A stretch of DNA of 64,000 bases, taken from Methanoculleus horonobensis. Lineage in GTDB: Archaea > Halobacteriota > Methanomicrobia > Methanomicrobiales > Methanoculleaceae. The stretch lies in the NCBI RefSeq assembly GCF_001602375.1, contig NZ_BCNY01000015.1, positions 558,001 to 622,000 of the forward strand, written 5' to 3'. The notes below the pieces were generated by a model. That model ran no database searches, was not told the DNA's origin, and was given only the letters and a program-made list of their open reading frames with translations. Below, in pieces: positions 1 through 64,000 of the stretch; the stretch's first letter is position 1, and every line of letters starts with the position of its first letter. The position numbers and the translations under genes are program-made.

Positions 1-687
1 GGGACGTTCGAGGGCGGCGACTTCATGCCGATGGGGGAGTTCGCTCTCGTCGGCACCGGGGACCGGACGAACCGTGACGGGGTATCCCGGTTCCTCGGTC
101 TTGCCCCGGGGTTCGACGAGATCGGCATCGTTCACCAGCCGGGCCATCCGCTCATCCCGGGCGACCGGCCCGACCCGATGGTCGACATGCACCTCGACAC
201 CTACTTCAACGTCGCGGGAAGCGGGGTGGTGCTCGGTTCAGAGCGGCTCCTCCGGCGGGCACAGGTCGAGGTCCGGCACCGGTCGGAAGGGGGCTACGAG
301 CCTTCCGGCGAGACGACGACCCTCTATGACTACATCCGGTCGAAGGGGTTCTCCGTGATCGATCTCTCTATTCTCGAACAGCTCTCCTACGCCGCAAACG
401 TCCTCTGTGTCCGGGACGGGAGCATCCTCGCGGTGGAGGGGGAACGGGTGATGCGGACGGTGCTCCTTAACCTGGAGCGGAAGGCCGCCCATGACCCGCA
501 GCGCTACGGGCGGCTTTTACGCCACGCGGAGGAGGACTACCGCCGGATAACGAATGAAGGGCGGATCTTCCCGCACAAGCCGGAGTTCTCCCGGCACGGC
601 ATCGAGGTCTGCCCGCTGCACCTCGAGAACCTGACGGGGGGCTACGGCGGCCCCCACTGCATGACATGCACGCTGGAGCGGGGGTGA
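1..687 (+). CDS. arcA: Arginine deiminase, C-terminal part (5' end outside window)
   Basis: Hydrolyses arginine to citrulline and ammonia, the first step of the arginine deiminase pathway. The frame is open from base 1, so about the first half of the protein lies upstream. What remains (about 228 residues) shows the guanidino-modifying fold: an EGGD motif at the very start, the MHLDT motif holding the catalytic His and Asp, and a C-terminal GGPHCMTC segment that supplies the nucleophilic Cys. Only 4 bases separate its stop from the carbamate kinase start, which supports the pathway assignment. Product family is clear; start and N-terminus cannot be judged. Confidence 0.88.
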   Translation, partial: GTFEGGDFMPMGEFALVGTGDRTNRDGVSRFLGLAPGFDEIGIVHQPGHPLIPGDRPDPMVDMHLDTYFNVAGSGVVLGSERLLRRAQVEVRHRSEGGYEPSGETTTLYDYIRSKGFSVIDLSILEQLSYAANVLCVRDGSILAVEGERVMRTVLLNLERKAAHDPQRYGRLLRHAEEDYRRITNEGRIFPHKPEFSRHGIEVCPLHLENLTGGYGGPHCMTCTLERG

Positions 688-691
688 CGGG

Positions 692-1636
692 ATGCCGGGA
701 AAAGGTGTGGTGATCGCGCTCGGCGGCAACGCCATCCTGCAGCACCGGGAGACGGGGACGGCCGAGGAGCAGTTCGCAAACGTCAGGCAGGCATCGCGGC
801 GTATCGCAGAGATCGTGGCCGAAGGCTACGCCGTCGCCATCACGCACGGGAACGGCCCGCAGGTGGGGGACATCCTCCTCAAGAACGAAATTTCAAAGGA
901 TACCCTCCCGCCGATGCCGCTCGACGTCTGCGGGGCGGAGAGCCAGGGGATGATCGGCTACATGCTCCAGCAGTCGATGCAGGAAGCGCTCCAGGAGGCC
1001 GGGCTGGATCGCCCGGTTGCGACGGTGCTCACCCAGACCCTGGTCGACGGCGACGACCCTGCGTTTGAGAACCCCGAAAAACCGATCGGCCCGTTCTACA
1101 CCGCGATGCAGGCGAGGAGGCTGGAGGGGGAGAAGGGCTGGCGCATGGTGCAGGTTCCGGGGCAGGGTTACCGGCGGGTCGTCCCCTCCCCGCGCCCGAT
1201 CGCCCTCGTGGAGGAGCGGGCGATCGCCCGCCTCGTCTCGGCCGGGGTGATCGTGATCGCCGCGGGCGGGGGCGGCGTCCCGGTGGTCGCGGACGGCGGG
1301 GGCAGCCTCCGGGGGGTCGAGGCGGTCGTGGACAAGGACTACACCGCGGCGATCCTCGCCCGGCTCGTCGGTGCCGAGGATCTCCTGATCCTGACCGACG
1401 TCGAGCGCGTCGTCTTGAACTACGGGCGGCCCGACCGGCAGGAGATCGACGAGATGACGGTTCGCGAGGCGCAGAGCCACCTCGCGGCGGGGCAGTTCCC
1501 TCCCGGGACGATGGGGCCGAAGATCGAGGCGGCCGTCGGGTTCCTCGAAGCTGGAGGGAAGCGGGTGATAGTCGCATCGCTGAAAGACGCCTCCAGGGCG
1601 CTTGCCGGGCGGGCCGGAACCCGGCTTCGCCCGTGA
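692..1636 (+). CDS. arcC: Carbamate kinase
   Basis: Converts carbamoyl phosphate plus ADP to ATP, CO2 and ammonia, the energy-yielding last step of arginine fermentation. The 314-residue protein has the amino-acid-kinase fold: N-terminal ALGGNAI phosphate-binding loop, THGNGPQVG motif near residue 50, the CGAESQGMIGY segment typical of carbamate kinase, and the central AAGGGGVPVV glycine-rich loop. Length matches the family. It follows arcA by 4 bases, so the two are probably co-transcribed. Ornithine carbamoyltransferase, the middle enzyme, is not in the window. Confidence 0.95.
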   Translation: MPGKGVVIALGGNAILQHRETGTAEEQFANVRQASRRIAEIVAEGYAVAITHGNGPQVGDILLKNEISKDTLPPMPLDVCGAESQGMIGYMLQQSMQEALQEAGLDRPVATVLTQTLVDGDDPAFENPEKPIGPFYTAMQARRLEGEKGWRMVQVPGQGYRRVVPSPRPIALVEERAIARLVSAGVIVIAAGGGGVPVVADGGGSLRGVEAVVDKDYTAAILARLVGAEDLLILTDVERVVLNYGRPDRQEIDEMTVREAQSHLAAGQFPPGTMGPKIEAAVGFLEAGGKRVIVASLKDASRALAGRAGTRLRP

Positions 1637-1696
1637 CCGGTCACCCTCCCCAACGCTTATATACCACGTTCTCGAATTCCCCGCGGTGATAAGGAT

Positions 1697-2035
1697 ATGG
1701 CGGATAACTTCTGGACAGGAGTCATCGTCGGGTGGCTCGTGGGGCTTATTCTCGGCTTCCTGCTGCCGGTCATCGGACCGTTGATCGGCGGGTTCGTTGC
1801 CGGCTGGATGGTCAGAGGCGGGATAGGGAACGGTGCAAAGGCCGGACTGCTTGCCGGCATCCTCGGCGCCATCGTCATCGCGGTGCTGCTTCTCATCGGC
1901 GGCACGGTTCTCCTCGGGGCGTTCGGGTTCATCACGGGCCTCGGAACGTCGCTCGTCATCATCGTGATGGCGTTCGTCTACCAGGGCCTTCTCTCCCTGC
2001 TCGGCGGCGTCATTGCCGGGGCGATCCGGCGGTAA
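1697..2035 (+). CDS. Small DUF5518-like membrane protein
   Basis: A 112-residue, very hydrophobic protein with about four membrane segments rich in Gly and Ala (GWLVGLILGFLLPVIG near the start; glycine-zipper-like GFVAGWMVRGG and GVIAGAI). The pattern resembles the archaeal DUF5518 family, which has no known function. A TATA-like TTATATACC around 1657-1665 suggests its own short-leader promoter. A related gene follows at 2090, so this is probably a local duplication. Family call by composition and pattern only. Confidence 0.7.
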   Translation: MADNFWTGVIVGWLVGLILGFLLPVIGPLIGGFVAGWMVRGGIGNGAKAGLLAGILGAIVIAVLLLIGGTVLLGAFGFITGLGTSLVIIVMAFVYQGLLSLLGGVIAGAIRR

Positions 2036-2089
2036 TCGGAGGTCGAACGCCGGGGTCTTCCCCCGGAACATCTTATTTCGGAGGCGCGC

Positions 2090-2464
2090 TTGGCGAAACA
2101 GCACAGTCCCTACTGGCTTTCTCCGCTTGTAGGCATCATATTCATGCTCTTCATCAGCCCGTTCTTTCCGGTAGGGGGCCCGATCGTCGGGGGGATCATC
2201 GGCGGCTACCTCGGGCCCCCGGGGGCGGCTCGGGGCGCGCTCGGCGGACTTATCGGCGGGCTCGTCGTCGCCGCGATCTTCTCGGTCGTCGCCGTCGTCG
2301 GGGGGACAGCGCTCCTCGGCCCAATCGGGGCCCTCATCGGCCTCGGGATCGCCGCCCTCCTCTTCGCCCTCGCCCTCTACTTCGGCATCCTCGGCGCCGT
2401 CGGCGGTGCAATCGGCGGGGCGCTGAAAGCGTGGATGGTATCGCGTCGCAGGGTTACGGGATGA
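2090..2464 (+). CDS. Second DUF5518-like membrane protein (TTG start)
   Basis: A 124-residue membrane protein with the same Gly-rich topology as its upstream neighbour (PIVGGIIGGYLGPPG, then two long hydrophobic stretches and GAVGGAIGGAL near the end). No ATG or GTG gives the full first segment, so TTG at 2090, preceded by GGAG at 2080-2083, is the likely start. Its last 11 bases overlap the convergent MFS gene on the other strand. Function unknown. Confidence 0.65.
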   Translation: MAKQHSPYWLSPLVGIIFMLFISPFFPVGGPIVGGIIGGYLGPPGAARGALGGLIGGLVVAAIFSVVAVVGGTALLGPIGALIGLGIAALLFALALYFGILGAVGGAIGGALKAWMVSRRRVTG

Positions 2465-3674
2465 TATCCCCGAGCCCCTCCTGGAGCCTCACCGCGATCC
2501 GGGAGCGGCACATCCAGAGGTATGCGGCGACCGCCGCAACCTCGACGATGACGACGTACGCGACGATGTGCCCGATCGATACGTCGTAGAGGACACCCAT
2601 CACGGCGCTCCCCACGAACCACGCCGTCCCGAAGACCGCGGTCACGCTCCCGTAGACCCTCCCCCTTCGGTCGGTCGTCGTGGACTCTGCTATCGACGCC
2701 CGGAGAACGGGCTCGAAGATCCCGATCCCGGCCCCCCAGATAAGCGATCCCGCGACGGCGACGGCCGGTTCGGGCGAGAATGCGAGGACGGCCGTCGTGA
2801 TGCTGAGGGCGGGAATGGCGAGGAGGACGTGGGTGCCGGCCCGGTCGAAGATCCGCCCGACGAGCAGCGCCACGGCGACCGAGACCGTCATCGCGGCGGC
2901 GTAGAAGAGGGGTATGGCGGCGTCGGGGACGACCGATTGGGCTTTTAAGTGGAAGGAGATGAGCGGGAAACTGGCAAAACCTGCCATCCCGAGGAATATA
3001 AACGCGGCATACGGCACGATCCCGGGCAGATCGTCCCCCTCCGCCTTTCCTTCCCCCTCTTCTTCGAGGCATCCCGGCCTCGGCACCTCCGACCGGCCGA
3101 GGAAGAGTGCGATTGGAACGCCGGCGAGAGGGATCCCGAGCAGGAGGAATCCCTGAGCGTATCCGCCGGTGACGGCCAGGGCGGCGGCCATGACCAGCGG
3201 GCCGGCGACCGCACCGACCTGGTCGAGCGCCTTGTGGACGCCGAATCCCCATCCCCTCCCGACGGCGGTCGTGGCATGGGAGAGGATCGTATCCCGGGCC
3301 GGTGTCCGGACGGCTTTTCCTATCCGCTCGGCGATGATGAGGACGGCGGCGTTCTCCCACCGCCCGGCGACGGCGAGGAATGGTATGGCGGCGAGCAGGC
3401 TGTAGCCGGCCGTCGCCGCCTTCCAGTAACGGTGATTCCGGCCGACGTAGATGCCGGTGGCCGATCGCAGGGCGTATCCTATGAACTCGCCGGCGCCGGC
3501 GACCAGCCCGATGATTGCCGCGCTCCCCCCGAGGAGGAGGAGGTAGGGGCCGGTGACGCTCCTGGCACCGTTCGAGACGAGGCTCCCGAAGAGGCTTGCC
3601 GCGCCGAGGAGGAGGATGAGCCGGAGCGAGAGGTCGCGGAGATCCTCCCGGGTCCCCGGGGGAGGGTCGGGCAT
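2454..3674 (-). CDS. MFS transporter (12 TM)
   Basis: A 406-residue major facilitator superfamily protein. It starts with a short cytoplasmic segment followed by regularly spaced hydrophobic helices, a conserved-type loop after helix 2 (SATGIYVGRNHRYWK), an acidic central loop (EEEGEGKAEGDD) between the two six-helix halves, and the RIFDRAGTHVL loop in the second half that mirrors motif A. Substrate cannot be told; the pattern resembles archaeal drug/solute exporters. It is convergent with the DUF5518 gene and divergent from the MFS gene at 3807. Confidence 0.85.
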   Translation of the reverse strand: MPDPPPGTREDLRDLSLRLILLLGAASLFGSLVSNGARSVTGPYLLLLGGSAAIIGLVAGAGEFIGYALRSATGIYVGRNHRYWKAATAGYSLLAAIPFLAVAGRWENAAVLIIAERIGKAVRTPARDTILSHATTAVGRGWGFGVHKALDQVGAVAGPLVMAAALAVTGGYAQGFLLLGIPLAGVPIALFLGRSEVPRPGCLEEEGEGKAEGDDLPGIVPYAAFIFLGMAGFASFPLISFHLKAQSVVPDAAIPLFYAAAMTVSVAVALLVGRIFDRAGTHVLLAIPALSITTAVLAFSPEPAVAVAGSLIWGAGIGIFEPVLRASIAESTTTDRRGRVYGSVTAVFGTAWFVGSAVMGVLYDVSIGHIVAYVVIVEVAAVAAYLWMCRSRIAVRLQEGLGDIIP

Positions 3675-3806
3675 ATCCTCCCGGGTGCTCTTCTCACTAA
3701 AGTAGTCCGCGGGCGGCGGCAGTGCCCTTATCTGCGCTCGCCGCGAATATTCTTATCACGCAAACCCGGCGCGGGCTCGGGGCGTTTCAGGAGCACGAGG
3801 GATACC

Positions 3807-5183
3807 GTGGAGCAGGAAGAGAGCGGGCCGTATTCGCGAAGATTCATCCTCATACTGGTCACCGTCGCCACGTTTTTGAACCCCTTCACGGGCTCCGCGA
3901 TCAACCTCGCTCTCCCCGCAATCGGCGGGGAGTTCTCCGCCGACGCCGCCACGCTTGCCTGGGTCACGAGCGCCTATCTCCTCGCGTCAGTCATCTTCCT
4001 CCTCCCGGCGGGGAGGCTTGGGGACTCGCAGGGAAAGGTCAGGGTCTTTTTAGCCGGGATCGTGGTCTACACCGCCGGCTCCCTCCTCACCATCTTCACG
4101 CCCACGATGGACCTCCTCCTCGTCTTCCGGTTCATCCAGGGGATGGGCGGCGCCATGATCTACGCAAACAGCGTGGCCCTGATCACCCACCTCTACCCGC
4201 CCGGCGAGCGGGGCTATGCGATCGGGCTGAATACGACGGCAGTCTACGCCGGGCTCTCGCTTGGGCCGTTCCTCGGGGGCGCCCTGACCCAGTTCCTCGG
4301 CTGGCGGAGCATCTTCATCGTGACCGCGCTCCTCGCCGTCCCGGTCCTCTTCTACGCCGGGAAGTTCCCGGCGTTCTTAAACGAGCGGCAGCGGGAGCAC
4401 TTCGACGTCGCGGGTCTGGTTCTCTCCTCCGCCCTGATCCTCTGCCTCTTCCTGGGCCTGGCCTGGGTGACCACCCCGACCGGCGCAACGCTCCTCGCGG
4501 TAGCCCTGGTGCTCGGAGCGATCTTCTTCCGGGTGGAGCGGAGCCGCCAAAACCCGCTTCTCCCGGTCACGCTGCTTGAGAAGAACCGGGTTTTTGCCGC
4601 CTCGAACGCCGCCGCCCTGATCAACTACAGCGCCACGTTCGCGGTCGGGTTCCTCCTCTCCCTCTACCTCCAGTACATCCGGGGCTACGAACCCGTCGCC
4701 GCGGGCACCCTGCTTCTCCTTCAACCGATCGTCCAGGTCTTCGTCGCCCCGACGGCGGGCCGCCTGGCCGACCGGATGCAGCCCGGGCTCGTCGCTTCGG
4801 CAGGGATGGCGATTACGGCCGTGGGCCTCTTCGGCTTCTCCCTGCTTGACGAAATGACGCCGATCGCCGCGATCCTCGCGCTCCTGGTGCTGCTGGGCGT
4901 GGGGCTCGGGATCTTCTCGTCCCCGAACACCACCGCCATCATGGGCTGTGTGGAGAAACGCTACTACGGGAGCGCGTCGGCAATGGTGGCGATGATGCGG
5001 TCGCTCGGGATGATGCTGAGCATGGGAGCGGTTCTCGTGGTCTTTGCGGTCATCATGGGATCGACGACCGTTACCCCGGCGATATTCCCGGAGTTCCTGG
5101 CGAGCCTGCGGCTAATCTTCCTCGCGTTCGCGGTTCTCTCGGCCTTCGGGGTCTTCCTCTCGCTCCGCAGGAACAAATGCTGA
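3807..5183 (+). CDS. MFS transporter, DHA2/EmrB-QacA-like (14 TM)
   Basis: A drug:H+ antiporter-type permease of 458 residues with about 14 membrane segments. Motif A is visible after helix 2 (LPAGRLGDSQGKV), and motif C-like glycines follow in helix 5 (AVYAGLSLGPFLGG). The open frame extends far upstream, but that part is antisense to the neighbouring transporter. GTG at 3807, preceded by GAGG at 3797-3800, begins just before the first membrane helix and is the sensible start. Transcribed divergently from the other MFS gene; substrates unknown. Confidence 0.88.
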   Translation: MEQEESGPYSRRFILILVTVATFLNPFTGSAINLALPAIGGEFSADAATLAWVTSAYLLASVIFLLPAGRLGDSQGKVRVFLAGIVVYTAGSLLTIFTPTMDLLLVFRFIQGMGGAMIYANSVALITHLYPPGERGYAIGLNTTAVYAGLSLGPFLGGALTQFLGWRSIFIVTALLAVPVLFYAGKFPAFLNERQREHFDVAGLVLSSALILCLFLGLAWVTTPTGATLLAVALVLGAIFFRVERSRQNPLLPVTLLEKNRVFAASNAAALINYSATFAVGFLLSLYLQYIRGYEPVAAGTLLLLQPIVQVFVAPTAGRLADRMQPGLVASAGMAITAVGLFGFSLLDEMTPIAAILALLVLLGVGLGIFSSPNTTAIMGCVEKRYYGSASAMVAMMRSLGMMLSMGAVLVVFAVIMGSTTVTPAIFPEFLASLRLIFLAFAVLSAFGVFLSLRRNKC

Positions 5184-5269
5184 CGAAAGGAGCCGAATCC
5201 CCGAACGAACCCTCCTGAAACGAAGAGGAAACGTTAAACCTCCCGCCGTCCTGTGATCTCTTTGAGCGG

Positions 5270-6886
5270 ATGGAGATCGTAATCGGGAAGGACGGCGACC
5301 ACGACGTCGCCGTTGATGCCCAGGAACTGGTCACGGGAAGAACCTGCATCATCGCGCAATCCGGTGCCGGGAAGAGCTGGAGCATTGCGGTCCTCTGCGA
5401 GCAACTCCTGCAGGCGCGGGTGGGGTTCTGTCTCATCGATACGGAGGGGGAGTACTCCTCGCTCAGGGACCGGTTCCACCTCCTCTGGATCGGTTCCGGG
5501 GACGACTGCGACGTGGATATCGAGCGGGCGAACATCCGGGAACTGATGCAGAACGCGATCTGCTCCCGGACGGCGGTGATCTTCGACGTCTCGGAGACCG
5601 ATATGCACGAGAAGGTGACGCTCCTCGCCGACGTCCTCTACGATCTCGAGAGCGGGCTCAAAAAACCCTTCCTGCTGATCGTGGAGGAGGCGGACAAGTT
5701 CATCCCCCAGTCCGGCGACTCCATCAAGAAGATCGAGGAGATCTCCCGCCGGGGGCGCAAACGCGGGCTCGGCATGCTGGTCGCGACCCAGCGGCCGTCG
5801 CTCGTGACGAAGAACGTCCTCTCGCAGTGCAACAACCAGATCATCGGCAAACTCTCGATAGAAAACGACTTAAAAGCCGTCGCCCTCTTCTTTTCGTCCC
5901 GTAAAGAGGTCGCTGAACTCGCGGAACTCGAGCCCGGGGAGTTCTTCGTGATGGGCGGCCTCTGCCGCGAGAAGGTGAAGATGCGGTTCCGCGACCGGCT
6001 CTGCGAGCACCGCGGGCTGACGCCCCGGCTCGTGGCCGCGCGGCCGGTCGAGCCCGGCAGGCCCGCGAAGCCTTCCCGGGCGGAACCGGCCCGCGCCGAA
6101 CCCTGCGATCCGGAGGATCTCCCGCAGGAAGAGCCGGCAAACATCCCGCAAGCCGCCGCGAATGCGGTTGTCCCGGTGCTGCTCCGCGAGGAGGCGCTCG
6201 ATATCGCGAAGGGGAAGCGGAAACGCCGGTACCTGATCCTTGAGCCGGAAGAGCGGATCGTCTCCGGGGAGCGGGTCTATCGGCCGCTCCACCGGGTGGA
6301 TCTCCGCTACATCGGCGGGTTGCTCCGGAAGGCGACGAAGACGGCGTCGTTCGTCATCGACGGATTTACCGGCTGCATCGTCGAGATGGATCGCGGCCTG
6401 AGAGTCCGGCCGGGGTTCTCGGAACTCCTGGGGCTCGATGAGGCCGCGGTGAAGGTCGTTGCCGGGCTTGCGAACGGCGGCTCGACCCTGACCGAGATCG
6501 AGGCAGATACCCATCTAGCGCCGGCCGCGGTGAAGAAGGCGATCAAGAGCCTCGCCGGTGCGAAACTCATCACGGAGATGAAGACGGTGGGCGATACGAC
6601 GGTCTACGTCCCCCTGCTTGCAGCGGACGTCCCTGCGCTCTCCGCCCTCCGTCCTGGATCCGGCGACCTTCCGATGGAGCCCCTTCGCGGGGAGTCCCTC
6701 GAGGCAAAGGCCACGGAGTCGTCCCTTCGGACGATCCTCAAAGGGCTCGAACCCACGGCGGAGATCGTCGGATTCGATACGATCTACTACCCGGTCTACC
6801 TGATCCGGTTCGCCTCGGAGCGGGGGGAGCGCTCGATCGTTCTCGACGGCTGCACGGGGAAAGAACTTCTCTTTCCGGGCTCGTGA
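5270..6886 (+). CDS. HerA/FtsK-like P-loop ATPase with C-terminal winged helix
   Basis: A 538-residue ATPase. The N-terminal half is a DUF87/HerA-type motor: Walker A AQSGAGKSWS near residue 32, Walker B LLIVEEADKF near 140, and an arginine-rich SRRGRKRGLG segment followed by ATQRPS, the sensor typical of HerA/VirB4 ATPases. After a Pro/Ala linker (about 250-300), the C-terminal part holds a helix-turn-helix-like stretch (LTEIEADTHLAPAAVKKAIKSL) and a beta-rich end. HerA usually partners the nuclease NurA in DNA end resection, but no nurA is adjacent, so this may be a HerA paralogue with another DNA-translocating job. Confidence 0.8.
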   Translation: MEIVIGKDGDHDVAVDAQELVTGRTCIIAQSGAGKSWSIAVLCEQLLQARVGFCLIDTEGEYSSLRDRFHLLWIGSGDDCDVDIERANIRELMQNAICSRTAVIFDVSETDMHEKVTLLADVLYDLESGLKKPFLLIVEEADKFIPQSGDSIKKIEEISRRGRKRGLGMLVATQRPSLVTKNVLSQCNNQIIGKLSIENDLKAVALFFSSRKEVAELAELEPGEFFVMGGLCREKVKMRFRDRLCEHRGLTPRLVAARPVEPGRPAKPSRAEPARAEPCDPEDLPQEEPANIPQAAANAVVPVLLREEALDIAKGKRKRRYLILEPEERIVSGERVYRPLHRVDLRYIGGLLRKATKTASFVIDGFTGCIVEMDRGLRVRPGFSELLGLDEAAVKVVAGLANGGSTLTEIEADTHLAPAAVKKAIKSLAGAKLITEMKTVGDTTVYVPLLAADVPALSALRPGSGDLPMEPLRGESLEAKATESSLRTILKGLEPTAEIVGFDTIYYPVYLIRFASERGERSIVLDGCTGKELLFPGS

Positions 6887-6971
6887 CCGGAGTGCTTATC
6901 CTCACGCGGGGGCATAGGGGATCGTATGCCCTGCCGCCCCCGTGGCCGGTGGGCGGAGAGGTGAAGAAGCA

Positions 6972-7130
6972 ATGGATTCATACCGCTGCACGCTGTGCGG
7001 CTACGTTTACAGTCCTGCTGTCGGCGATTTCGATCATGGCGTCAAGGCCGGAACGGCGTTTGAGGATCTGCCCGAGACCTGGAGATGCCCCCGGTGCGGT
7101 GCGCCGAAGAGCCGGTTTAAGAAGGTGTAA
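6972..7130 (+). CDS. Rubredoxin 1
   Basis: A 52-residue rubredoxin with one mononuclear Fe site: CTLCGY near residue 6 and CPRCGAPK near residue 39, plus the conserved aromatic core (YRC, WRCPRCG). It carries single electrons in the cytoplasm, in methanogens often to oxygen-detoxifying flavodiiron proteins or rubrerythrins. The frame could begin upstream at 6942, but the ATG at 6972 gives the standard length and follows a GGAGAGGTGA purine tract. The second rubredoxin at 7401 is a close paralogue with similar upstream sequence. Confidence 0.95.
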
Positions 7131-7400
7131 GGGAGAGCCGTTCTTGACCGGATTCCGGTCTTCTCTTCTGGCGATGTGCGCCGGTTGGCGCATTGCTCTC
7201 TCTTTGTTGCCTGAACCGGAACCTCCCGTGTCCCCCTCCGCGAATCTCCCGCCTCGAAGAGTTATTCGTCCATGACGGCCCTGCCGGCAGGAACTTCATC
7301 CCCCGATCTCCTGATCGGAGTACTTATCCCCACGGGGCTACATGGGTGCCGTGCCCCCATCGACGTTGCGGCCGGTCGGGGCGGTGAGGTGAAGGAGATG

Positions 7401-7559
7401 ATGGATTCATACCGGTGCGGACTCTGCGGCTATGTCTACAATCCCAGGGCCGGCGAGCCCGGCCAGGGGATCGAGGGCCGCACAGAGTTTGGAGACCTGC
7501 CCGAGAACTGGGCATGCTCCCGGTGCGGTGCGGAGAAGAACCTGTTTCGGAAGGCGTAA
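7401..7559 (+). CDS. Rubredoxin 2
   Basis: A 52-residue rubredoxin, paralogous to the one at 6972: identical MDSYRC start, CGLCGYVYNP and CSRCGAEK iron-binding pairs, and the same DLPE(N/T)W segment. Two adjacent ATGs exist (7398 and 7401); the second aligns with the first rubredoxin, and GAGGTGAAGGAG lies just upstream. The upstream regions are also alike, so this is a segmental duplication that copied promoter and gene. Roles may have diverged in electron partner or timing. Confidence 0.95.
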   Translation: MDSYRCGLCGYVYNPRAGEPGQGIEGRTEFGDLPENWACSRCGAEKNLFRKA

Positions 7560-7664
7560 GGGGCGGTTCGGGGCCGGCCTCCCCATAACACATCTTCTCT
7601 TTTAGGGGTGTGGTCGTACGAGAGCGTTATATGGCGTTCTATTCTCCCGGCCGCACAAACTTCC

Positions 7665-8186
7665 TCACCCGAACCGGAAGGTCCGGAGCCCCTCCCCGCG
7701 GATCTCGCGCCCGGCGAGGTGCTCCATCTCGTGGTCGATCCCGTAGGCGGCGGAGCCCGAGAATTCCATCTCCGCGGCATCGAGGTCTTCGGTCCGGATC
7801 GTCTTCTCGAGTGGGTGGACGGTCATTTTGATCACGCGGCGGGCAGCAAGCCGTACCCGGTACGGCCGTGCGACAAGCAGCCGCGCGGGAGTACTGCCGC
7901 ACTTCTCCAGCCGGTAGACGGTTCCCTCCCGGTGCAGGAGTACCGGGTCGATGAAGAGGTAGATCTCTTCGAGGGAGTAGCCGATCAACTGTTCATCATC
8001 GTAGACCGTGGTCTTCGTCACGGCCGATATCGCGGTGAGCCCCTCCGCTGCGTAACTCCAGTCGCCCCCGTAACGGAGCGAGAAGAGAAGGGGAACGAGC
8101 GCATCGGCGGGTATTCCGAACTGCTCGGCGAGGGCGGCCTCCCGGGCGGCAAAGACGAGTTCTTCCCGGATATCGTCGGCATCCAT
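7665..8186 (-). CDS. Peptide-deformylase-like metalloenzyme
   Basis: A 173-residue protein whose second half follows the peptide deformylase pattern: a FIDPVLL strand, then an EKCGS segment in the place of the EGCLS motif (Cys metal ligand), a V-A-R-P-x-x-V-R-L strand matching the family's ERP..V.V strand, and finally GIDHEMEHLAG, equal to the HExxH motif that supplies two His ligands and the catalytic Glu. The usual GLAAPQ motif 1 is not clear. Archaea do not formylate initiator Met-tRNA, so a classical role is doubtful. It begins 35 bases after wtpC and is probably in the same operon. ATG at 8186 is preferred over upstream in-frame codons that overlap wtpC. Confidence 0.7.
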   Translation of the reverse strand: MDADDIREELVFAAREAALAEQFGIPADALVPLLFSLRYGGDWSYAAEGLTAISAVTKTTVYDDEQLIGYSLEEIYLFIDPVLLHREGTVYRLEKCGSTPARLLVARPYRVRLAARRVIKMTVHPLEKTIRTEDLDAAEMEFSGSAAYGIDHEMEHLAGREIRGEGLRTFRFG

Positions 8187-8220
8187 CGGCTCGCCCCTGC
8201 GCCGGGGGACCGGATAAATA

Positions 8221-9270
8221 CTACCGCTTGAAGACGTGGACCGCGGAGGCCTTGAAGGTGACACTGGCCGGCTCGCCCTCGACGAGGCCCAGGCGGGCGA
8301 CGCTCTGCCGGGTCAGGACGGCGACGAAAAGCAGTCCCGTATCCACGACGACCCGCGAAAACATGCCGTTCTGACGAATCTCAGCAACCGTGCCCGGAAA
8401 GGTGTTTGCGGCGCTCGACTCGAACGGCCGGCGGGAGAGGATCACCTCCTCCGGCCGGATGCCGACGCAGACGTCGCCCTCGATCGCGGTGACCGTCCGG
8501 ACGACGATCTCCCCGAGGTCGATCGCCGCTTCCCCGTTCCGGACGCGGGATACCCCGCAGTAGACGTTCTCCATGCCGGTGAAGGCGGCGACGAACTCGG
8601 TGGCGGGTCGCCGGAAGACCTCGTCCGGGGTGCCCGCCTGGACGATCCTCCCATCCTGCATCACCGCCACCCGGTCGGCAAGGGCGAATATGTCCTCGAA
8701 GTGGTGGGTGATGTGGATGACCGTCGTGCCGGTCGCCCGGTGGATCGCCTTCAGTTCCCTCCGGAGCCGTTCCCGGGTGACGGTGTCGAGCGCCGAGAGC
8801 GGTTCGTCGAGGAGCAGGACGCGGGGCCGGAGGACGAGCGCCCGGGCGATCGCCGCCCGCTGCTGCTCCCCGCCGGAGAGCGTCCCTGTCGTCCGTTCCA
8901 GGAGGTGGCCGATCCCGAGAAGGGCCGCGGTCTCCTGCACGCTCTCCCTGATGCGGGCGGGATCGGCCTTCCCCTGCTTGAGGCCGAACCCGATGTTCTC
9001 CCCGACGGTGAGGTGGGGGAAGAGCATGTAGTCCTGGTAGACCATGCCTATCCCCCGGTCTTTTGGGTCGGTGTGGGTGATATCACGGCCGTCCAGATCG
9101 ATCGTCCCGGCGTCCGGGGCGTATATCCCCGCCAGGGTCTCGAGGAGGATGGTCTTTCCCGCGCCGGTCGGCCCGAGGACGACGAAGTATTCGCCGTCGG
9201 CGACGGTCAGGTCCACGCCGTCGAGAGCGAAGTCCCCGAGGCGTTTGGCGAGCCCGGCGATCCTGAGCAC
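8221..9270 (-). CDS. wtpC: Tungstate/molybdate ABC transporter, ATP-binding protein
   Basis: A 349-residue ABC ATPase energising oxyanion import. Walker A GPTGAGKTILL, Q-loop YQDYMLFPHL, signature LSGGEQQR, Walker B RVLLLDEPLSALD and the H-loop HITHHF are all intact in the first 210 residues. The last 110 residues form a TOBE-like regulatory domain (IRPEEVIL, then two beta repeats) as in ModC/WtpC/CysA. The start is GTG at 9270, directly after the wtpB stop at 9271. Tungstate is the likelier substrate because methanogens need it for formylmethanofuran and formate dehydrogenases. Confidence 0.9.
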   Translation of the reverse strand: MLRIAGLAKRLGDFALDGVDLTVADGEYFVVLGPTGAGKTILLETLAGIYAPDAGTIDLDGRDITHTDPKDRGIGMVYQDYMLFPHLTVGENIGFGLKQGKADPARIRESVQETAALLGIGHLLERTTGTLSGGEQQRAAIARALVLRPRVLLLDEPLSALDTVTRERLRRELKAIHRATGTTVIHITHHFEDIFALADRVAVMQDGRIVQAGTPDEVFRRPATEFVAAFTGMENVYCGVSRVRNGEAAIDLGEIVVRTVTAIEGDVCVGIRPEEVILSRRPFESSAANTFPGTVAEIRQNGMFSRVVVDTGLLFVAVLTRQSVARLGLVEGEPASVTFKASAVHVFKR

Positions 9271-10083
9271 CTAGAACACCCCCCGTCCGCCGGTGTAGCG
9301 TTCGAAGACCGCGAGCGAGATGACCGATATGACGATCAGGATGACGGATGCGGCGACGGCAAGGTCGAGATCCCCCGTCGACATGTTCAGGAAGAGCGCG
9401 ATGGGCAGGGTCTCGGTCTTCATCCGGGTGGCTCCCGCAAGCATCAGGACGGCGCCGAACTCGCCGATGGACTTCGACCAGGTGATGACCAGGCCCGCGA
9501 TGAGACCGCTCTTTGCGAGAGGAAGGGTGATCTGGTGGAACGCTCCCCACTCGGTGCACCCGAGCGTCCGGGCGACGTGTTCGTAGCGGGGGTTGATCGT
9601 CTCGAAGGCCGACCGGGCGACCCTGACCATGTAGGGCAGGTTGACGAAGAACTGGGCGACGATGATCCCGAGCGGGGTGTAGATGACGTCGAGCCCCCAC
9701 TCCGAGAGCATCTTCCCGAATGTCGAGGGGCCGTAGAAGATGAGCAGCGCCACGCCCGCAACGAGCGGCGGGAGGGCGAGCGGGATGTTGAAGATCGTGT
9801 TCGCCACCCCTCTGCCGGGAAACGAGAGCCGGGCGAGGGAGTAGGCGACCGGTACGGCGGCGACGACGCAGAAGGCGGTGGAGACCGCCGAGGTGACGAG
9901 CGAGAGTTCGACGGCAAAGAGGATCTCGGGTGAGAGCAGGCTCTCGATGAGAGCCGGAAGCGGCGGGTAGACCACGAGGCCGGCGATGACGACGAGCATG
10001 TAGGCGATCAGGGCGAATGAGACGGCAAGAAAGATCGCCTTGAACGGGGTGAGGCGGGGGAGGGCTGCCCGGCTCGGAAACAC
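9271..10083 (-). CDS. wtpB: Tungstate/molybdate ABC transporter, permease
   Basis: A 270-residue permease with about six membrane helices and the cytoplasmic EAA loop near residue 175 (ARTLGCTEWGAFHQITLPLA), the contact site for WtpC. The frame is open further upstream, but that would overlap trmO; GTG at 10083, two bases after the trmO stop, removes the overlap and places the first helix about 20 residues in. Belongs to the ModB/WtpB/CysTW group. Confidence 0.88.
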   Translation of the reverse strand: MFPSRAALPRLTPFKAIFLAVSFALIAYMLVVIAGLVVYPPLPALIESLLSPEILFAVELSLVTSAVSTAFCVVAAVPVAYSLARLSFPGRGVANTIFNIPLALPPLVAGVALLIFYGPSTFGKMLSEWGLDVIYTPLGIIVAQFFVNLPYMVRVARSAFETINPRYEHVARTLGCTEWGAFHQITLPLAKSGLIAGLVITWSKSIGEFGAVLMLAGATRMKTETLPIALFLNMSTGDLDLAVAASVILIVISVISLAVFERYTGGRGVF

Positions 10084-10085
10084 GG

Positions 10086-10577
10086 TCAATCTACCCTGAA
10101 GGATGCGCTCTGTTTCTTGATCTGCTCGACGTGCTGCGGCGTCACCCACCCGGAGGCCGCACCCGGGATGCAGTCGAACGCCGGGATGTAGGGTTTGATA
10201 TCGAGGATCGGTGTCCCGTCCAGGAGGTCGATGCCCTCGACGGCAAGCGTGGCGCCGTCGATCCCGGCAAGCCTGACGACCGATATCCCGAGCATGTTCG
10301 GGCGGTTGAAGTGCCGGGTGGCGAAGATGCCGTGCGCCTTGGCGCCGTCGATGAGCGGTCGTTCGGCGATTTCTTCACCGGCGGCCCGGTGGAACCGGTA
10401 GATGAGGATGAGATGGGAGAATCCCGTGAGTGCCGCTAGACCGTCCCGGAATTCGGGGTAGACCTCCACCGTCCCGCGAACGGTGGCGAAGGCCGCCTGG
10501 ATGGGGGTGGCGGCCGGGTCGGTGAAGGGCGTCCGGACGATTCCGATTGCCCTGCAGGGGTACTCCGTGCCGTTCAT
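10086..10577 (-). CDS. trmO: TrmO/TsaA-family tRNA methyltransferase
   Basis: A 163-residue single-barrel protein of the TsaA/TrmO family, which in bacteria methylates N6-threonylcarbamoyladenosine at tRNA position 37 using SAM. Recognisable parts are the IGIVRTPF start, the GFSHLILIYRFH strand, the RHFNRPNMLGISVVRL segment (family pattern RP.R.NPIG.S) and LLDGTPILDIKPYIPAFD near residue 120, the family's most conserved block. It starts inside the wtpA stop (ATGA overlap at 10574-10577) and ends 2 bases before wtpB, so it is embedded in the transporter operon. Archaeal members may have another substrate. Confidence 0.85.
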   Translation of the reverse strand: MNGTEYPCRAIGIVRTPFTDPAATPIQAAFATVRGTVEVYPEFRDGLAALTGFSHLILIYRFHRAAGEEIAERPLIDGAKAHGIFATRHFNRPNMLGISVVRLAGIDGATLAVEGIDLLDGTPILDIKPYIPAFDCIPGAASGWVTPQHVEQIKKQSASFRVD

Positions 10578-11386
10578 GGCTCTACCCCCGCGTATGCCGG
10601 ATCGGGGTAGACGGGGAACCCGTGTTTGGCAAAGATCGCCTTCCCCTCGTCGGAGGTGACGAACTCGACGAACTTCCGGGCGGCGTCAGGCTGCTCCGTG
10701 AAGGCGGTCGCCCCTATCGGAATGATGAGGGTGAGCCCGTCTTCCTGCGCCAGATCGATCCTGTCCATCGTCTCGGGGTTTATCAGGTCGAGCGTGAGGA
10801 GCGCGGCGTCGGCGGTGCCCATGTTCATCGCCACGACCACCTCGTTGATCGTCGGCGCCCGGAGGACGACGTTTGCTTCGACGGCGTCGAGGATGCCGTG
10901 CTTCTCGAAGAGTTTGTCGCCGGCCCTGCCGATCGCGGTGGTGTTCGCGCCGCCGAGCGCGATCTTCAGCCCGGGCCGGGCGAAGTCGTCGACCGAGGTG
11001 ATGTTCTTCGGGTTTCCTTTCGCGACGGCGATCACCGGGACGTGGTAGGCGGCGTAGCCGGGCTCTCCGACCAGTCCTTTCTCCCGGGCGATCCGGTAGT
11101 CGGGCGTTCCGCCGGGCACGAAGGCGTCGCCTTTCCGGGAGAGTTCCATCTGAGTGATGAGCGTACCCGAGCCGGCGAAGGTGTACTCGACGTCGATGCC
11201 GTATTTGTCGGCAAATACCTCCCCGATCTCGATCATCGGCTTCTTGAGGCCGGCGCCGGAGTAGACGAGCAGTGTGGCGTCGTCGCCGGCGGCGGTGTTA
11301 TCCCCGGTGACGGTGGTGCATCCCGCTACGAAGAGGAGAAGGGCGAGCGTGACCAGTGCTATGGCATTTTTTGACATGGATACCAT
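10574..11386 (-). CDS. wtpA: Tungstate/molybdate ABC transporter, substrate-binding lipoprotein
   Basis: A 270-residue periplasmic-binding-type protein, anchored outside the membrane. The N-terminus is a lipoprotein-like signal (hydrophobic ALVTLALLLFVAGC with the lipidated Cys about residue 22). The mature part has the ModA/WtpA pattern: LLVYSGAGLKKP near the start, the GSGTLITQMELSRKGDAF strand-loop, and ALGGANTTAIGRAGDKL in domain 2. First gene of the wtpA-trmO-wtpB-wtpC operon. A TATA-like TTTAATAT at about 11406-11413 lies some 25 bases before the ATG, so the transcript may be nearly leaderless. Confidence 0.9.
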   Translation of the reverse strand: MVSMSKNAIALVTLALLLFVAGCTTVTGDNTAAGDDATLLVYSGAGLKKPMIEIGEVFADKYGIDVEYTFAGSGTLITQMELSRKGDAFVPGGTPDYRIAREKGLVGEPGYAAYHVPVIAVAKGNPKNITSVDDFARPGLKIALGGANTTAIGRAGDKLFEKHGILDAVEANVVLRAPTINEVVVAMNMGTADAALLTLDLINPETMDRIDLAQEDGLTLIIPIGATAFTEQPDAARKFVEFVTSDEGKAIFAKHGFPVYPDPAYAGVEP

Positions 11387-11543
11387 TCAGTACCCGCTAC
11401 ACTGATATTAAAGTGATTTCTTTTACTTTTGAGTTGATTTAAAATGTTTTACTTGACAACATCCCTGTTTAACCTTGCTGTTCTCAGGGTGGATAGGACC
11501 CGGGGAAACGATTATTATCGACTCGTGCGTCCAGACGCTCCTT

Positions 11544-11912
11544 ATGGAAGACCTGTTATCTACTCTGCTGGATATCGAGGAGCGGGCCTGGAAGGCGGCC
11601 GACACCCGGGACGTGGAATTCTACCGGGAGTACCTCGCTCCGGAAGCCCTCGTCGTCAGCCCCCGGGGCATCCTGGACCGGGATGGGATCATCCGGGACC
11701 TCATGGAGAACCCCAATGAACTGCCGGCGTATGTCATCACGGATCCGAAAGTCGTGCCCCTCGGGGAGGAGGGTGCCGCCCTCGCGTATACCGTCTCCTT
11801 CGGTGGGCAGACGATCTTTGTATCGACCGTGTATACACGGAGCGACGGCCGGTGGCGGGCGGCCTTCCACCAGCGGACGCCTGCTTCCCCGGCGACCTGC
11901 CCGGCGGATTAA
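11544..11912 (+). CDS. NTF2-like (SnoaL/DUF4440) protein
   Basis: A 122-residue alpha+beta protein of the NTF2/DUF4440 type: N-terminal helix with LLDIEERAWKAADTRDVEFY, the RGILDRDGIIRDL helix, then strands ending in FVSTVYTRSDGRWRAAFHQRTP, the family's closing strand. Such proteins are small-molecule-binding barrels or enzymes; no substrate can be named. ATG at 11544 aligns with the family start; the open frame reaches 11475 but adds unrelated residues. Convergent with thiE, overlapping its end by 4 bases. Confidence 0.75.
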   Translation: MEDLLSTLLDIEERAWKAADTRDVEFYREYLAPEALVVSPRGILDRDGIIRDLMENPNELPAYVITDPKVVPLGEEGAALAYTVSFGGQTIFVSTVYTRSDGRWRAAFHQRTPASPATCPAD

Positions 11913-12544
11913 CGGCCTTCCGTTTTCGCGGCGACGATCCGGGCACGGAGATCCCTGGCGGCGGCGGTGACGTCGTCCCGGGCGACGACCGCCGAGATCA
12001 CCGCGATGCCGTCCGCCCCCGCGGCGATGACGTCGGAGACGTTTGCCGCGGTGATTCCCCCGATCGCGACGAGCGGGAGGGATACCACGGCCTTGATCCC
12101 CGAGAGCGTCATAAGCCCGTGCCCCGGGCCTGCGTCGTCCTTCGACCCGGTCGCAAACGTCGGGCTGAGCGCCACGTAGTCGGCACCCGCCGCGGCGGCC
12201 CGGAGAGCCGCATCGACCGACCCGACCGATGCCCCGATGATGAACCCCGGCGGGGCGAGCCGCCGTGCATGCCTGAGGGGCAGATCGCCCTCGCCGAGGT
12301 GGACGCCGTCGGCACCGGCTGCGAGGGCGACGTCCATGCGGTCGTTCATGATGAAGAGCGCGCCGGCATCAAGGGTGATCTCGCGGACGGCAACGGCCGC
12401 ATCGAAGAGCGCCCGTCCCGGGAGAGTCTTGTCGCGGAGCTGGATCACGTCCGCTCCCCCCGCGACGGCGAGGCGGGCAAGTTCCACATGGGAGCGCCCG
12501 CGGCCGATCGTCTCGTCGGTGACTACATAGAGGTCGTATCCCAT
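11909..12544 (-). CDS. thiE: Thiamine-phosphate synthase
   Basis: Joins HMP-diphosphate and thiazole phosphate to thiamine monophosphate in the cytoplasm. The 211-residue TIM barrel has the family marks: YVVTDE at the start, VIQLRDKTLPGR (diphosphate site), FIMNDRMDVALAAGADGVHLGEGDLP, GASVGSVDAALRAAAAGADYVALSPTF and the C-terminal VAIGGITAANVSDVIAAGADGIAVISAV. Overlaps the thiM stop by 1 base, so the two salvage/condensation steps are translationally coupled. Confidence 0.95.
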   Translation of the reverse strand: MGYDLYVVTDETIGRGRSHVELARLAVAGGADVIQLRDKTLPGRALFDAAVAVREITLDAGALFIMNDRMDVALAAGADGVHLGEGDLPLRHARRLAPPGFIIGASVGSVDAALRAAAAGADYVALSPTFATGSKDDAGPGHGLMTLSGIKAVVSLPLVAIGGITAANVSDVIAAGADGIAVISAVVARDDVTAAARDLRARIVAAKTEGR

Positions 12545-13383
12545 CAGTGCTCCTCGATCAGTGCTCCCCGGGTAAGGTCGTCAGTGACGAGCCCGGCAAG
12601 TTCGTCGAAGAGCCCCGTCCGGAACGAGTACGGGCCGCGTGCCCCACAGGCCGCCCGCTCCCCGGCAAGGCCGAAGGCCGCGAGCGCCGCGGCCGACGCG
12701 ACCGCGTAATCGTCCGCGACCGCGACGAACGCCGCGGTGACCGAGGAGGCCATGCACCCCGTCCCCGAGAGCCGGTCCATCGCGGGGTTGCCGTTTTTGA
12801 CGAGGTAGACCCTGCTGCCGTCGGTCACGACGTCGACCGCCCCCGTCATCGATACGACGGTTCCGGTCGAGCGGGCGCACGCCCGCGCCGTCTCGACGGG
12901 ATCCCCCGTGACTCCGCCGGAGTCCACGCCCCGGACGTTCCCGCCCGTCCCGGCAAGGACGCCGATCTCCCCGGCGTTACCCTTCAGGACGGCGACATCG
13001 AGGGCATCGAGGAGTCTTTGGGCGGTCTCGGTGCGGAACCGGGTCGCCCCAACGCCGACCGGGTCGAGGACGACCGGGATGCCGAGGTCGTTTGCCCGGC
13101 GCCCGGCAATCAGCATGGCCTCGACCTGCGTGGCGGAGAGTGTCCCGATGTTCAGGACGAGGGCGCCGGCGGCGGCGACCATCTCGGCGACCTCCTCGGG
13201 CGCCTCGGCCATCACCGGGGCGGCCCCGGCAGAGATCGTTATGTTCGCGCAGTCGTTGATCGTGACGCTGTTCGTGATATGATGCACCAGCGGCCGCCCT
13301 GATCGCACGGCGGCAAGGAGGCCGGCGGGGATGGTGCCGTTCATGAAGCGTGCCGATGAACTGTTGTTCGTGCTGTCCGGCAT
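12544..13383 (-). CDS. thiM: Hydroxyethylthiazole kinase
   Basis: Phosphorylates 4-methyl-5-(2-hydroxyethyl)thiazole, feeding ThiE. The 279-residue ribokinase-like protein shows PLVHHITNSVTINDCANITI (substrate site), GAAPVMAEAPEE, the VLDPVGVGATRFR motif and the GTGCMASSVTAAFVAV anion hole with catalytic Cys. The frame is open upstream, but ATG at 13383 gives the usual length with only a short Ser/Asn-rich N-terminal addition, and CTAAGGT lies upstream as a weak ribosome-binding site. A CTTTATGC box farther upstream could be its promoter. Confidence 0.94.
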   Translation of the reverse strand: MPDSTNNSSSARFMNGTIPAGLLAAVRSGRPLVHHITNSVTINDCANITISAGAAPVMAEAPEEVAEMVAAAGALVLNIGTLSATQVEAMLIAGRRANDLGIPVVLDPVGVGATRFRTETAQRLLDALDVAVLKGNAGEIGVLAGTGGNVRGVDSGGVTGDPVETARACARSTGTVVSMTGAVDVVTDGSRVYLVKNGNPAMDRLSGTGCMASSVTAAFVAVADDYAVASAAALAAFGLAGERAACGARGPYSFRTGLFDELAGLVTDDLTRGALIEEH

Positions 13384-13513
13384 AGGTACCTTAGTTGTTC
13401 TCCGGGAAATTGCATAAAGCCGGTCGTTGCCGGGTGCGCGTCGGGCCGGATTGCATGCCCGGAGGGGAACTGCTAAAGCGATCTGCACCCTACCGCTGAG
13501 AGAGGTGAGGACG

Positions 13514-14470
13514 ATGCTCAGCGTAAACCGCACGGCGATGCCCGCCGTGAGAGAGATGATCGGCCGCCGGGACGAACTCGGGGTGGCGGTTGCAGAGCTG
13601 GAGGACGGTGCGACGTGCATCGACTGCGGCGTGCACGTCCCCGGGAGTTACCGGGCGGGCACCCTCTTCGTGGAGATCTGCCTTGCGGGGCTCGCGACGG
13701 CGGCGATAACCATGGGCCGGGTCGGCGACGTGCCGGTCCCGTTCCTGCACCTCACCGTGAGCCGTCCTGCTCTCGCGTGCCTGGGGTCGCAGAAGGCGGG
13801 ATGGGTGCTCAAGGCCGGGAACTACTCCGCGATGGCCTCCGGTCCGGCGCGGGCGCTCTCCTTAAAGCCGAAAAATACCTACAAAATGCTCGGCTACCGC
13901 GATACCTCTGAGATCGGCATCCTCGCGCTCGAAGCAGACACCCTGCCCGATGAGGAGGTCACGGGCTTCATCGCGGAGAAGTGCGGCATCGATCCGGAAA
14001 ACCTCTACGTCCTCGTCGCCCCGACCCGGAGCCTGGTCGGTTCGGTGCAGATCTCCGGGCGGGTCGTCACGGCGACCCTCCACAAACTCGAGGAGAAAAG
14101 ATACGACGTCCTCCGCATCAGCCACGCGGCGGGCCGATCGCCGATCGCGCCCGTAAAGCGGACCGACATCGAGGCGATGGGGGCGACCAACGACTGCAAC
14201 ATCTACTACGGCTCGGTCTCCCTCGTCGCGGAGGGCTACGATTCTGTCTTTTCGACCCTCCCCTCCCGGACCTCCCCCGACTATGGGAGGCCGTTTGGCC
14301 GGGTGCTCAAGGATGCCGGCTACGACTTCCTCAAAATTGACTCGCTGCTTGCCTTCTCGCCGGCGGAGGTCACGGTGAACGATTCGGAGACCGGCGAAGT
14401 CCACCATTTCGGGGGCCTGAACCCTGATGTGCTGCTTGAGTCGTTCGGGGTTCTGCAGAATCAGGTATGA
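13514..14470 (+). CDS. mch: Methenyl-tetrahydromethanopterin cyclohydrolase
   Basis: Interconverts formyl-H4MPT and methenyl-H4MPT, the third step of CO2 reduction to methane. The 318-residue protein begins MLSVNRTAMPAV and carries the family's CIDCGVHVPGSY segment, SGPARALSLKPKNTYKMLGY, the VLVAPTRSLVGSVQISGRVVE-like block and GATNDCNIYYG, all highly conserved in Mch. ATG at 13514 follows GAGGTGAG at 13502-13509. Length is the family standard. It stands alone, divergent from thiM; a large non-coding stretch with a repeat element follows. Confidence 0.97.
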   Translation: MLSVNRTAMPAVREMIGRRDELGVAVAELEDGATCIDCGVHVPGSYRAGTLFVEICLAGLATAAITMGRVGDVPVPFLHLTVSRPALACLGSQKAGWVLKAGNYSAMASGPARALSLKPKNTYKMLGYRDTSEIGILALEADTLPDEEVTGFIAEKCGIDPENLYVLVAPTRSLVGSVQISGRVVTATLHKLEEKRYDVLRISHAAGRSPIAPVKRTDIEAMGATNDCNIYYGSVSLVAEGYDSVFSTLPSRTSPDYGRPFGRVLKDAGYDFLKIDSLLAFSPAEVTVNDSETGEVHHFGGLNPDVLLESFGVLQNQV

Positions 14471-14558
14471 GTCTGGGTTCAAGGGCTCTGTTGAACTCCT
14501 CTACTTTCTTCAGAAAGTATTTCAGGCGACTCCGTTCTACTCACATAACCCTATCAGC

Positions 14559-14784
14559 CGATATTCCCGGGTATCGCCACGCACTGCCCCCGCCCCCCGG
14601 GGCGGGGTGCGACGGACTGGACGTCCGGAGCTTTAGAAGACCAAAGGTCTTCGAGTGGGGGTTACAGGCGTATAGTTATCTGTAGAAATTGGTTCTGAAC
14701 GCTGAAGACACGAGGCAGAGACAGGGGAGGGGGCTCGCCCCCTCCCCGTCAGCCCCACCCCCGTGGCGATATCCACCACGGTCC
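14559..14784. repeat. MITE-like hairpin-rich repeat, copy A
   Basis: Non-coding element within the 435-base gap between mch and the ferredoxin gene. From left to right it holds a left end with TATCGCCAC (14572-14580), a C-rich/G-rich hairpin (14586-14607), a two-hairpin unit beginning GCGACG at 14609 with a perfect GAAGACC/GGTCTTC stem (14636-14652), the block GTGGGGGTTACAG, an 11-bp hairpin of G-runs and C-runs (14724-14747), and a right end starting GTGGCGATATCC at 14763. Copy B at 31057-31271 shares these blocks in the same order. The rest of the gap (to 14905) shows no gene. Confidence 0.75.
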
Positions 14785-14905
14785 AGCGTACTGGTCGGTG
14801 CTGTGGCCCAACACACTCTCATAGGTGTGTGTTTCAGGATGCCCTTGCTTCCATCGATAGCGCGACACCATTCATGGAACATAAAAAAGAGAGCCTGACC
14901 CCGGC

Positions 14906-15178
14906 TCACTCCGGCGTCGTCTTCTCGCGGTAGCGCTCGAGCGCCTTCTCGACGTAGGAAGTCATCTGCACGGCGCCGACGACGCAGGCATCGGCGCACT
15001 TCCCGCAGCCGACGCAGGTCTCCGGGCACGTTATCCAGGCCTTGTCGATCTTTCTTCCCAGATCCACGAGCTCGATCGAGCCGGTCGGGCAGGCCTCGAC
15101 GCAGTCGCCGCACCCCTCGCACGAGAAGGGGATGATCCAGGGGAACTGTTTAGGCATCTTTTTTTCGTCGCTGCTCAT
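14906..15178 (-). CDS. 2[4Fe-4S] ferredoxin-like protein
   Basis: A 90-residue electron carrier with two four-Cys clusters: CEGCGDCVEACP near residue 20 and CVGCGKCADACV near residue 56, each CxxCxxCxxxC. A short N-terminal extension and a helical C-terminal tail flank the ferredoxin core. It is the last gene of a four-gene operon (Fe-S CCG protein, two flavin-binding proteins, this ferredoxin), 6 bases after the flavoprotein before it. It probably passes low-potential electrons to or from those partners. Confidence 0.92.
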   Translation of the reverse strand: MSSDEKKMPKQFPWIIPFSCEGCGDCVEACPTGSIELVDLGRKIDKAWITCPETCVGCGKCADACVVGAVQMTSYVEKALERYREKTTPE

Positions 15179-15184
15179 CAGACC

Positions 15185-15664
15185 TCAGTCCCTCTTTCTC
15201 GGCACGTCCTTCCAGCGCTGCCGCTCCCAGGCGTCGAGTTCCTCCGGCGGCATGCCGTCGAGCCTCTGCCCGGCCTCGTAGCCGGGCTTCGTGCAGTAGA
15301 GTTCGGTCAGGCGGACGAGAAGCACCGCTGCCGCGTCAATCCCTTTCTCCGCGTTTGCCTGTGCTGCGACCGTGTCGAAGGCCTCCCCCGACCGGAGGAG
15401 TTCCCCGGTTCCCTTGAACTGATACGCAGCACGAATACCCCCCTGGCGCGAGACGCCGAACGCCACTCTGGGGTTCTCCGACAGCACGGGTGCGATCAGA
15501 TTCGCTTCGTCCTGTGCAAGCGCGAACGCCACCTCATCGTTGGCCGTCGCCTTTGCGTAGCGGCCCAGCACCACGAACGGCACGCCCTCCGGCGTCGCGA
15601 CGCAGAGGTGGCAGCCCATCGCCTCGATCCAGGCCTTCATTCGCTCTGTAAGGTTTACCGTCAT
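15185..15664 (-). CDS. FMN-binding split-barrel (PPOX-like) protein 1
   Basis: A 159-residue protein of the pyridoxamine-phosphate-oxidase-like split-barrel group: LCVATPEGVPFVVLG strand pair, EVAFALAQDEANLIAPVLSENPRVAFGV, then a YQFKGTGELLRSG strand, with an alpha-helical end. Such barrels bind FMN or F420 between two subunits. ATG at 15664 sits 6 bases after GGGGTG and is preferred to GTG at 15673, which overlaps the previous stop. Part of the redox operon 17268-14906. Confidence 0.8.
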   Translation of the reverse strand: MTVNLTERMKAWIEAMGCHLCVATPEGVPFVVLGRYAKATANDEVAFALAQDEANLIAPVLSENPRVAFGVSRQGGIRAAYQFKGTGELLRSGEAFDTVAAQANAEKGIDAAAVLLVRLTELYCTKPGYEAGQRLDGMPPEELDAWERQRWKDVPRKRD

Positions 15665-15669
15665 CTCGA

Positions 15670-16161
15670 TCACCCCGTTAGAACCTTCTCTCCCACGTGC
15701 CCCGGCTCGATGGAGTAGGCCTCCTCGACGTGCACGACCACGACCCCGCGCTGGACGGCTTTCGGGAAGACGATGTCCGGCGGCACCTCATCCGGCGGCT
15801 CGGCCTTGTTCCAGTTCCCCCACTCGTTCAGGATATCCGTCGCGTTCGCGCCGTACCAGTCGAAATCGCGCGGGAACCCGTACTCCATGTCCACGGCCTT
15901 ACCTTTGAAGACCCACCACCGCCCCTCGTCGAGCGGGTGGCAGATCGTGACCGCGACCTCGGGGTTCTCCTTGATGTTCGCCTTCGTCTTCAAGAGGAAC
16001 ATATCGGCGATCAGGATCTTGTCGTCCATGTGGGTGGCGACGAACCGCATCGCGGCGATGTTCGGGTTGCCGTCCCTGCTCGACGTGCAGAGGTAGATCA
16101 GGCTCCCTCCCTTGCCGGGAACCCGCAGGGCTTCTCTCATCTCCTTCGTAAACTTCACCAT
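15670..16161 (-). CDS. FMN-binding split-barrel (PPOX-like) protein 2
   Basis: A 163-residue split-barrel flavoprotein: LIYLCTSSRDGNPNIAAMRFV, DDKILIADMFLLKTKANIKENPEVAVTI and the WWVFKGKAVDME strand fit the pyridoxamine-5'-phosphate oxidase-related family. It is a different subfamily from its downstream neighbour, so the two may form a heteromer or act in sequence. The start ATG at 16161 has GAGGTG six bases upstream; the GTG at 16170 would lie within that ribosome-binding site. Ends 5 bases before the next gene's ATG. Confidence 0.82.
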   Translation of the reverse strand: MVKFTKEMREALRVPGKGGSLIYLCTSSRDGNPNIAAMRFVATHMDDKILIADMFLLKTKANIKENPEVAVTICHPLDEGRWWVFKGKAVDMEYGFPRDFDWYGANATDILNEWGNWNKAEPPDEVPPDIVFPKAVQRGVVVVHVEEAYSIEPGHVGEKVLTG

Positions 16162-16179
16162 TCTTCTCACCTCGTCTGG

Positions 16180-17268
16180 CTACTTCACCGGATACCCGAA
16201 CGCGGCGGTTCCGGCAGGGCCGAGTTCCTCGCCCAGCGCCTGTTTCACGAGCTGGGTGATGTAAATCGGTTCGATCTCCATCTTCCGGCAGGTCGCCCGC
16301 ATCACGGAGATGCAGGCCGGGCAGATGAAGACGAGTTCTTCGGCGCCGGCTTCGGCGGCATCGCCGATGTTTTTACGCTGGATATCGACCGCTCGCTCGT
16401 GCTGGGTGTGGAAGATTCCGCACCCGCAGCAGAGCCGGTCATCTCCCGTGTACGTCCGCTTCTCCTCGACGGACTCTACACCGATCATCCCGAAGATATC
16501 GGCGAGCCAGTCCGACCAGACCTCGCGGTCCCCGCCTCTCGGCGCGTAGCGCGTCGTGCAGCCGCCCTGCACCGCGACGCTGATCCCGAGCGGATTCCTG
16601 ATCCGGTCGGGGTGGTCGCGCAGCCAGTTCCTGATGTGCTCGAGGATATGGACCGGCCGGAACGGCACCTCGATCCCCTGCTGCGTCGCGATGGTCGTCG
16701 CCACGTTGTAGCAGGCGTCGTGGGTGAAGACGATCTCGTCGACCCCGAACTCTTCGGCCGCTTTCGCGAGGTTCTCGATGAACTGCGGGAGGTTCTTCAG
16801 CGGCCGGGACGCCCGGCCGAGGTGGGTCTCGGTAAACCCGCACGCGTACGGCCCGCCCCCGATGATGGTTGCCTCCTCAAAGACCTGTCCCGTGAGGAAC
16901 TCCGCCTGGGGCACCACCTCGTAAATCCCACCGGCCGAGATCAGCGGGCCGCCCGGTCTTCCCCTCCTGATGACCGTCGCCGGCTTCGTCAGCCAGTCGC
17001 TCGACGGCTTTGCGTCTGCAGGAATGCCGAGAACGCCCGTCTCCTCCTGCCGCTGTGCAATGAGATCCCACGGGTCGGCGCCCGTGGGGCAGAAGTCATT
17101 GCATGCCGCACAGGTGATGCACTCCTTCAGGATCGGGTGGCGTTCACCCTCTATCAGGGATTTCATGGCGGTCTTTGCATCGTCCTCTCCATAGGATACG
17201 TACGGGCAGCGGACGAGACATTCTCCCCTGCAGCGGGAAAAGTCGCATTTCGATAGATCAAATGCCAT
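16180..17268 (-). CDS. Fe-S oxidoreductase with CCG domain (HdrB/D-, GlpC-like)
   Basis: A 362-residue iron-sulfur protein. Cluster sites in order: an unusual N-terminal CDFSRCRGECLVRCPY (Cx4Cx3Cx3C, residues about 8-20), a canonical CITCAACNDFCPTG near 50, and late in the protein CCGCG (about 285) with CPAC about 35 residues on, the CCG-domain signature known from heterodisulfide reductase and GlpC. This architecture moves electrons between ferredoxin-like carriers and a thiol or quinone-like partner. It leads the operon with two flavin split-barrel proteins and a ferredoxin. The actual substrate is unknown. Confidence 0.82.
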   Translation of the reverse strand: MAFDLSKCDFSRCRGECLVRCPYVSYGEDDAKTAMKSLIEGERHPILKECITCAACNDFCPTGADPWDLIAQRQEETGVLGIPADAKPSSDWLTKPATVIRRGRPGGPLISAGGIYEVVPQAEFLTGQVFEEATIIGGGPYACGFTETHLGRASRPLKNLPQFIENLAKAAEEFGVDEIVFTHDACYNVATTIATQQGIEVPFRPVHILEHIRNWLRDHPDRIRNPLGISVAVQGGCTTRYAPRGGDREVWSDWLADIFGMIGVESVEEKRTYTGDDRLCCGCGIFHTQHERAVDIQRKNIGDAAEAGAEELVFICPACISVMRATCRKMEIEPIYITQLVKQALGEELGPAGTAAFGYPVK

Positions 17269-17594
17269 CGCAGATCCCTCGATCTACCCTGTGTCAATAC
17301 CCTCTCTTTAACGTGGGGTTCCCGGCAAGATGGGTCTCGAACCGATCTCCGCCCTTTTCCGCCGGAGAACCGTTCAGGGGGGCAGATCCGGTGAGCGCCG
17401 TGGATCGCCGTGTATCCCTGAGAGGGGCCGAACATGTAAGTATCAATACCACTTTCTGTTAACGTTGTTAACATTATTGTGCGAGCCGTGTTGCATGATC
17501 CTGTTCGGGAAGAACACTCGTGTGGGCTCACAATCACTTCGTGACCGGTGGACGGACGATTCCGCCCACCAGGATGAGGTGTTGAGGGTACGTT
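17269..17594. other. Divergent control region between redox operon and mrp
   Basis: A 326-base gene-free stretch between two divergent units that both concern Fe-S proteins. It contains a perfect inverted repeat at 17457-17473, AT-rich patches around 17440-17485, and no open frame with family resemblance. Promoters for both directions must lie here, but no single TATA box is beyond doubt. Confidence 0.5.
17457..17473. promoter_or_regulatory. Perfect inverted repeat TGTTAAC-GTT-GTTAACA
   Basis: Two 7-base arms separated by 3 bases, an arrangement common for dimeric winged-helix regulators. It sits between the divergent Fe-S redox operon and mrp, about 120 bases before the mrp ATG. Which regulator binds is unknown. 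Confidence 0.5.
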
Positions 17595-18449
17595 ATGGCA
17601 GAAACAGACAATACAACGAAGGATGCTGGACAGCAGCAGAAAAACCCGTTTGAAAAGGTTTCCGTGAGCGTCAAGCACGTCATCCTGGTGCTGAGCGGAA
17701 AGGGGGGCGTCGGGAAGAGCACGGTAGCCGCGAACCTTGCAATGGCGCTTGCGAACCACGGCTACCAGACGGGCCTTCTCGATCTCGATATCCACGGCCC
17801 CAACATCCCCAAGATGCTGGGCATCGAGGAGACCAAACTCACGTCGACGAACGGCACGAGGATCGAACCGGTATACGTGGTGCCGGCACTCGGCGTCGTC
17901 TCGATGGCGTTTCTCCTGCCGGATAAGAGCACTCCCGTCATCTGGCGCGGCCCCATGAAGATGCAGGTCATCAAACAGTTCCTCACGGATGTTGACTGGG
18001 GAGACCTGGACTACCTCGTGGTGGATCTGCCACCGGGCACGGGAGACGAGGCGTTATCGATCATCCAGCTTGCCCCGAACGTTGCCGGTGCCGTTATTGT
18101 TACGACGCCGCAGGAGGTTGCCGTACTCGACTCGACAAAGGCCGTAAAATTCGTCGAGAAGATGGGTATCAAGGTTCTCGGGATAGTCGAGAACATGAGT
18201 GGGATGGTCTGCCCCCACTGCGGCAAGGAGATCGACCTCTTCGGACAGGGTGGGGGGAAGAAGGCCGCAGGGGATCTCGACGTGCCGTACCTCGGCAATA
18301 TCCCTCTGGACCCCGATATGCGCAAAGCCGGTGACGAAGGGCGCCCTTTCATCGTCCGGCGTCCGGGAATGGGTGCGGATAACTCCACATGGAGGCACGT
18401 GGACGATGTCATGCAGGCGGTTCTCCACAGTATCGGAGAGGCACATTAG
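17595..18449 (+). CDS. Mrp/NBP35-type P-loop ATPase, Fe-S cluster carrier
   Basis: A 284-residue SIMIBI-class ATPase that carries and transfers [4Fe-4S] clusters in archaea (ApbC/Nbp35/Mrp group). Deviant Walker A SGKGGVGKST near residue 36, switch region DLDIHGPNIPKMLG, VVDLPPGTGDE and the C-terminal CPHCGKEI pair near 208, the bridging cluster ligand of the dimer. About 25 charged/polar residues precede the core. The gene faces the Fe-S redox operon, consistent with supplying clusters to it. A small gene at 18495 follows closely. Confidence 0.93.
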   Translation: MAETDNTTKDAGQQQKNPFEKVSVSVKHVILVLSGKGGVGKSTVAANLAMALANHGYQTGLLDLDIHGPNIPKMLGIEETKLTSTNGTRIEPVYVVPALGVVSMAFLLPDKSTPVIWRGPMKMQVIKQFLTDVDWGDLDYLVVDLPPGTGDEALSIIQLAPNVAGAVIVTTPQEVAVLDSTKAVKFVEKMGIKVLGIVENMSGMVCPHCGKEIDLFGQGGGKKAAGDLDVPYLGNIPLDPDMRKAGDEGRPFIVRRPGMGADNSTWRHVDDVMQAVLHSIGEAH

Positions 18450-18494
18450 GATGCCGGAAGTAGGTGCCGCCAGGAGATGGGGGTGGGCAGGGGC

Positions 18495-18686
18495 ATGAAA
18501 AAGTTCCATATAGAACTGACCGGGTTCATCGAGATGGATACCGATCAGGAGCGCGACGCACGGATACTGGCTGAGCGGATTCTTGGGGAGATCCGTTCGG
18601 TCTTTTCCGAGCATGGTGCGATACAGAATTGCGGCATCGGGATAAACTCGGTCACGGAGAAGCAGCTCACCCGGCGCTATGGGTAG
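18495..18686 (+). CDS. Small protein of unknown function downstream of mrp
   Basis: A 63-residue protein (MKKFHIELTGF start, then an acidic helix ERDARILAERILGEIRSVF, and a final strand CGIGINSVTEKQL). The beta-alpha-beta outline may be a small ferredoxin-like-fold domain, but I do not recognise a family. ATG at 18495 follows GGGCAGGGGC; the in-frame ATG at 18477 is also possible. It starts 45 bases after mrp and may be co-transcribed. Confidence 0.55.
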   Translation: MKKFHIELTGFIEMDTDQERDARILAERILGEIRSVFSEHGAIQNCGIGINSVTEKQLTRRYG

Positions 18687-18721
18687 TCTCTCCGCACGGA
18701 TCGCGGGAGTCCGGCCGGAGA

Positions 18722-20641
18722 TCACTCCCGGTCGTGCCGCCTGAGGAACGCACGAACTTCGCGCGACTCCACCCATCCCCGATCCAGCTGCCTGATGTAC
18801 TCGTTGATCCGCTCGACCTGGTCGTGGATGACCGTCGATGTCTTCGTATCGTCGGCCAGGTCGGCCATGCCGAGGATCACCTGCAGGGGCTGGCGTATGT
18901 GATCGCCGAGGACGGCGAACTGCTCGATGTTGCGCCCGATCTGCTCGAACGCCTGCCGGTTAAGTTGCTCGCTCTGTTTCCGTTCGGTGACGTCCCTTCC
19001 CACCGCCTGGACGCCGACCACCTTCCCGTCCTCCACGATCGGGGATTCGTTCAACTCGACGAAGGCTGTTGTCCCGTTTTTCCGGCGGAACTCGACCTCG
19101 AGCCCCTCGATCGATTCGCCTCTCGCCATCTTCTTCTGCCCCTCCTCCCATGCGGCGAGCGATACGGGAGTGACGTAGTCACGGCACTTGCAGCCGATGA
19201 GTTCGGCGGGGGTGAAGCCGAGGATCCGGGTCACGGCCGGAGAGATGTAGGTGATCCCCCGGTCATGATAGCAGGTGTAGATCATGTCGAAACTCCGTTG
19301 CGCTATCTCGCGGAACTTCTCCTCGCTTTTGCCGAGCGCCTCTTCGGCTGCCTTTCGCTTGATCCCCTGTGCCAGGACGTTCGCGGCCGCCTGAACGAAG
19401 TTGATGTCGTCCCGGGTGAACCTGCGCAGGGTCCGGGTATGGGCGCCGAGCACCCCGTACGGCGCCTCGTCACCCTGGATGATGACGCTGATGCCGCTCA
19501 TGATCTCCTCCCTCCGCAGGAGGGCCGGGCCCCGGAACCGGGTCTCGGCGTCGAAGTCTTCGACGATCACCGGTTCGTGGGAGAGAAGGGTGTATCCCGC
19601 CTGGGAATCGGTTCCCCCGTTCACTCTCTCGGTACCGATCCGGACCCCGCTGAACCCCACCGCCGCCTCGAGGATGAAGAGATCCTCATCGGGCAGGTAG
19701 CGGAGCACTTTGGCGTACTCGACCCCCAGGCGCTCCGCCACCACCCGGACAACGGCGTCCATCAGCTCGGGAGGCTCCGCCCCTGCAAGAGCGAGTCGGC
19801 CGAGATCTGCGATGGCCCCCTGCTGCGCCGCCCGGACGGCAGTGAGCCGTTCGGCCTCTTCTCTCGCGGTGATATCGAGGTTGATCCCTGCCCAGAAGAC
19901 GATGCTGCCGCTCCCGTCCCGGACAGGAGCCCCCCGGGAGAGGATGGTGTGCTGCTCCCCGTCGACGCCCAGAAGCCTGAGTTCGCGGTTCCACCGGCAC
20001 CCGGCATCGAGGCACCGTCTCCAGTCCGCACGTGCCGCTGCCGCGTCCTCGAGCCGGATGCATTCCAGCCATCCCTTATCCCGGCATTCTTCCATCGTCC
20101 TCCCCAGCAGTTCGAGGAACGAGGCGGAGAGATAGAGTACGTTGCCGTCCGGCCCGCATACCCAGAGGCCGTAGGGCACCAGTTCTCCGACGGTGGCAAA
20201 GACCGTCTCGACCCCGACCCGTGCCCTCTCCTGACTGCATCCAAAAGTGATCTCCCGGAACCGTGCAAGCCTCTCCCCGGCGCAGGACTCGCCGGAGATC
20301 GCCCGGCACGAGAACGAGAAGCGGCGCACCTCGCCGGTGGAGGTTCGCATCCGACAGGTCTCGTGCGCCACCTCCTCCCGGTTCCGGAGCGCTTCGATTA
20401 TCCTCCCGGCAGAGCCGCTCTCCTCGGAGAGTGGTGCAAGGTGGCGGGCGATGAGGTCGTCTATCTCCATGCCGCGGGCAGCATCATCGCCGATCCCGAA
20501 CGTCTCCTGAAACGATCGGTTCAGCCGCACAACGGTATTGTCCCGGCCAAGGATGGCGACGGCATCGTTGAGTTCGTCAAAGCAGCGGTACACAGGAGAT
20601 CTCCATGGTGCGGAATCCCCGGGCGGGGGTGCGCATGTCAA
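18722..20641 (-). CDS. PAS-PAS-GAF-PAS sensor protein lacking a kinase ATPase domain
   Basis: A 639-residue cytoplasmic sensor. Domains in order: PAS (about 18-130, VAILGRDNTVVRLNRSF), PAS (140-265, GLWVCGPDGNVLYLS, ending in DITAREEAERL), GAF (270-430), PAS (435-555, YISPAVTRILGFTPAELIG, ending GRDVTERKQSEQ), and a helical C-terminus with DHIRQPLQVILGMADL, which resembles the His-containing dimerisation helix of histidine kinases. No N, G1 or G2 box of a HATPase domain follows; the protein ends about 60 residues later. It may be phosphorylated by, or modulate, another kinase. No transmembrane helix seen. Confidence 0.85.
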   Translation of the reverse strand: MTCAPPPGDSAPWRSPVYRCFDELNDAVAILGRDNTVVRLNRSFQETFGIGDDAARGMEIDDLIARHLAPLSEESGSAGRIIEALRNREEVAHETCRMRTSTGEVRRFSFSCRAISGESCAGERLARFREITFGCSQERARVGVETVFATVGELVPYGLWVCGPDGNVLYLSASFLELLGRTMEECRDKGWLECIRLEDAAAARADWRRCLDAGCRWNRELRLLGVDGEQHTILSRGAPVRDGSGSIVFWAGINLDITAREEAERLTAVRAAQQGAIADLGRLALAGAEPPELMDAVVRVVAERLGVEYAKVLRYLPDEDLFILEAAVGFSGVRIGTERVNGGTDSQAGYTLLSHEPVIVEDFDAETRFRGPALLRREEIMSGISVIIQGDEAPYGVLGAHTRTLRRFTRDDINFVQAAANVLAQGIKRKAAEEALGKSEEKFREIAQRSFDMIYTCYHDRGITYISPAVTRILGFTPAELIGCKCRDYVTPVSLAAWEEGQKKMARGESIEGLEVEFRRKNGTTAFVELNESPIVEDGKVVGVQAVGRDVTERKQSEQLNRQAFEQIGRNIEQFAVLGDHIRQPLQVILGMADLADDTKTSTVIHDQVERINEYIRQLDRGWVESREVRAFLRRHDRE

Positions 20642-20960
20642 CTATTGGATCGGGTCAATAGATATCTTTTTTTGGAAATCTTCCGCGCCCGCAACGGTAC
20701 CGGTCCTGCAGGCGACAGCCGCGGAGAAGAGGTCTCTGCCGGTGCGGCCCGGCTCATAGTGGGACGGTGTTGCAGAAGATGCAAAAGGCATGCTGCTGCA
20801 TATCGGGCAGCCATGACCGGTACGATGGCAGGCGTGGAGGCAAACCGGCTGATCTCCAGGCCGCGATCATCGTGAGAAGGATCCCTCTGAGATTGATGAT
20901 GCCGATCCGGTTTGGTCGGACGAGGCGACGTTCTACCGGAACCTGAACTCTCAAAATGGA
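20642..20960. other. Intergenic region upstream of the PAS sensor gene
   Basis: A 319-base gap with no convincing gene. A T-run next to AGATATC (20660-20675) lies just before the sensor gene and may include its promoter. At 20935-20960, GCGACG followed by a GTTC/GAAC mini-hairpin resembles the left half of the hairpin repeats elsewhere in the window, but the match is weak. Confidence 0.3.
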
Positions 20961-21045
20961 CGCCGAGGGGGAGATTTGAACTCCCGAGGTGCCGAACACC
21001 AGTGGCTTTCGAGGCCACCGCCTTCCCGGACTAGACTACCTCGGC
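20961..21045 (-). tRNA. tRNA-Ser (anticodon CGA)
   Basis: An 85-base class II tRNA reading UCG. The acceptor stem GCCGAGG/CCTCGGC is perfect with discriminator G; the anticodon arm GTGGC-CTCGAAA-GCCAC places CGA at 34-36; a long variable arm follows; the T arm is GGGAG-TTCAAAT-CTCCC. CCA is not encoded. A TATA-like CTAAATACT lies about 20-30 bases upstream on the minus strand, inside an AGCCTA/TAGGCT inverted repeat (21055-21073). Confidence 0.95.
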
Positions 21046-21096
21046 ACAGAATCAGCCTAGAGTATTTAGGCTCTACGACTATAATAGTATCGAGAT

Positions 21097-21300
21097 ATGC
21101 TCTGTCGGTTCACCCTTATCCCGGACGGTCGTGTGCTGGTCTACCGCGGGCAGCCGGGCGACACGTATGAGACCGCCCTCCACTCCTTCGGGCTCAACCC
21201 GGATACGGCGCTGATATTCCGCCGCGGACGGAGCGTCCCGCAGGACGAAGAAATAACGGAGGAAGAAGCCGGGATCTTCCTGGCCTCTTCACGCGGGTGA
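21097..21300 (+). CDS. Small beta-grasp (ThiS/MoaD-like) protein candidate
   Basis: A 67-residue protein whose outline fits ubiquitin-like sulfur carriers: a strand with RFTLIPDGRVLVYRG, a helix ending LHSFGLNPDT, then ALIFRRGRSVPQDEEI, the family's strand-turn-strand with a VP.DE turn. ThiS, MoaD and SAMP proteins end in GG, but this one ends SSRG, so thiocarboxylation is uncertain. Its stop is 1 base from the convergent thermosome end. Family call is by pattern only. Confidence 0.55.
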   Translation: MLCRFTLIPDGRVLVYRGQPGDTYETALHSFGLNPDTALIFRRGRSVPQDEEITEEEAGIFLASSRG

Positions 21301-21301
21301 C

Positions 21302-22891
21302 TTATTGTGCGGCCGGTCTTCCGGTCTGGGTGATCATCATATCGTCGACGCGGACAAGGAGCATGGCCGTCTCGGTCGCGCTCTTGATCGCCTGGGTCTT
21401 TACCCGCTGCGGTTCGATGACCCCGGCCTCGAACATGTCGACGATCTCGCCGGTGTAGACGTTGAGCCCGGCGTACTTCGCGCCGTCGGCGTGGGCCTTC
21501 CGGAGAGCGACGACCTTGTCGATGGTGTCGAACCCGGAGTTCTCCGCGAGCGTCCTCGGGATGACCTCGAATGCGTTCGCAAACGCTTCGATGGCGAGCT
21601 GGGCCCGGCCACCGACGGTTGCGGCGTACTCGCGGATGCGGAGTTGCAGTTCGGTCTCGACCGATCCGCCGCCGACGACGAACTTGCCGTCCTCGATGGC
21701 ATCCTGGATGACCCGGGCTGCGTCGTAGACCGCCCGCTCGAGTTCGTCAAGCAGGAGCTGGGAGGTGCCCCGCAGGAGGATCGTGACGGCCTTCGGGTTT
21801 TCGCATCCGGAGATGACCGTCAGGTCGGTGTCGGGGATCTCCTCGGCTGCCTCGGCGTGGCCGAGCGTCTCCTCGGTGAGTTCCTCGGGCTTGTTGACGA
21901 TACTGCCGCAGAGTGCTCTTGCGGCGAACTTCATGTCGGCCTCTTTCACGTCTTCTACGGCGTAGACGCCGTGCTTGGCCAGGTAGTATTGCACGGCATC
22001 GGCGATCCCCTTCTGGCAGAGGACGACATTCGCGCCGGCGGCAACGATCTGGTCGGCGAGTTTCCGGAGGGACTCGCGCTCCTGCTCGGAGAACGCCTTC
22101 ATCTGGTCGGAGGAGGTGATCTTGATCTTCGACTTCACCTGGGTCTTCGTGATCTCGAGCGGCTGGGCGAGGAGAGCGACTTTAGCGTCCGTGACCGCAT
22201 CAGGCATCTGCTCGAAGACGCGCTTCTTGTCGATGACGACACCCCGGATCAGCTCGGCGTCGTCCATCGAGTCGCCGACCTGCTTCTTGATCTTGATGTC
22301 GTCCTCGTCCACGGTGTAGATGCCCTGTTCGGTCTCGGTCGCGACCTGCCGCACCGCGTCCACCACGATGCTGGATATCTGGTCTTTGATCGCTTCGATG
22401 GACTTTCCGGTCATGGCGGTTCCGGCGAGTTTGATGAGGTTATCCCGGTCGTCGGCACTGATGGCGACGGCCAGTTCCTCGAGGATCGAAAGAGCCTTCT
22501 CCATGCCGAGCCGGTAGCCGTTCGCGATGATGGTGGGGTGCACCTCCTGTGCGAGCAGCGCCTCCGCCTCTTCCATGAGGGATCCGACGATCACGGTCGC
22601 GGTCGTGGTGCCGTCGCCGACCTCGTCGTCCTGGGTCTCCGCAACCTCAACGACCAGCTTACCGCCGGGGTGCTGCACGGACATCTCGTGCAGGATGGTT
22701 GCCCCATCGTTCGTGATCACCACGTCACCGCTGGAGCTGACCAGCATCTTGTCCATTCCCCTGGGACCGAGCGTCGTCCTAACGGCGGCCGCAATTGCCT
22801 TTGCAGCCATGATATTCGAGCGCTGCGCCTCGAATCCACGAGTGCGCTCAACATTGTCCCGCAAAATAATGATGGGCTGTCCAGCAAGCAT
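21302..22891 (-). CDS. thsA: Thermosome subunit (group II chaperonin)
   Basis: A 529-residue ATP-driven folding chaperone of the archaeal cytosol. It opens with the GQPIIIL..N and [11 protein letters not shown] segment, has the nucleotide-binding [16 protein letters not shown] and [10 protein letters not shown], the catalytic [14 protein letters not shown] motif, a lid/apical middle part and the [17 protein letters not shown] hinge with [12 protein letters not shown] near the end. The C-terminus (RPAAQ) lacks the GGM tail seen in many orthologues. Preceded by a strong ribosome-binding site and TATA box. Confidence 0.97.
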
Positions 22892-22940
22892 TGTATAATC
22901 CTCCTTTGCTCGTTAGGTTTGTTCAGAGGTTCTATATAAA
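22892..22940 (-). promoter_or_regulatory. Thermosome promoter and ribosome-binding site
   Basis: On the minus strand a TATA box TTTATATAGA (22931-22940) is followed some 25 bases later by the expected transcription start, then AAAGGAGGATT (22898-22908), a strong Shine-Dalgarno just before the ATG at 22891. This gives a leader of about 20 bases and fits high expression. Confidence 0.7.
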
Positions 22941-23105
22941 TCAGTCGATGGGGATCGGCCTTCTCCGGACGTCCGGGCAGAACGGCGGGGATGCATCGCC
23001 GTCAGCCATTGCTACGCGCCTTGATACCCCGCACGGAGTGCCGTCCGTTTCGCCGCTCTCGCCGGAGCACGTTTTGGGCGTACCGAAAAAGAAGTGCCGG
23101 GTCGT

Positions 23106-23720
23106 TCACCCGAGCCTCGAGATCACGAAGAGCGAGTGAACCGGAACCCCGTCGACCTCCCGGACGCCCCGCTTGTCGAAGAGCGACCAGACCGCCATCG
23201 GCGTGGCCCCGTGCTGCCGGAGGAACGCTATCGTCTCGGAGAGCGTTGTCCCGGTCGTAACGACGTCGTCGACGATGATGCACCGCTGTCCGGTGATCGT
23301 GGAGAAGGTGCCCGATAGCGACCCGGTAGGCGTCTCGCTCCGGCTGTGCTTCGCCGGGAGGTAGACCGCGAGTTTCAGCCCCTCCTCCGCGGCGATGAGG
23401 GTGGCGAGCGGTGCGCCCGACGGCGCGATGCCGACGACCGTATCGGGAAGGTCGTCGACGGCACGTGCGACGCTTCCTTCCGCCAGGTAGAGGAAGCGTT
23501 TGAGCATCATCATCGCCATGTCGTTTAAGAGCATGCCGTGGCTCCCTACCGCCGCCCAGTCGATATGGACGTCTTTCGGGGCTTCCATGCCCTTCTGCTG
23601 GGTGAGCAGCCAGGTGACCGTCTCCATCGAGAGACCCAGCTCGTCGGAGATCTGGCCGGGGGTGTGCCCCTCAGCCTGGAGGGCTTTTGCCTTCGTTATC
23701 AGCTCTTCGAGCGCGGACAT
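23106..23720 (-). CDS. PyrE-like PRTase with N-terminal HTH (GfcR-type regulator)
   Basis: A 204-residue fusion: residues 1-55 form a helix-turn-helix (LQAEGHTPGQISDELGLSMETVTWLL) and the rest a phosphoribosyltransferase domain with the PRPP loop IIVDDVVTTGTTLSE near residue 155. Such orotate-phosphoribosyltransferase-like proteins act as transcription factors in archaea, for example GfcR of haloarchaea. It follows nob1 by 21 bases, next to prs, the PRPP synthase; PRPP may therefore be its effector. A promoter-like CTTAAATAA overlaps the nob1 end. Confidence 0.85.
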   Translation of the reverse strand: MSALEELITKAKALQAEGHTPGQISDELGLSMETVTWLLTQQKGMEAPKDVHIDWAAVGSHGMLLNDMAMMMLKRFLYLAEGSVARAVDDLPDTVVGIAPSGAPLATLIAAEEGLKLAVYLPAKHSRSETPTGSLSGTFSTITGQRCIIVDDVVTTGTTLSETIAFLRQHGATPMAVWSLFDKRGVREVDGVPVHSLFVISRLG

Positions 23721-23757
23721 GGAGAAAAGATCTCCGGGTGATTATTTAAGTTTTCTT
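23721..23757 (-). promoter_or_regulatory. Internal promoter-like region with inverted repeat before the GfcR-like gene
   Basis: On the minus strand CTTAAATAA (23743-23751) lies about 25-30 bases before the ATG at 23720 and overlaps the last nob1 codons. Between it and the start is GGAGA-TCTTT-TCTCC (23721-23735), an inverted repeat that could serve as an operator or mask the start codon. Confidence 0.4.
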
Positions 23758-24197
23758 TTGATTGATGCGCCGCAGATCGGGCAGTCTCCCGGTTCCTTCC
23801 AGTACCGGCCGCACCCACTGCACCGGTAGCGCCACCGGATCGGCCGGGCGGGCCGTTGCCTGATACTTTGTGTCTCGATGCCGAGACGGTGGGCGACGTT
23901 CTGGACGGCGAAGTCGTCGGTGACCAGGACGGCCGAGAGTTCCAGCGCGAGCGCAAGGATCTCCCGGTCGGTTCCGGAGAGCACCCCGCTATCTCCCGTC
24001 CGGAGTGCGGCCGCGTCCACCCGTGCCAGATCTTCCCCGCGCGGCTCCCGGACGGCGAGCCCCGCTGCCATGAGCACCTCGAACCGGCATTTCGCGTGGG
24101 TGTCGGCGAGCTCCGCGACGACCGACGAGGTGGTCGCGATCGGCCCCTCGAGGGGGATCTCCGCAAAAAAGACCGAGGCATCGAGGACAAGCGTCAT
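23742..24197 (-). CDS. nob1: Nob1 endonuclease (PIN domain plus zinc ribbon)
   Basis: A 151-residue ribosome-biogenesis nuclease that cuts the 3' end of 16S rRNA. The PIN domain shows its acidic residues in VLDASVFF at the start, VVAELAD, GTDREILALA and VTDDFAVQNVA (about 93-105). The C-terminal zinc ribbon is CSGCG...CPICG (about 128-145). ATG at 24197 overlaps the rtcA stop by 4 bases. Length is typical for archaeal Nob1. Confidence 0.9.
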   Translation of the reverse strand: MTLVLDASVFFAEIPLEGPIATTSSVVAELADTHAKCRFEVLMAAGLAVREPRGEDLARVDAAALRTGDSGVLSGTDREILALALELSAVLVTDDFAVQNVAHRLGIETQSIRQRPARPIRWRYRCSGCGRYWKEPGDCPICGASIKRKLK

Positions 24198-25180
24198 GCA
24201 CAGAACCTCACGGTGTCGTTCTTCTCGCACCGGATGGCGTACCCGAACTCGGAGAGGAGAGAACTTGCGGTCTTTGCGTGCATCGAGAGGGTATGGGTGC
24301 TGTACTCGCCCCCGTAGAGGGCGAGGTAGACGAGGAGCTGGTCGGCGAGGTGGACGTCGACCGTGCCGGGGTTCCGGCACTCTTCGGCGAGGGCCCGTGC
24401 CGCCGTCCGGCCCACCTCTTCGGCGGGAAGCCCCCGCCTCCCGAGCGCAACGGCACCTTTCGCACCGCTCCATGCCGTGATCGAACTCCCGACGCTCATC
24501 CCGCCCTTGCGGGGGTCGAGGGCGGCGGTGCAGGGAAGATTGAGTTCCCGGTTCAGGTGTTCGCGCGCGGCCGCCGCCTGGCGCTCCGCGACGTGTGCGG
24601 GAAGACCTCCCGAACAGGAGACGATCCCGCAGTCTCTCTCCTTCCCTTCCGGAATCGCGATCGGGGCCGGGCGGGACGGCTCCACCCGGACATGCACCCG
24701 CCCTCCTCCGCGGGGATAATACCCCCTTTCGAGCACTGTAATCTCGATCGAGGCGCCGGCGCGGCGGAGCACCGGCGCGAAGACCTGCTCCAGATAGTCG
24801 ATGGTCGGACTCCACGGCACCTCGGTGCCGCCAAAGACCGTGATGCTCCCGCCGGCGGCAAAGGCGACCGGAAGCCACGCCTGGACGATGAGGGGTATGC
24901 TCCCGGCGGTGCCGGGATCGATCTCAAGATCCGTCCTCCGGATCCGATCGGGAGCAAACGAGATCTCCCGGCTTCCCGGAAAGAGGCCGGTGCACTCTGC
25001 GTTGCAGGCCCCGGCGACTGCCCGGACTGCGGCGATGTGCTGGGGGGCAAGCCCGGGGTTCTTCCGGTTCTCCCGGATCCTCGTCACGGTGACCGGTTCG
25101 GCGGAGATCGCCGATAGAGCGACCGCCAGGCGTAGGATCTGCCCGCCCCCCTCGAGGTGTGATCCGTCAACGGTGAGCAT
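24194..25180 (-). CDS. rtcA: RNA 3'-terminal phosphate cyclase
   Basis: Converts RNA 3'-phosphates to 2',3'-cyclic phosphates with ATP, through an enzyme-AMP intermediate. The 328-residue protein has the family start DGSHLEGGGQILRLAVALS, RENRKNPGLAPQHIAAVRA, GGxxV-like YYPRGGGRVHVRV near residue 165, and the C-terminal VDVHLADQLLVYLAL with a conserved His. It overlaps prs upstream by 14 bases and nob1 downstream by 4, so the RNA-processing genes are coupled. Confidence 0.95.
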   Translation of the reverse strand: MLTVDGSHLEGGGQILRLAVALSAISAEPVTVTRIRENRKNPGLAPQHIAAVRAVAGACNAECTGLFPGSREISFAPDRIRRTDLEIDPGTAGSIPLIVQAWLPVAFAAGGSITVFGGTEVPWSPTIDYLEQVFAPVLRRAGASIEITVLERGYYPRGGGRVHVRVEPSRPAPIAIPEGKERDCGIVSCSGGLPAHVAERQAAAAREHLNRELNLPCTAALDPRKGGMSVGSSITAWSGAKGAVALGRRGLPAEEVGRTAARALAEECRNPGTVDVHLADQLLVYLALYGGEYSTHTLSMHAKTASSLLSEFGYAIRCEKNDTVRFCA

Positions 25181-26024
25181 CTTCCCTGATCGCGGTGACG
25201 ATAGCGCTTGCCGCCGATATGAAGCTTGAGGCGTTCTCGTAGGTGTCGCTGGAGACGACCGAAGAGACTCCCGCCGCCCGCAGGCGGGTGTAGGCGCCGC
25301 TCGTGAGCACCCCGTGGACGCAGGCCGCGTGGATGGACGCTGCGCCCTGCTCCCGGAGCATGCAGGCGGCGGTCGCGAGGGTCCCGCCGGTGGATATGAT
25401 ATCGTCCACGATCACGGCGTCCCGGCCGGCCGCATCGATGGTCTTCGGGGCGATCCTGACCTCCTCACCCGAGAGCCGGGTCTTTTCGAGGTGGTCGCAG
25501 TCCCACCCGCCGACCGCCGCGACGTCGGTCGCAAAGTCGATCGCGCCCTCGTCCGGAGCGAGGATCAGGGGGTTTTTCAGGTGCAGGTCGCCGACGTAGC
25601 CGCCGACGGCCGGGGCGATGGTGACGTTCTTTGCCGGGACGCCGAAGTGGTCGAGCACGCCCGGATCGTGGATGTTGACGACGTAGACCCGTTCGACGCC
25701 GGCCGAGAGGGCTCGTGCGACCGCCCGGGCACTGATCGGTTCGCCGGGGGAGAAGCGTTTGTCCTGCCGGGAGTAGCCGAGATACGGAATCACCAGCGTG
25801 TTCCTCGATTGGTCGGCGGCATCGATCGCGAGAAGGGTCTGCATGAACATATCGTTGTCCACGATGCTGCTGACGATCAGGGTCTCGTCGTCCAGTTCTC
25901 TGCACTTAAGATATAGTTCCCCGTCGGGGAACCGGGTGAATTTCGTCTCGACCAGTGAGGCCCCCAGTTTTTCGGCAACGCGGGCTGCGAGAACCTGTGA
26001 CCGTTCCGTGCTGATTATTCTCAT
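25167..26024 (-). CDS. prs: Ribose-phosphate pyrophosphokinase
   Basis: Makes PRPP from ribose 5-phosphate and ATP. The 285-residue protein has KFTRFPDGELYLKC near residue 28, PYLGYSRQDKRFSPGEPISARAVA (ATP site, about 95-118), VVNIHDPGVLDHF, and the PRPP loop VIVDDIISTGGTLATAA near 205. Its length is in the short archaeal class. First gene of prs-rtcA-nob1-gfcR-like, divergent from lonB with an 80-base spacer. Confidence 0.95.
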   Translation of the reverse strand: MRIISTERSQVLAARVAEKLGASLVETKFTRFPDGELYLKCRELDDETLIVSSIVDNDMFMQTLLAIDAADQSRNTLVIPYLGYSRQDKRFSPGEPISARAVARALSAGVERVYVVNIHDPGVLDHFGVPAKNVTIAPAVGGYVGDLHLKNPLILAPDEGAIDFATDVAAVGGWDCDHLEKTRLSGEEVRIAPKTIDAAGRDAVIVDDIISTGGTLATAACMLREQGAASIHAACVHGVLTSGAYTRLRAAGVSSVVSSDTYENASSFISAASAIVTAIREDAHR

Positions 26025-26065
26025 TGAACACCTTTGCTAGAAACTATTTGAACGAGGATGAATAA

Positions 26066-26095
26066 ATTATATAAGTACCAGTGCAGCAAAGAGGT
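26066..26095 (+). promoter_or_regulatory. lonB promoter and ribosome-binding site
   Basis: A clear TATA box ATTATATAAG (26068-26075 core) is followed by GAGGT at 26091-26095. The in-frame ATG at 26058 would lie upstream of this TATA box and could not be on the transcript, so the ATG at 26106 is the start. Confidence 0.7.
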
Positions 26096-26105
26096 AAACT
26101 CGACG

Positions 26106-28043
26106 ATGGATTCGACGCTAACAACAGAAATTCCCAATATCGAGCTCACGAACGATGAACTGGAGGAGACGGACGTCTTTTCCGGCCTTGAGCTGAGCGC
26201 ATCGTCGGATATCGACGTACCTCCGAATCTCATCGACCAGGTCATCGGCCAGGAGCACGCCGTTGAGGTGATCCGGAAGGCCGCGGTCCAGCGCAGGCAC
26301 GTGATGATGATCGGCACCCCCGGAACCGGCAAATCGATGCTGGCGAAGGCTATGGCCGAGCTCCTCCCGAAAGAGGAACTGCAGGACATTATGGTCTATC
26401 CGAATCCCGAGGACAACAATAATCCCATCATCAGGACAGTCCCTGCCGGCCGCGGCAAGCAGATCGTCAACGCCCACAAGGTGGAGGCGCGAAAGAAGAT
26501 CCAGATGCGGAGCACCCTCATCATGCTCCTCATCATCGGTATCATCGGCTACGCGATCATCACCTACCAGTGGCTGATGGGCATCATCGCCGCCGCGTTC
26601 GTCTTCATGGCGCTGAAGTATTCGATGCCCCGCGAGGAGGCGATGGTGCCGAAGCTCCTGATATCCCACGACACGAACACCACGGCGCCCTTTATCGATG
26701 CCACCGGTTCGCACGCGGGTGCTCTGCTCGGCGACGTCCGGCACGACCCCTTCCAGAGCGGCGGGCTTGAGACCCCGTCCCACGACCGGGTCGAGGGAGG
26801 GGCGATCCACCGGGCGCACGGGGGCGTACTCTTCATCGATGAGATCAACACCCTCACTCCCCACTCCCAGCAGAACCTGCTGACCGCGCTCCAGGAGGGC
26901 ACCTTCCCGATCACCGGTCAGAGCGAGCGTTCGAGCGGCGCGATGGTCAGGACGGAGCCGGTTCCCTGCCGGTTCGTGATGATCGCGGCGGGCAACATCG
27001 ACGCCATTCAGGGGATGCATCCCGCGCTCCGGTCGCGTATCCGGGGCTACGGCTACGAGGTCTACATGCGCGAGACGATGGAGGACACCGCGGAGAACCG
27101 GAAGAAGTTCCTCCGGTTCATCGCGCAGGAGGTCAAGAACGACGGGAAGATCCCCCACTTCGACCGGGCCGCCATGCTCGAGGTGCTCCGTGAAGCCCGG
27201 CGCCGCTCGAACCGGAAGGGTCACCTGACCCTGAAACTCCGTGACATGGGCGGGCTCATCCGCGTGGCGGGAGACCTCGCCCGGCAGGAAGGTGCGGAGT
27301 TCACCACGGCAAAGCACGTTCTCGCCGCGAAATCGGCCTCCCGCTCGATCGAGGACCAGATCTCCGACGAGTACATCCGGCGGAGCCGCGACTACGACAT
27401 CACCGTCATCGAGGGCACCCGGGTGGGCCGGGTGAACGGGCTTGCGGTGATGGGGAGCGACTCCGGTTCGGTGCTTCCCGTCATGGCCGAGGTGACCCCG
27501 AGCCAGGGGGCGAACGGTACGGTCATCGCGACCGGCATGCTGAAAGATATCGCCAAGGAATCGATCACGAACGTCAGTGCCCTCATCAAGAAGTTCACGG
27601 GCAAGGACATCCGGAACATGGACATCCACGTCCAGTTCATCGGCACCTACGGCGGTGTCGAGGGTGACTCCGCCTCCGTGACCGTGGCGACGGCGGTGAT
27701 CAGCGCCATCGAGAACATCCCGGTGCGCCAGGACGTCGCGATGACGGGTTCGCTCTCGGTCAGGGGCGACGTTCTCCCCATCGGCGGGGTCACCTACAAG
27801 ATCGAGGCGGCGGCAAAAGCAGGTATCAAGAAGGTGATCATCCCGCGGTCGAACCTCGACGACGTCCTCATCGAGGATCGTTACCGCGCGATGGTCGAGG
27901 TGGTGCCGGTCGACCACATCGAAGAGGTTCTCCAGAATGCGCTCGTCCCCGAGAACCGGGACGGGTTCCTCTCGAAGCTCCGGAAACTGGCGGTCAACCC
28001 GACCGCTCTCTTCGACCCGAACGTCGGGCGTACCGTGGTCTGA
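26106..28043 (+). CDS. lonB: Archaeal membrane-bound Lon protease (LonB)
   Basis: An ATP-dependent protease of 645 residues anchored in the cytoplasmic membrane. Order: N-terminal segment with IDQVIGQEHAVEVI, Walker A GTPGTGKSML (about 75-84), two adjacent transmembrane helices inserted in the AAA+ domain (about 140-180), Walker B GVLFIDEINTL, sensor regions, and a C-terminal protease domain. The catalytic dyad is visible as Ser522 in EGDSASVTVATA and Lys565 in IGGVTYKIEAA, 43 residues apart as in other Lon proteases. Degrades damaged or regulatory proteins. tldD follows by 6 bases. Confidence 0.96.
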   Translation: MDSTLTTEIPNIELTNDELEETDVFSGLELSASSDIDVPPNLIDQVIGQEHAVEVIRKAAVQRRHVMMIGTPGTGKSMLAKAMAELLPKEELQDIMVYPNPEDNNNPIIRTVPAGRGKQIVNAHKVEARKKIQMRSTLIMLLIIGIIGYAIITYQWLMGIIAAAFVFMALKYSMPREEAMVPKLLISHDTNTTAPFIDATGSHAGALLGDVRHDPFQSGGLETPSHDRVEGGAIHRAHGGVLFIDEINTLTPHSQQNLLTALQEGTFPITGQSERSSGAMVRTEPVPCRFVMIAAGNIDAIQGMHPALRSRIRGYGYEVYMRETMEDTAENRKKFLRFIAQEVKNDGKIPHFDRAAMLEVLREARRRSNRKGHLTLKLRDMGGLIRVAGDLARQEGAEFTTAKHVLAAKSASRSIEDQISDEYIRRSRDYDITVIEGTRVGRVNGLAVMGSDSGSVLPVMAEVTPSQGANGTVIATGMLKDIAKESITNVSALIKKFTGKDIRNMDIHVQFIGTYGGVEGDSASVTVATAVISAIENIPVRQDVAMTGSLSVRGDVLPIGGVTYKIEAAAKAGIKKVIIPRSNLDDVLIEDRYRAMVEVVPVDHIEEVLQNALVPENRDGFLSKLRKLAVNPTALFDPNVGRTVV

Positions 28044-28049
28044 TAGCCT

Positions 28050-29378
28050 ATGGCTGAAGTACGCTACTATGATATCCGGTGCGTACGCGGCGAGATCACC
28101 CTGGTCGATATCGACAACGGGGTGGTCGAGTCCGCGGGCACTTCATTCTTCGACAAAGCCGTGATCCGGGTGCTTGGATCGAAAGGTTGGGGCATCCTCA
28201 CCCGCGATCACGTCGATATCGATTCGAAACGCGAGGTTGAAAGTCTCGTCGAGGCGGCATCGCGCCTTGCGGCCGTCACGGAGGATCACCTCGACCTTGC
28301 CGACGCGCCGCGCGGCGTGCTCCCGGCCCTCCCCCTCAAGGAAGACCCCCGGGATGTCGATCTCGAAGAGAAGACCCGGCTGCTTGCCGGGATCGAGGAG
28401 GCGGCACGCGTCTCCGGCGTAGGAAACACCCGGGCGCGCTACACCGAGGGGATCGACGCGGTCAGGTTCCTGGATTCGAGCGGGAACGAGTACTCCTACG
28501 AGACCGTCCGGTCCGGGTTCTCGGTCGTTGCCATCGCCTCCCGGGGCGGCGTGATGCAGATGGGGAGCGAACGCGATCACATCGCCACCGGGTTCAACCT
28601 CCGGAACAAGCAGGAGTTCGGCCGGAAGGCGGGCGAGGTCGCGGTCTCGCTCCTCGACGCGAAGATCCCGAAGGGCGGGACGAAACGGGCGGTGCTCGAC
28701 CCGGAGCTTGCGGGCGTCTTCACCCATGAGGCGGTCGGCCACGCGAGCGAGGGCGACCTCGTCCGCGAAGGCGCATCGGTTCTCGGGGGGAAGATCGGCG
28801 AGCGCATCGGCTGTCCGGGTCTCGTCATCGTCGACGATCCCTCCCTCCCCGAGTTCGGTTTCATCCCCGTGGACGCCGAGGGCGTCGCGGTAGAGCGCAC
28901 AGAGATCGTCCGCGACGGCATCCTCTCCTCTTACCTCCACAACCGCGAGACCCTCGCGGCGGTCGGGAACGGGATCGCGGGCCACGCCCGGTCGGAGCAC
29001 GGGGCGCCGCCGATCGTCCGGATGAGCAACACCTTCATCGAGAACGGCGACGCGACCTACGACGAGATCCTCGAGGAGTGCCGGGACGGTATCCTCCTCA
29101 TCGGGTCGCGGGGCGGGCAGGTCGATCCCGGCCGCGGCGTCTTCCAGTTCAACGCGGAGTACGGCTACCTCATCGAGGGCGGCGAGAAGGCCGGTATGGT
29201 TCGGGACGTCTCGCTCTCGGGTGAGATCCTCTCGACGCTCCATAACATCGTCCTGGTTGGAAACGACCGGAAGATGAGCCCCGGATACTGCGGCAAAGGC
29301 GGGCAGAGCGTCCCGGTCAGCGACGGTGCGCCTCATCTGCTGCTCGAGAACGCAACCATCGGGGGGCGCGGCGAATGA
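28050..29378 (+). CDS. tldD: TldD-family metalloprotease
   Basis: A 442-residue peptidase U62 family protein. The zinc-binding motif HEAVGH (HExxxH) appears in AGVFTHEAVGHASEGDLV near residue 230, followed by the VDDPSLPEFGFIPVDAEGVA block and the C-terminal GGQVDPGRGVFQFNAEYGYLIEGGEK. TldD and TldE form a heterodimer that cleaves unfolded peptides; in bacteria they process peptide antibiotics and antitoxins. Starts 6 bases after lonB and overlaps tldE by 4. Confidence 0.95.
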   Translation: MAEVRYYDIRCVRGEITLVDIDNGVVESAGTSFFDKAVIRVLGSKGWGILTRDHVDIDSKREVESLVEAASRLAAVTEDHLDLADAPRGVLPALPLKEDPRDVDLEEKTRLLAGIEEAARVSGVGNTRARYTEGIDAVRFLDSSGNEYSYETVRSGFSVVAIASRGGVMQMGSERDHIATGFNLRNKQEFGRKAGEVAVSLLDAKIPKGGTKRAVLDPELAGVFTHEAVGHASEGDLVREGASVLGGKIGERIGCPGLVIVDDPSLPEFGFIPVDAEGVAVERTEIVRDGILSSYLHNRETLAAVGNGIAGHARSEHGAPPIVRMSNTFIENGDATYDEILEECRDGILLIGSRGGQVDPGRGVFQFNAEYGYLIEGGEKAGMVRDVSLSGEILSTLHNIVLVGNDRKMSPGYCGKGGQSVPVSDGAPHLLLENATIGGRGE

Positions 29379-30667
29379 ACGGCGAAGACCTGATCGAGAA
29401 GATTCTCCGGGAGGGCGAACGCCGGGCGGACGAGGTCGAGGTCTTCTACGCCCGGGGGCTGAGCATCGGCACCGAGATCAAGAAGGGGATCCTCGGGAAC
29501 GCCGAGGAGTCGGAGGCCTGGAGTATGGCCATCCGGACGGTCAAGGACGGGCGGATAGGATCCTCGGCCACAAGCGATCCCGACCGGTGGAAGGAATGCC
29601 TGGACGCGGCGCTCGCGAGCGGTCGTCTCGCCACCCCGCAACAGTGGGGCGGGTTCCCGAAACCGGCCGATCTCGCGGGCACTCCTTCCGCGGCCGACGG
29701 GGATCTCGTCGTCGCGGTGGAGGGTGCGGCGAGGATGGTCGGCGACCTCCTTGCCGGCGCGGCGGAGCACCCGGTGGAGGTCGTCGGCGGAGGTGCGGAT
29801 CTGGCCCGGTCGTATCTTGCGGTCGCGAACTCGAGCGGCGCCTTCTACGGTATGGACCGGACGGTGGCGGCGGTCTCCCTCGAGACGATCAGGGAGCAGT
29901 CTACGGGCTACGAGTTCGACGCCTCCCCGTTCCTTGCCGATATCGACGCCCGGTCGGTCGGTGAGAGGGCCGCCTCGCTTGCCGCCCGATCTCTCGGGGG
30001 CTGCGATATAAAGACCGGCTGCTACGACGTCGTCCTCTCTCCGGTTGCGGCGGCAAGCCTCCTCGGGCAGGTTCTCCTCCCGGCCCTCTCCGGCCGGAAC
30101 GTGAAGGCCGGCCGGTCGTTCCTTGCGGACAAAGTCGGGGAACAGGTCTTCGACGAGCACCTCTCCGTCTACGACGATCCGTTTGCTCCCGGCCTCGGGA
30201 GCACGGCCTTCGATGCGGAGGGGGTTCCGACCCGCCGCCTGGTCTTCGTGGAGCAGGGGGTGCTCCGGCAATTCGCCTACGATCTCAAGACCGGCTACCG
30301 CTACGGCGAGGGGAGCACGGGGAGCGCCGTTCGTTCCGGGGGCGAAGGCCCCGGGATCGGCGTGCACAACCTCTTCATCGACGGCCCGCGGGTGAAAGAG
30401 CCCGGCGACGAGCGGGCGGTCTGGATCCACGACGTCGTGGGCGCCCATACCGCGAACCCGTTCTCCGGCGACTTCTCGGTCGAGATCTCGAACCCCTTCT
30501 GGATGGAGGGCGGGGAGACGGTCGAGCCCATCCGGACGGCGATGCTCTCCGGGAATGTCTTCGAGATGCTCCGGGAACTCGAGGGGCTCGGAAATGACTC
30601 AAGACGCGTCGGACGGCTGACGATTCCATCAATACGATTAAATAACCAGCAGATCATTGGTAAATAG
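29375..30667 (+). CDS. tldE: TldE/PmbA-family partner protein
   Basis: A 430-residue member of the same family as TldD but without the HExxxH metal site, as expected for the non-catalytic TldE subunit. Family marks include VEVFYARGLSIGTEIKKG near the start, SNSSGAFYGMDRT-type region in the middle, the LLPALSGRNVKAGRSFLADKVG segment (about 230-250) and NPFSGDFSVEISNPFWMEGG near the end. ATGA overlap with tldD implies coupled translation and equal dosage. The stop is immediately followed by the bofA-like ATG. Confidence 0.93.
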   Translation: MNGEDLIEKILREGERRADEVEVFYARGLSIGTEIKKGILGNAEESEAWSMAIRTVKDGRIGSSATSDPDRWKECLDAALASGRLATPQQWGGFPKPADLAGTPSAADGDLVVAVEGAARMVGDLLAGAAEHPVEVVGGGADLARSYLAVANSSGAFYGMDRTVAAVSLETIREQSTGYEFDASPFLADIDARSVGERAASLAARSLGGCDIKTGCYDVVLSPVAAASLLGQVLLPALSGRNVKAGRSFLADKVGEQVFDEHLSVYDDPFAPGLGSTAFDAEGVPTRRLVFVEQGVLRQFAYDLKTGYRYGEGSTGSAVRSGGEGPGIGVHNLFIDGPRVKEPGDERAVWIHDVVGAHTANPFSGDFSVEISNPFWMEGGETVEPIRTAMLSGNVFEMLRELEGLGNDSRRVGRLTIPSIRLNNQQIIGK

Positions 30668-30931
30668 ATGATGGAAGAGATCCTTGCCATCCTTCTCGCG
30701 GTCGCGATAGCCGCGACGCTCTACTACCTCATGAAGAAGGCCATGACGCTCGTCATCAACGCCGTCGCCGGGCTCATCACGCTATGGGCTCTGAATTACT
30801 TCGACGTCCTCAGCTGGTTCGGCGCTCCCGACATCCAGATCAACCTGGTGACGATCCTCATCTGCGCCCTCGCCGGGCTGCCGGGCGCCCTGGTTCTGGT
30901 CCTGCTTCACCTCGTCGGGATTGCAATCTGA
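30668..30931 (+). CDS. BofA-like small membrane protein
   Basis: An 87-residue protein with two or three hydrophobic segments and the pro-sigma-K processing inhibitor BofA family pattern: MKKAMTLVINAVAGLITLWALNY, then VTILICALAGLPGALVLVLLHL. In Bacillus, BofA restrains an intramembrane protease; the archaeal role is unknown. It starts right at the end of tldE (ATG at 30668 or 30671), so it belongs to the lonB-tldD-tldE proteolysis operon. Confidence 0.8.
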   Translation: MMEEILAILLAVAIAATLYYLMKKAMTLVINAVAGLITLWALNYFDVLSWFGAPDIQINLVTILICALAGLPGALVLVLLHLVGIAI

Positions 30932-31481
30932 GAGGGCACATTAGATGTTTTCCGGCCGACGGGGCGGCCGCGTCTCAATTTTTGGTCTATTACCGGACAG
31001 CTTCGTTATCCATCACAGCGAAAATAGTACCGAAGCGCTGGAAAGCCCCATACAGTGGACCGTGGTGGCAATCGCCACGCACTGCCCCCGCCCCGAGGGG
31101 CGGGGAACGACGCTCCGTTAGGAGCGGAGTTGAGGCACCACAGGTGCGGGTGAGGAGGCCGAAGGCCGGGAGGGGTGGGGGTTACAGCCTTATTTTCGGA
31201 GTGGGGACAGGGGAGGGGGGAGACCCCCTCCCCGTCAGCCCCACCCCCTGTGGCGATATCCCCTCGAAATCCGTGCCAGGGGTGCACTCTGAGGGCGTTC
31301 AAGCTTCTTCAGGCATAAGACTCCTATGGGAGCGAACCCCTCCGAATGTCTGAGGCTCCGAACGCTTGCATGATGCACCTCTCAAGTGCTCGAACTCAGG
31401 ATGTCCCCAGGACCCGCCCGCCCGCTCCCATGACGCACCCCGGCCGAAACCCTTATCCCCTGCCGCGAGCCTTCTCGAGCC
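30932..31481. other. 550-base gene-free region holding repeat copy B
   Basis: Between the bofA-like gene and the ferric-reductase-like gene. It holds the hairpin-rich element 31057-31271 and otherwise only short frames without family resemblance. A possible promoter for the gene at 31482 is AACCCTTATCC around 31448-31458. Confidence 0.5.
31057..31271. repeat. MITE-like hairpin-rich repeat, copy B
   Basis: Second copy of the element at 14559-14784, same orientation. Shared blocks: ATCGCCACGCACTG then the C-run/G-run hairpin (31083-31106), a two-hairpin unit with ACGACG at 31107 (stems CTCC/GGAG and CACC/GGTG), GTGGGGGTTACAG, the G-run/C-run hairpin (31209-31232) and the right end GTGGCGATATCC (31250-31261). 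The left end (31057-31078) matches the reverse complement of copy A's right end (14763-14784) at 20 of 22 bases, so the element has terminal inverted repeats. Confidence 0.75.
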
Positions 31482-32117
31482 GTGGCCCCGACGACCCGGG
31501 CGGGTGCGCTCTTTGCAGCCGTCATCCTGGCCCTGTATGCGCTTGTCGCCGCGGTGGTCCTGACCGAACCCGCGGACGACCCGTTCAACGTCATAGCGCG
31601 TCTTGCCGCCCTGTGGGGGTTCCTCGCCCTCGGCATCGCAACCCTTCTCACGCCGTTCCTCCGGGAGATCATGAAGATCTTCGGGAGATCGTTTCTCTCG
31701 GTGCACCACACCTTCGCCGCCGTCGGCCTCCTCCTTCCCACGCTGCACCCGGTGGTCATCGCCATAGGAGCGATGAACCCTGCCGTCTTCATCCCGATCT
31801 TCTCCCCGTGGGATCGGTTCTGGGCGCTCGCGGGCCGGCCCGCACTCTACCTCCTCTACATCGCGTTTGCCGGCGTGCTGCTCCGGAAGTACATCCCGAA
31901 GTACTGGCGGTGGGTGCACGGCCTGATGTATGCCGTGCTCCTCTTTGCCGTCGTCCACGGGAACCTGATCGGGACGGACTTTGAGAATCCTATCATATGG
32001 GTGCTCTTCAACACGCTCTTCGCTCTCACCGTCGCGGCATTCGTTCTCAAGCGCTGGCGGATGAGGCAGAAGAAGAGGGGGGCGGGTGGGAGCTCTGGTT
32101 CTACGGAGCGTCGCTGA
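31482..32117 (+). CDS. Ferric-reductase-like transmembrane protein
   Basis: A 211-residue membrane protein with about six helices. Paired histidines fit a ferric-reductase/cytochrome-b-like heme-binding domain: SVHHTFAAVGLLLPTLHPV in helices 3 and RWVHGLMYAVLLFAVVHGN in helix 5. No flavin or NAD domain is attached. The GTG at 31482 is the only start that keeps the first helix. The last residues (GGSSGSTERR) are encoded within a stretch resembling the hairpin repeat, so the original C-terminus may have been replaced. Redox partner unknown. Confidence 0.72.
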   Translation: MAPTTRAGALFAAVILALYALVAAVVLTEPADDPFNVIARLAALWGFLALGIATLLTPFLREIMKIFGRSFLSVHHTFAAVGLLLPTLHPVVIAIGAMNPAVFIPIFSPWDRFWALAGRPALYLLYIAFAGVLLRKYIPKYWRWVHGLMYAVLLFAVVHGNLIGTDFENPIIWVLFNTLFALTVAAFVLKRWRMRQKKRGAGGSSGSTERR

Positions 32118-32165
32118 TCGTGCCTGACGGAGTTTGAGCTCCGCCTGCCCTAGAGGGGCACGCGG

Positions 32166-32221
32166 CGCCATCGAAAATTGCTGCGCAATTTTCTCAAGCT
32201 CCGTTCCTGACGGAACGTCGC
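32166..32221 (-). repeat. Two-hairpin repeat unit (56 bases)
   Basis: On the minus strand the unit begins GCGACG, then a 6-bp hairpin CGTTCC/GGAACG (32202-32217), the linker GGAGCTTGAG, a perfect 9-bp hairpin GAAAATTGC/GCAATTTTC (32173-32193), and ends CGATGGCG. It has the same plan as the tandem units at 62570-62694, with different stem sequences. It lies between two convergent genes and could also act as a bidirectional terminator. Confidence 0.75.
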
Positions 32222-32223
32222 AA

Positions 32224-32919
32224 TTAGAATAGACTCGCCTCTGAGTAGACCACGATCTGGTTCTGGAGGATCTCGAACGGCTTGATCTCCCGGGAATGGG
32301 CCGAACGGCGCATCTTCACGACCTCGAGAACCAGGTGCACTTCGGTGAGCCCCGGAGAGCGGACATAACGGAGGAAGACCACCGTATCCGCCAGGTATTC
32401 CACGAGGCCGTATCTGCTCCCGTCCCGGTTTACCGGGTCGGTCTCGCTTGTCAGCACAAGCGTGCAGGCCTCATCCCGCATCACCTCGATGAGCCGGAAC
32501 ATCTCCTGCCGCCTGTCGGCCTCGTCCTCGAAGAGCCCCTCGAAGAGAGATATCGGGTCGATGATCACTCGTGAGGCTCCCGTGCTCTCGATGAGAGCGG
32601 GGAGTTCGCTCTTGATGCTGCTGACCGCGAGGTTGAAATCGGTCGGATCCAGCCGGAGAAGGTAGAACCGGTCGCCGAAGGCCTCCATGTCCCACCCTTT
32701 CTGTGCCATGGTGGCCTGGAGGAGTTCCTCCCGTTCCTCGAGGCTGATGTAGATCACCTTCTCGCCACGGCAGAGTCCATCATATGCGAACTGGAGGGCG
32801 AATGATGTCTTTCCGGTGCCGTAGGTGCCGACGATCGCGCAGATGCTCTTCTCGAGAAGTCCCCCCGAGAGCATCGCGTCCAGCCCTTCGACTCCGAAAC
32901 TCACCCGGCTTATCGTCAT
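32224..32919 (-). CDS. KaiC-like RecA-superfamily ATPase
   Basis: A 231-residue single KaiC domain. Walker A GTYGTGKTSFALQ near residue 32, paired acidic residues YISLEEREEL after the next strand, Walker B RVIIDPISLF near 122, and the C-terminal strand region HLVLEVVKMRRSAHSREIKPFEI, the usual KaiC end. Single-domain relatives include ArlH of the archaellum motor. It overlaps the upstream KaiC-like gene by 4 bases, and both face the TadA/TadC genes, which suggests a regulatory role in that machine. Confidence 0.85.
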   Translation of the reverse strand: MTISRVSFGVEGLDAMLSGGLLEKSICAIVGTYGTGKTSFALQFAYDGLCRGEKVIYISLEEREELLQATMAQKGWDMEAFGDRFYLLRLDPTDFNLAVSSIKSELPALIESTGASRVIIDPISLFEGLFEDEADRRQEMFRLIEVMRDEACTLVLTSETDPVNRDGSRYGLVEYLADTVVFLRYVRSPGLTEVHLVLEVVKMRRSAHSREIKPFEILQNQIVVYSEASLF

Positions 32920-33752
32920 GCCACCATCCTGATGTTTCGCACCTCAAATCCCTCCGTCGCCGAGATCGAGACGGCGAACCTCACCAGGTTCTTGGCCTCG
33001 AGGCGGGGCATTACCCCCCGGAACTTCTCGAAGTACATAACCCGCTGCCGGCGCTGCGCACCGTTATCCTCCCAGCGAAAGAGGATCGTGGCGTCGACAC
33101 AATCGGCGATCTCAAGTTCCCGTGATCTGTCCAGGATACCGGACGTGAGTAGAAGATAGATCGTGTTGTTCCGGCGTTTTGCGGCGCGCTGCAGGCCGCG
33201 CAGGAAGGCGATGAATGCATGCCAGCGTTTCCCTTCCGTAAGCGGCGGTGCGATATCGGTCAGCGAATCAAGGACGATCAAACTGTTCGCGGGGCACTGG
33301 TCGATCGCTCTGGCGAGTTCTGCAAGGATATCCCCGTTTTCCTTGCGCTGCTTCTTCTGCAGGCGTTCCATGATGCTCCCCTCTCCGTACCAGTCGGGAG
33401 GAACGATGCTGGCGTCGAAGTAGAGTTCCGAGAGGTCATGGAAGACAATCCCCTCCCCGAGGTGAGCGGTGGGGGCAGGGTTGAACGAAAGGGCGATCTC
33501 CTTCAGGATATCCTCCTGCATCCGGGTGAACGTCACGTATGAGATATTCTCCGGGAGCAGGAGATGCTTGCCGTCCACCCCGTTCCGCTTCAGCAGGGAG
33601 AGCCGCATGAGCAGTGTCTGGACGAACTCGACGTTGCCGGCCCCGGGTTCCCCGAGAAGCAGCACCGCCGATCCCGGTGGGACACCTCCTTCCAGCACGG
33701 GATCGAGCGAGGCGATACCCGTCGGCACCCGTAACAGGAGAGCGTCGTGCAT
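32916..33752 (-). CDS. KaiC-like ATPase homologue with degenerate Walker A
   Basis: A 278-residue RecA/KaiC-fold protein. The phosphate loop reads GEPGAGNVEF where GxxGxGK(S/T) is expected, so the essential Lys is Asn; the Walker B-like strand SLIVLDSLTDI (about 170) is retained. A long charged insertion (QKKQRKENGD) lies before it. It is probably a non-hydrolysing partner of the KaiC protein encoded next. A TATA-like TTATATAAAT (33762-33771) is only about 10 bases from the ATG at 33752, so the true start may be GTG at 33728, or another promoter farther up is used. Confidence 0.78.
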   Translation of the reverse strand: MHDALLLRVPTGIASLDPVLEGGVPPGSAVLLLGEPGAGNVEFVQTLLMRLSLLKRNGVDGKHLLLPENISYVTFTRMQEDILKEIALSFNPAPTAHLGEGIVFHDLSELYFDASIVPPDWYGEGSIMERLQKKQRKENGDILAELARAIDQCPANSLIVLDSLTDIAPPLTEGKRWHAFIAFLRGLQRAAKRRNNTIYLLLTSGILDRSRELEIADCVDATILFRWEDNGAQRRQRVMYFEKFRGVMPRLEAKNLVRFAVSISATEGFEVRNIRMVA

Positions 33753-34024
33753 GTATGCATTATTTATATAAGGGATACGATTAAAGCATTCTGGTTTTAC
33801 GCGAAATCAGGCGAAACTATAACCTTCAGGGGCGTCCTCTCGAAGAAAAAAGCAGATTTATAAGTATTCGCCGCCACATTCCCTATTACCTCAGGCAGTT
33901 TCAGGGCGTCGCGACCCGGGATGAGATCTCAAGGCAGATGGGTCACAGAGAAGATGCAGAAATCCGTCAGTAATTCCCGGGTTCCGAAGACCTCTACGAA
34001 CCTGTTTCCGGTGCGGATGTCGTG
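33753..34024. promoter_or_regulatory. Divergent promoter region, KaiC pair versus TadA/TadC
   Basis: For the minus strand: TTATATAAAT at 33762-33771, with TGCAT-GT-ATGCA (33749-33760) over the start codon. For the plus strand: TTTATAAGT at 33858-33866, which predicts a transcript start near 33887 and a leader of about 140 bases before the tadA start. That leader holds a 34-codon frame (33921-34025) overlapping the tadA start. Confidence 0.5.
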
Positions 34025-35635
34025 ATGATATCAGAGAACGATAACCAGACTGCCCGTTTTCTTGACCGCGTTCTCCACTCCTGGAGACGCGGCGGGCCTC
34101 CGGGCGAGTATAATCCCGAGGCGCACGGCTTCCTCGTGGAAGGAGTGATCCCTCCGGCCTACGAAGAACTTGACCGCTATTGGGTCACCGAGGGACTCGC
34201 GCTCGTCGTGATAGCCCGCAACACAGAGACGAACCAGGTCGAGTATCTCCTCTTCGAGCCGGTGCTCTCGAACTTTGAGTACGAACTCCTTGAGCGGCTC
34301 TTTGAGGATCTTCGTGACGTTCTGGTTCTCGACGATCACGACCTTGCCTCCGACCGCCGGACAGTCCTTGCGAGGAAGATACAGGAGCTCCTCGTGGAGT
34401 ACGGCCTCGCTCTTACCGATACCTCGATATTCCGGCTCCGCTACTATCTCGAGCGCAACTTCCTCGGCTGGTCGCGTATCGACGCCCTGATGAGAGATCC
34501 CGGGATCGAAGATATCTCCTGCGACGGCACGAAGATCTCTCTCTTCCTCTACCACCGGAGGTACCAGAACATCAGGACGAAGATCTCGTTCGATGAGCCG
34601 GCCTTAAACTCGCTCGCGATCACCCTCGCCCAGCGTTCGGGCAAGCATGTCTCCATAGGGAGCCCGCTCGTGGATGCGACTCTCCCCGACGGCTCGAGGC
34701 TGCAGCTCACCTTCGGCAACGAAGTCACCCCCCGCGGCACGTCGTTTACCATCCGGAAGTTCCGCGAGACCCCGTTTACGCCCGTGGAACTGATCGAATC
34801 GAACACCTTCGACATCGACCAGATCGTTTACTTCTGGATGGCGATCGAGAACAACAAAAGTTTGCTCTTTGTCGGCGGCACGGCGTCGGGAAAGACCACC
34901 TCGCTCAACGCAGTCGCCCTCTTCATTCCCCCTCTCTCGAAGATCGTCTCCATCGAGGATACCCGGGAGATCACGCTCTACCACGACAACTGGATCGCGA
35001 GCGTCACGCGCGATACCGTCTCGGAGGGAACCGGCACCACCGTCATCAAGATGTTCGAGCTCCTCAAGGCCGCGATGCGGCAGCGCCCCGAGTACATCCT
35101 GGTCGGGGAGGTCAGGGGGAGCGAAGCCCAGACGCTCTTCCAGGCGATGAATACCGGGCATACGACCTTCTCCACGATGCACGCGAGCGACGTCGACGCG
35201 GCAATTCACCGTCTCGGGAGCGAACCACTCAACGTGCCGAGGAACATGCTCCAGGCGCTCGACGTCATATCGGTTCAGGCGCTCACCCACCGGGGGCACG
35301 ACCGGGTGAGAAGGTGCCGCGAGATCGTCGAGCTCGCCGGGATCGATCCTCTCACCGAGAACTTCCAGGTGAATACGGTCTTCGAGTACGACCCCGTGGC
35401 CGACACCTTCTCCTATTCCGGGCGCTCGCGGATCTTTACCGAGATCATGGAGTATCGCGGCTGGAGCCGGAGCCAGCTCGAGGAGGAACTCCGGATCCGG
35501 CGAACCGTCCTGCTTGCGATGTTTGAGCAGGGCATCAGGGACTACGAGTCGGTTGCCCGGATCATCCAGGCCTGGACCGTCCAGCGCGATCGCGTGCTCT
35601 CCTCCCTTGACGACCTTGGTGAGTTGATCCGGTGA
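34025..35635 (+). CDS. Type IV filament/secretion ATPase (TadA/GspE/ArlI-like)
   Basis: A 536-residue hexameric motor ATPase of the secretion superfamily. The N-terminal part has the usual helical and ligand domain (IEDISCDGTKISLFLYHR near residue 160); the motor domain has Walker A GGTASGKTTS (about 284), the Asp box EDTREITLYHDNW, Walker B YILVGEVRGSEA (about 357) and the His box TGHTTFSTMHAS. ATG at 34025 or GTG at 34022 start the frame; no strong ribosome-binding site is seen. It overlaps the tadC frame, and two KaiC-like genes lie upstream on the other strand. Confidence 0.93.
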   Translation: MISENDNQTARFLDRVLHSWRRGGPPGEYNPEAHGFLVEGVIPPAYEELDRYWVTEGLALVVIARNTETNQVEYLLFEPVLSNFEYELLERLFEDLRDVLVLDDHDLASDRRTVLARKIQELLVEYGLALTDTSIFRLRYYLERNFLGWSRIDALMRDPGIEDISCDGTKISLFLYHRRYQNIRTKISFDEPALNSLAITLAQRSGKHVSIGSPLVDATLPDGSRLQLTFGNEVTPRGTSFTIRKFRETPFTPVELIESNTFDIDQIVYFWMAIENNKSLLFVGGTASGKTTSLNAVALFIPPLSKIVSIEDTREITLYHDNWIASVTRDTVSEGTGTTVIKMFELLKAAMRQRPEYILVGEVRGSEAQTLFQAMNTGHTTFSTMHASDVDAAIHRLGSEPLNVPRNMLQALDVISVQALTHRGHDRVRRCREIVELAGIDPLTENFQVNTVFEYDPVADTFSYSGRSRIFTEIMEYRGWSRSQLEEELRIRRTVLLAMFEQGIRDYESVARIIQAWTVQRDRVLSSLDDLGELIR

Positions 35636-35694
35636 TACCCTCTTCCTGCGTGCAGTTCTGCCGTTCCATCCGCCGGAGGGTGGAGGGCGACCCC

Positions 35695-37575
35695 ATGCAC
35701 TACCGCGATCTCCACAACGACCTCATCGCGGCGAACATGGGGATTACGCTTGACCGCTACCTCCTGCGCACGTTCCTCGCTTCCGGGCTCTTCGGCCTCT
35801 TCTGCGCTACAATGGGCTATCTCGCGATGAGTCTCCCCTCGCTTCCACTCTTCCATATCGGGATCTATAACGTCTTCGGCGTCAGTATGCCGGAACTCGT
35901 CCTGACCGAGACCGCGGTCACGATTCTCCGGGTTGTTGCGGCAGGGGTCATCTTCGTCCTCGCCACCGATGCAGCCTACCTCTTCTTCCTGTATTACCCG
36001 TCCCTCCTCGCGAAGAACCGGGCGACCCGGATCAACCTGCTGCTTCACAACGCCGTCTCCTACATGTATGCCCTGCGCCGGGGCGGCGCGCAGATGGTGA
36101 CGATATTCCGCTCGATCAGCGAGAACGCGGCGATCTACGGAGAAGTGGTTCACGAGTTCCGGCGAGTTGTCCGGGACACCGACTACTTCGGCTACGACCT
36201 GATCACGGCGCTCAGGCACCTGCAGGAGACGACCCCGTCGGAGAAACTGCAGGAGTTTGTCCAGGACCTCATCTCCGTGATCGAGAGCGGTGGAGACGTG
36301 CTCACGTTCCTTGAAACCCGGGTGCGGGTGTACCAGGAGGATGCCCGGTTCGAGCAGAAGACCTTCCTCTCCATGCTCCAGATGGCGGCCGAGTCATATG
36401 TGGCGCTCTTCGTCGCCGGCCCGCTCTTCATCATCATCGTCATGGTCATCATGGGTTTTGTGAGCAGCGCTCCCGTGCTGCAGCTCTCGATCGTCATCTA
36501 CCTCCTCGTTCCAATCGGATCGCTCTTCTTCATCCTTGCAATCGATGCCGTCTCGATCAAGACCGAGACGGTCGAGCGGTATACGGAGACAAAATGGCTC
36601 CATGAGTTCAGCGACGTCCGGGTCGATAAGCAGGCCGGGAGCGAACCGCTTTTCCGGAGACTGGAGCGCTACGACAGGATGAAGGCGTTCCGATCCTTCC
36701 TGCGCCACCCCTTCCAGGCGTTCCTGATCGAACCGAACCGGACGTTTTACGTGACGGTGCCGGTCGCGCTCGCGTACGTCCTTCTCACCCTCCTCGCGAC
36801 CCCGGCCTATCCCGATGCCGAGATCGTCGTCGACGTGCTGGACGACCACCTGATCGTGGCGCTGCTGATCGTCCTTCTTCCCTTCGGCATCTTTCACCAG
36901 TTCTGGAGAAAGAAGGTGACGGAACTTGAGGCGAGCATCCCCGAATTCCTGAACCGTCTCTCCGGGATAAACCAGGTGGGCCTGACACTCGCACAGGCGA
37001 TCCAGGTTCTCGTAAAGGCCGATCTCGGCGTGCTGACCTACGAGATCAGGAAGATCCAGCGCGACATCGAGTGGGGCGCGAGCGTCCAGGAGGCGCTTGT
37101 CAGGTTTGAGGTGCGGATACGCACCCCCACCATAGCCCGGATGGTCACCCTGATCACGACGGCGAGCCGGATGACCGGCGACATCGGCGAGGTGTTGAAC
37201 ATCGCAGCCCGCGATGCAGCGATCTCGGAGAACCTCAAGCGCGAGAGACGGTCTGAGATGTTCATCTACACCGCCATCGTCTACCTGGTCTTCATCGTCT
37301 TCCTCTTCGTCGTGGCCGTCATCGATATCCAGTTCCTCTCAGTGCTCGCCGAGATCAATGCCCTCACCGCCGGCGACTCGATCGCCGGCCCGGTGCCTCT
37401 CGGGAACACCCCCATCATAACCTTCGAACGCCTCCTCTACCACGGCTGCCTCATCCAGGCGATCTTCTCCGGCCTGATCGCCGGACAGATGGGGGAAGGA
37501 TCACTCCGGGCGGGCGTCAAACACGCGGCCGTGATGCTCATCATCGCGCTCGTGGTCTTCACCGCCGTCATCTAA
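35695..37575 (+). CDS. Two-domain T2SS-F/TadC membrane platform protein
   Basis: A 626-residue inner-membrane platform with two T2SSF domains: one around residues 110-230 (ALRRGGAQMVTIFRSISEN, IESGGDVLTFLETRV) and one around 410-530 (PEFLNRLSGINQVGLTLAQAI, SRMTGDIGEVLNIAARDA), each followed by membrane helices; about nine helices in all. ATG at 35695 has a strong GGAGGGTGGAGGG upstream; an in-frame GTG at 35632 overlapping the ATPase stop is the alternative. With the ATPase it forms the core of a pilus-like or secretion machine. Confidence 0.9.
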   Translation: MHYRDLHNDLIAANMGITLDRYLLRTFLASGLFGLFCATMGYLAMSLPSLPLFHIGIYNVFGVSMPELVLTETAVTILRVVAAGVIFVLATDAAYLFFLYYPSLLAKNRATRINLLLHNAVSYMYALRRGGAQMVTIFRSISENAAIYGEVVHEFRRVVRDTDYFGYDLITALRHLQETTPSEKLQEFVQDLISVIESGGDVLTFLETRVRVYQEDARFEQKTFLSMLQMAAESYVALFVAGPLFIIIVMVIMGFVSSAPVLQLSIVIYLLVPIGSLFFILAIDAVSIKTETVERYTETKWLHEFSDVRVDKQAGSEPLFRRLERYDRMKAFRSFLRHPFQAFLIEPNRTFYVTVPVALAYVLLTLLATPAYPDAEIVVDVLDDHLIVALLIVLLPFGIFHQFWRKKVTELEASIPEFLNRLSGINQVGLTLAQAIQVLVKADLGVLTYEIRKIQRDIEWGASVQEALVRFEVRIRTPTIARMVTLITTASRMTGDIGEVLNIAARDAAISENLKRERRSEMFIYTAIVYLVFIVFLFVVAVIDIQFLSVLAEINALTAGDSIAGPVPLGNTPIITFERLLYHGCLIQAIFSGLIAGQMGEGSLRAGVKHAAVMLIIALVVFTAVI

Positions 37576-37629
37576 GGGCGCGATAGGGTTTTATCCTCTG
37601 CCCTCCTCTCTCTCTTCTGGTGATGCCAG

Positions 37630-37785
37630 ATGTGTACAGTCGGTGGACCTGTCGATATCGAGTTCGATGACGATCGGGTGAAGGGCAAGAATTACCGCTG
37701 CAAAGAGTGCGGCGAGAAGTTCAAGGGCGTCGGGAAGCGGCCGATGTGCCCGAGCTGCCAGTCCGAAGATGTCGAAGAGATCTGA
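37630..37785 (+). CDS. Small zinc-ribbon protein
   Basis: A 51-residue protein with an acidic N-terminus (DIEFDDDR) and two Cys pairs, CKECGEK and CPSC about 13 residues later, forming one zinc ribbon of the rubredoxin/rubrerythrin or transcription-factor type. Begins 54 bases after tadC and overlaps the next gene by 17 bases in another frame. No function can be named. Confidence 0.75.
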   Translation: MCTVGGPVDIEFDDDRVKGKNYRCKECGEKFKGVGKRPMCPSCQSEDVEEI

Positions 37786-38305
37786 AGGCGGCGCTTTTGG
37801 GGCCTCCCCCGCCGGGGCGGGCGCGACGACCGTCCCCCTCGGCGGCGAACCCCTCCTCATCCGGGGAGAACGCTCTTTTCTGCTCGTGGCGAAAGCCGGC
37901 TCACGGTTTACGCTCTGCATCGAGACTCCGGACGACGAGTACTGCCAGGCGGTCGATCCCGAAGATCTGGTCGCCGTCTCGATGCCGGAAGGCGGGCCGA
38001 TCGAGCAGGCACGCATGATGCTCGAGCTGGTTCGGCGCTACCATATACCGCTTGTCGTCCTTCCTAAAGATCATCCGGGTTCGCGGAGACTCTCGATGGT
38101 CGTCTCGGTCGCCCCGGCGATCCTTTTGGCCTGCGATATCCGGCGCGGAACCCACCCCGAGCAACACCTGCTCTGCTCGTCGGCGGAGTTCTCCGGGCTC
38201 TCGCTTGCCGGGATTCCCGGGGGCGTCACGATTGAAAACCTGCCCGCCGGGGTGGAGGTGGAGCATCTGAATGCGGAAAAATCCTCAGCGGACAAACAAC
38301 AATAA
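37769..38305 (+). CDS. Conserved-looking protein of unknown function
   Basis: A 178-residue soluble alpha/beta protein that I do not recognise. It has a beta-rich first half (RGERSFLLVAKAGSRFTLCIET), a helix-strand unit (ARMMLELVRRYHIPLVVLPKDHPG), and a Ser/Asp-rich end. Its ATG lies inside the zinc-ribbon gene, so the two are likely coupled. The ATP synthase promoter begins at its stop codon, so it precedes but may not belong to that operon. Confidence 0.6.
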   Translation: MSKRSEGGAFGASPAGAGATTVPLGGEPLLIRGERSFLLVAKAGSRFTLCIETPDDEYCQAVDPEDLVAVSMPEGGPIEQARMMLELVRRYHIPLVVLPKDHPGSRRLSMVVSVAPAILLACDIRRGTHPEQHLLCSSAEFSGLSLAGIPGGVTIENLPAGVEVEHLNAEKSSADKQQ

Positions 38306-38351
38306 ATATATGCTCAATTTCATCAAATATTCATACGCCGTGAGAAGGAGG
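38301..38351 (+). promoter_or_regulatory. ATP synthase operon promoter and ribosome-binding site
   Basis: TATA box AATAAATATAT (38301-38311) overlaps the stop of the previous gene. About 35 bases later the strong Shine-Dalgarno AGAAGGAGGG (38343-38352) precedes atpH. This is a good candidate for the main operon promoter. Confidence 0.65.
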
Positions 38352-38356
38352 GTTTG

Positions 38357-38686
38357 ATGAAGACCGATGTCCTGAAAAGCATCAGGGAAACTGAAGAAGA
38401 GTATCAGGCGATGATCCGTGATGCGCAGGCTGAGAGGAAGAAAAGCCTCTCGGATGCCGAGCTGGAGGCTGAAAACCTGGTCGTCAAGGCACAAAAAGAT
38501 GCCGAGGACTACAGGAATCAGCGTCTGGCGGAGGCACGAGCCCAGGCGCAGAACAGATACGCGGAGATTGTCAGGGAGGGCGAAGCGCGCGCAGAGGCGC
38601 TGAAAGCATCCGGAAACAAGAACCTTGCGGAAGCCGTAGACTTTGTTGTTACGCGGTTTAAGGAGCATCTGCATGTTAAGGCCTGA
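38357..38686 (+). CDS. atpH: A-type ATP synthase subunit H
   Basis: A 109-residue, almost wholly helical coiled-coil protein (IRETEEEYQAMIRDAQAERKK, then EAENLVVKAQKDAEDYR). Subunit H pairs with E to form the peripheral stalk. ATG at 38357 follows GGAGG; the frame also offers a TTG one codon earlier. Its last 14 bases overlap atpI. First gene of the HIKECFABD operon. Confidence 0.92.
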   Translation: MKTDVLKSIRETEEEYQAMIRDAQAERKKSLSDAELEAENLVVKAQKDAEDYRNQRLAEARAQAQNRYAEIVREGEARAEALKASGNKNLAEAVDFVVTRFKEHLHVKA

Positions 38687-40634
38687 ACGGATGCGCCGGC
38701 TGCTCATCGCGGCTCCGAAGGGTGAGATCGACACCATCATCAGAGAACTTTACCGGTACAATGTCTATCACATCGAGGACTTCGTGCCGGAGAGTTCGCC
38801 TGGAGCGCTGTCGATGGGCCACCCGCTTCCGGAGGCGAGCGACGCAGCTTCGGCGCTCATCAAGGTCAGAGCAATTGAAAATGCGTGCGGGATAGACCCC
38901 GAGAACGTAGAAGGCAAAACGAAGCTCCCCGCGTCGAAGGTCAGGGAGATGATCCGGACGGATCTGCCCGCTATCCAGACGGAGGCGGAAGGTCTCGTCG
39001 GTTCACGATCGAGACTGGAGACGCGGCAGAAGGAGCATGAGCAGCGCGCGAGGGAACTTGAACCGTTTACTGCGGTTCCCCTGGATCTGGAATTCTATCG
39101 CGGATATACACGGTTTACCGTCTTTACCGGGCACATAACCCACGACGTCGAGATCGACGTCCCGAACGAGAAGTACTTCTCCGACAAGGTGGCCGGCAAC
39201 ATGATCGTCGTCGTGGTGCAGAACGAGCACCGCGAAGAGGTCGAACGGACTCTCCTCGATGCCGGGTTCCAGGCGATCCCCGTCCCGGAGGAGACCGGGG
39301 CGCCGGCCGACCGTATGAAGGCCCACCTGGAAGAGGCCCTGCGGATCGAGGGCGAGGTTGCTGCAATCAATGGAAAGATTGCAGGGATCCGGGAGAGGCA
39401 TACCGACTTCCTGGTAGCATGCGATGAACTACTCACGGCTGACGTAGAGCGGGCGGAAGCCCCGTTGCGGTTTGCTACCACGGAGGAGACGTTCCTCACC
39501 GAAGGATGGATCCCCGAGGGTACCATCGAAGAGGTCAAAGAAGCCCTGATCCGGGTGACCGGCGGGAAGATTTACCTCGAGGATCTGGAGATCGAGCACC
39601 AGGACGAGGTGCCGGTAAAGTACAAAAACCCGGGGTTTGCGCAGCCATCGCAGATGTTCATGGATCTCTACTCCCATCCCCAGTATGCCGAGGTCGATCC
39701 GACCCTGATGGTCTCGATCGTCTTTCCGATCTTCTTCGGGATGATCCTCGGTGACGTGGGATACGGTCTGATCCTGCTGGCGCTGTCCCTTGGCCTGCGG
39801 AAGTTCTTCAAGGGAGGAGACGGTCGTTTACTCCTGGTTTCGCTGCGAAACGCCAGTATCGTCAGCGTCATCTTCGGGTTGCTGTACAGTGAGATTATCG
39901 GCTATGCACTTCCCTGGGCGCCCATCATCTACAGCCGCCACCTCAATATCGGTGGTCACGCATCAGAGCATGGGGCTCAGGTTGCGGAACTGTTGATCGT
40001 CTCTATCTGGATCGGCATTCTTCACATCTCGCTTGGGCGTATCCTGGGCATTATCAATGCCAGAAACCTGTATCATGGCAAACATGCCACTCAGGCGATC
40101 CTTTCGAACGCCGGGTGGCTCGGTGTCATGTGGGGTATCATCCTGATGATCTGGTCGATGTATGCCATTCCGCTGATGCCGGATCTGTCCGGTCTTCCTG
40201 CAGTCGTCATGGGCTTTAATCTCGCGACCGTTATCGGTGCCGTGCTCCTGGTCGGAGGCATCATCGCCATCGCTCAGGAAAACGTACTCGAGATTATCGA
40301 GATCCCGACAATCATCAGCCATGTGCTCTCCTATGCACGTCTGGCCGCGGTGGGACTCTCGTCGGTTGCCATCGCGATGGTGGTCAATTACATCGCTATC
40401 GAACTGATGATCAGCCCGCAGCTTGAAAATCTCAGCATCGTGGGCGTTGTCATCATCATCGTCGGTATCATCGTCTTCCTCCTCGGACATGTGCTGAACA
40501 CAGCGCTTGGTATCCTTGGTGGCGGACTGAACGCGATTCGTCTCCACTATGTCGAATTCTTCACCAAGTTCTACAAAGGTGGAGGAAAGAAGTACAATCC
40601 ATTCGGTATGAAATCAAAGTTTACGGAGGAATAA
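38673..40634 (+). CDS. atpI: A-type ATP synthase subunit I (a-like)
   Basis: A 653-residue stator subunit. The first 330 residues are soluble and contain long coiled-coil stretches; the second half has about eight transmembrane helices, beginning [19 protein letters not shown], with the conserved Arg of the proton/sodium half-channels in the last helices ([17 protein letters not shown]). ATG at 38673 inside the end of atpH is preferred because AAGGAG lies 8 bases upstream and the frame's earlier ATG would add unrelated residues. Confidence 0.95.
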
Positions 40635-40638
40635 TGAA

Positions 40639-40887
40639 ATGGTAGATGTTGGCACAACTCTTGAAATGGTACAGGCATCGCAGGTTGGTCTCAAGGCAGT
40701 CGGCGCAGGTCTCGCAGTAGGCCTTGCAGGCGTCGGTACCGGTCTCGGTGAGATGGGTATCGGTGCGGCGGCCGTCGGTGCAACCGCAGAGAACAGGGAC
40801 ATGTTCGGTCTCGCACTGCTCTTCACGGTCATTCCGGAAACCATCGTCATCTTCGGTCTTGTGGTTGCACTGCTGCTTCTGTTCTGA
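40639..40887 (+). CDS. atpK: A-type ATP synthase subunit K (rotor ring, c-like)
   Basis: An 82-residue membrane protein with two transmembrane helices, one hairpin only. The first helix is Gly-rich ([26 protein letters not shown]), the second carries the ion-binding Glu67 in [12 protein letters not shown]. Some methanogens have duplicated or triplicated K subunits; this one is the simple form. The sequence alone does not settle proton versus sodium use. Confidence 0.95.
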
Positions 40888-40898
40888 TGGAGTGAACC

Positions 40899-41477
40899 AT
40901 GGGACTCGAAGCAGTAGTGAACGAGATCCGGGAGAAAGGGCGAAAGGAGGTCGAGGCGATCCGGGCAGAGACCCGGATCGAAGTCGAGGAGACCCTGAAG
41001 GATGCGCAGATTCGCGCCGCAGGGATCAAGACCTCGGCGCAGGAGGAAGCGGATCGGGCAGCCACCCACATCACCAACCAGGAAGCCTCGGCGGCGAACC
41101 TCGTCGTCAAGCGGCAGGTCCTGAACGCCCAGAAGACGCTCCTCGATCAGGTTCATTCGGCCTCGCTTACCGCTATCGGTGATCTGCCCGCCGAGTTCCA
41201 GGAGAAGGCGCTCACAGCCCTGCTGAAAAGAGCGGTAAAGGAGATCAAGAAGGGCGTCGTCCATGCAAACGAGCGGGATACCCCGGTTGTCGAAGGGATC
41301 ATCTCCCAGGTGAAGATGCTCTCCGGCTACACCATGGGCGCCCCGGTCGATATTCCCGGCGGCATCATCGTTGAGAGCAACGACGGCGAACTGCAGATCG
41401 ATTACAGTTACCGCACGTTCCTGGACGAGATCTGGGAATCCGGCCTGAAGGATGCGTCAGATATTCTGTTTACATGA
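40899..41477 (+). CDS. atpE: A-type ATP synthase subunit E
   Basis: A 192-residue peripheral-stalk subunit: a helical N-terminal coiled coil (EKGRKEVEAIRAETRIEVEE) that pairs with subunit H, followed by a globular C-terminal domain ending GGIIVESNDGELQIDYSYRT, the conserved contact with subunit B. Spaced 11 bases after atpK. Confidence 0.93.
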   Translation: MGLEAVVNEIREKGRKEVEAIRAETRIEVEETLKDAQIRAAGIKTSAQEEADRAATHITNQEASAANLVVKRQVLNAQKTLLDQVHSASLTAIGDLPAEFQEKALTALLKRAVKEIKKGVVHANERDTPVVEGIISQVKMLSGYTMGAPVDIPGGIIVESNDGELQIDYSYRTFLDEIWESGLKDASDILFT

Positions 41478-41490
41478 GGAGGGTTCATAA

Positions 41491-42546
41491 ATGGCAGGGG
41501 TAAGTAGCGGATCGGCCCAGTACATTTACGCCTGTACCCGCATGCGGGTGCGTAAATCGCTGCTGATACCGCGCGAAGACTATCTCCGGATGCTGAATAT
41601 GAGCCTGCCTGAGATCGCCCGGTTCATCGGCGAGACCACCTACCGGTCGGAGATCGATGAACTCGGCACCTCCTTCTCCGGAATCAACCTCGTCGAGGTT
41701 GCCCTGAGCTGGAACCTCGCCAAGGAGTACCAGAGCATCCTGGAACTGGTTCCGGGAGAACTGAAGCACTTTACCGCCAGTTACCTGCGGCGCTGGGATA
41801 TCCAGAACGTCGTCACTGTCCTGCGCGGTAAGATGCAGATGATGCCGCCCGGCAAGATCAAGGAGGTCCTGGTTCCGGCCGGCCGACTCGATCGGGTCAT
41901 TCTCGACCGCCTTATCGCGGAAGAGTCGCCGGAGCGGGTCGCCGAGGCGCTCAAGGGTGAGCGGTTCTACCCCGTCATCGAGCGGGAACTGCCCCGCGCA
42001 ATGGAGACCGGGTCGTTTGCTCACCTGGAAAACGAGCTCTACAAGGGCTACTACGCGCGGCTCATCACGGATGCGAAAGGAGGCGTCAAGGGCGGGGATA
42101 TCTTCCTCAAGTATATCCGGCTCGAGATCGATATCCGGAACATCCAGAACCTCTTCCGGCTACGGGCCGGACATGTCCGTGAGGACGTCAGGGAACTGTT
42201 GATCAGTGGCGGTTCGTTCACGGTGGACGAGTTGCAGCGTCTCTCGGGACTCGAGAGCCAGGACGAGTTCATCGATGCCTTAAAACGGCAGGTGAAGATG
42301 ATCCCGCTCCTGAACACGCTTGAAGAGATCCGGGGCAAGACCGCACCCCACGAGATCGAGGTTGCGCTGACCCGGGTCCAGCTGGATCAGATGGAACAGA
42401 TGTCGAAGCGGTATGCGTTTTCGATCCTTCCGGTCCTCGTCTATCTGGAGAAGAAAAAGTACGAGGTCGCGAATCTTCGCGCCCTTGCCCGGGGTAAGGA
42501 AGCCGGCCTCCCCGGTGAGCGGTTACAGGGCTACCTGGTGATGTAG
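41491..42546 (+). CDS. atpC: A-type ATP synthase subunit C
   Basis: A 351-residue subunit linking the rotor ring to the central stalk (V-type d-subunit family). All-helical, with the family features [15 protein letters not shown] at the start, [11 protein letters not shown] and [18 protein letters not shown] around 200. Normal length. Confidence 0.93.
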
Positions 42547-42547
42547 A

Positions 42548-42850
42548 ATGGAGATCGCAGTTGTCGGTACCGGTGAATTCATCCTCGGTTTCAGGCTCGC
42601 GGGTGTTCGAAGAACCTACGCGGCCGAGACCGACGAACGACTGGTCGAGCATATCAACCAGGTGCTGGATGACAGGGATGTCGGCATCCTCGTGCTGAAA
42701 GGCAGCGACATGGAGCGGATCCCTCTGCGGCTTCGCACCACCCTCGAAAACTCCGTCAAGCCGACGGTTATCGCGATCGGCGGAGATGAGGGCGGCCTGT
42801 CGATGAGAGAGAGAATCAAGAGATCGGTGGGTGTTGATCTGTGGAAGTAA
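42548..42850 (+). CDS. atpF: A-type ATP synthase subunit F
   Basis: A 100-residue CheY-like subunit of the central stalk: [20 protein letters not shown] start and the [16 protein letters not shown] and [24 protein letters not shown] segments are typical. Starts 1 base after atpC and shares its stop TAATG with the atpA start. Confidence 0.93.
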
Positions 42851-44604
42851 TGGAGAAAGGAAAAGAGAACAGGGCTCAGGGAGTCCTGAAGCGGATTTCA
42901 GGGCCGGTCGTCACTGCTGTCGGTCTCGACGCGCATATGTACGACGTGGTGAAGGTCGGCAATGAAGAACTGATGGGGGAGGTCATCAAGATCCAGGGTG
43001 AGAACATCATCATCCAGGTCTATGAGGATACCGCCGGCATCAGACCCGGTGAGCCGGTGGGAAATACCGGTCTCTCGCTCGCTGTTGAACTCGGGCCCGG
43101 GCTGCTGACCAGTATCTACGACGGGATCCAGCGGCCGCTCGAGGTGCTCGTGGACAAGATGGGCAACTTCATCGAGCGCGGCGTCTCGGCACCCGGCCTC
43201 TCCCACGAGAAGAAGTGGGAGTTCGTGCCCACGGTGAAGGAAGGCGATGAAGTCAGGGCCGGCACCGTCATCGGCACCGTCCAGGAGACGAACATCGTCC
43301 ATAAGATCATGGTTCCCCCGAGAGCGAAGGGCGGCAAGATCAAGAAGATCTCGGGCGGCAGTTTCACGGTCGATGAGACCGTCTGTGTCCTCGAGGACGG
43401 CACCGAGATCGCCATGCTCCAGCGCTGGCCGGTTCGTGTGCCCCGCCCCGTGCAGGAGAAGCTGAACCCGGACATCCCGCTGATCACCGGTCAGCGGATT
43501 CTGGACGGTCTCTTCCCTATCGCGAAGGGCGGAACGGCGGCCATCCCCGGCCCGTTCGGCAGCGGCAAGACGGTCACCCAGCAGCAGCTTGCGAAGTGGT
43601 CGGACGCCGAGATCGTCGTCTACATCGGCTGCGGCGAGCGCGGCAACGAGATGACCGAGGTTCTGACCGAGTTCCCGGAACTCGAGGACCCGAAGACCGG
43701 CAAACCGCTCATGGAGCGGACGGTGCTGATCGCGAACACCTCGAACATGCCTGTCGCGGCCCGTGAAGCGTCCGTGTATACGGGCATCACGATCGCCGAG
43801 TACTTCCGTGACATGGGCTACGACGTCTCGCTGATGGCCGACTCCACCTCGCGGTGGGCTGAAGCCATGCGTGAGATCTCGAGCCGTCTTGAGGAGATGC
43901 CCGGTGAGGAAGGCTACCCCGCGTACCTTGCGGCACGCCTCTCGGAGTTCTATGAGCGTGCGGGACGTGTCATCTCCTTGAACGGTGAGGGCGGTTCCGT
44001 CTCCGTCATCGGCGCGGTCTCGCCGCCGGGCGGCGACTTCTCCGAGCCGGTCACCCAGAACACCCTGCGTATCGTCAAGGTCTTCTGGGCACTGGATGCG
44101 AAGCTCTCCCAGCGTCGGCACTTCCCGGCGATCAACTGGCTGAACTCTTACTCGCTCTACCTCGACGCACTCAACGAGTGGTACGACAAAGAGGTCTCAC
44201 CCGAGTGGAACCCGCTCCGGGCCTGGGCGATGGGTGTCCTCCAGAAGGAGGCCGAACTCCAGGAGATTGTCCAGCTGGTCGGTTCCGATGCCCTGCCCGA
44301 CGAGGAGCAGGTCACCATCGAGGTGGCCAGGATGATCCGTGAGATCTTCCTGCAGCAGAACGCCTACGATGCGGTCGACACGTTCTGTCCGATGTCCAAG
44401 CAGTACGACATGATGAAGGCGATCAAGCACTACGCCGACCTCGCGCGTACCGCCCAGGTGGGCGGCGCGACCCCGCAGCAGGTCATCGGCGTCAAGAGCA
44501 AGAACGAGCTTCCGCAGATCAAGTTCATCAGGGACTACGAGCCCGAACTCGAGAAGATCATGAAGCAGATGGAAGCTGAATTCGACGCGATGAGGACGGT
44601 GTGA
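42850..44604 (+). CDS. atpA: A-type ATP synthase catalytic subunit A
   Basis: A 584-residue catalytic subunit. Marks: [11 protein letters not shown] near the start, the A-type insertion around 110-180, Walker [13 protein letters not shown] near residue 235, [13 protein letters not shown], the [26 protein letters not shown] block and [22 protein letters not shown] at 42850 overlaps the atpF stop; GTG at 42841 in frame is an alternative. No intein or frameshift. Confidence 0.97.
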
Positions 44605-44606
44605 CC

Positions 44607-45992
44607 ATGAAGGAATACAGAACGGTTGCACAGGTTGCAGGACCGCTGGTCTTCGTCGAGAAGACAGAACCGGTCGGCTACAGCGAACTCGTCAACATCG
44701 TGACCGCCGACGGCACGGTCAAGCGCGGCCAGGTGCTGGATACGAGCGACGAGATCGTGGTCGTCCAGGTCTTCGAGACCACCGCAGGCATCGGCAGGGA
44801 CTCGGGCATCCGGTTCACCGGCGAGACGATCAAGATGCCGGTGGGCAAAGACATGCTCGGCCGTATCCTCTCCGGCGGCGGCAAGCCGATCGACGGAGGG
44901 CCGGAGATCGTGCCCGAGAAGAGGCTCGAGATCACCGGTGCGGCCATCAATCCCTACGCCCGCTCTTCACCCGAGGATTTCATCCAGACGGGTATCTCGA
45001 CGATCGACGGGACGAACACCCTCGTCCGCGGTCAGAAACTCCCGATCTTCTCTGCCTCCGGTCTGCCCCACAACGATGTGGCGCTCCAGATCGCCCGGCA
45101 GGCGAAGGTGCCCGGTTCGACCGAAGAGTTCGCCGTGGTCTTTGCTGCGATGGGTATCACGCGTGAAGAGGCCAACTACTTCATGGCCGACTTCGAGAAG
45201 ACCGGCGCTCTCGAGCGTTCGGTCGTCTTCCTGAACCTTGCCGACGACCCGGCCGTCGAGCGGACGATCACGCCGCGTCTCGCGCTCACGACCGCCGAGT
45301 ACCTGGCGTTCGACCTCGGCTACCACGTGCTGGTCATCCTGACGGATATGACCAACTACTGCGAGGCGCTCCGTCAGATCGGCGCGGCCCGTGAGGAAGT
45401 GCCCGGCCGGCGTGGTTACCCCGGCTACATGTACACCGACCTTGCGAGCATCTACGAGCGTGCGGGTATCATCAAGGGTGTCAAGGGTTCTGTGACCCAG
45501 ATCCCGATCCTGACGATGCCCGGCGACGATATCACCCACCCGATCCCGGACCTGACCGGTTACATCACCGAAGGACAGATCGTGGTCAACCGTGATCTGC
45601 ACCGGAAGGGTATCTACCCGCCGATCAACGTGCTGCCGTCGCTTTCCCGTCTGATGAACCTCGGTATCGGCGAGGGGCACACCCGCGAGGACCACAAGAA
45701 GGTCTCCGACCAGCTCTACGCGGCATACGCGGAGGGTAATGATCTCCGTGGCCTGGTCGCCATCGTCGGCAAGGACGCGCTCTCGGAGCGCGACCGGATG
45801 TTCCTCGAGTTCGCCGACCTCTTCGAGGACCGGTTCGTCAGGCAGGGCCTGTATGAAGACCGGTCGATCGAGGAGACGCTCGACCTCGGCTGGGAACTCC
45901 TCTCGACGCTGCCCGAAGAGCAGCTCGTCCGTATCGACCGCGAACTGATCCAGAAGTACCACCCGAAGTACCGGAAGAAGGCACAGGGGTAA
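44607..45992 (+). CDS. atpB: A-type ATP synthase subunit B (regulatory, non-catalytic)
   Basis: A 461-residue subunit: [52 protein letters not shown] (where A has the P-loop, here no Walker Lys), and [28 protein letters not shown] at 44607 is preferred over GTG at 44601, which overlaps the atpA stop. Confidence 0.96.
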
Positions 45993-45998
45993 ACGTCC

Positions 45999-46625
45999 AT
46001 GGCGCTACGAGATATCAAGCCGACCCGATCCGAGCTGATCAACGTCAAGCGACGGATCAAGCTCTCGGAGCGCGGCTATAACATCCTCAAGATGAAGCGC
46101 GATGGGCTGATCCTGGAGTTCTTCAAGGTGCTGCAGCAGGCGAAAGACAGCCGTGGCGCCCTTCTGGAGCGCTACGAGCACGCAATGGAGATGATCGCCC
46201 TCGCGGAGACCGTCGAGGGCGCGATCGGGGTGAAGGCCGCCGCCTTCTCGACGGCGGACGCCCCCGCCATCTCCCTCAAAAGCAAGAACATCATGGGCGT
46301 CGTCGTCCCGGAGATAGAGGCGTCTTCCGTCCGGAAGGGCGTGCTCGACCGCGGCTACGGGATGCTCGGCACCTCCGCCGTCATCGACGAGACTGCTGAA
46401 GCGTTCGAGGATCTGCTCGAGGCTATCATCGAGGCCGCCGAGATCGAGACGACCATGAAGCGGCTGCTCGACGAGATCGAGAGCACCAAGCGGCGCGTGA
46501 ACGCGCTCGAGTTCAAGGTGATCCCGGAGCTCTCCGAAGCCAGAGATTTCATCAAGATGCGGCTCGATGAGATGGAGCGCGAGGAGCTCTTCCGCCTGAA
46601 AAAGATTAAGGCACGGAGCGCCTGA
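45999..46625 (+). CDS. atpD: A-type ATP synthase subunit D
   Basis: A 208-residue central-stalk subunit with long helices (TRSELINVKRRIKLSERGYNILKMKRDGL at the start; RRVNALEFKVIPELSEARDFIKMRLDEMEREELFRLKKIK at the end), the family's hallmark ends that form a coiled coil. Last gene of the operon; pgk follows 22 bases later. Confidence 0.94.
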   Translation: MALRDIKPTRSELINVKRRIKLSERGYNILKMKRDGLILEFFKVLQQAKDSRGALLERYEHAMEMIALAETVEGAIGVKAAAFSTADAPAISLKSKNIMGVVVPEIEASSVRKGVLDRGYGMLGTSAVIDETAEAFEDLLEAIIEAAEIETTMKRLLDEIESTKRRVNALEFKVIPELSEARDFIKMRLDEMEREELFRLKKIKARSA

Positions 46626-46647
46626 AGAGAGAGACTGGTGATACCCG

Positions 46648-47862
46648 GTGGAGATCGGTACGCTCGCAGATACTGGGAAGTTGACGGGAACGGTGATGCT
46701 GCGGGTTGATTTCAACTCGCCCATCGATCCCTCCTCAAACCAGATCTTAGACGACAAAAGGTTTCGGGAACACCTGCCGACGGTGCAGGCACTTGAGGAC
46801 GCACGGCTCGTCGTCCTCACGCACCAGAGCAGGCCCGGCAAGAAGGATTTCACGACGCTTGAGGCGCATGCGGCGAAACTGGAGCGGCTGCTCGGCCGCC
46901 CGGTGACGTACGTGGAGGACATCTTCGGGCGGTGCGCCCGGGATGCCATCCGGAGCGCGAAGCGCGGCGACGTCCTGATGCTCGAGAACCTCCGGTTCGC
47001 CGCCGAGGAGAACCTGACCCTGAAGCCCGATGAGGCGAAGAAGACTCTTCTCGTCCGGCGGCTGGCGTCGATGGCCGACGTGTACGTCAACGATGCGTTC
47101 GGAACGGCACACAGGTCGCAGCCATCGATCGTGGGGCTGCCGCTCGTGCTGCCGTCGGTGGCCGGCCTCCTGATGGAGAAGGAGGTCGCGAACCTCTCCC
47201 GGGTCTTCACCGGGGCCCCGCGCCCCGTCACCTTCGTCCTTGGGGGGACGAAGGTGGACGACTCGATCGCGGTCGCAGAGAACGTCCTCGCGCGAGGGAC
47301 GGCCGATCGGGTGATCGTCGTCGGCGTGGTGGGCAACGTCTTCTTGCTTGCGGCGGGACACGATATCGGGCGCCCGTCGGCCCGGCTGATCGACGACCTC
47401 GGCTACCGGGCTGAGATCGATAAGGCGAAAGCCCTCCTGGAGTCCTACGCCGACCGGCTCTCTCTGCCGCACTCGGTCGCCGTGCGCGAAGACGGCGAAC
47501 GGGTCGATTACCCTCTTGACGCCGTCCCGGAGGACGCCCAGGTGCTCGACATCGGGAGCGACTCAATCCGGAGCCTCACGGGGACGATCACGGAATCGGG
47601 AACGGTCGTGGTGAACGGGCCGGCGGGACTCTTCGAGGAGGAGCAGTTCGCCGTCGGCACCTTCGAGCTCCTGAGGGCGGCGTCCACCGTGGAGTTCTCG
47701 GTGGTGGGCGGCGGACATTCCGGCGCGGCCATCGAGCGGCTCGGTCTCGAGAGCGAGTTTACGCACATCTCTACCGGCGGAGGGGCGGCAATCGAGTTCC
47801 TGACCGGGAAGAAGATGCCCGCCATCGAAGCGCTGGAGATGTCCCGCAAGATCTTCGGCTGA
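46648..47862 (+). CDS. pgk: Phosphoglycerate kinase
   Basis: A 404-residue enzyme of gluconeogenesis/glycolysis (3-phosphoglycerate and ATP). Family marks: MLRVDFNSPIDP near residue 15, the VVLTHQSRPGKKDF and MLENLRFAAEE blocks, VNDAFGTAHRSQPSIVGLP, FVLGGTKVDDSI, and GGGHSGAAIERLGLE near the end. The start is GTG at 46648. Close to atpD (22 bases), so read-through from the ATP synthase operon is possible. Confidence 0.96.
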   Translation: MEIGTLADTGKLTGTVMLRVDFNSPIDPSSNQILDDKRFREHLPTVQALEDARLVVLTHQSRPGKKDFTTLEAHAAKLERLLGRPVTYVEDIFGRCARDAIRSAKRGDVLMLENLRFAAEENLTLKPDEAKKTLLVRRLASMADVYVNDAFGTAHRSQPSIVGLPLVLPSVAGLLMEKEVANLSRVFTGAPRPVTFVLGGTKVDDSIAVAENVLARGTADRVIVVGVVGNVFLLAAGHDIGRPSARLIDDLGYRAEIDKAKALLESYADRLSLPHSVAVREDGERVDYPLDAVPEDAQVLDIGSDSIRSLTGTITESGTVVVNGPAGLFEEEQFAVGTFELLRAASTVEFSVVGGGHSGAAIERLGLESEFTHISTGGGAAIEFLTGKKMPAIEALEMSRKIFG

Positions 47863-48433
47863 GGGGTATAGCGCCCCTCCCTTTTCTCTCGATTTCCTCT
47901 CCTCTTCCGTTGCGCAGTCACGTGAGGGTGTAGTACCCCCTTATCGGCGGGTCGGGTGAAGTTGCGGATGCTGGGCTGCACGGTGAGCGTTTGCGGTATA
48001 ATAACGCGAATTAAGCCGTGTACCATCCGCCTGACGATAAAAGTGAGGTGATGTTGACCTTATAGAATGAGGTGGGGGGCCACACCCGAAAGCCTTGCAG
48101 CCCGGCGTAATCTCGCTTGTGGTTGCTGAACGCTGGTTCAGGGGCACCCGTGCCCCCGAACCGAACCCTTGGCATCGTTGGCGGTGTAGTTGGTTGTGCA
48201 GTTGGTTGTGGTGATTGCTGATGGAATTGAATGATTGGTGAATGCTGGGTGTGGTACTTCCCCGCACCAGTATCTATTCTGGCCGATATATATTATTTTC
48301 CAATAAATATCTAAACGAATATATGTGCCAAAATAATAATCAGGGTTGCTATAATTCACCGTTAACCGAAATGCCTGCAAGTATTTCAGGAACGTTTTGC
48401 GGGAGGGTTTATATACCCGGTCCCCGCGTCGGA
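47863..48433. other. 571-base gene-free region between convergent genes
   Basis: Between pgk and the DUF89 gene, which converge. It contains nested hairpins at 48126-48162, a G/T-rich strand bias at 48175-48246 (C/A-rich on the other strand), and an AT-rich block at 48270-48370 with TATATATT. A TATA-like GGGTTTATATACCC at 48406-48419 also occurs. Minus-strand frames here look random in composition. The arrangement could be a non-coding RNA unit read on the minus strand, but this is a guess. Confidence 0.4.
48126..48162. other. Overlapping alternative hairpins
   Basis: Hairpin 1 pairs CTGAAC (48126-48131) with GTTCAG (48136-48141). Hairpin 2 pairs GGTTC (48135-48139) plus GGGGCAC (48141-48147) with GTGCCCC (48150-48156) plus GAACC (48158-48162). 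The two share bases 48135-48141 and exclude each other, as in attenuators. The longer form may simply be a terminator between convergent genes. Confidence 0.5.
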
Positions 48434-49291
48434 TCACTCACGAAGGAGGGCAACCCGGGAGCCGACCGGGATGCCGATATCCGCGCCAATCGGGCCACAT
48501 TTCACCGACATCAGGTAGGCGACGGGGGGAAGGTCGCGGCCGTCGGAGAGCGACTCGTAGTTCGCCATGCCCTTCGCGAGGACGAGCGTCGCGCGGTCAA
48601 GTGCATCGGCGAGCGCCGGCGGAGCGAGCTCGCGGTTGAGCCCGAGTTCGGCGATGCCGTCCGTGGTGGGGGTGAGCAGGTCGACCCGGCGGTCGAGACC
48701 GAGCGCCGCGGCATCCTCCATCGTCGCGTCGTTTAAGATCGGGGCTCCCCGGACGGCGAACGTGACGTGGGAACCATTCTTCTTGAGATGGTCGGCGAAG
48801 AGCGCGTCGAAGACGATCTCGCCGCAGTTGTCGGCGAGGTAGACCACCCGGGAGGTGAGCCTCTCGATCGCGGTGGTGTCGTCGACGGTCAGCCCCGCCG
48901 CAAACTCCCGCCGGAAGAACTCGACGAAGTTGTCGGTGACGGTATGCGCCTGTGAACCGTAATCCAGCGTGTTGCCGATGACGGATGCCAGCGCAAGGTC
49001 GTGGAACGTAGATAGATCGCCGCGCACCGTCCGGCAGACGATCGCCGCGTCGGCGTTGTTGTCCCTCTTCAACGACCGGTAGGGGTCGGGATCACCGATC
49101 ATCCGGTAGGCGAGCCGGTGTACCCGGCTCGCGATGACGGGTGCGGGCACCGGATCGGCAGCGATGCGGCTGAGAAGGTCCCGGCACGCATCGACGATCT
49201 CGGAGACGCGCAGGGAATCGTCGATGCAGAGCCGGCTCTCGTATTCAACCCGGCTGAGCAGGCAATTCGTGCAGTCTGCAGTCAACCTCAT
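48434..49291 (-). CDS. DUF89/ARMT1-family protein (damage-control phosphatase type)
   Basis: A 285-residue protein of the DUF89 family, metal-dependent phosphatases acting on sugar-phosphate or cofactor damage products. It starts MRLTADCTNCLLSR with the conserved paired Cys, has ADNCGEIVFD near residue 140 (metal-binding Asp/Asn) and the late KGMANYESLSD motif. The frame extends upstream to 49342, but ATG at 49291 aligns with the family. The exact substrate of archaeal members is unknown. tRNA-Pro lies just upstream in the same direction. Confidence 0.88.
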   Translation of the reverse strand: MRLTADCTNCLLSRVEYESRLCIDDSLRVSEIVDACRDLLSRIAADPVPAPVIASRVHRLAYRMIGDPDPYRSLKRDNNADAAIVCRTVRGDLSTFHDLALASVIGNTLDYGSQAHTVTDNFVEFFRREFAAGLTVDDTTAIERLTSRVVYLADNCGEIVFDALFADHLKKNGSHVTFAVRGAPILNDATMEDAAALGLDRRVDLLTPTTDGIAELGLNRELAPPALADALDRATLVLAKGMANYESLSDGRDLPPVAYLMSVKCGPIGADIGIPVGSRVALLRE

Positions 49292-49333
49292 GCTACGAAT
49301 AATTCTGTCCGGGACAGAGAAAAAATGGTCTGA

Positions 49334-49407
49334 TGGGGCCACTGCGATTTGAACGCAGGTCAGAAGACCCCCAGTCTCCTAGGATGGCCAGGCTACCCTA
49401 TGGCCCC
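49334..49407 (-). tRNA. tRNA-Pro (anticodon GGG)
   Basis: A 74-base tRNA. Acceptor GGGGCCA/TGGCCCC with discriminator A; anticodon arm GGAGA-CTGGGGG-TCTTC places GGG at 34-36; T arm CTGCG-TTCAAAT-CGCAG. CCA not encoded. Minus-strand TATA-like sequences occur at about 49413-49422 and 49434-49443, the latter at the usual distance. Confidence 0.93.
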
Positions 49408-49471
49408 TTCCCTACTATATATGCTCGAATTACACATATATCTTCGCTTTGGAGGGGAGAGGATAGACCTT

Positions 49472-49678
49472 CTACCCGCGGACTTTCTTATACTCCTCAA
49501 CGCTTCGTGTCAGTTGTTCCAGTTCACTGCCGGTGATCTCCATTCTACCACTCAGTGCTTCGACTTCTTTGAGAAGCTGCTGGATGCGCACGTACATCAC
49601 GTACATGATAAACAGCAGGCAGACGATGGTTACCGAGAGCAGGACTATCATGATTGCGTTAATATCCATAGTTATCAT
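49472..49678 (-). CDS. Small membrane protein with coiled coil
   Basis: A 68-residue protein: one N-terminal transmembrane helix (IMIVLLSVTIVCLLFIMYVMYV) and a soluble heptad-like helix (RIQQLLKEVEALSGRMEITG). It starts at the MinD stop (overlap 49675-49678), so it is coupled to that ATPase. It resembles a membrane tether or topology factor; the role is unknown. Confidence 0.7.
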   Translation of the reverse strand: MITMDINAIMIVLLSVTIVCLLFIMYVMYVRIQQLLKEVEALSGRMEITGSELEQLTRSVEEYKKVRG

Positions 49679-50460
49679 GGTTCCCTCCTGAATAGTGCGC
49701 GGGCAAACCGCTCAACAAATCCTTCCTGCACCTTGTGCGGCTCCGCCTCAACGGGGATACCCGCCAGTTTGGCTGCAATTCTTCTGAACGCTTTCGATGA
49801 TTCGGAACCCGGCGCTCCGACGACGACCGGTGTCTTTGCCGCTGCTGCCCTTCGTACGTTTGCGTCTTCGGGCACCGTATCGATGATCGATACGTCGAGG
49901 GTCTTCTCGATCTTTCTCCGGCTCATCTCGGTCTCTTCCAGTATCGCCCGGTTGAGAATAGCTCCCCCGATGGTGCCGCCGACCGTCTCCGTCAGGATCT
50001 TGATCTTCAGAGCATCCACGATCGAAGAGATCTCGGGGTTCACGACCAGCAGAACCTCATCTGCTACCGTGAGCGGTATGACCCCATCCGTTCCGATACC
50101 GGCGGGTGCATCGAGAAGCAGAAATTCACAACGGTCAGTGAGATCACACATCACGTCCGTGAGCCGTTCTGGATTCGCGTTCTGGAACCCCTGGAGCGAG
50201 AGACCACAGGGTACTACCTTGAGGCCGTACGGCCCCTCGTACATTGCATCCCTGATTGACGCTGTCCCTGCCAGAACCTCGTGGAGCGTGATCGGGGTCT
50301 CTGCAAGCCCAAGTACCAGTCCGAGGTTGGCCATCCCGACATCCGTGTCAACGATACACGTCTCTCTGCCATGCTGGGCCAATGCTGTTCCCAGGTTTGC
50401 GGTGACGGTCGTCTTCCCGGTGCCGCCTTTCCCGGAGGCGATAGTGTAGGCTTTAATCAT
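49675..50460 (-). CDS. MinD/ParA-family ATPase
   Basis: A 261-residue deviant-Walker ATPase: KAYTIASGKGGTGKTTVTANLG at the start, switch CIVDTDVGMANLG, LLLDAPAGIGTDG (Walker B) and VVNPEISSIVDALKI. Such proteins bind membranes or DNA as ATP dimers and position other machines. ATG at 50460 fits the family; a TATA box AAATAAATAAG (50505-50515) lies 45 bases upstream. Co-transcribed with a small membrane coiled-coil protein. The archaeal MinD role in division is unproven. Confidence 0.9.
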   Translation of the reverse strand: MIKAYTIASGKGGTGKTTVTANLGTALAQHGRETCIVDTDVGMANLGLVLGLAETPITLHEVLAGTASIRDAMYEGPYGLKVVPCGLSLQGFQNANPERLTDVMCDLTDRCEFLLLDAPAGIGTDGVIPLTVADEVLLVVNPEISSIVDALKIKILTETVGGTIGGAILNRAILEETEMSRRKIEKTLDVSIIDTVPEDANVRRAAAAKTPVVVGAPGSESSKAFRRIAAKLAGIPVEAEPHKVQEGFVERFARALFRREP

Positions 50461-50761
50461 CCAAAACCGTCTCAAGGATAGATCGTAGTTTTCAAACATA
50501 AACTTATTTATTTGCCCCTCTCGCTTGAAGGACATAAATACAGTTTTCGAAGGTGGAGATACTTCTTATTGGGTGAGCCGAACTGGAAACAGTCTTGAAT
50601 GCCTTCGCGACCTGGTTTCACGGTTATGCCGCGGGGCCGGTCGAGTTGCGGGAAGAGAGATATTTCACTTCAAGGGCGGTGATCCCTGGTTTACATGGTA
50701 AAAGCGAGTTAGTAGAGCGATTTGGTGCAATGTAGATTCGATATTCATATATGATGCGACG

Positions 50762-50784
50762 AAGATATCTCACTGAGATATCTT
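50762..50784. promoter_or_regulatory. Perfect 11-bp inverted repeat before the roadblock gene
   Basis: The half-site AAGATATCTCA, one base, then its exact reverse complement. It ends 9 bases before the ATG at 50794. A TATA-like TTCATATATGA (50741-50751) puts the transcript start within the palindrome, a typical place for a repressor operator. Confidence 0.6.
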
Positions 50785-50793
50785 GGGGTTAGT

Positions 50794-51177
50794 ATGATGA
50801 GCCGTCATCCCTTTATGGAAGAGAGTGCCCGGAAGTACATCGATGAGATTCAGTCGGTTGTCGGTGTTACCGCGTGCGCTCTCGTATCCAGTGAGGGCAG
50901 AATTTTAGGTAAACACTTCCCGGAAGGCGACATTACATCGTCGCTTTTCGCAGCAATGTGTGCAACTGTCCTCGCGTCGGCGGAGGCGGCTTGCGGCAGC
51001 GTCGATGTAGAGCGGCCGACCCTGGTCACCGTTGCCTCAGCCGACGCTACAGTCCTCATCGTGAGTGTCGGGGAAGCCACCCTGATCACGGCGGTGATTG
51101 ATAGGTCGGCGGATCTCCCAGCAGTACAGAGACAGTTATTGGATATAGCAGCCAGGATCGGAGAGGAGGAGGCATGA
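50794..51177 (+). CDS. Roadblock/LC7-domain protein
   Basis: A 127-residue protein with the roadblock/longin-like outline: a helix (YIDEIQSVVGVTACALVSSEGRIL), strand, helix with LFAAMCATVLASAEAACG, then VTVASADATVLIVSVGEATLI and a final helix. In prokaryotes these pair with small GTPases or kinases in motility and signalling. It overlaps the response regulator gene by 4 bases, so the two are made together. Confidence 0.82.
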   Translation: MMSRHPFMEESARKYIDEIQSVVGVTACALVSSEGRILGKHFPEGDITSSLFAAMCATVLASAEAACGSVDVERPTLVTVASADATVLIVSVGEATLITAVIDRSADLPAVQRQLLDIAARIGEEEA

Positions 51178-51812
51178 TGTATACGATATTAGTTGTTGAC
51201 GACAGCCCCATGATCGTCGATGTTTTTGTTACCATGCTGGAGCGTGGTGGCTATCGGCCGATAACCGCCTTCAGTGGCGAGGAGTGTCTTGAGACCCTGA
51301 AGGCGACCCCTCCGGACCTGGTTCTTCTCGACATCATGATGGAGCCGATGGACGGCTGGGAGACGCTTGAGAGGATCAAGACAAACTCCGCAACGCGGGA
51401 TATCCCCGTCCTCATGCTGACCGCAAAACCCCTCACGCCCGAGGAGGCGAACGAATACGGCCCCTATATCGAGGACTATATCCTCAAGCCCACCACCCAT
51501 CACCAGCTCTACGAGGCCATCGAGCACGTGCTGGCACGCCGGCACTCCATCGCCACCAACATCGAGCGGGCGCGCGAAGCCGGTGTGGATCAGAAACTCG
51601 TCGACGAATATGAACGTCTCGCAAAAAGCGTCGATATCAACCGCCGCCTCTTAAAGATCCTTGAGACCACCTACAGCATCAAGGATGCCCGGGCGGGCAT
51701 GGGCGAGGACATCACGAGGGCGATCAAGAGCATGGCAGCGAGCATCAAGATTCAGGAAGAACGGTTGAATCAGGTTCGCAACCAGTTTGAGGATCTCTTC
51801 GAGGCGCGTTGA
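51174..51812 (+). CDS. Response regulator with helical C-terminal extension
   Basis: A 212-residue protein. Residues 1-120 are a CheY-like receiver: acidic pair Asp9-Asp10, phospho-acceptor Asp53 in VLLDIMMEPMDG, Thr in LMLTAKP and Lys in DYILKP. The last 90 residues form long charged helices with no DNA-binding motif. No kinase is adjacent; the PAS sensor at 18.7 kb is too far to link. Likely a partner-interaction output working with the roadblock protein. Confidence 0.9.
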   Translation: MMYTILVVDDSPMIVDVFVTMLERGGYRPITAFSGEECLETLKATPPDLVLLDIMMEPMDGWETLERIKTNSATRDIPVLMLTAKPLTPEEANEYGPYIEDYILKPTTHHQLYEAIEHVLARRHSIATNIERAREAGVDQKLVDEYERLAKSVDINRRLLKILETTYSIKDARAGMGEDITRAIKSMAASIKIQEERLNQVRNQFEDLFEAR

Positions 51813-51861
51813 TCGCCCTCAATCTCCGATTTGATAACTCTCCTCCGGAATAAAAGATGCT

Positions 51862-51878
51862 AAGCCCGGTCGGGGCTT
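51862..51878. terminator. Putative bidirectional terminator hairpin
   Basis: AAGCCC pairs with GGGCTT around a 5-base loop, in the 73-base gap between the convergent response regulator and psiE genes. A short A-run precedes it on one side; no long T-run follows. Confidence 0.4.
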
Positions 51879-51885
51879 CCTGCTC

Positions 51886-52317
51886 CTAGTAACTATCCGC
51901 GCGTTCCTGCTTCCCGATATAGACGATCGCGATTGTCAGCACGAGGATCGCCGCGAGTGTCATTCCGATATCGACGGGATCCAGTTGTTCGACTCCAAAG
52001 GTCAGCACCCGCCGCACCATTGCGGTGATGCCTGCAATCAGGATCGGCGTCACGAGCACCCTGTTGGTCCGGAAATACGCCGTCACCGTCTCCAGGATCT
52101 CGACGATGATGAGGGTCAGAAGGAGCGCGTGCAGGACCCCGAGTATGCCCTGGGTCATATTCTCGGTATGGATGAGCGCCGCTACCTGGAGGATGACGTC
52201 GTAGAACGAGAAGATCGCGAGCAGGGAGAGCGAGGCGGCGATGAGCAGGTATATGCTCAGCGTTACCCATGATATGGAGGATATGATCGTATCTGCGCGA
52301 TTTTTGGTGGGAATCAT
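51886..52317 (-). CDS. PsiE-family membrane protein
   Basis: A 143-residue protein with four transmembrane helices in the phosphate-starvation-inducible PsiE pattern: LSIYLLIAASLSLLAIFSFYDVI, a luminal/loop segment, ALLLTLIIVEILETVTAYFRTNRVLVTPILIAGITAMVRRVL and a final helix. Function of the family is unknown. Divergent from tRNA-Lys and convergent with the response regulator. Confidence 0.82.
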   Translation of the reverse strand: MIPTKNRADTIISSISWVTLSIYLLIAASLSLLAIFSFYDVILQVAALIHTENMTQGILGVLHALLLTLIIVEILETVTAYFRTNRVLVTPILIAGITAMVRRVLTFGVEQLDPVDIGMTLAAILVLTIAIVYIGKQERADSY

Positions 52318-52507
52318 GGGACACCCTCATCCGGGGGAATACGTATATAACCAGAATGTTCGAGGAGCATTAAACATTCCGATAGGTCTGCAGTGGGTTG
52401 ATAATTGAAAGGTTTATATCGTTAGACTGCGAATGATATGATACGCCTTCAAGTAAGTTATTTATACTATTCTCGCATTGTAATAATGCTGGATGGCAGT
52501 ACTCGCG

Positions 52508-52581
52508 GGGTCTATAGCTCAGTTAGGTAGAGCGCCTGGCTTTTAACCAGGTGGTCGGGGGTTCAAATCCCCTTGGGCCCG
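52508..52581 (+). tRNA. tRNA-Lys (anticodon TTT)
   Basis: A 74-base tRNA. Acceptor GGGTCTA pairs with TGGGCCC, discriminator G; D arm with AGTTAGGT; anticodon arm CCTGG-CTTTTAA-CCAGG; T arm GGGGG/CCCC around TTCAAAT. CCA not encoded. A TATA-like TTATTTATACT is at 52457-52467, about 45 bases upstream. rpoH starts 79 bases downstream. Confidence 0.96.
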
Positions 52582-52659
52582 TTGCCATGGGCGATGTCTA
52601 TGGGTTTTAACAAGGTGATGTATCTGATACGCAACTTTTTCGTCGGTGAGGTGTAGGTG

Positions 52660-52911
52660 ATGGGGACTTCACTTGACGTACTCAAACACGAGATGGTTCC
52701 GGACCATCAAATTATGGGCGAGGAAGAGGTCGCCGACCTCCTTGCGACGTACCATATAACTTTAGAGCAATTGCCGAAGATCTATCACGACGATCCTGCA
52801 GTGAAGGCCATAGGGAGCGAAGTCGGGAGCGTCATCCGGATCGTTCGCGACAGTCGTACCGCAGGCAGAGCCGAAGCCTACAGGCTCGTTGTGAAGAGAC
52901 CGAAGAAATAA
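52660..52911 (+). CDS. rpoH: RNA polymerase subunit H
   Basis: An 83-residue subunit of archaeal RNA polymerase (Rpb5 C-terminal domain). Conserved [13 protein letters not shown] at the start and the [20 protein letters not shown] end. ATG at 52660 or GTG at 52657 start the frame, with GAGGTG just upstream. First gene of rpoH-B''-B'-A'-A''-L30e-nusA. Confidence 0.95.
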
Positions 52912-52954
52912 ATTCAGAGGCCGGGAGCTGATCCATCTGTTAGACAGAAGTGTT

Positions 52955-54496
52955 TTGTCGAGAGCATATTTTGCGCGTGAGCACGTAGCGCGCCACCAGT
53001 TAGACTCTTATAACAACTTCCTCCTGCACAACCTTCAGAAGGTCGTCGATGAACAGCGCGTCATCGAGACCGATATCGAGACCCGGGGGAAAGGGAAGGA
53101 AGCTGTATGGGTTGAACTGGGCAAGATCGAGGTGAAAAAACCTCTTGTCCGTGAGGCGGACGGATCGCAGTCCGAACTCTTCCCGAGCGAAGCGCGTCTC
53201 AGGAATCTCACCTATGCGGCACCCATTCAACTTGGGATGACGCTTGTGCAGGGCGAAGAAGCGCAGGATCCGATCGTCACCACCATCGGGCAGTTGCCGG
53301 TGATGGTGGGTTCGGCCGCCTGCAACCTCTACAACATGAGCGACCCCGAGCGGATCGAGCACGGCGAAGACCCCCTCGATCCCGGCGGCTACTTTGTCGT
53401 CAACGGCACGGAACGGGTCCTGATGACGCTCGAGGATCTCGCCTCGAACAAGATCATGACCGAGTTCACCGAGCGCTACAACGAGCGGATCTACGTGGCG
53501 AAGGTCTTCTCGCAGTACCGGGGCTACCGCGCGCTCGTGATCGTCGAGCGGAACAGGAAAAACCTGCTTGAAGTCTCGTTCCCCTCGGTCGCCGGGCATC
53601 TCCGCTTCGTCGACCTGATGCGGGCGCTGGGGCTCCAGGGCGACCACGACATCGTGGAGGCGGTCTCCACCGATGAGGAGATCCTCACCTTCATGATGCA
53701 GAACCTGGAAGAGAGCGAGTGCGACACCGTCGACGACGGTGTCATGTATGTGGGCAAGAAACTCGCCCCCAACCAGACGCGGGACTATCAGCGCAAGCGG
53801 GCGGAGTTCGTCCTTGACAACTACCTCCTTCCGCACTTAAACTACCTGATGCCGGTGGGCTTGAAAGAAGAAGACCCCGGATACCGGACGGCAGTCGAGG
53901 GTGTCCGCCTTGCAAAGGCGCACTTCCTCGGCCGCATGGCCGAGGCCTGTTTCGACCTGGTGCTTGACCGGCGCCGGATCGACGACAAGGACCACTACTC
54001 GAATAAGCGGCTGAAACTTGCCGGCGATCTGATGGAAGACCTCTTCCGGATATCGCTCAATCGTTTGACGCGCGATGTGAAGTACCAGCTCGAGCGGGCC
54101 AGCATGCGCCACCGCGACCTCTCGATAGGCACCGCCGTGCGCGCGGACGTCCTGACCGAGCGGCTGCTCCACCCGCTTGCCACCGGGAACTGGGTGGGCG
54201 GGCGCACCGGCGTTTCGCAACTCCTCGACCGGGTCGATCACATGGCGGTGCTCTCGCATCTCCGGCGCGTGATCTCCCCGCTCTCCCGCTCGCAGCCCCA
54301 CTTCGAGGCGCGTGATCTGCACCCCACCCAGTGGGGACGGATCTGCCCGAGTGAGACACCCGAGGGCCCGAACTGTGGACTGGTGAAGAACTTCGCCCAG
54401 ATGGTCGAGATCAGCAAGGGCGTAATCAACGAAGAGGAAGTGAAGAACATTCTGTACGATATGGGCGTCATCGCCCTCCGGAGAGAGACGACATGA
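52955..54496 (+). CDS. rpoB2: RNA polymerase subunit B''
   Basis: The N-terminal half of the second-largest subunit (513 residues), with the lobe and protrusion parts: [33 protein letters not shown], and late [26 protein letters not shown], the fork/hybrid-binding region. No ATG or GTG starts the family N-terminus. TTG at 52955 is a possible start; an in-frame CTG at 52937 has GGGAG 9 bases upstream and would add LDRSVL before SRAYF, closer to the family pattern. ATGA overlap with rpoB1. Confidence 0.95.
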
Positions 54497-56307
54497 GACA
54501 GTCACGTGTCTTCGTTGACGGAGCCCTTATCGGGCTCGTGGACGACCCGCGGGAACTGGTCGAGCGGATGCGCGAGATGCGTCGGCGCGGCGAGATCTCC
54601 TCCGAGGTCAACGTATCCTACAAGGAATTCAACAACGACGTCATCATCCATACCGATCGCGGCAGGGCGCGCCGACCACTGATCGTGGTCAAGAACGGTG
54701 CTCCGCAGGTGAGCAACGACGACCTCGATCGTCTCCGAAACGGGGAGACGGTCTTCGAGGACGTGGTGCGGAAGGGCGCGATCGAGTTCGTCGACGCCGA
54801 AGAGGAGGAAGACCTCTTCATTGCGATCAACGAGGAGGAGCTCACCCCCGAGCACACGCATCTCGAGATCGATCCCTCGCTCATTCTCGGTATCGGCGCG
54901 GCGCACGTCCCGTTCCCCGAGCACAACGCCAGTCCCCGTGTCACCATGGGCGCCGGGATGGTCAAGCAGGCGCTCGGCTTTGGAGCAGCGAACATGAAAC
55001 TCCGGCCCGACACTCGTGGGCACATGCTCCACTACGGCCAGAAGCCGCTCACCTTCACCCAGACCTCGGACGTCATCGGCTCCGACGATCGGCCTGCAGG
55101 CCAGAACTTCGTCGTCGCCATCATCTCGTATGAAGGGTTCAATATTGAGGACGCGTTGATCATCAACAAAGCCTCCATCGATCGAGGCCTCGGGCGCTCG
55201 CACTTCTTCCGAACCTACGACGGCGAAGAGCGGCGATACCCCGGCGGTCAGGTCGACCGGATCGAGATCCCGGACGAAGAGGTCTCCGGCGCGCACGGTG
55301 CCGAGTTTTATGCAAACCTGGACATCGACGGCGTCATCAACCCCGAGACAGTCGTCCACGAGAAGGACGTGCTGATCGGAAAGACTTCTCCGCCCCGGTT
55401 CCTCGAAGAGCCTACGAGCGAGCTGATCGCCGTCGAGAAGCGGCGGGACACCTCGGTCACGATGCGGAGCAACGAGCGCGGTATCGTGGACACCGTCATC
55501 ATCACCGAGGGCGAGAACTCTTCGCGCCTGGTGAAGGTCCGGACCCGCGACCTCCGGGTGCCGGAGATCGGCGACAAGTTCGCGTCCCGGCACGGTCAGA
55601 AGGGTGTCATCGGGCTCATCCAGCCCTCGGCGGATATGCCGTTCACCGAATCGGGCATGACGCCCGACCTGATCATCAACCCCCACGCCGTCCCGAGCCG
55701 TATGACCATCGGGCATATGCTCGAGATGCTGGGCGGAAAGGTCGGTTCGCTCGAGGGACACCGGATCGACGCGACCGCCTTCCGCGGAGAGCGCGAGACG
55801 GGCCTGCGGGGTTCGCTGAAAGAACTCGGATTCGCGCACAACGGTCGCGAAGTCATGTACGACGGCATCACCGGGCGGCAGTTCGCGGCCGATATCTACA
55901 TCGGCGTCATCTACTACCAGAAACTCTACCACATGGTATCGAGCAAGATGCACGCGCGGTCGCGCGGCCCCGTGCAGGTGCTCACCCGCCAGCCGACCGA
56001 AGGACGTGCCCGCGAGGGTGGTCTCCGGTTCGGTGAGATGGAGCGGGACGTGATGATCGGCCACGGTGCGGCCATGGCCTTGAAAGAGCGTCTCCTCGAC
56101 GAGTCGGACAAGGTGACCCAGTGGGTCTGCGCGAAGTGCGGTATGGTGGCGATGGTTGATAGGAAGAGGAAGGTGACACGATGCCTTGCCTGCGGCGGCG
56201 AGACCGATATCTACCCCGTCGAGATGAGTTACGCCTTCAAACTCCTCCTTGACGAGATGAAGAGCATGGGCATTGCTCCCCGCCTGAGACTCGACGATAT
56301 GGTGTAA
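54493..56307 (+). CDS. rpoB1: RNA polymerase subunit B'
   Basis: The C-terminal half of the second-largest subunit (604 residues). Marks: [34 protein letters not shown]-type [51 protein letters not shown] and the C-terminal zinc site CAKCGMV...RCLACGG. The B''/B' split is normal in Euryarchaeota methanogens. Confidence 0.96.
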
Positions 56308-56328
56308 GAGAGGGGGCACAATCAAACT

Positions 56329-60157
<3,829 letters not shown>

Positions 60158-60158
<1 letters not shown>

Positions 60159-60445
60159 TGGACTTTAATGCTTCACTACGCAAAGCCGTGAAGACTGGTA
60201 CCGTGTTCCTCGGGCGAAACAAGACCCGGGAATCCATCGAAGAAGGCAAGGCCAAACTTATCGTGGTGGCCAGGAACAGCCCGGAATCCGTTAAAACTCT
60301 GGTGAATGAGACCGATATCCCTGTCTACGTCTACGAAGGCTCGAGCGTCCAGCTCGGGAAAGCCTGCGGCATGCCGTACGTCGTCAGTGCGCTCGCCGTG
60401 ATCGAGCCAGGCGAATCCGATATCCTGAATGTTGCGAGAGTGTAG
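60158..60445 (+). CDS. rpl30e: Ribosomal protein L30e
   Basis: A 95-residue kink-turn-binding ribosomal protein: LRKAVKTGTVFLGRNKTRESIEEGKAKLIVVARN and the IPVYVYEGSSVQLGKACGMPYVVSALAV end. Its place after rpoA2 is conserved in archaea. Confidence 0.94.
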
Positions 60446-60448
60446 ACG

Positions 60449-60898
60449 ATGCCACAGGTCACGCTGACTGAGGAGTGCATGCGCCTCATCTCCCAGTTCG
60501 AGAGTCTTACCGGCGCAGGCAGCCGCGATTGCATCGTTGATAACCGCAACGAGCGGATCATCTTCGTGATCAATCCCGGCGATATGGGACTTGCTATAGG
60601 AAAGAGCGGGTCCAGCATCAAGAAAGCATCCGACGTGATGGGGAAGCGTATCGAGGTCGTGGAATACTCCGCTGACCCGGGCCAGTTCCTCCGGAACTGC
60701 TTCCTGCCTGCCCAGGTCACCGACATCGACTTCGACACGAACGAGGAGGATCAGCAGGTTGCCCTTATCGAGGTCCGGGACGAGGACCGGGGCCTTGCCA
60801 TCGGCAAAGCAGGGAAGAATATCTTCAAGGCAAAAGTTCTCGCACAGCGGCAGCACGACATCGCCGATGTTCAGCTGATGCAGAACGATTCTGCCTGA
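60449..60898 (+). CDS. nusA: NusA-like KH-domain transcription factor
   Basis: A 149-residue protein made of two KH domains, without the S1 and N-terminal domains of bacterial NusA. GXXG loops are visible as GLAIGKSGSSIKKA (about residue 48) and GLAIGKAGKNIFKAK (about 120). Starts 3 bases after L30e. In most archaea rps12 follows, but here a T-run terminator and an unrelated gene come next. Confidence 0.94.
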   Translation: MPQVTLTEECMRLISQFESLTGAGSRDCIVDNRNERIIFVINPGDMGLAIGKSGSSIKKASDVMGKRIEVVEYSADPGQFLRNCFLPAQVTDIDFDTNEEDQQVALIEVRDEDRGLAIGKAGKNIFKAKVLAQRQHDIADVQLMQNDSA

Positions 60899-60902
60899 AC
60901 AC

Positions 60903-60909
60903 TTTTTTT
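60903..60909 (+). terminator. T-run terminator after the RNA polymerase operon
   Basis: Seven consecutive T within CACTTTTTTTACC, 5 bases after the nusA stop. Archaeal RNA polymerase ends transcription at such T-runs without needing a hairpin. Confidence 0.6.
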
Positions 60910-61000
60910 ACCGTAATCCAGTAATATCCCGTGGCGACAGGGAACCGGTTCTTCCGGGGACGATTTGCGGGAGGGTTTTTAGCGCGCTCCTGCCCGGAAA

Positions 61001-61010
61001 TTATTTATAT
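61001..61010 (+). promoter_or_regulatory. TATA box upstream of the large secreted protein
   Basis: TTATTTATAT, preceded by GAAA as a possible BRE. It predicts a transcript start near 61030-61036. That matches the ATG at 61035 of a 33-codon frame, which overlaps the start of the gene at 61124. Confidence 0.5.
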
Positions 61011-61123
61011 CGGTGTGCACTCCATGAGACTCCCATGAACGGAGTCCTCGCCCGGATAGTGAATCCTGCGCCATCCGCTGCGGAACCGGCGAACAAGGTG
61101 CGTGGAGTTGCCGTACGCCCGGG

Positions 61124-62569
61124 GTGGTGTCGTTGAAAGGATTTTATCTGATCATCGGGGCTCTTGTGCTCTGTATCTGCATGACCGCCCTTCTCACGTT
61201 TGCCTTTGCCGGCTCAGACGAGAACGTCACCCCCGGTGCACCGGGCGAGAAGCCTGTCGCCAATAAAATACCGGTCACGCCTGCGGAGAGCCTGGCGCCT
61301 GAAGAGACGGGGGAGAAGACCGCAGCACAGAAGGAACCCGAGATGATAGCCGGAGATACCGAGTCTCCAGCCGAAGAGGATCCGGAGCCGGAGACGACTA
61401 CAACGGCCCTGTCGAATTTCACCGGGGATACGGTTGCAACCGGCAACGCGACCGCCGACGCGGAGACGGAGGATATCCCGACGGAAGAGCCGCTCCAGAA
61501 CGCAACAAACACCACTGAATCCACCGGAACGGAGACCGGTGTTCTCGTCGACGACTCCGATGACGAGGAGGACGAGGAGGATGAAAACCCGGTACCGACT
61601 CTTGAGCGGTTTGCTCCCCCGCGGCCGAGCGCGACGATGGCGAAAGCGCACTATTTCCCCGATCGCCCGCTTGTCCAGAGCGGCCATCACCTCGTCAACC
61701 CCTCCCTGTCGTATACCGGCGGGGAGAATGAGTCCGGGTTGCCCGCCGGAGCCGTCGCGCCGCGCGACGGTCTCTTTGTAAGGGGTATCGGGGTGCTCCT
61801 CGACCGGACGCCTGAAGACGTCGCTCTCACCCGGGGCGGGGTGGAGATAGCGAACCTCGACTGGCTTCTCGACACGCCGATGGTTCTAGGCGGCCGGCAT
61901 CCGCGGGCCGTATTCGAGGGAGAGACGTTCACCGTCACCGTGACGGTCGAGGCGAGGAACGTGACGATCACGGAGGAGAACCCGGCCTACGTCGTCCTGG
62001 TTCCGCCCCCGGACGAGACCGGGGTCTACGAGATCACCCGGACACGTGAGTTCCAGACCCTCGGGGACGGAGAACGCGGTGTCTGGGAGTTCTCGGTCAC
62101 CACCCGCACCGGAAGGCTGACGCTTGCAAACCTCACCCTTCCCGAGGAGCGGCTGGTCACCAACCTGACGTCGAACCCGAACCTCTTCGCCTTCCAGGCG
62201 TACGCGCTTGCCGGCGATCAGGAGGTGCCGTCGGGGGGCTTCTCTGACCCGGTGCTCGCCATCCGGCCCGAAGGCAATGCGGACACGGCGGAGGAGTCTA
62301 CGCTCCCCGAACTTTACGCGCTTCTGGGCACCGGGGACTCGACGCTCCGCCCGTCGGAGACGATGACCGGGGCATGGGCGCGGGGCGTCGATCACGACAC
62401 GATCGTCGCCGCGGCGGTCGGGCACCTCGAAACCATGCAGGGTCTCGGCCTTGAAGAGATAGCGGCCATCTATGCCGCCGAAGAGGGTGCCGGGACGGGG
62501 CGTTCTGGCGGATCGCAGTCGTCGTTCTTCGACCGGATCCTGGAGTTCTTCCGGGGGTTGTTTGGGTGA
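61124..62569 (+). CDS. Large secreted or membrane-anchored protein of unknown function
   Basis: A 481-residue protein that I do not recognise. An N-terminal hydrophobic helix (FYLIIGALVLCICMTALLTFAFAG) acts as signal or anchor. Residues 35-165 are a low-complexity acidic, Thr/Pro/Asn-rich linker (TTTALSNFTGDTVATGNATAD, DDSDDEEDEEDENPV) with many N-x-S/T glycosylation sequons. A beta-rich outer domain follows (about 170-400; GVYEITRTREFQTLG, VWEFSVTTRTG). A helical tail ends in the amphipathic FDRILEFFRGLFG. The start is GTG at 61124 or 61127. Likely a cell-surface protein. Confidence 0.6.
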   Translation: MVSLKGFYLIIGALVLCICMTALLTFAFAGSDENVTPGAPGEKPVANKIPVTPAESLAPEETGEKTAAQKEPEMIAGDTESPAEEDPEPETTTTALSNFTGDTVATGNATADAETEDIPTEEPLQNATNTTESTGTETGVLVDDSDDEEDEEDENPVPTLERFAPPRPSATMAKAHYFPDRPLVQSGHHLVNPSLSYTGGENESGLPAGAVAPRDGLFVRGIGVLLDRTPEDVALTRGGVEIANLDWLLDTPMVLGGRHPRAVFEGETFTVTVTVEARNVTITEENPAYVVLVPPPDETGVYEITRTREFQTLGDGERGVWEFSVTTRTGRLTLANLTLPEERLVTNLTSNPNLFAFQAYALAGDQEVPSGGFSDPVLAIRPEGNADTAEESTLPELYALLGTGDSTLRPSETMTGAWARGVDHDTIVAAAVGHLETMQGLGLEEIAAIYAAEEGAGTGRSGGSQSSFFDRILEFFRGLFG

Positions 62570-62694
62570 GCGACGGGCCGAAGGGCCGGAGCTCGAGAAA
62601 ACGCGAAGCGTTTTCGAGTGGCGACTTCCCCGTAGGGTGCGACGGGCCGAAGGGCCGGAGCTCGAGAAAACGCGAAGCGTTTTCGAGTGGCGAC
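62570..62694 (+). repeat. Tandem pair of identical 56-base two-hairpin units
   Basis: Units at 62570-62625 and 62639-62694 are identical, separated by 13 bases. Each begins GCGACG, has a GGCC/GGCC hairpin with loop GAAG, the linker GGAGCTCGAG, a perfect 8-bp hairpin GAAAACGC/GCGTTTTC with loop GAA, and ends CGAGTGGCGAC. The first unit starts right at the stop of the preceding gene. Same plan as the unit at 32166-32221. The rest of the gap to 62856 holds no gene. Confidence 0.85.
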
Positions 62695-62856
62695 GGGCGG
62701 AGGTTGCGACGTCCCCACAGGCCCACAACCCTCCTCTTTTCCCTGAAGAACCATGCAGTCCTGCGCTATACCCGGAATGGCCGGGAAAATACCCCGCCTG
62801 CCTTCTTACAGCAGTAAGATATATTCAGCCCGTTGCCACGAATAGAATATAGCCGT

Positions 62857-63441
62857 ATGACAGGGAAAGACAGAGCGAACCGGCAGATCTACATCGAAAA
62901 AGATGGGATTGCGCTGCTATATGCCGAACCTTCGGACAGGCGCTTCATATACGAGATGGCGTTTGAGGAGCCGGAGATCTGGCAGTCCATGCTGGCAAAG
63001 AAGGACGATTTTGATTGGTCCGAGTTGAGGGACGAAGAGGATCACTTCTTCGGCAGCGTGCCCGGGAAGAGCAAATATCTCCTGATCCAATACCGGGGCG
63101 AGATCATCGGGACGATCTCGCATACCTACAACAACGGGAGAATCGAAAATCTGGAGCTCGACCTGTGGCTCCGCTCAGAAAAGTATGCCGGGAGAGGCAT
63201 CGGTTCTGCCGTGATAACGATGCTGATAGACCGGCTGGTCGAAGAGTACGGCATAAGAACCTTCATCGTCCGTCCGTGGCTGAAAAATGCCCGTGCCGTG
63301 AGGGCGTATGAAAAGTGCGGTTTTCGGCGGCGTAAGGACTTTGCACCGGCTGAATACTATGGAAGATATCTGGAACAGTACGGCGAGGGCGATTACGGCA
63401 GACAGGAGACTGTGAACATGGTTTTAGAAGTTGACCAATGA
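62857..63441 (+). CDS. GNAT-family N-acetyltransferase
   Basis: A 194-residue acetyltransferase resembling aminoglycoside-type and ribosomal-protein-type GNATs. The acetyl-CoA site appears as SEKYAGRGIGSAVITMLIDRLV (R/QxxGxG/A) near residue 115, preceded by the LELDLWLR strand and followed by VRPWLKNARAVRAYEKCGF. ATG at 62857 is favoured over TTG at 62833: a TATA-like AGATATATT at 62816-62824 predicts a nearly leaderless transcript. Substrate unknown. Confidence 0.85.
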   Translation: MTGKDRANRQIYIEKDGIALLYAEPSDRRFIYEMAFEEPEIWQSMLAKKDDFDWSELRDEEDHFFGSVPGKSKYLLIQYRGEIIGTISHTYNNGRIENLELDLWLRSEKYAGRGIGSAVITMLIDRLVEEYGIRTFIVRPWLKNARAVRAYEKCGFRRRKDFAPAEYYGRYLEQYGEGDYGRQETVNMVLEVDQ

Positions 63442-63581
63442 TCCAGCATTGCCATGGATAACGGTTCGGTCACTTCTCTGGTGCTCTCCCCGTTTAGCGT
63501 CCGCCCGGACTCCGACAGGGCATTGCCCGCGCCATGATGAACCCAGGTGACGGGGCCCGGGCCGGTGGTGAGGAGAGGAGT

Positions 63582-64000
63582 TCACCCCTTCCTGAATACT
63601 TTCCAGAGATACGCGAGCCCGAAGCATCCCGCGAGCATCATGTCCCCGAATGGCGCTGCCTGGTAGGCCTCCGGCAGCAGCCGGAGCCGGTTCGGGCCGG
63701 TGACGACAACGGCACCGGTCGCGAGGGGTTTGCTGACCGCCGCTCCGTGACCCCCGTCGTCGAAGACCTCTTCCGTGGTCAGGGTGCCGTCGGCGAGCCG
63801 CCGGATGTAGTCCTGCAGTTTCGTGGGGTCGAGCGCGCCGGTGTGGTGCTCGAAGAGCCCGTGGATCTCCCGTCCTTTCAGGGTGAAGCAGAGGGTGTGC
63901 CCGTTCCCGGCGTTGACGAGGGTCACTCCGGTCTTTGCCATGCGCCGGACCTGCGGGTCGCAGAGCGCCCCGATGAGGGCGACCGGTCCGGTATCGGTGA
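63582..64000 (-). CDS. DUF1786-like protein, C-terminal part (5' end outside window)
   Basis: The minus-strand frame is open to the edge of the window (reading TDTGPVALIGAL... before the internal Met at 63941), so only the C-terminal 139 residues are seen. They contain VTLVNAGNGHTLCFTL and IHGLFEHHTGALDP, patterns I associate with the DUF1786 (actin/ASKHA-like) family, sometimes labelled as PFL-activating-enzyme-like. Moderate confidence in the family; function unknown. Confidence 0.6.
   Translation of the reverse strand, partial: TDTGPVALIGALCDPQVRRMAKTGVTLVNAGNGHTLCFTLKGREIHGLFEHHTGALDPTKLQDYIRRLADGTLTTEEVFDDGGHGAAVSKPLATGAVVVTGPNRLRLLPEAYQAAPFGDMMLAGCFGLAYLWKVFRKG

Follow-up and report, generated by a model that had tools for sequence, protein, structure and literature searches.

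The closest analogues of the repeats described here are the double-hairpin elements (DHEs) of mitochondria and the REP sequences of bacteria. DHEs are known from the mitochondria of Allomyces (Paquin et al. 2000, via PMC2800124); they and the repetitive hairpin-forming elements of sponges resemble our units in being small, in occurring in many intergenic copies and in being present or absent between close relatives, and, as for the units, PMC2800124 reports no flanking duplications and names no mover. What marks a DHE in that account, a mobile piece made of two hairpins in a row, is found in the units as well, in their indels, in the slots that they fill and in their insertion into a gene; the likeness is one of plan only. 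The units differ in belonging to an archaeal chromosome, not to mitochondria, in their YGA/GAR tags and GNA/GNNA loops and in nesting in each other's loops, and whereas the sponge elements keep their stems and vary their loops, the Methanoculleus units do the opposite.

The GTAG and CGTC REPs, BIMEs and REPINs are likewise short tagged palindromes in many copies, intergenic, clustered and mostly 3′ of genes, and the CGTC REPs share with the units the lack of a known transposase (PMC3733652, PMC3116915). The units depart from REPs in their YGA/GAR tag, in forming a head-to-tail doublet on one strand, in having no RAYT and in their many discrete stem types. There is no unpaired GTAG at the palindrome foot, as in a GTAG REP, the flanks being YGA...GAR and the linker GAGYTYGA, and the two hairpins are tagged in the same orientation, not inverted as in a REPIN or BIME. 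A CGTC REP has an unpaired CGTC at one end, a stem of 8–9 bp starting with A-T pairs and a CCA tail (PMC3733652); in the units the CG of GACG lies inside H1-type stems, the stems are of 5–8 bp and mostly start with C-G or G-C, and the flanks are again YGA/GAR. The REP surveys PMC3733652 and PMC12306157 do not name Methanoculleus; subscription literature lay mostly outside our search, and an earlier description is possible.

For Methanoculleus itself, recurrent potential G-quadruplex sequences (rPQS), with a CTGAC central loop, have been published (PMC8044849); about half lie between convergent genes, and a possible regulatory role has been proposed. In the available part of that paper the rPQS of the Methanomicrobiaceae cover just a G-rich/C-rich segment, and no mention was found there of the carrier ends or the double-hairpin units described below.

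Double-Hairpin Units in the Window

The window, the whole 64,000-nucleotide stretch of Methanoculleus horonobensis DNA analyzed here, is part of a 2.45-Mb genome in 15 contigs (G000; other genomes are likewise given by our labels). A sequence-only reading had placed units of one plan at 62570, 62639, 32221, 14609 and 31107, and on inspection of the sequence all five are present. The copies at 62570 and 62639 are 100% identical (56 nt), an exact tandem duplication, so the five units yield only four different, independent stem combinations. That reading gave all of them a plan running from GCGACG to CGAgTGG, but the unit at 31107 begins AACGACG, and at its 3′ end CGGGTGAGG replaces CGAgTGG. The features are as follows (H1 and H2, first and second hairpin).

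62570..62625 (+): double-hairpin unit 1 of the tandem pair, tag GCGA, tail GAGTG; H1 62574-62588, CGGGCC-GAA-GGGCCG, folding with one G.G mismatch; linker GAGCTCGA 62589-62596; H2 62597-62615, GAAAACGC-GAA-GCGTTTTC
62626..62638 (+): spacer between the tandem units, TTCCCCGTAGGGT
62639..62694 (+): unit 2 of the tandem pair, identical copy; H1 62643-62657; linker 62658-62665; H2 62666-62684
32168..32221 (-): double-hairpin unit directly 3′ of the stop codon of a KaiC-like ATPase; H1 32217-32202, CGTTCC-GTCA-GGAACG; linker GAGCTTGA 32201-32194; H2 32193-32173, GAAAATTGC-GCA-GCAATTTTC
32118..32167 (-): additional hairpins of the 32221 array, CGTGCCCC...GGGCAGG and CTCCGTCAGGCACG, also between the convergent genes
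14573..14770 (+): carrier repeat 1, MITE-like, ends ATCGCCA...TGGCGAT; holds a unit and a G-rich hairpin, AGGGGAGGGGG/CCCCCTCCCC
14608..14657 (+): double-hairpin unit within carrier repeat 1; H1 14613-14627, CGGAC-TGGAC-GTCCG; linker GAGCTTTA; H2 14636-14652, GAAGACC-AAA-GGTCTTC
31071..31257 (+): carrier repeat 2, MITE-like, same ends; holds a unit with other stems
31105..31150 (+): double-hairpin unit within carrier repeat 2; H1 31111-31126, CGCTCC-GTTA-GGAGCG; linker GAGTTGAG; H2 31135-31147, GCACC-ACA-GGTGC

The units at 62570, 62639 and 32221 lie outside carrier repeats, those at 14609 and 31107 in the carrier slot. The first stem of unit 62570, a covariance-model match (G000:C15:620570, E 2.1e-8), can be read in two registers, as GGCC/GGCC with a GAAG loop or as CGG-G-CC GAA GG-G-CCG; the second matches the rest of the family and has one G.G mismatch, retained by the GGCC stem class at the fourth pair. 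Elsewhere in the window a 162-nt direct repeat (75% identical; 6972-7133 and 7401-7562), near small ORFs, is unrelated to the units.

Each Hairpin Carries Its Own Tags

The unit, about 45–60 bp long, has two hairpins that point the same way, (AA/TG)CGA-[H1]-GAG-YT-YGA-[H2]-GAR. All perfect hairpins in some 150 loci were counted without presupposing a linker, and one flank pair dominated, YGA 5′ and GAR 3′ of the stem (CGA...GAG 213, TGA...GAG 80, TGA...GAA 43, CGA...GAA 35; the flat expectation for YGA/GAG is about 5). Since this pair dominates in a linker-free census, the linker GGAGYTYGAG amounts to two tags back to back: the "constant linker" first described is indeed a fixed sequence, but is more aptly understood as the tag that closes hairpin 1 on its 3′ side followed by the 5′ tag of hairpin 2. 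Each hairpin has the form YGA-[stem, GNA/GNNA loop]-GAR, and in our loci, which were partly collected with unit patterns, such tagged hairpins number 11–66 per 100 kb, compared with 0–3 per stretch in Markov-simulated sequence.

Among 371 tagged hairpins, copies related by descent whose loop counts are therefore dependent, GNA triloops account for 181 (49%) against 3.2% in background hairpins; the tetraloops, mostly C-G closed, are GNYA in 81 cases and GNRA in 8, and an RNA-type preference for GNRA tetraloops was not found in this set. The tags set GA against GA, with Y facing R on the outer side, which is the context of tandem sheared G.A pairs, and the GA/GA flanks of the unit could, judging by their letters, supply such a tandem G.A step. 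The GNA and GNNA loops could have been inherited rather than selected. Mini-hairpins of the d(GCGAAGC) type are credited with exceptional stability as DNA (cited in PMC10527192).

Stem Pairing and Covariation

The pattern CGACG-N8-28-GGAGYTNNAG has 77 matches in the genome, compared with 18 for a reversed control. To avoid selecting for pairing itself, we chose sequences by their linkers alone, taking every sequence with the flanks [AG]CGA-N6-N3-N6-GAGYTYGA in the Methanoculleus loci (113 distinct). At least five of the six Watson-Crick pairs form in 100 of these 113, with 16 different perfect arms, and changes on both sides occur in all six stem pairs. Paired cells make up 92.6% of this alignment and 67.6% of shuffles, cells changed on both sides number 135 against 37.5, and the covariation score, resting like the loop counts on copies dependent by descent, is 0.608, compared with 0.190 for shuffles and no more than 0.12 when the partner is slid by 1–3 columns. 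That the stems vary yet pair, and that the fold is what is kept, as the sequence-only reading had proposed from its five units, holds in sequences chosen without regard to pairing.

Copy Number and Phylogenetic Range

In this genome the covariance model matches at least 151 times, and 31 of 35 congeneric genomes have matches too, from 1 to at least about 150 per genome. Across 295 genomes of the phylum, matches outside the genus never exceeded one or two in a genome and were weak, at chance level, except in G319, from another family of the same order, where one match (L352, G319:C5:22905; E 1.1e-7) is a single true double-hairpin unit, possibly acquired by horizontal transfer. Pattern matches in named genomes also place the family in Methanoculleus, although in the initial pattern search of public genomes the GGCC register and chance GC-rich matches obscured the pairing of units. 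The few pattern matches in unrelated GC-rich bacteria have stems that do not pair, and two IMG/VR matches, considered as viral carriage, look like GC-rich coding chance and do not pair. A covariance search had been suggested as a check, with a lack of further intergenic copies or unpaired stems as the adverse result; it instead returned further copies, with pairing stems, across the genome and its congeners, and about 90% of tagged hairpins lie in intergenic sequence, which makes up 16.5% of the DNA (genes called by a home-made codon model).

Presence, Absence, and Nesting

Genomes were compared over stretches surrounding unit sites and over syntenic regions. Alignment of syntenic stretches from nine genomes gave clean unit-size indels between relatives of 38, 42, 45, 47, and 54 bp, all with two hairpins (the first stem is just 2–3 bp in the 38- and 42-bp indels), and one 58-bp indel with three. 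G031 has the 62570 site filled, with altered loops; in G003 and G015 the site is empty and shows the spacer-like sequence TTCCTCGTAGGGTGCGA; the G031 orthologue of the second unit (62639) has a different H2, CACC/GGTG. The 32221 site is empty in G032 and holds other stems in G015, G016, G017, and G010. The two-hairpin unit is a discrete piece, present, absent or exchanged at orthologous sites, and such empty and filled sites support the proposal of a mobile hairpin element.

Units also nest in other units: 9 to 10 cases lie within H1 arms or loops and 2 within an H2 loop, and one nested unit shows up as an empty versus a filled site when G020 and G031 are compared. A gene that its GSFxRGE...SDIDIL motif would identify as an MNT-type nucleotidyltransferase is uninterrupted in G012 and G030, whereas in G016 and G032 it contains a single unit that brings a stop codon; in this genome (C13:7762-8142 = L019 1380-1760) it contains the very unit seen in G016 and G032, with further units in its H1 loop and an in-frame stop at the insertion. 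All three states, empty, single and nested, are thus present at this gene, and an uninterrupted paralogue lies about 1.9 kb from the broken copy. Whole-unit tandem arrays of 6–10 copies, with periods of 44–68 bp, occur in G020. Intergenic DNA, the carrier slot, a coding gene and other units' loops have all received units, and units amplify in tandem as well; presence and absence are silent on the direction of change at each site, and some cases may be deletions or repeat recombination. In the complete genome G020, unit clusters look denser in the middle, at 1.0–1.75 Mb.

The Carrier Repeat

The carrier has an outer sequence of the ACAGTGGACCGTGGGGAT type, and its G-rich end has 58 matches in this genome. 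The slot, at the position after the first hairpin, measures 16–20 nt in empty copies and 58–76 nt in copies with one unit; a hand count from the list (n = 55, four mis-split rows excluded) gave 22 empty slots, 26 with one unit, 4 with two and 3 with more, in many stem combinations. At window position 14770, between GTGGCGATAT and CCACCACGG, G020, G030, G006, and G004 have a block of 533–627 bp that is absent in the window, a second carrier plus several units forming one clean indel. The G-rich end of the carrier in the window is identical with the published rPQS of Methanoculleus (PMC8044849). No autonomous parent of the carrier was present in the loci collected. The unit itself was rejected as a MITE, having neither terminal inverted repeats nor a target duplication; the inverted ends ATCGCCA belong to the carrier.

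In relatives, the loop of the first carrier hairpin is flipped (GCCCCCAAGGGGGC vs. GCCCCCTTGGGGGC; L240 vs. L242), a sign of inversion at hairpins. In several relatives (L282, L283, L284, L288, L289), another inverted repeat, CTCACGCGAAGCCGCGAAG...CTTCGCGGCTTCGCGTGAG, fills the intergenic region orthologous to window 30931-31482.

Junctions and Mode of Spread

Any target duplication at the junctions is at most about 3 nt long. Insertion sites read roughly GRR^GR and the unit 3′ end is GAR; because unit ends and targets share letters, the unit boundaries can be shifted by 1–5 nt. By their sequence, GRR^GR junctions without duplication would suit single-strand transfer.

We consider it probable, the mechanistic steps included, that the units form a family of small mobile DNA elements restricted to this genus, which we name Methanoculleus double-hairpin elements. 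That the unit is a mobile DNA hairpin is supported by the data above; that it folds as single-stranded DNA we infer from the DNA-stabilizing GNA/GNNA loops and the possible tandem G.A step of the flanking GA/GA, and it would act in that form, folded on one strand. It would be joined, without clear target duplication, just 3′ of a GRR resembling its own 3′ end GAR, either by a trans-acting enzyme (of no recognizable Y1/RAYT or RVT_1 type) or by template switching during replication. Perfect stems would result from hairpin arms being copied from each other by template switching, and the foldable copies would be those that spread.

An expansion that is passive throughout is conceivable, although we hold it to be doubtful: with no enzyme involved, template switching at hairpins, slippage and repeat recombination would copy units into GA-rich, tag-like sites and keep the stems perfect. 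Template switching has been put forward as a way in which perfect stems arise and are repaired (PMC8794818), and loop inversions (for six arms both a loop and its exact reverse complement occur; the shuffle mean is 2.7, with 34 of 2000) and stem exchanges, including whole-stem exchanges at one site, fit such a process; the tandem arrays, the entry of units into hairpin loops and tag-like sites and the searches that gave no enzyme point the same way. Complete units in a coding gene, however, are not easily explained by it, nor is a rise to about 150 copies in this genus only, with near-absence in other relatives of the order.

It is unlikely that the units are non-autonomous elements of a REP/RAYT kind, moved by a genus-encoded Y1 HUH transposase now lost from most genomes. 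The chemistry of IS200/IS605 elements, with hairpin tags and insertion without duplication, is comparable, and the one-strand hairpin recognition and duplication-free insertion of IS200/IS605 ends and single-stranded DNA hairpin elements would fit the unit junctions; the hairpins have short unpaired tags and loops of a single-stranded DNA type, insertion is 3′ of a GRR resembling the unit's own end, and Y1 genes are present in some congeners. Against this, no match to the Y1 transposase (PF01797) was obtained in this genome even at E ≤ 1, which also sets the units apart from RAYT systems, and no full-length IS200/IS605 element was found in it. Y1 exceeded the cut-off in 1 of 24 unit-rich but 5 of 11 unit-poor congeners (Fisher p 0.007, kinship uncorrected), and no gene family recurs beside the units (206 flanking proteins, largest group 3). 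The missing GTAG tag and the direct, not inverted, hairpin pairs argue in the same direction. The suggested REP-like membership, for which a Y1/REP-associated tyrosine transposase was to be sought, is thus not supported. Reverse transcriptase (RVT_1, PF00078) is absent from this genome and present in 3 of 35 congeners, and a retro-element moved by such an enzyme was rejected here. No strand or replication bias was seen in G020, a weak test given its flat skew.

Genomic Placement and the RNA Alternative

Tagged hairpins lie between convergent genes in 145 cases, between tandem genes in 130 and between divergent genes in 31 (10%); in tandem pairs 62 run with and 68 against the genes. Placement avoids promoters and ignores gene orientation overall. 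Units less than 30 nt from a stop codon are co-directional in 26 cases and opposite in 6, an imbalance that might point to a role as RNA for some of the sites. The idea that the units are an RNA module, namely transcribed 3′-UTR elements retained for the fold of the RNA (as terminators, processing sites or protein-binding sites), would accommodate this co-direction, the enrichment between convergent genes, the strong covariation and the stable predicted RNA folds, yet we judge it very improbable: orientation in tandem pairs is random, a tenth of the hairpins lie between divergent genes and some within genes, the sites differ between relatives, the loops are GNYA and not GNRA, and arrays and nested copies resemble insertions. 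Rfam returned only tRNAs at gathering score and, at E ≤ 1, no credible match over the units, so that a known structured RNA was rejected. The intergenic, promoter-avoiding and orientation-blind placement together with the GNYA tetraloops favours a mobile hairpin element at the DNA level over the RNA module, the two forms between which the sequence-only reading had left the choice.

That the units are merely internal hairpins of the MITE-like carrier, spreading with it, is most unlikely: many units do lie within carriers, unit and carrier counts correlate across genomes (Spearman 0.73) and the carrier-plus-units block at 14770 is a single indel, but the slot is empty in 22 of 55 carriers, three of the units in the window lie outside carriers, others lie inside a gene, and the distributions are independent (102 unit and 2 carrier matches in G013, 4 and 48 in G024), so that units and carrier are separate.

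Significance

A more specific form of the mobile-element reading can be put forward tentatively, in which the Methanoculleus double-hairpin elements are self-nesting, single-stranded DNA hairpin parasites with neither a known type of mobilizing enzyme nor an autonomous parent. Folding itself might then be the principle of replication, through stable DNA loops, G.A steps and template switching, or an undescribed archaeal enzyme might act on the loops.

The sequences published as "G-quadruplex repeats" from these methanogens turn out to be the ends of a MITE-like carrier in which the units reside. The units give the mitochondrial double-hairpin elements a counterpart in cells that can be cultured, and add a REP-like family without a RAYT. 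Close relatives show the empty, single and nested states next to each other, which makes the strand used, the position of the junctions and the acting enzyme accessible to direct tests.
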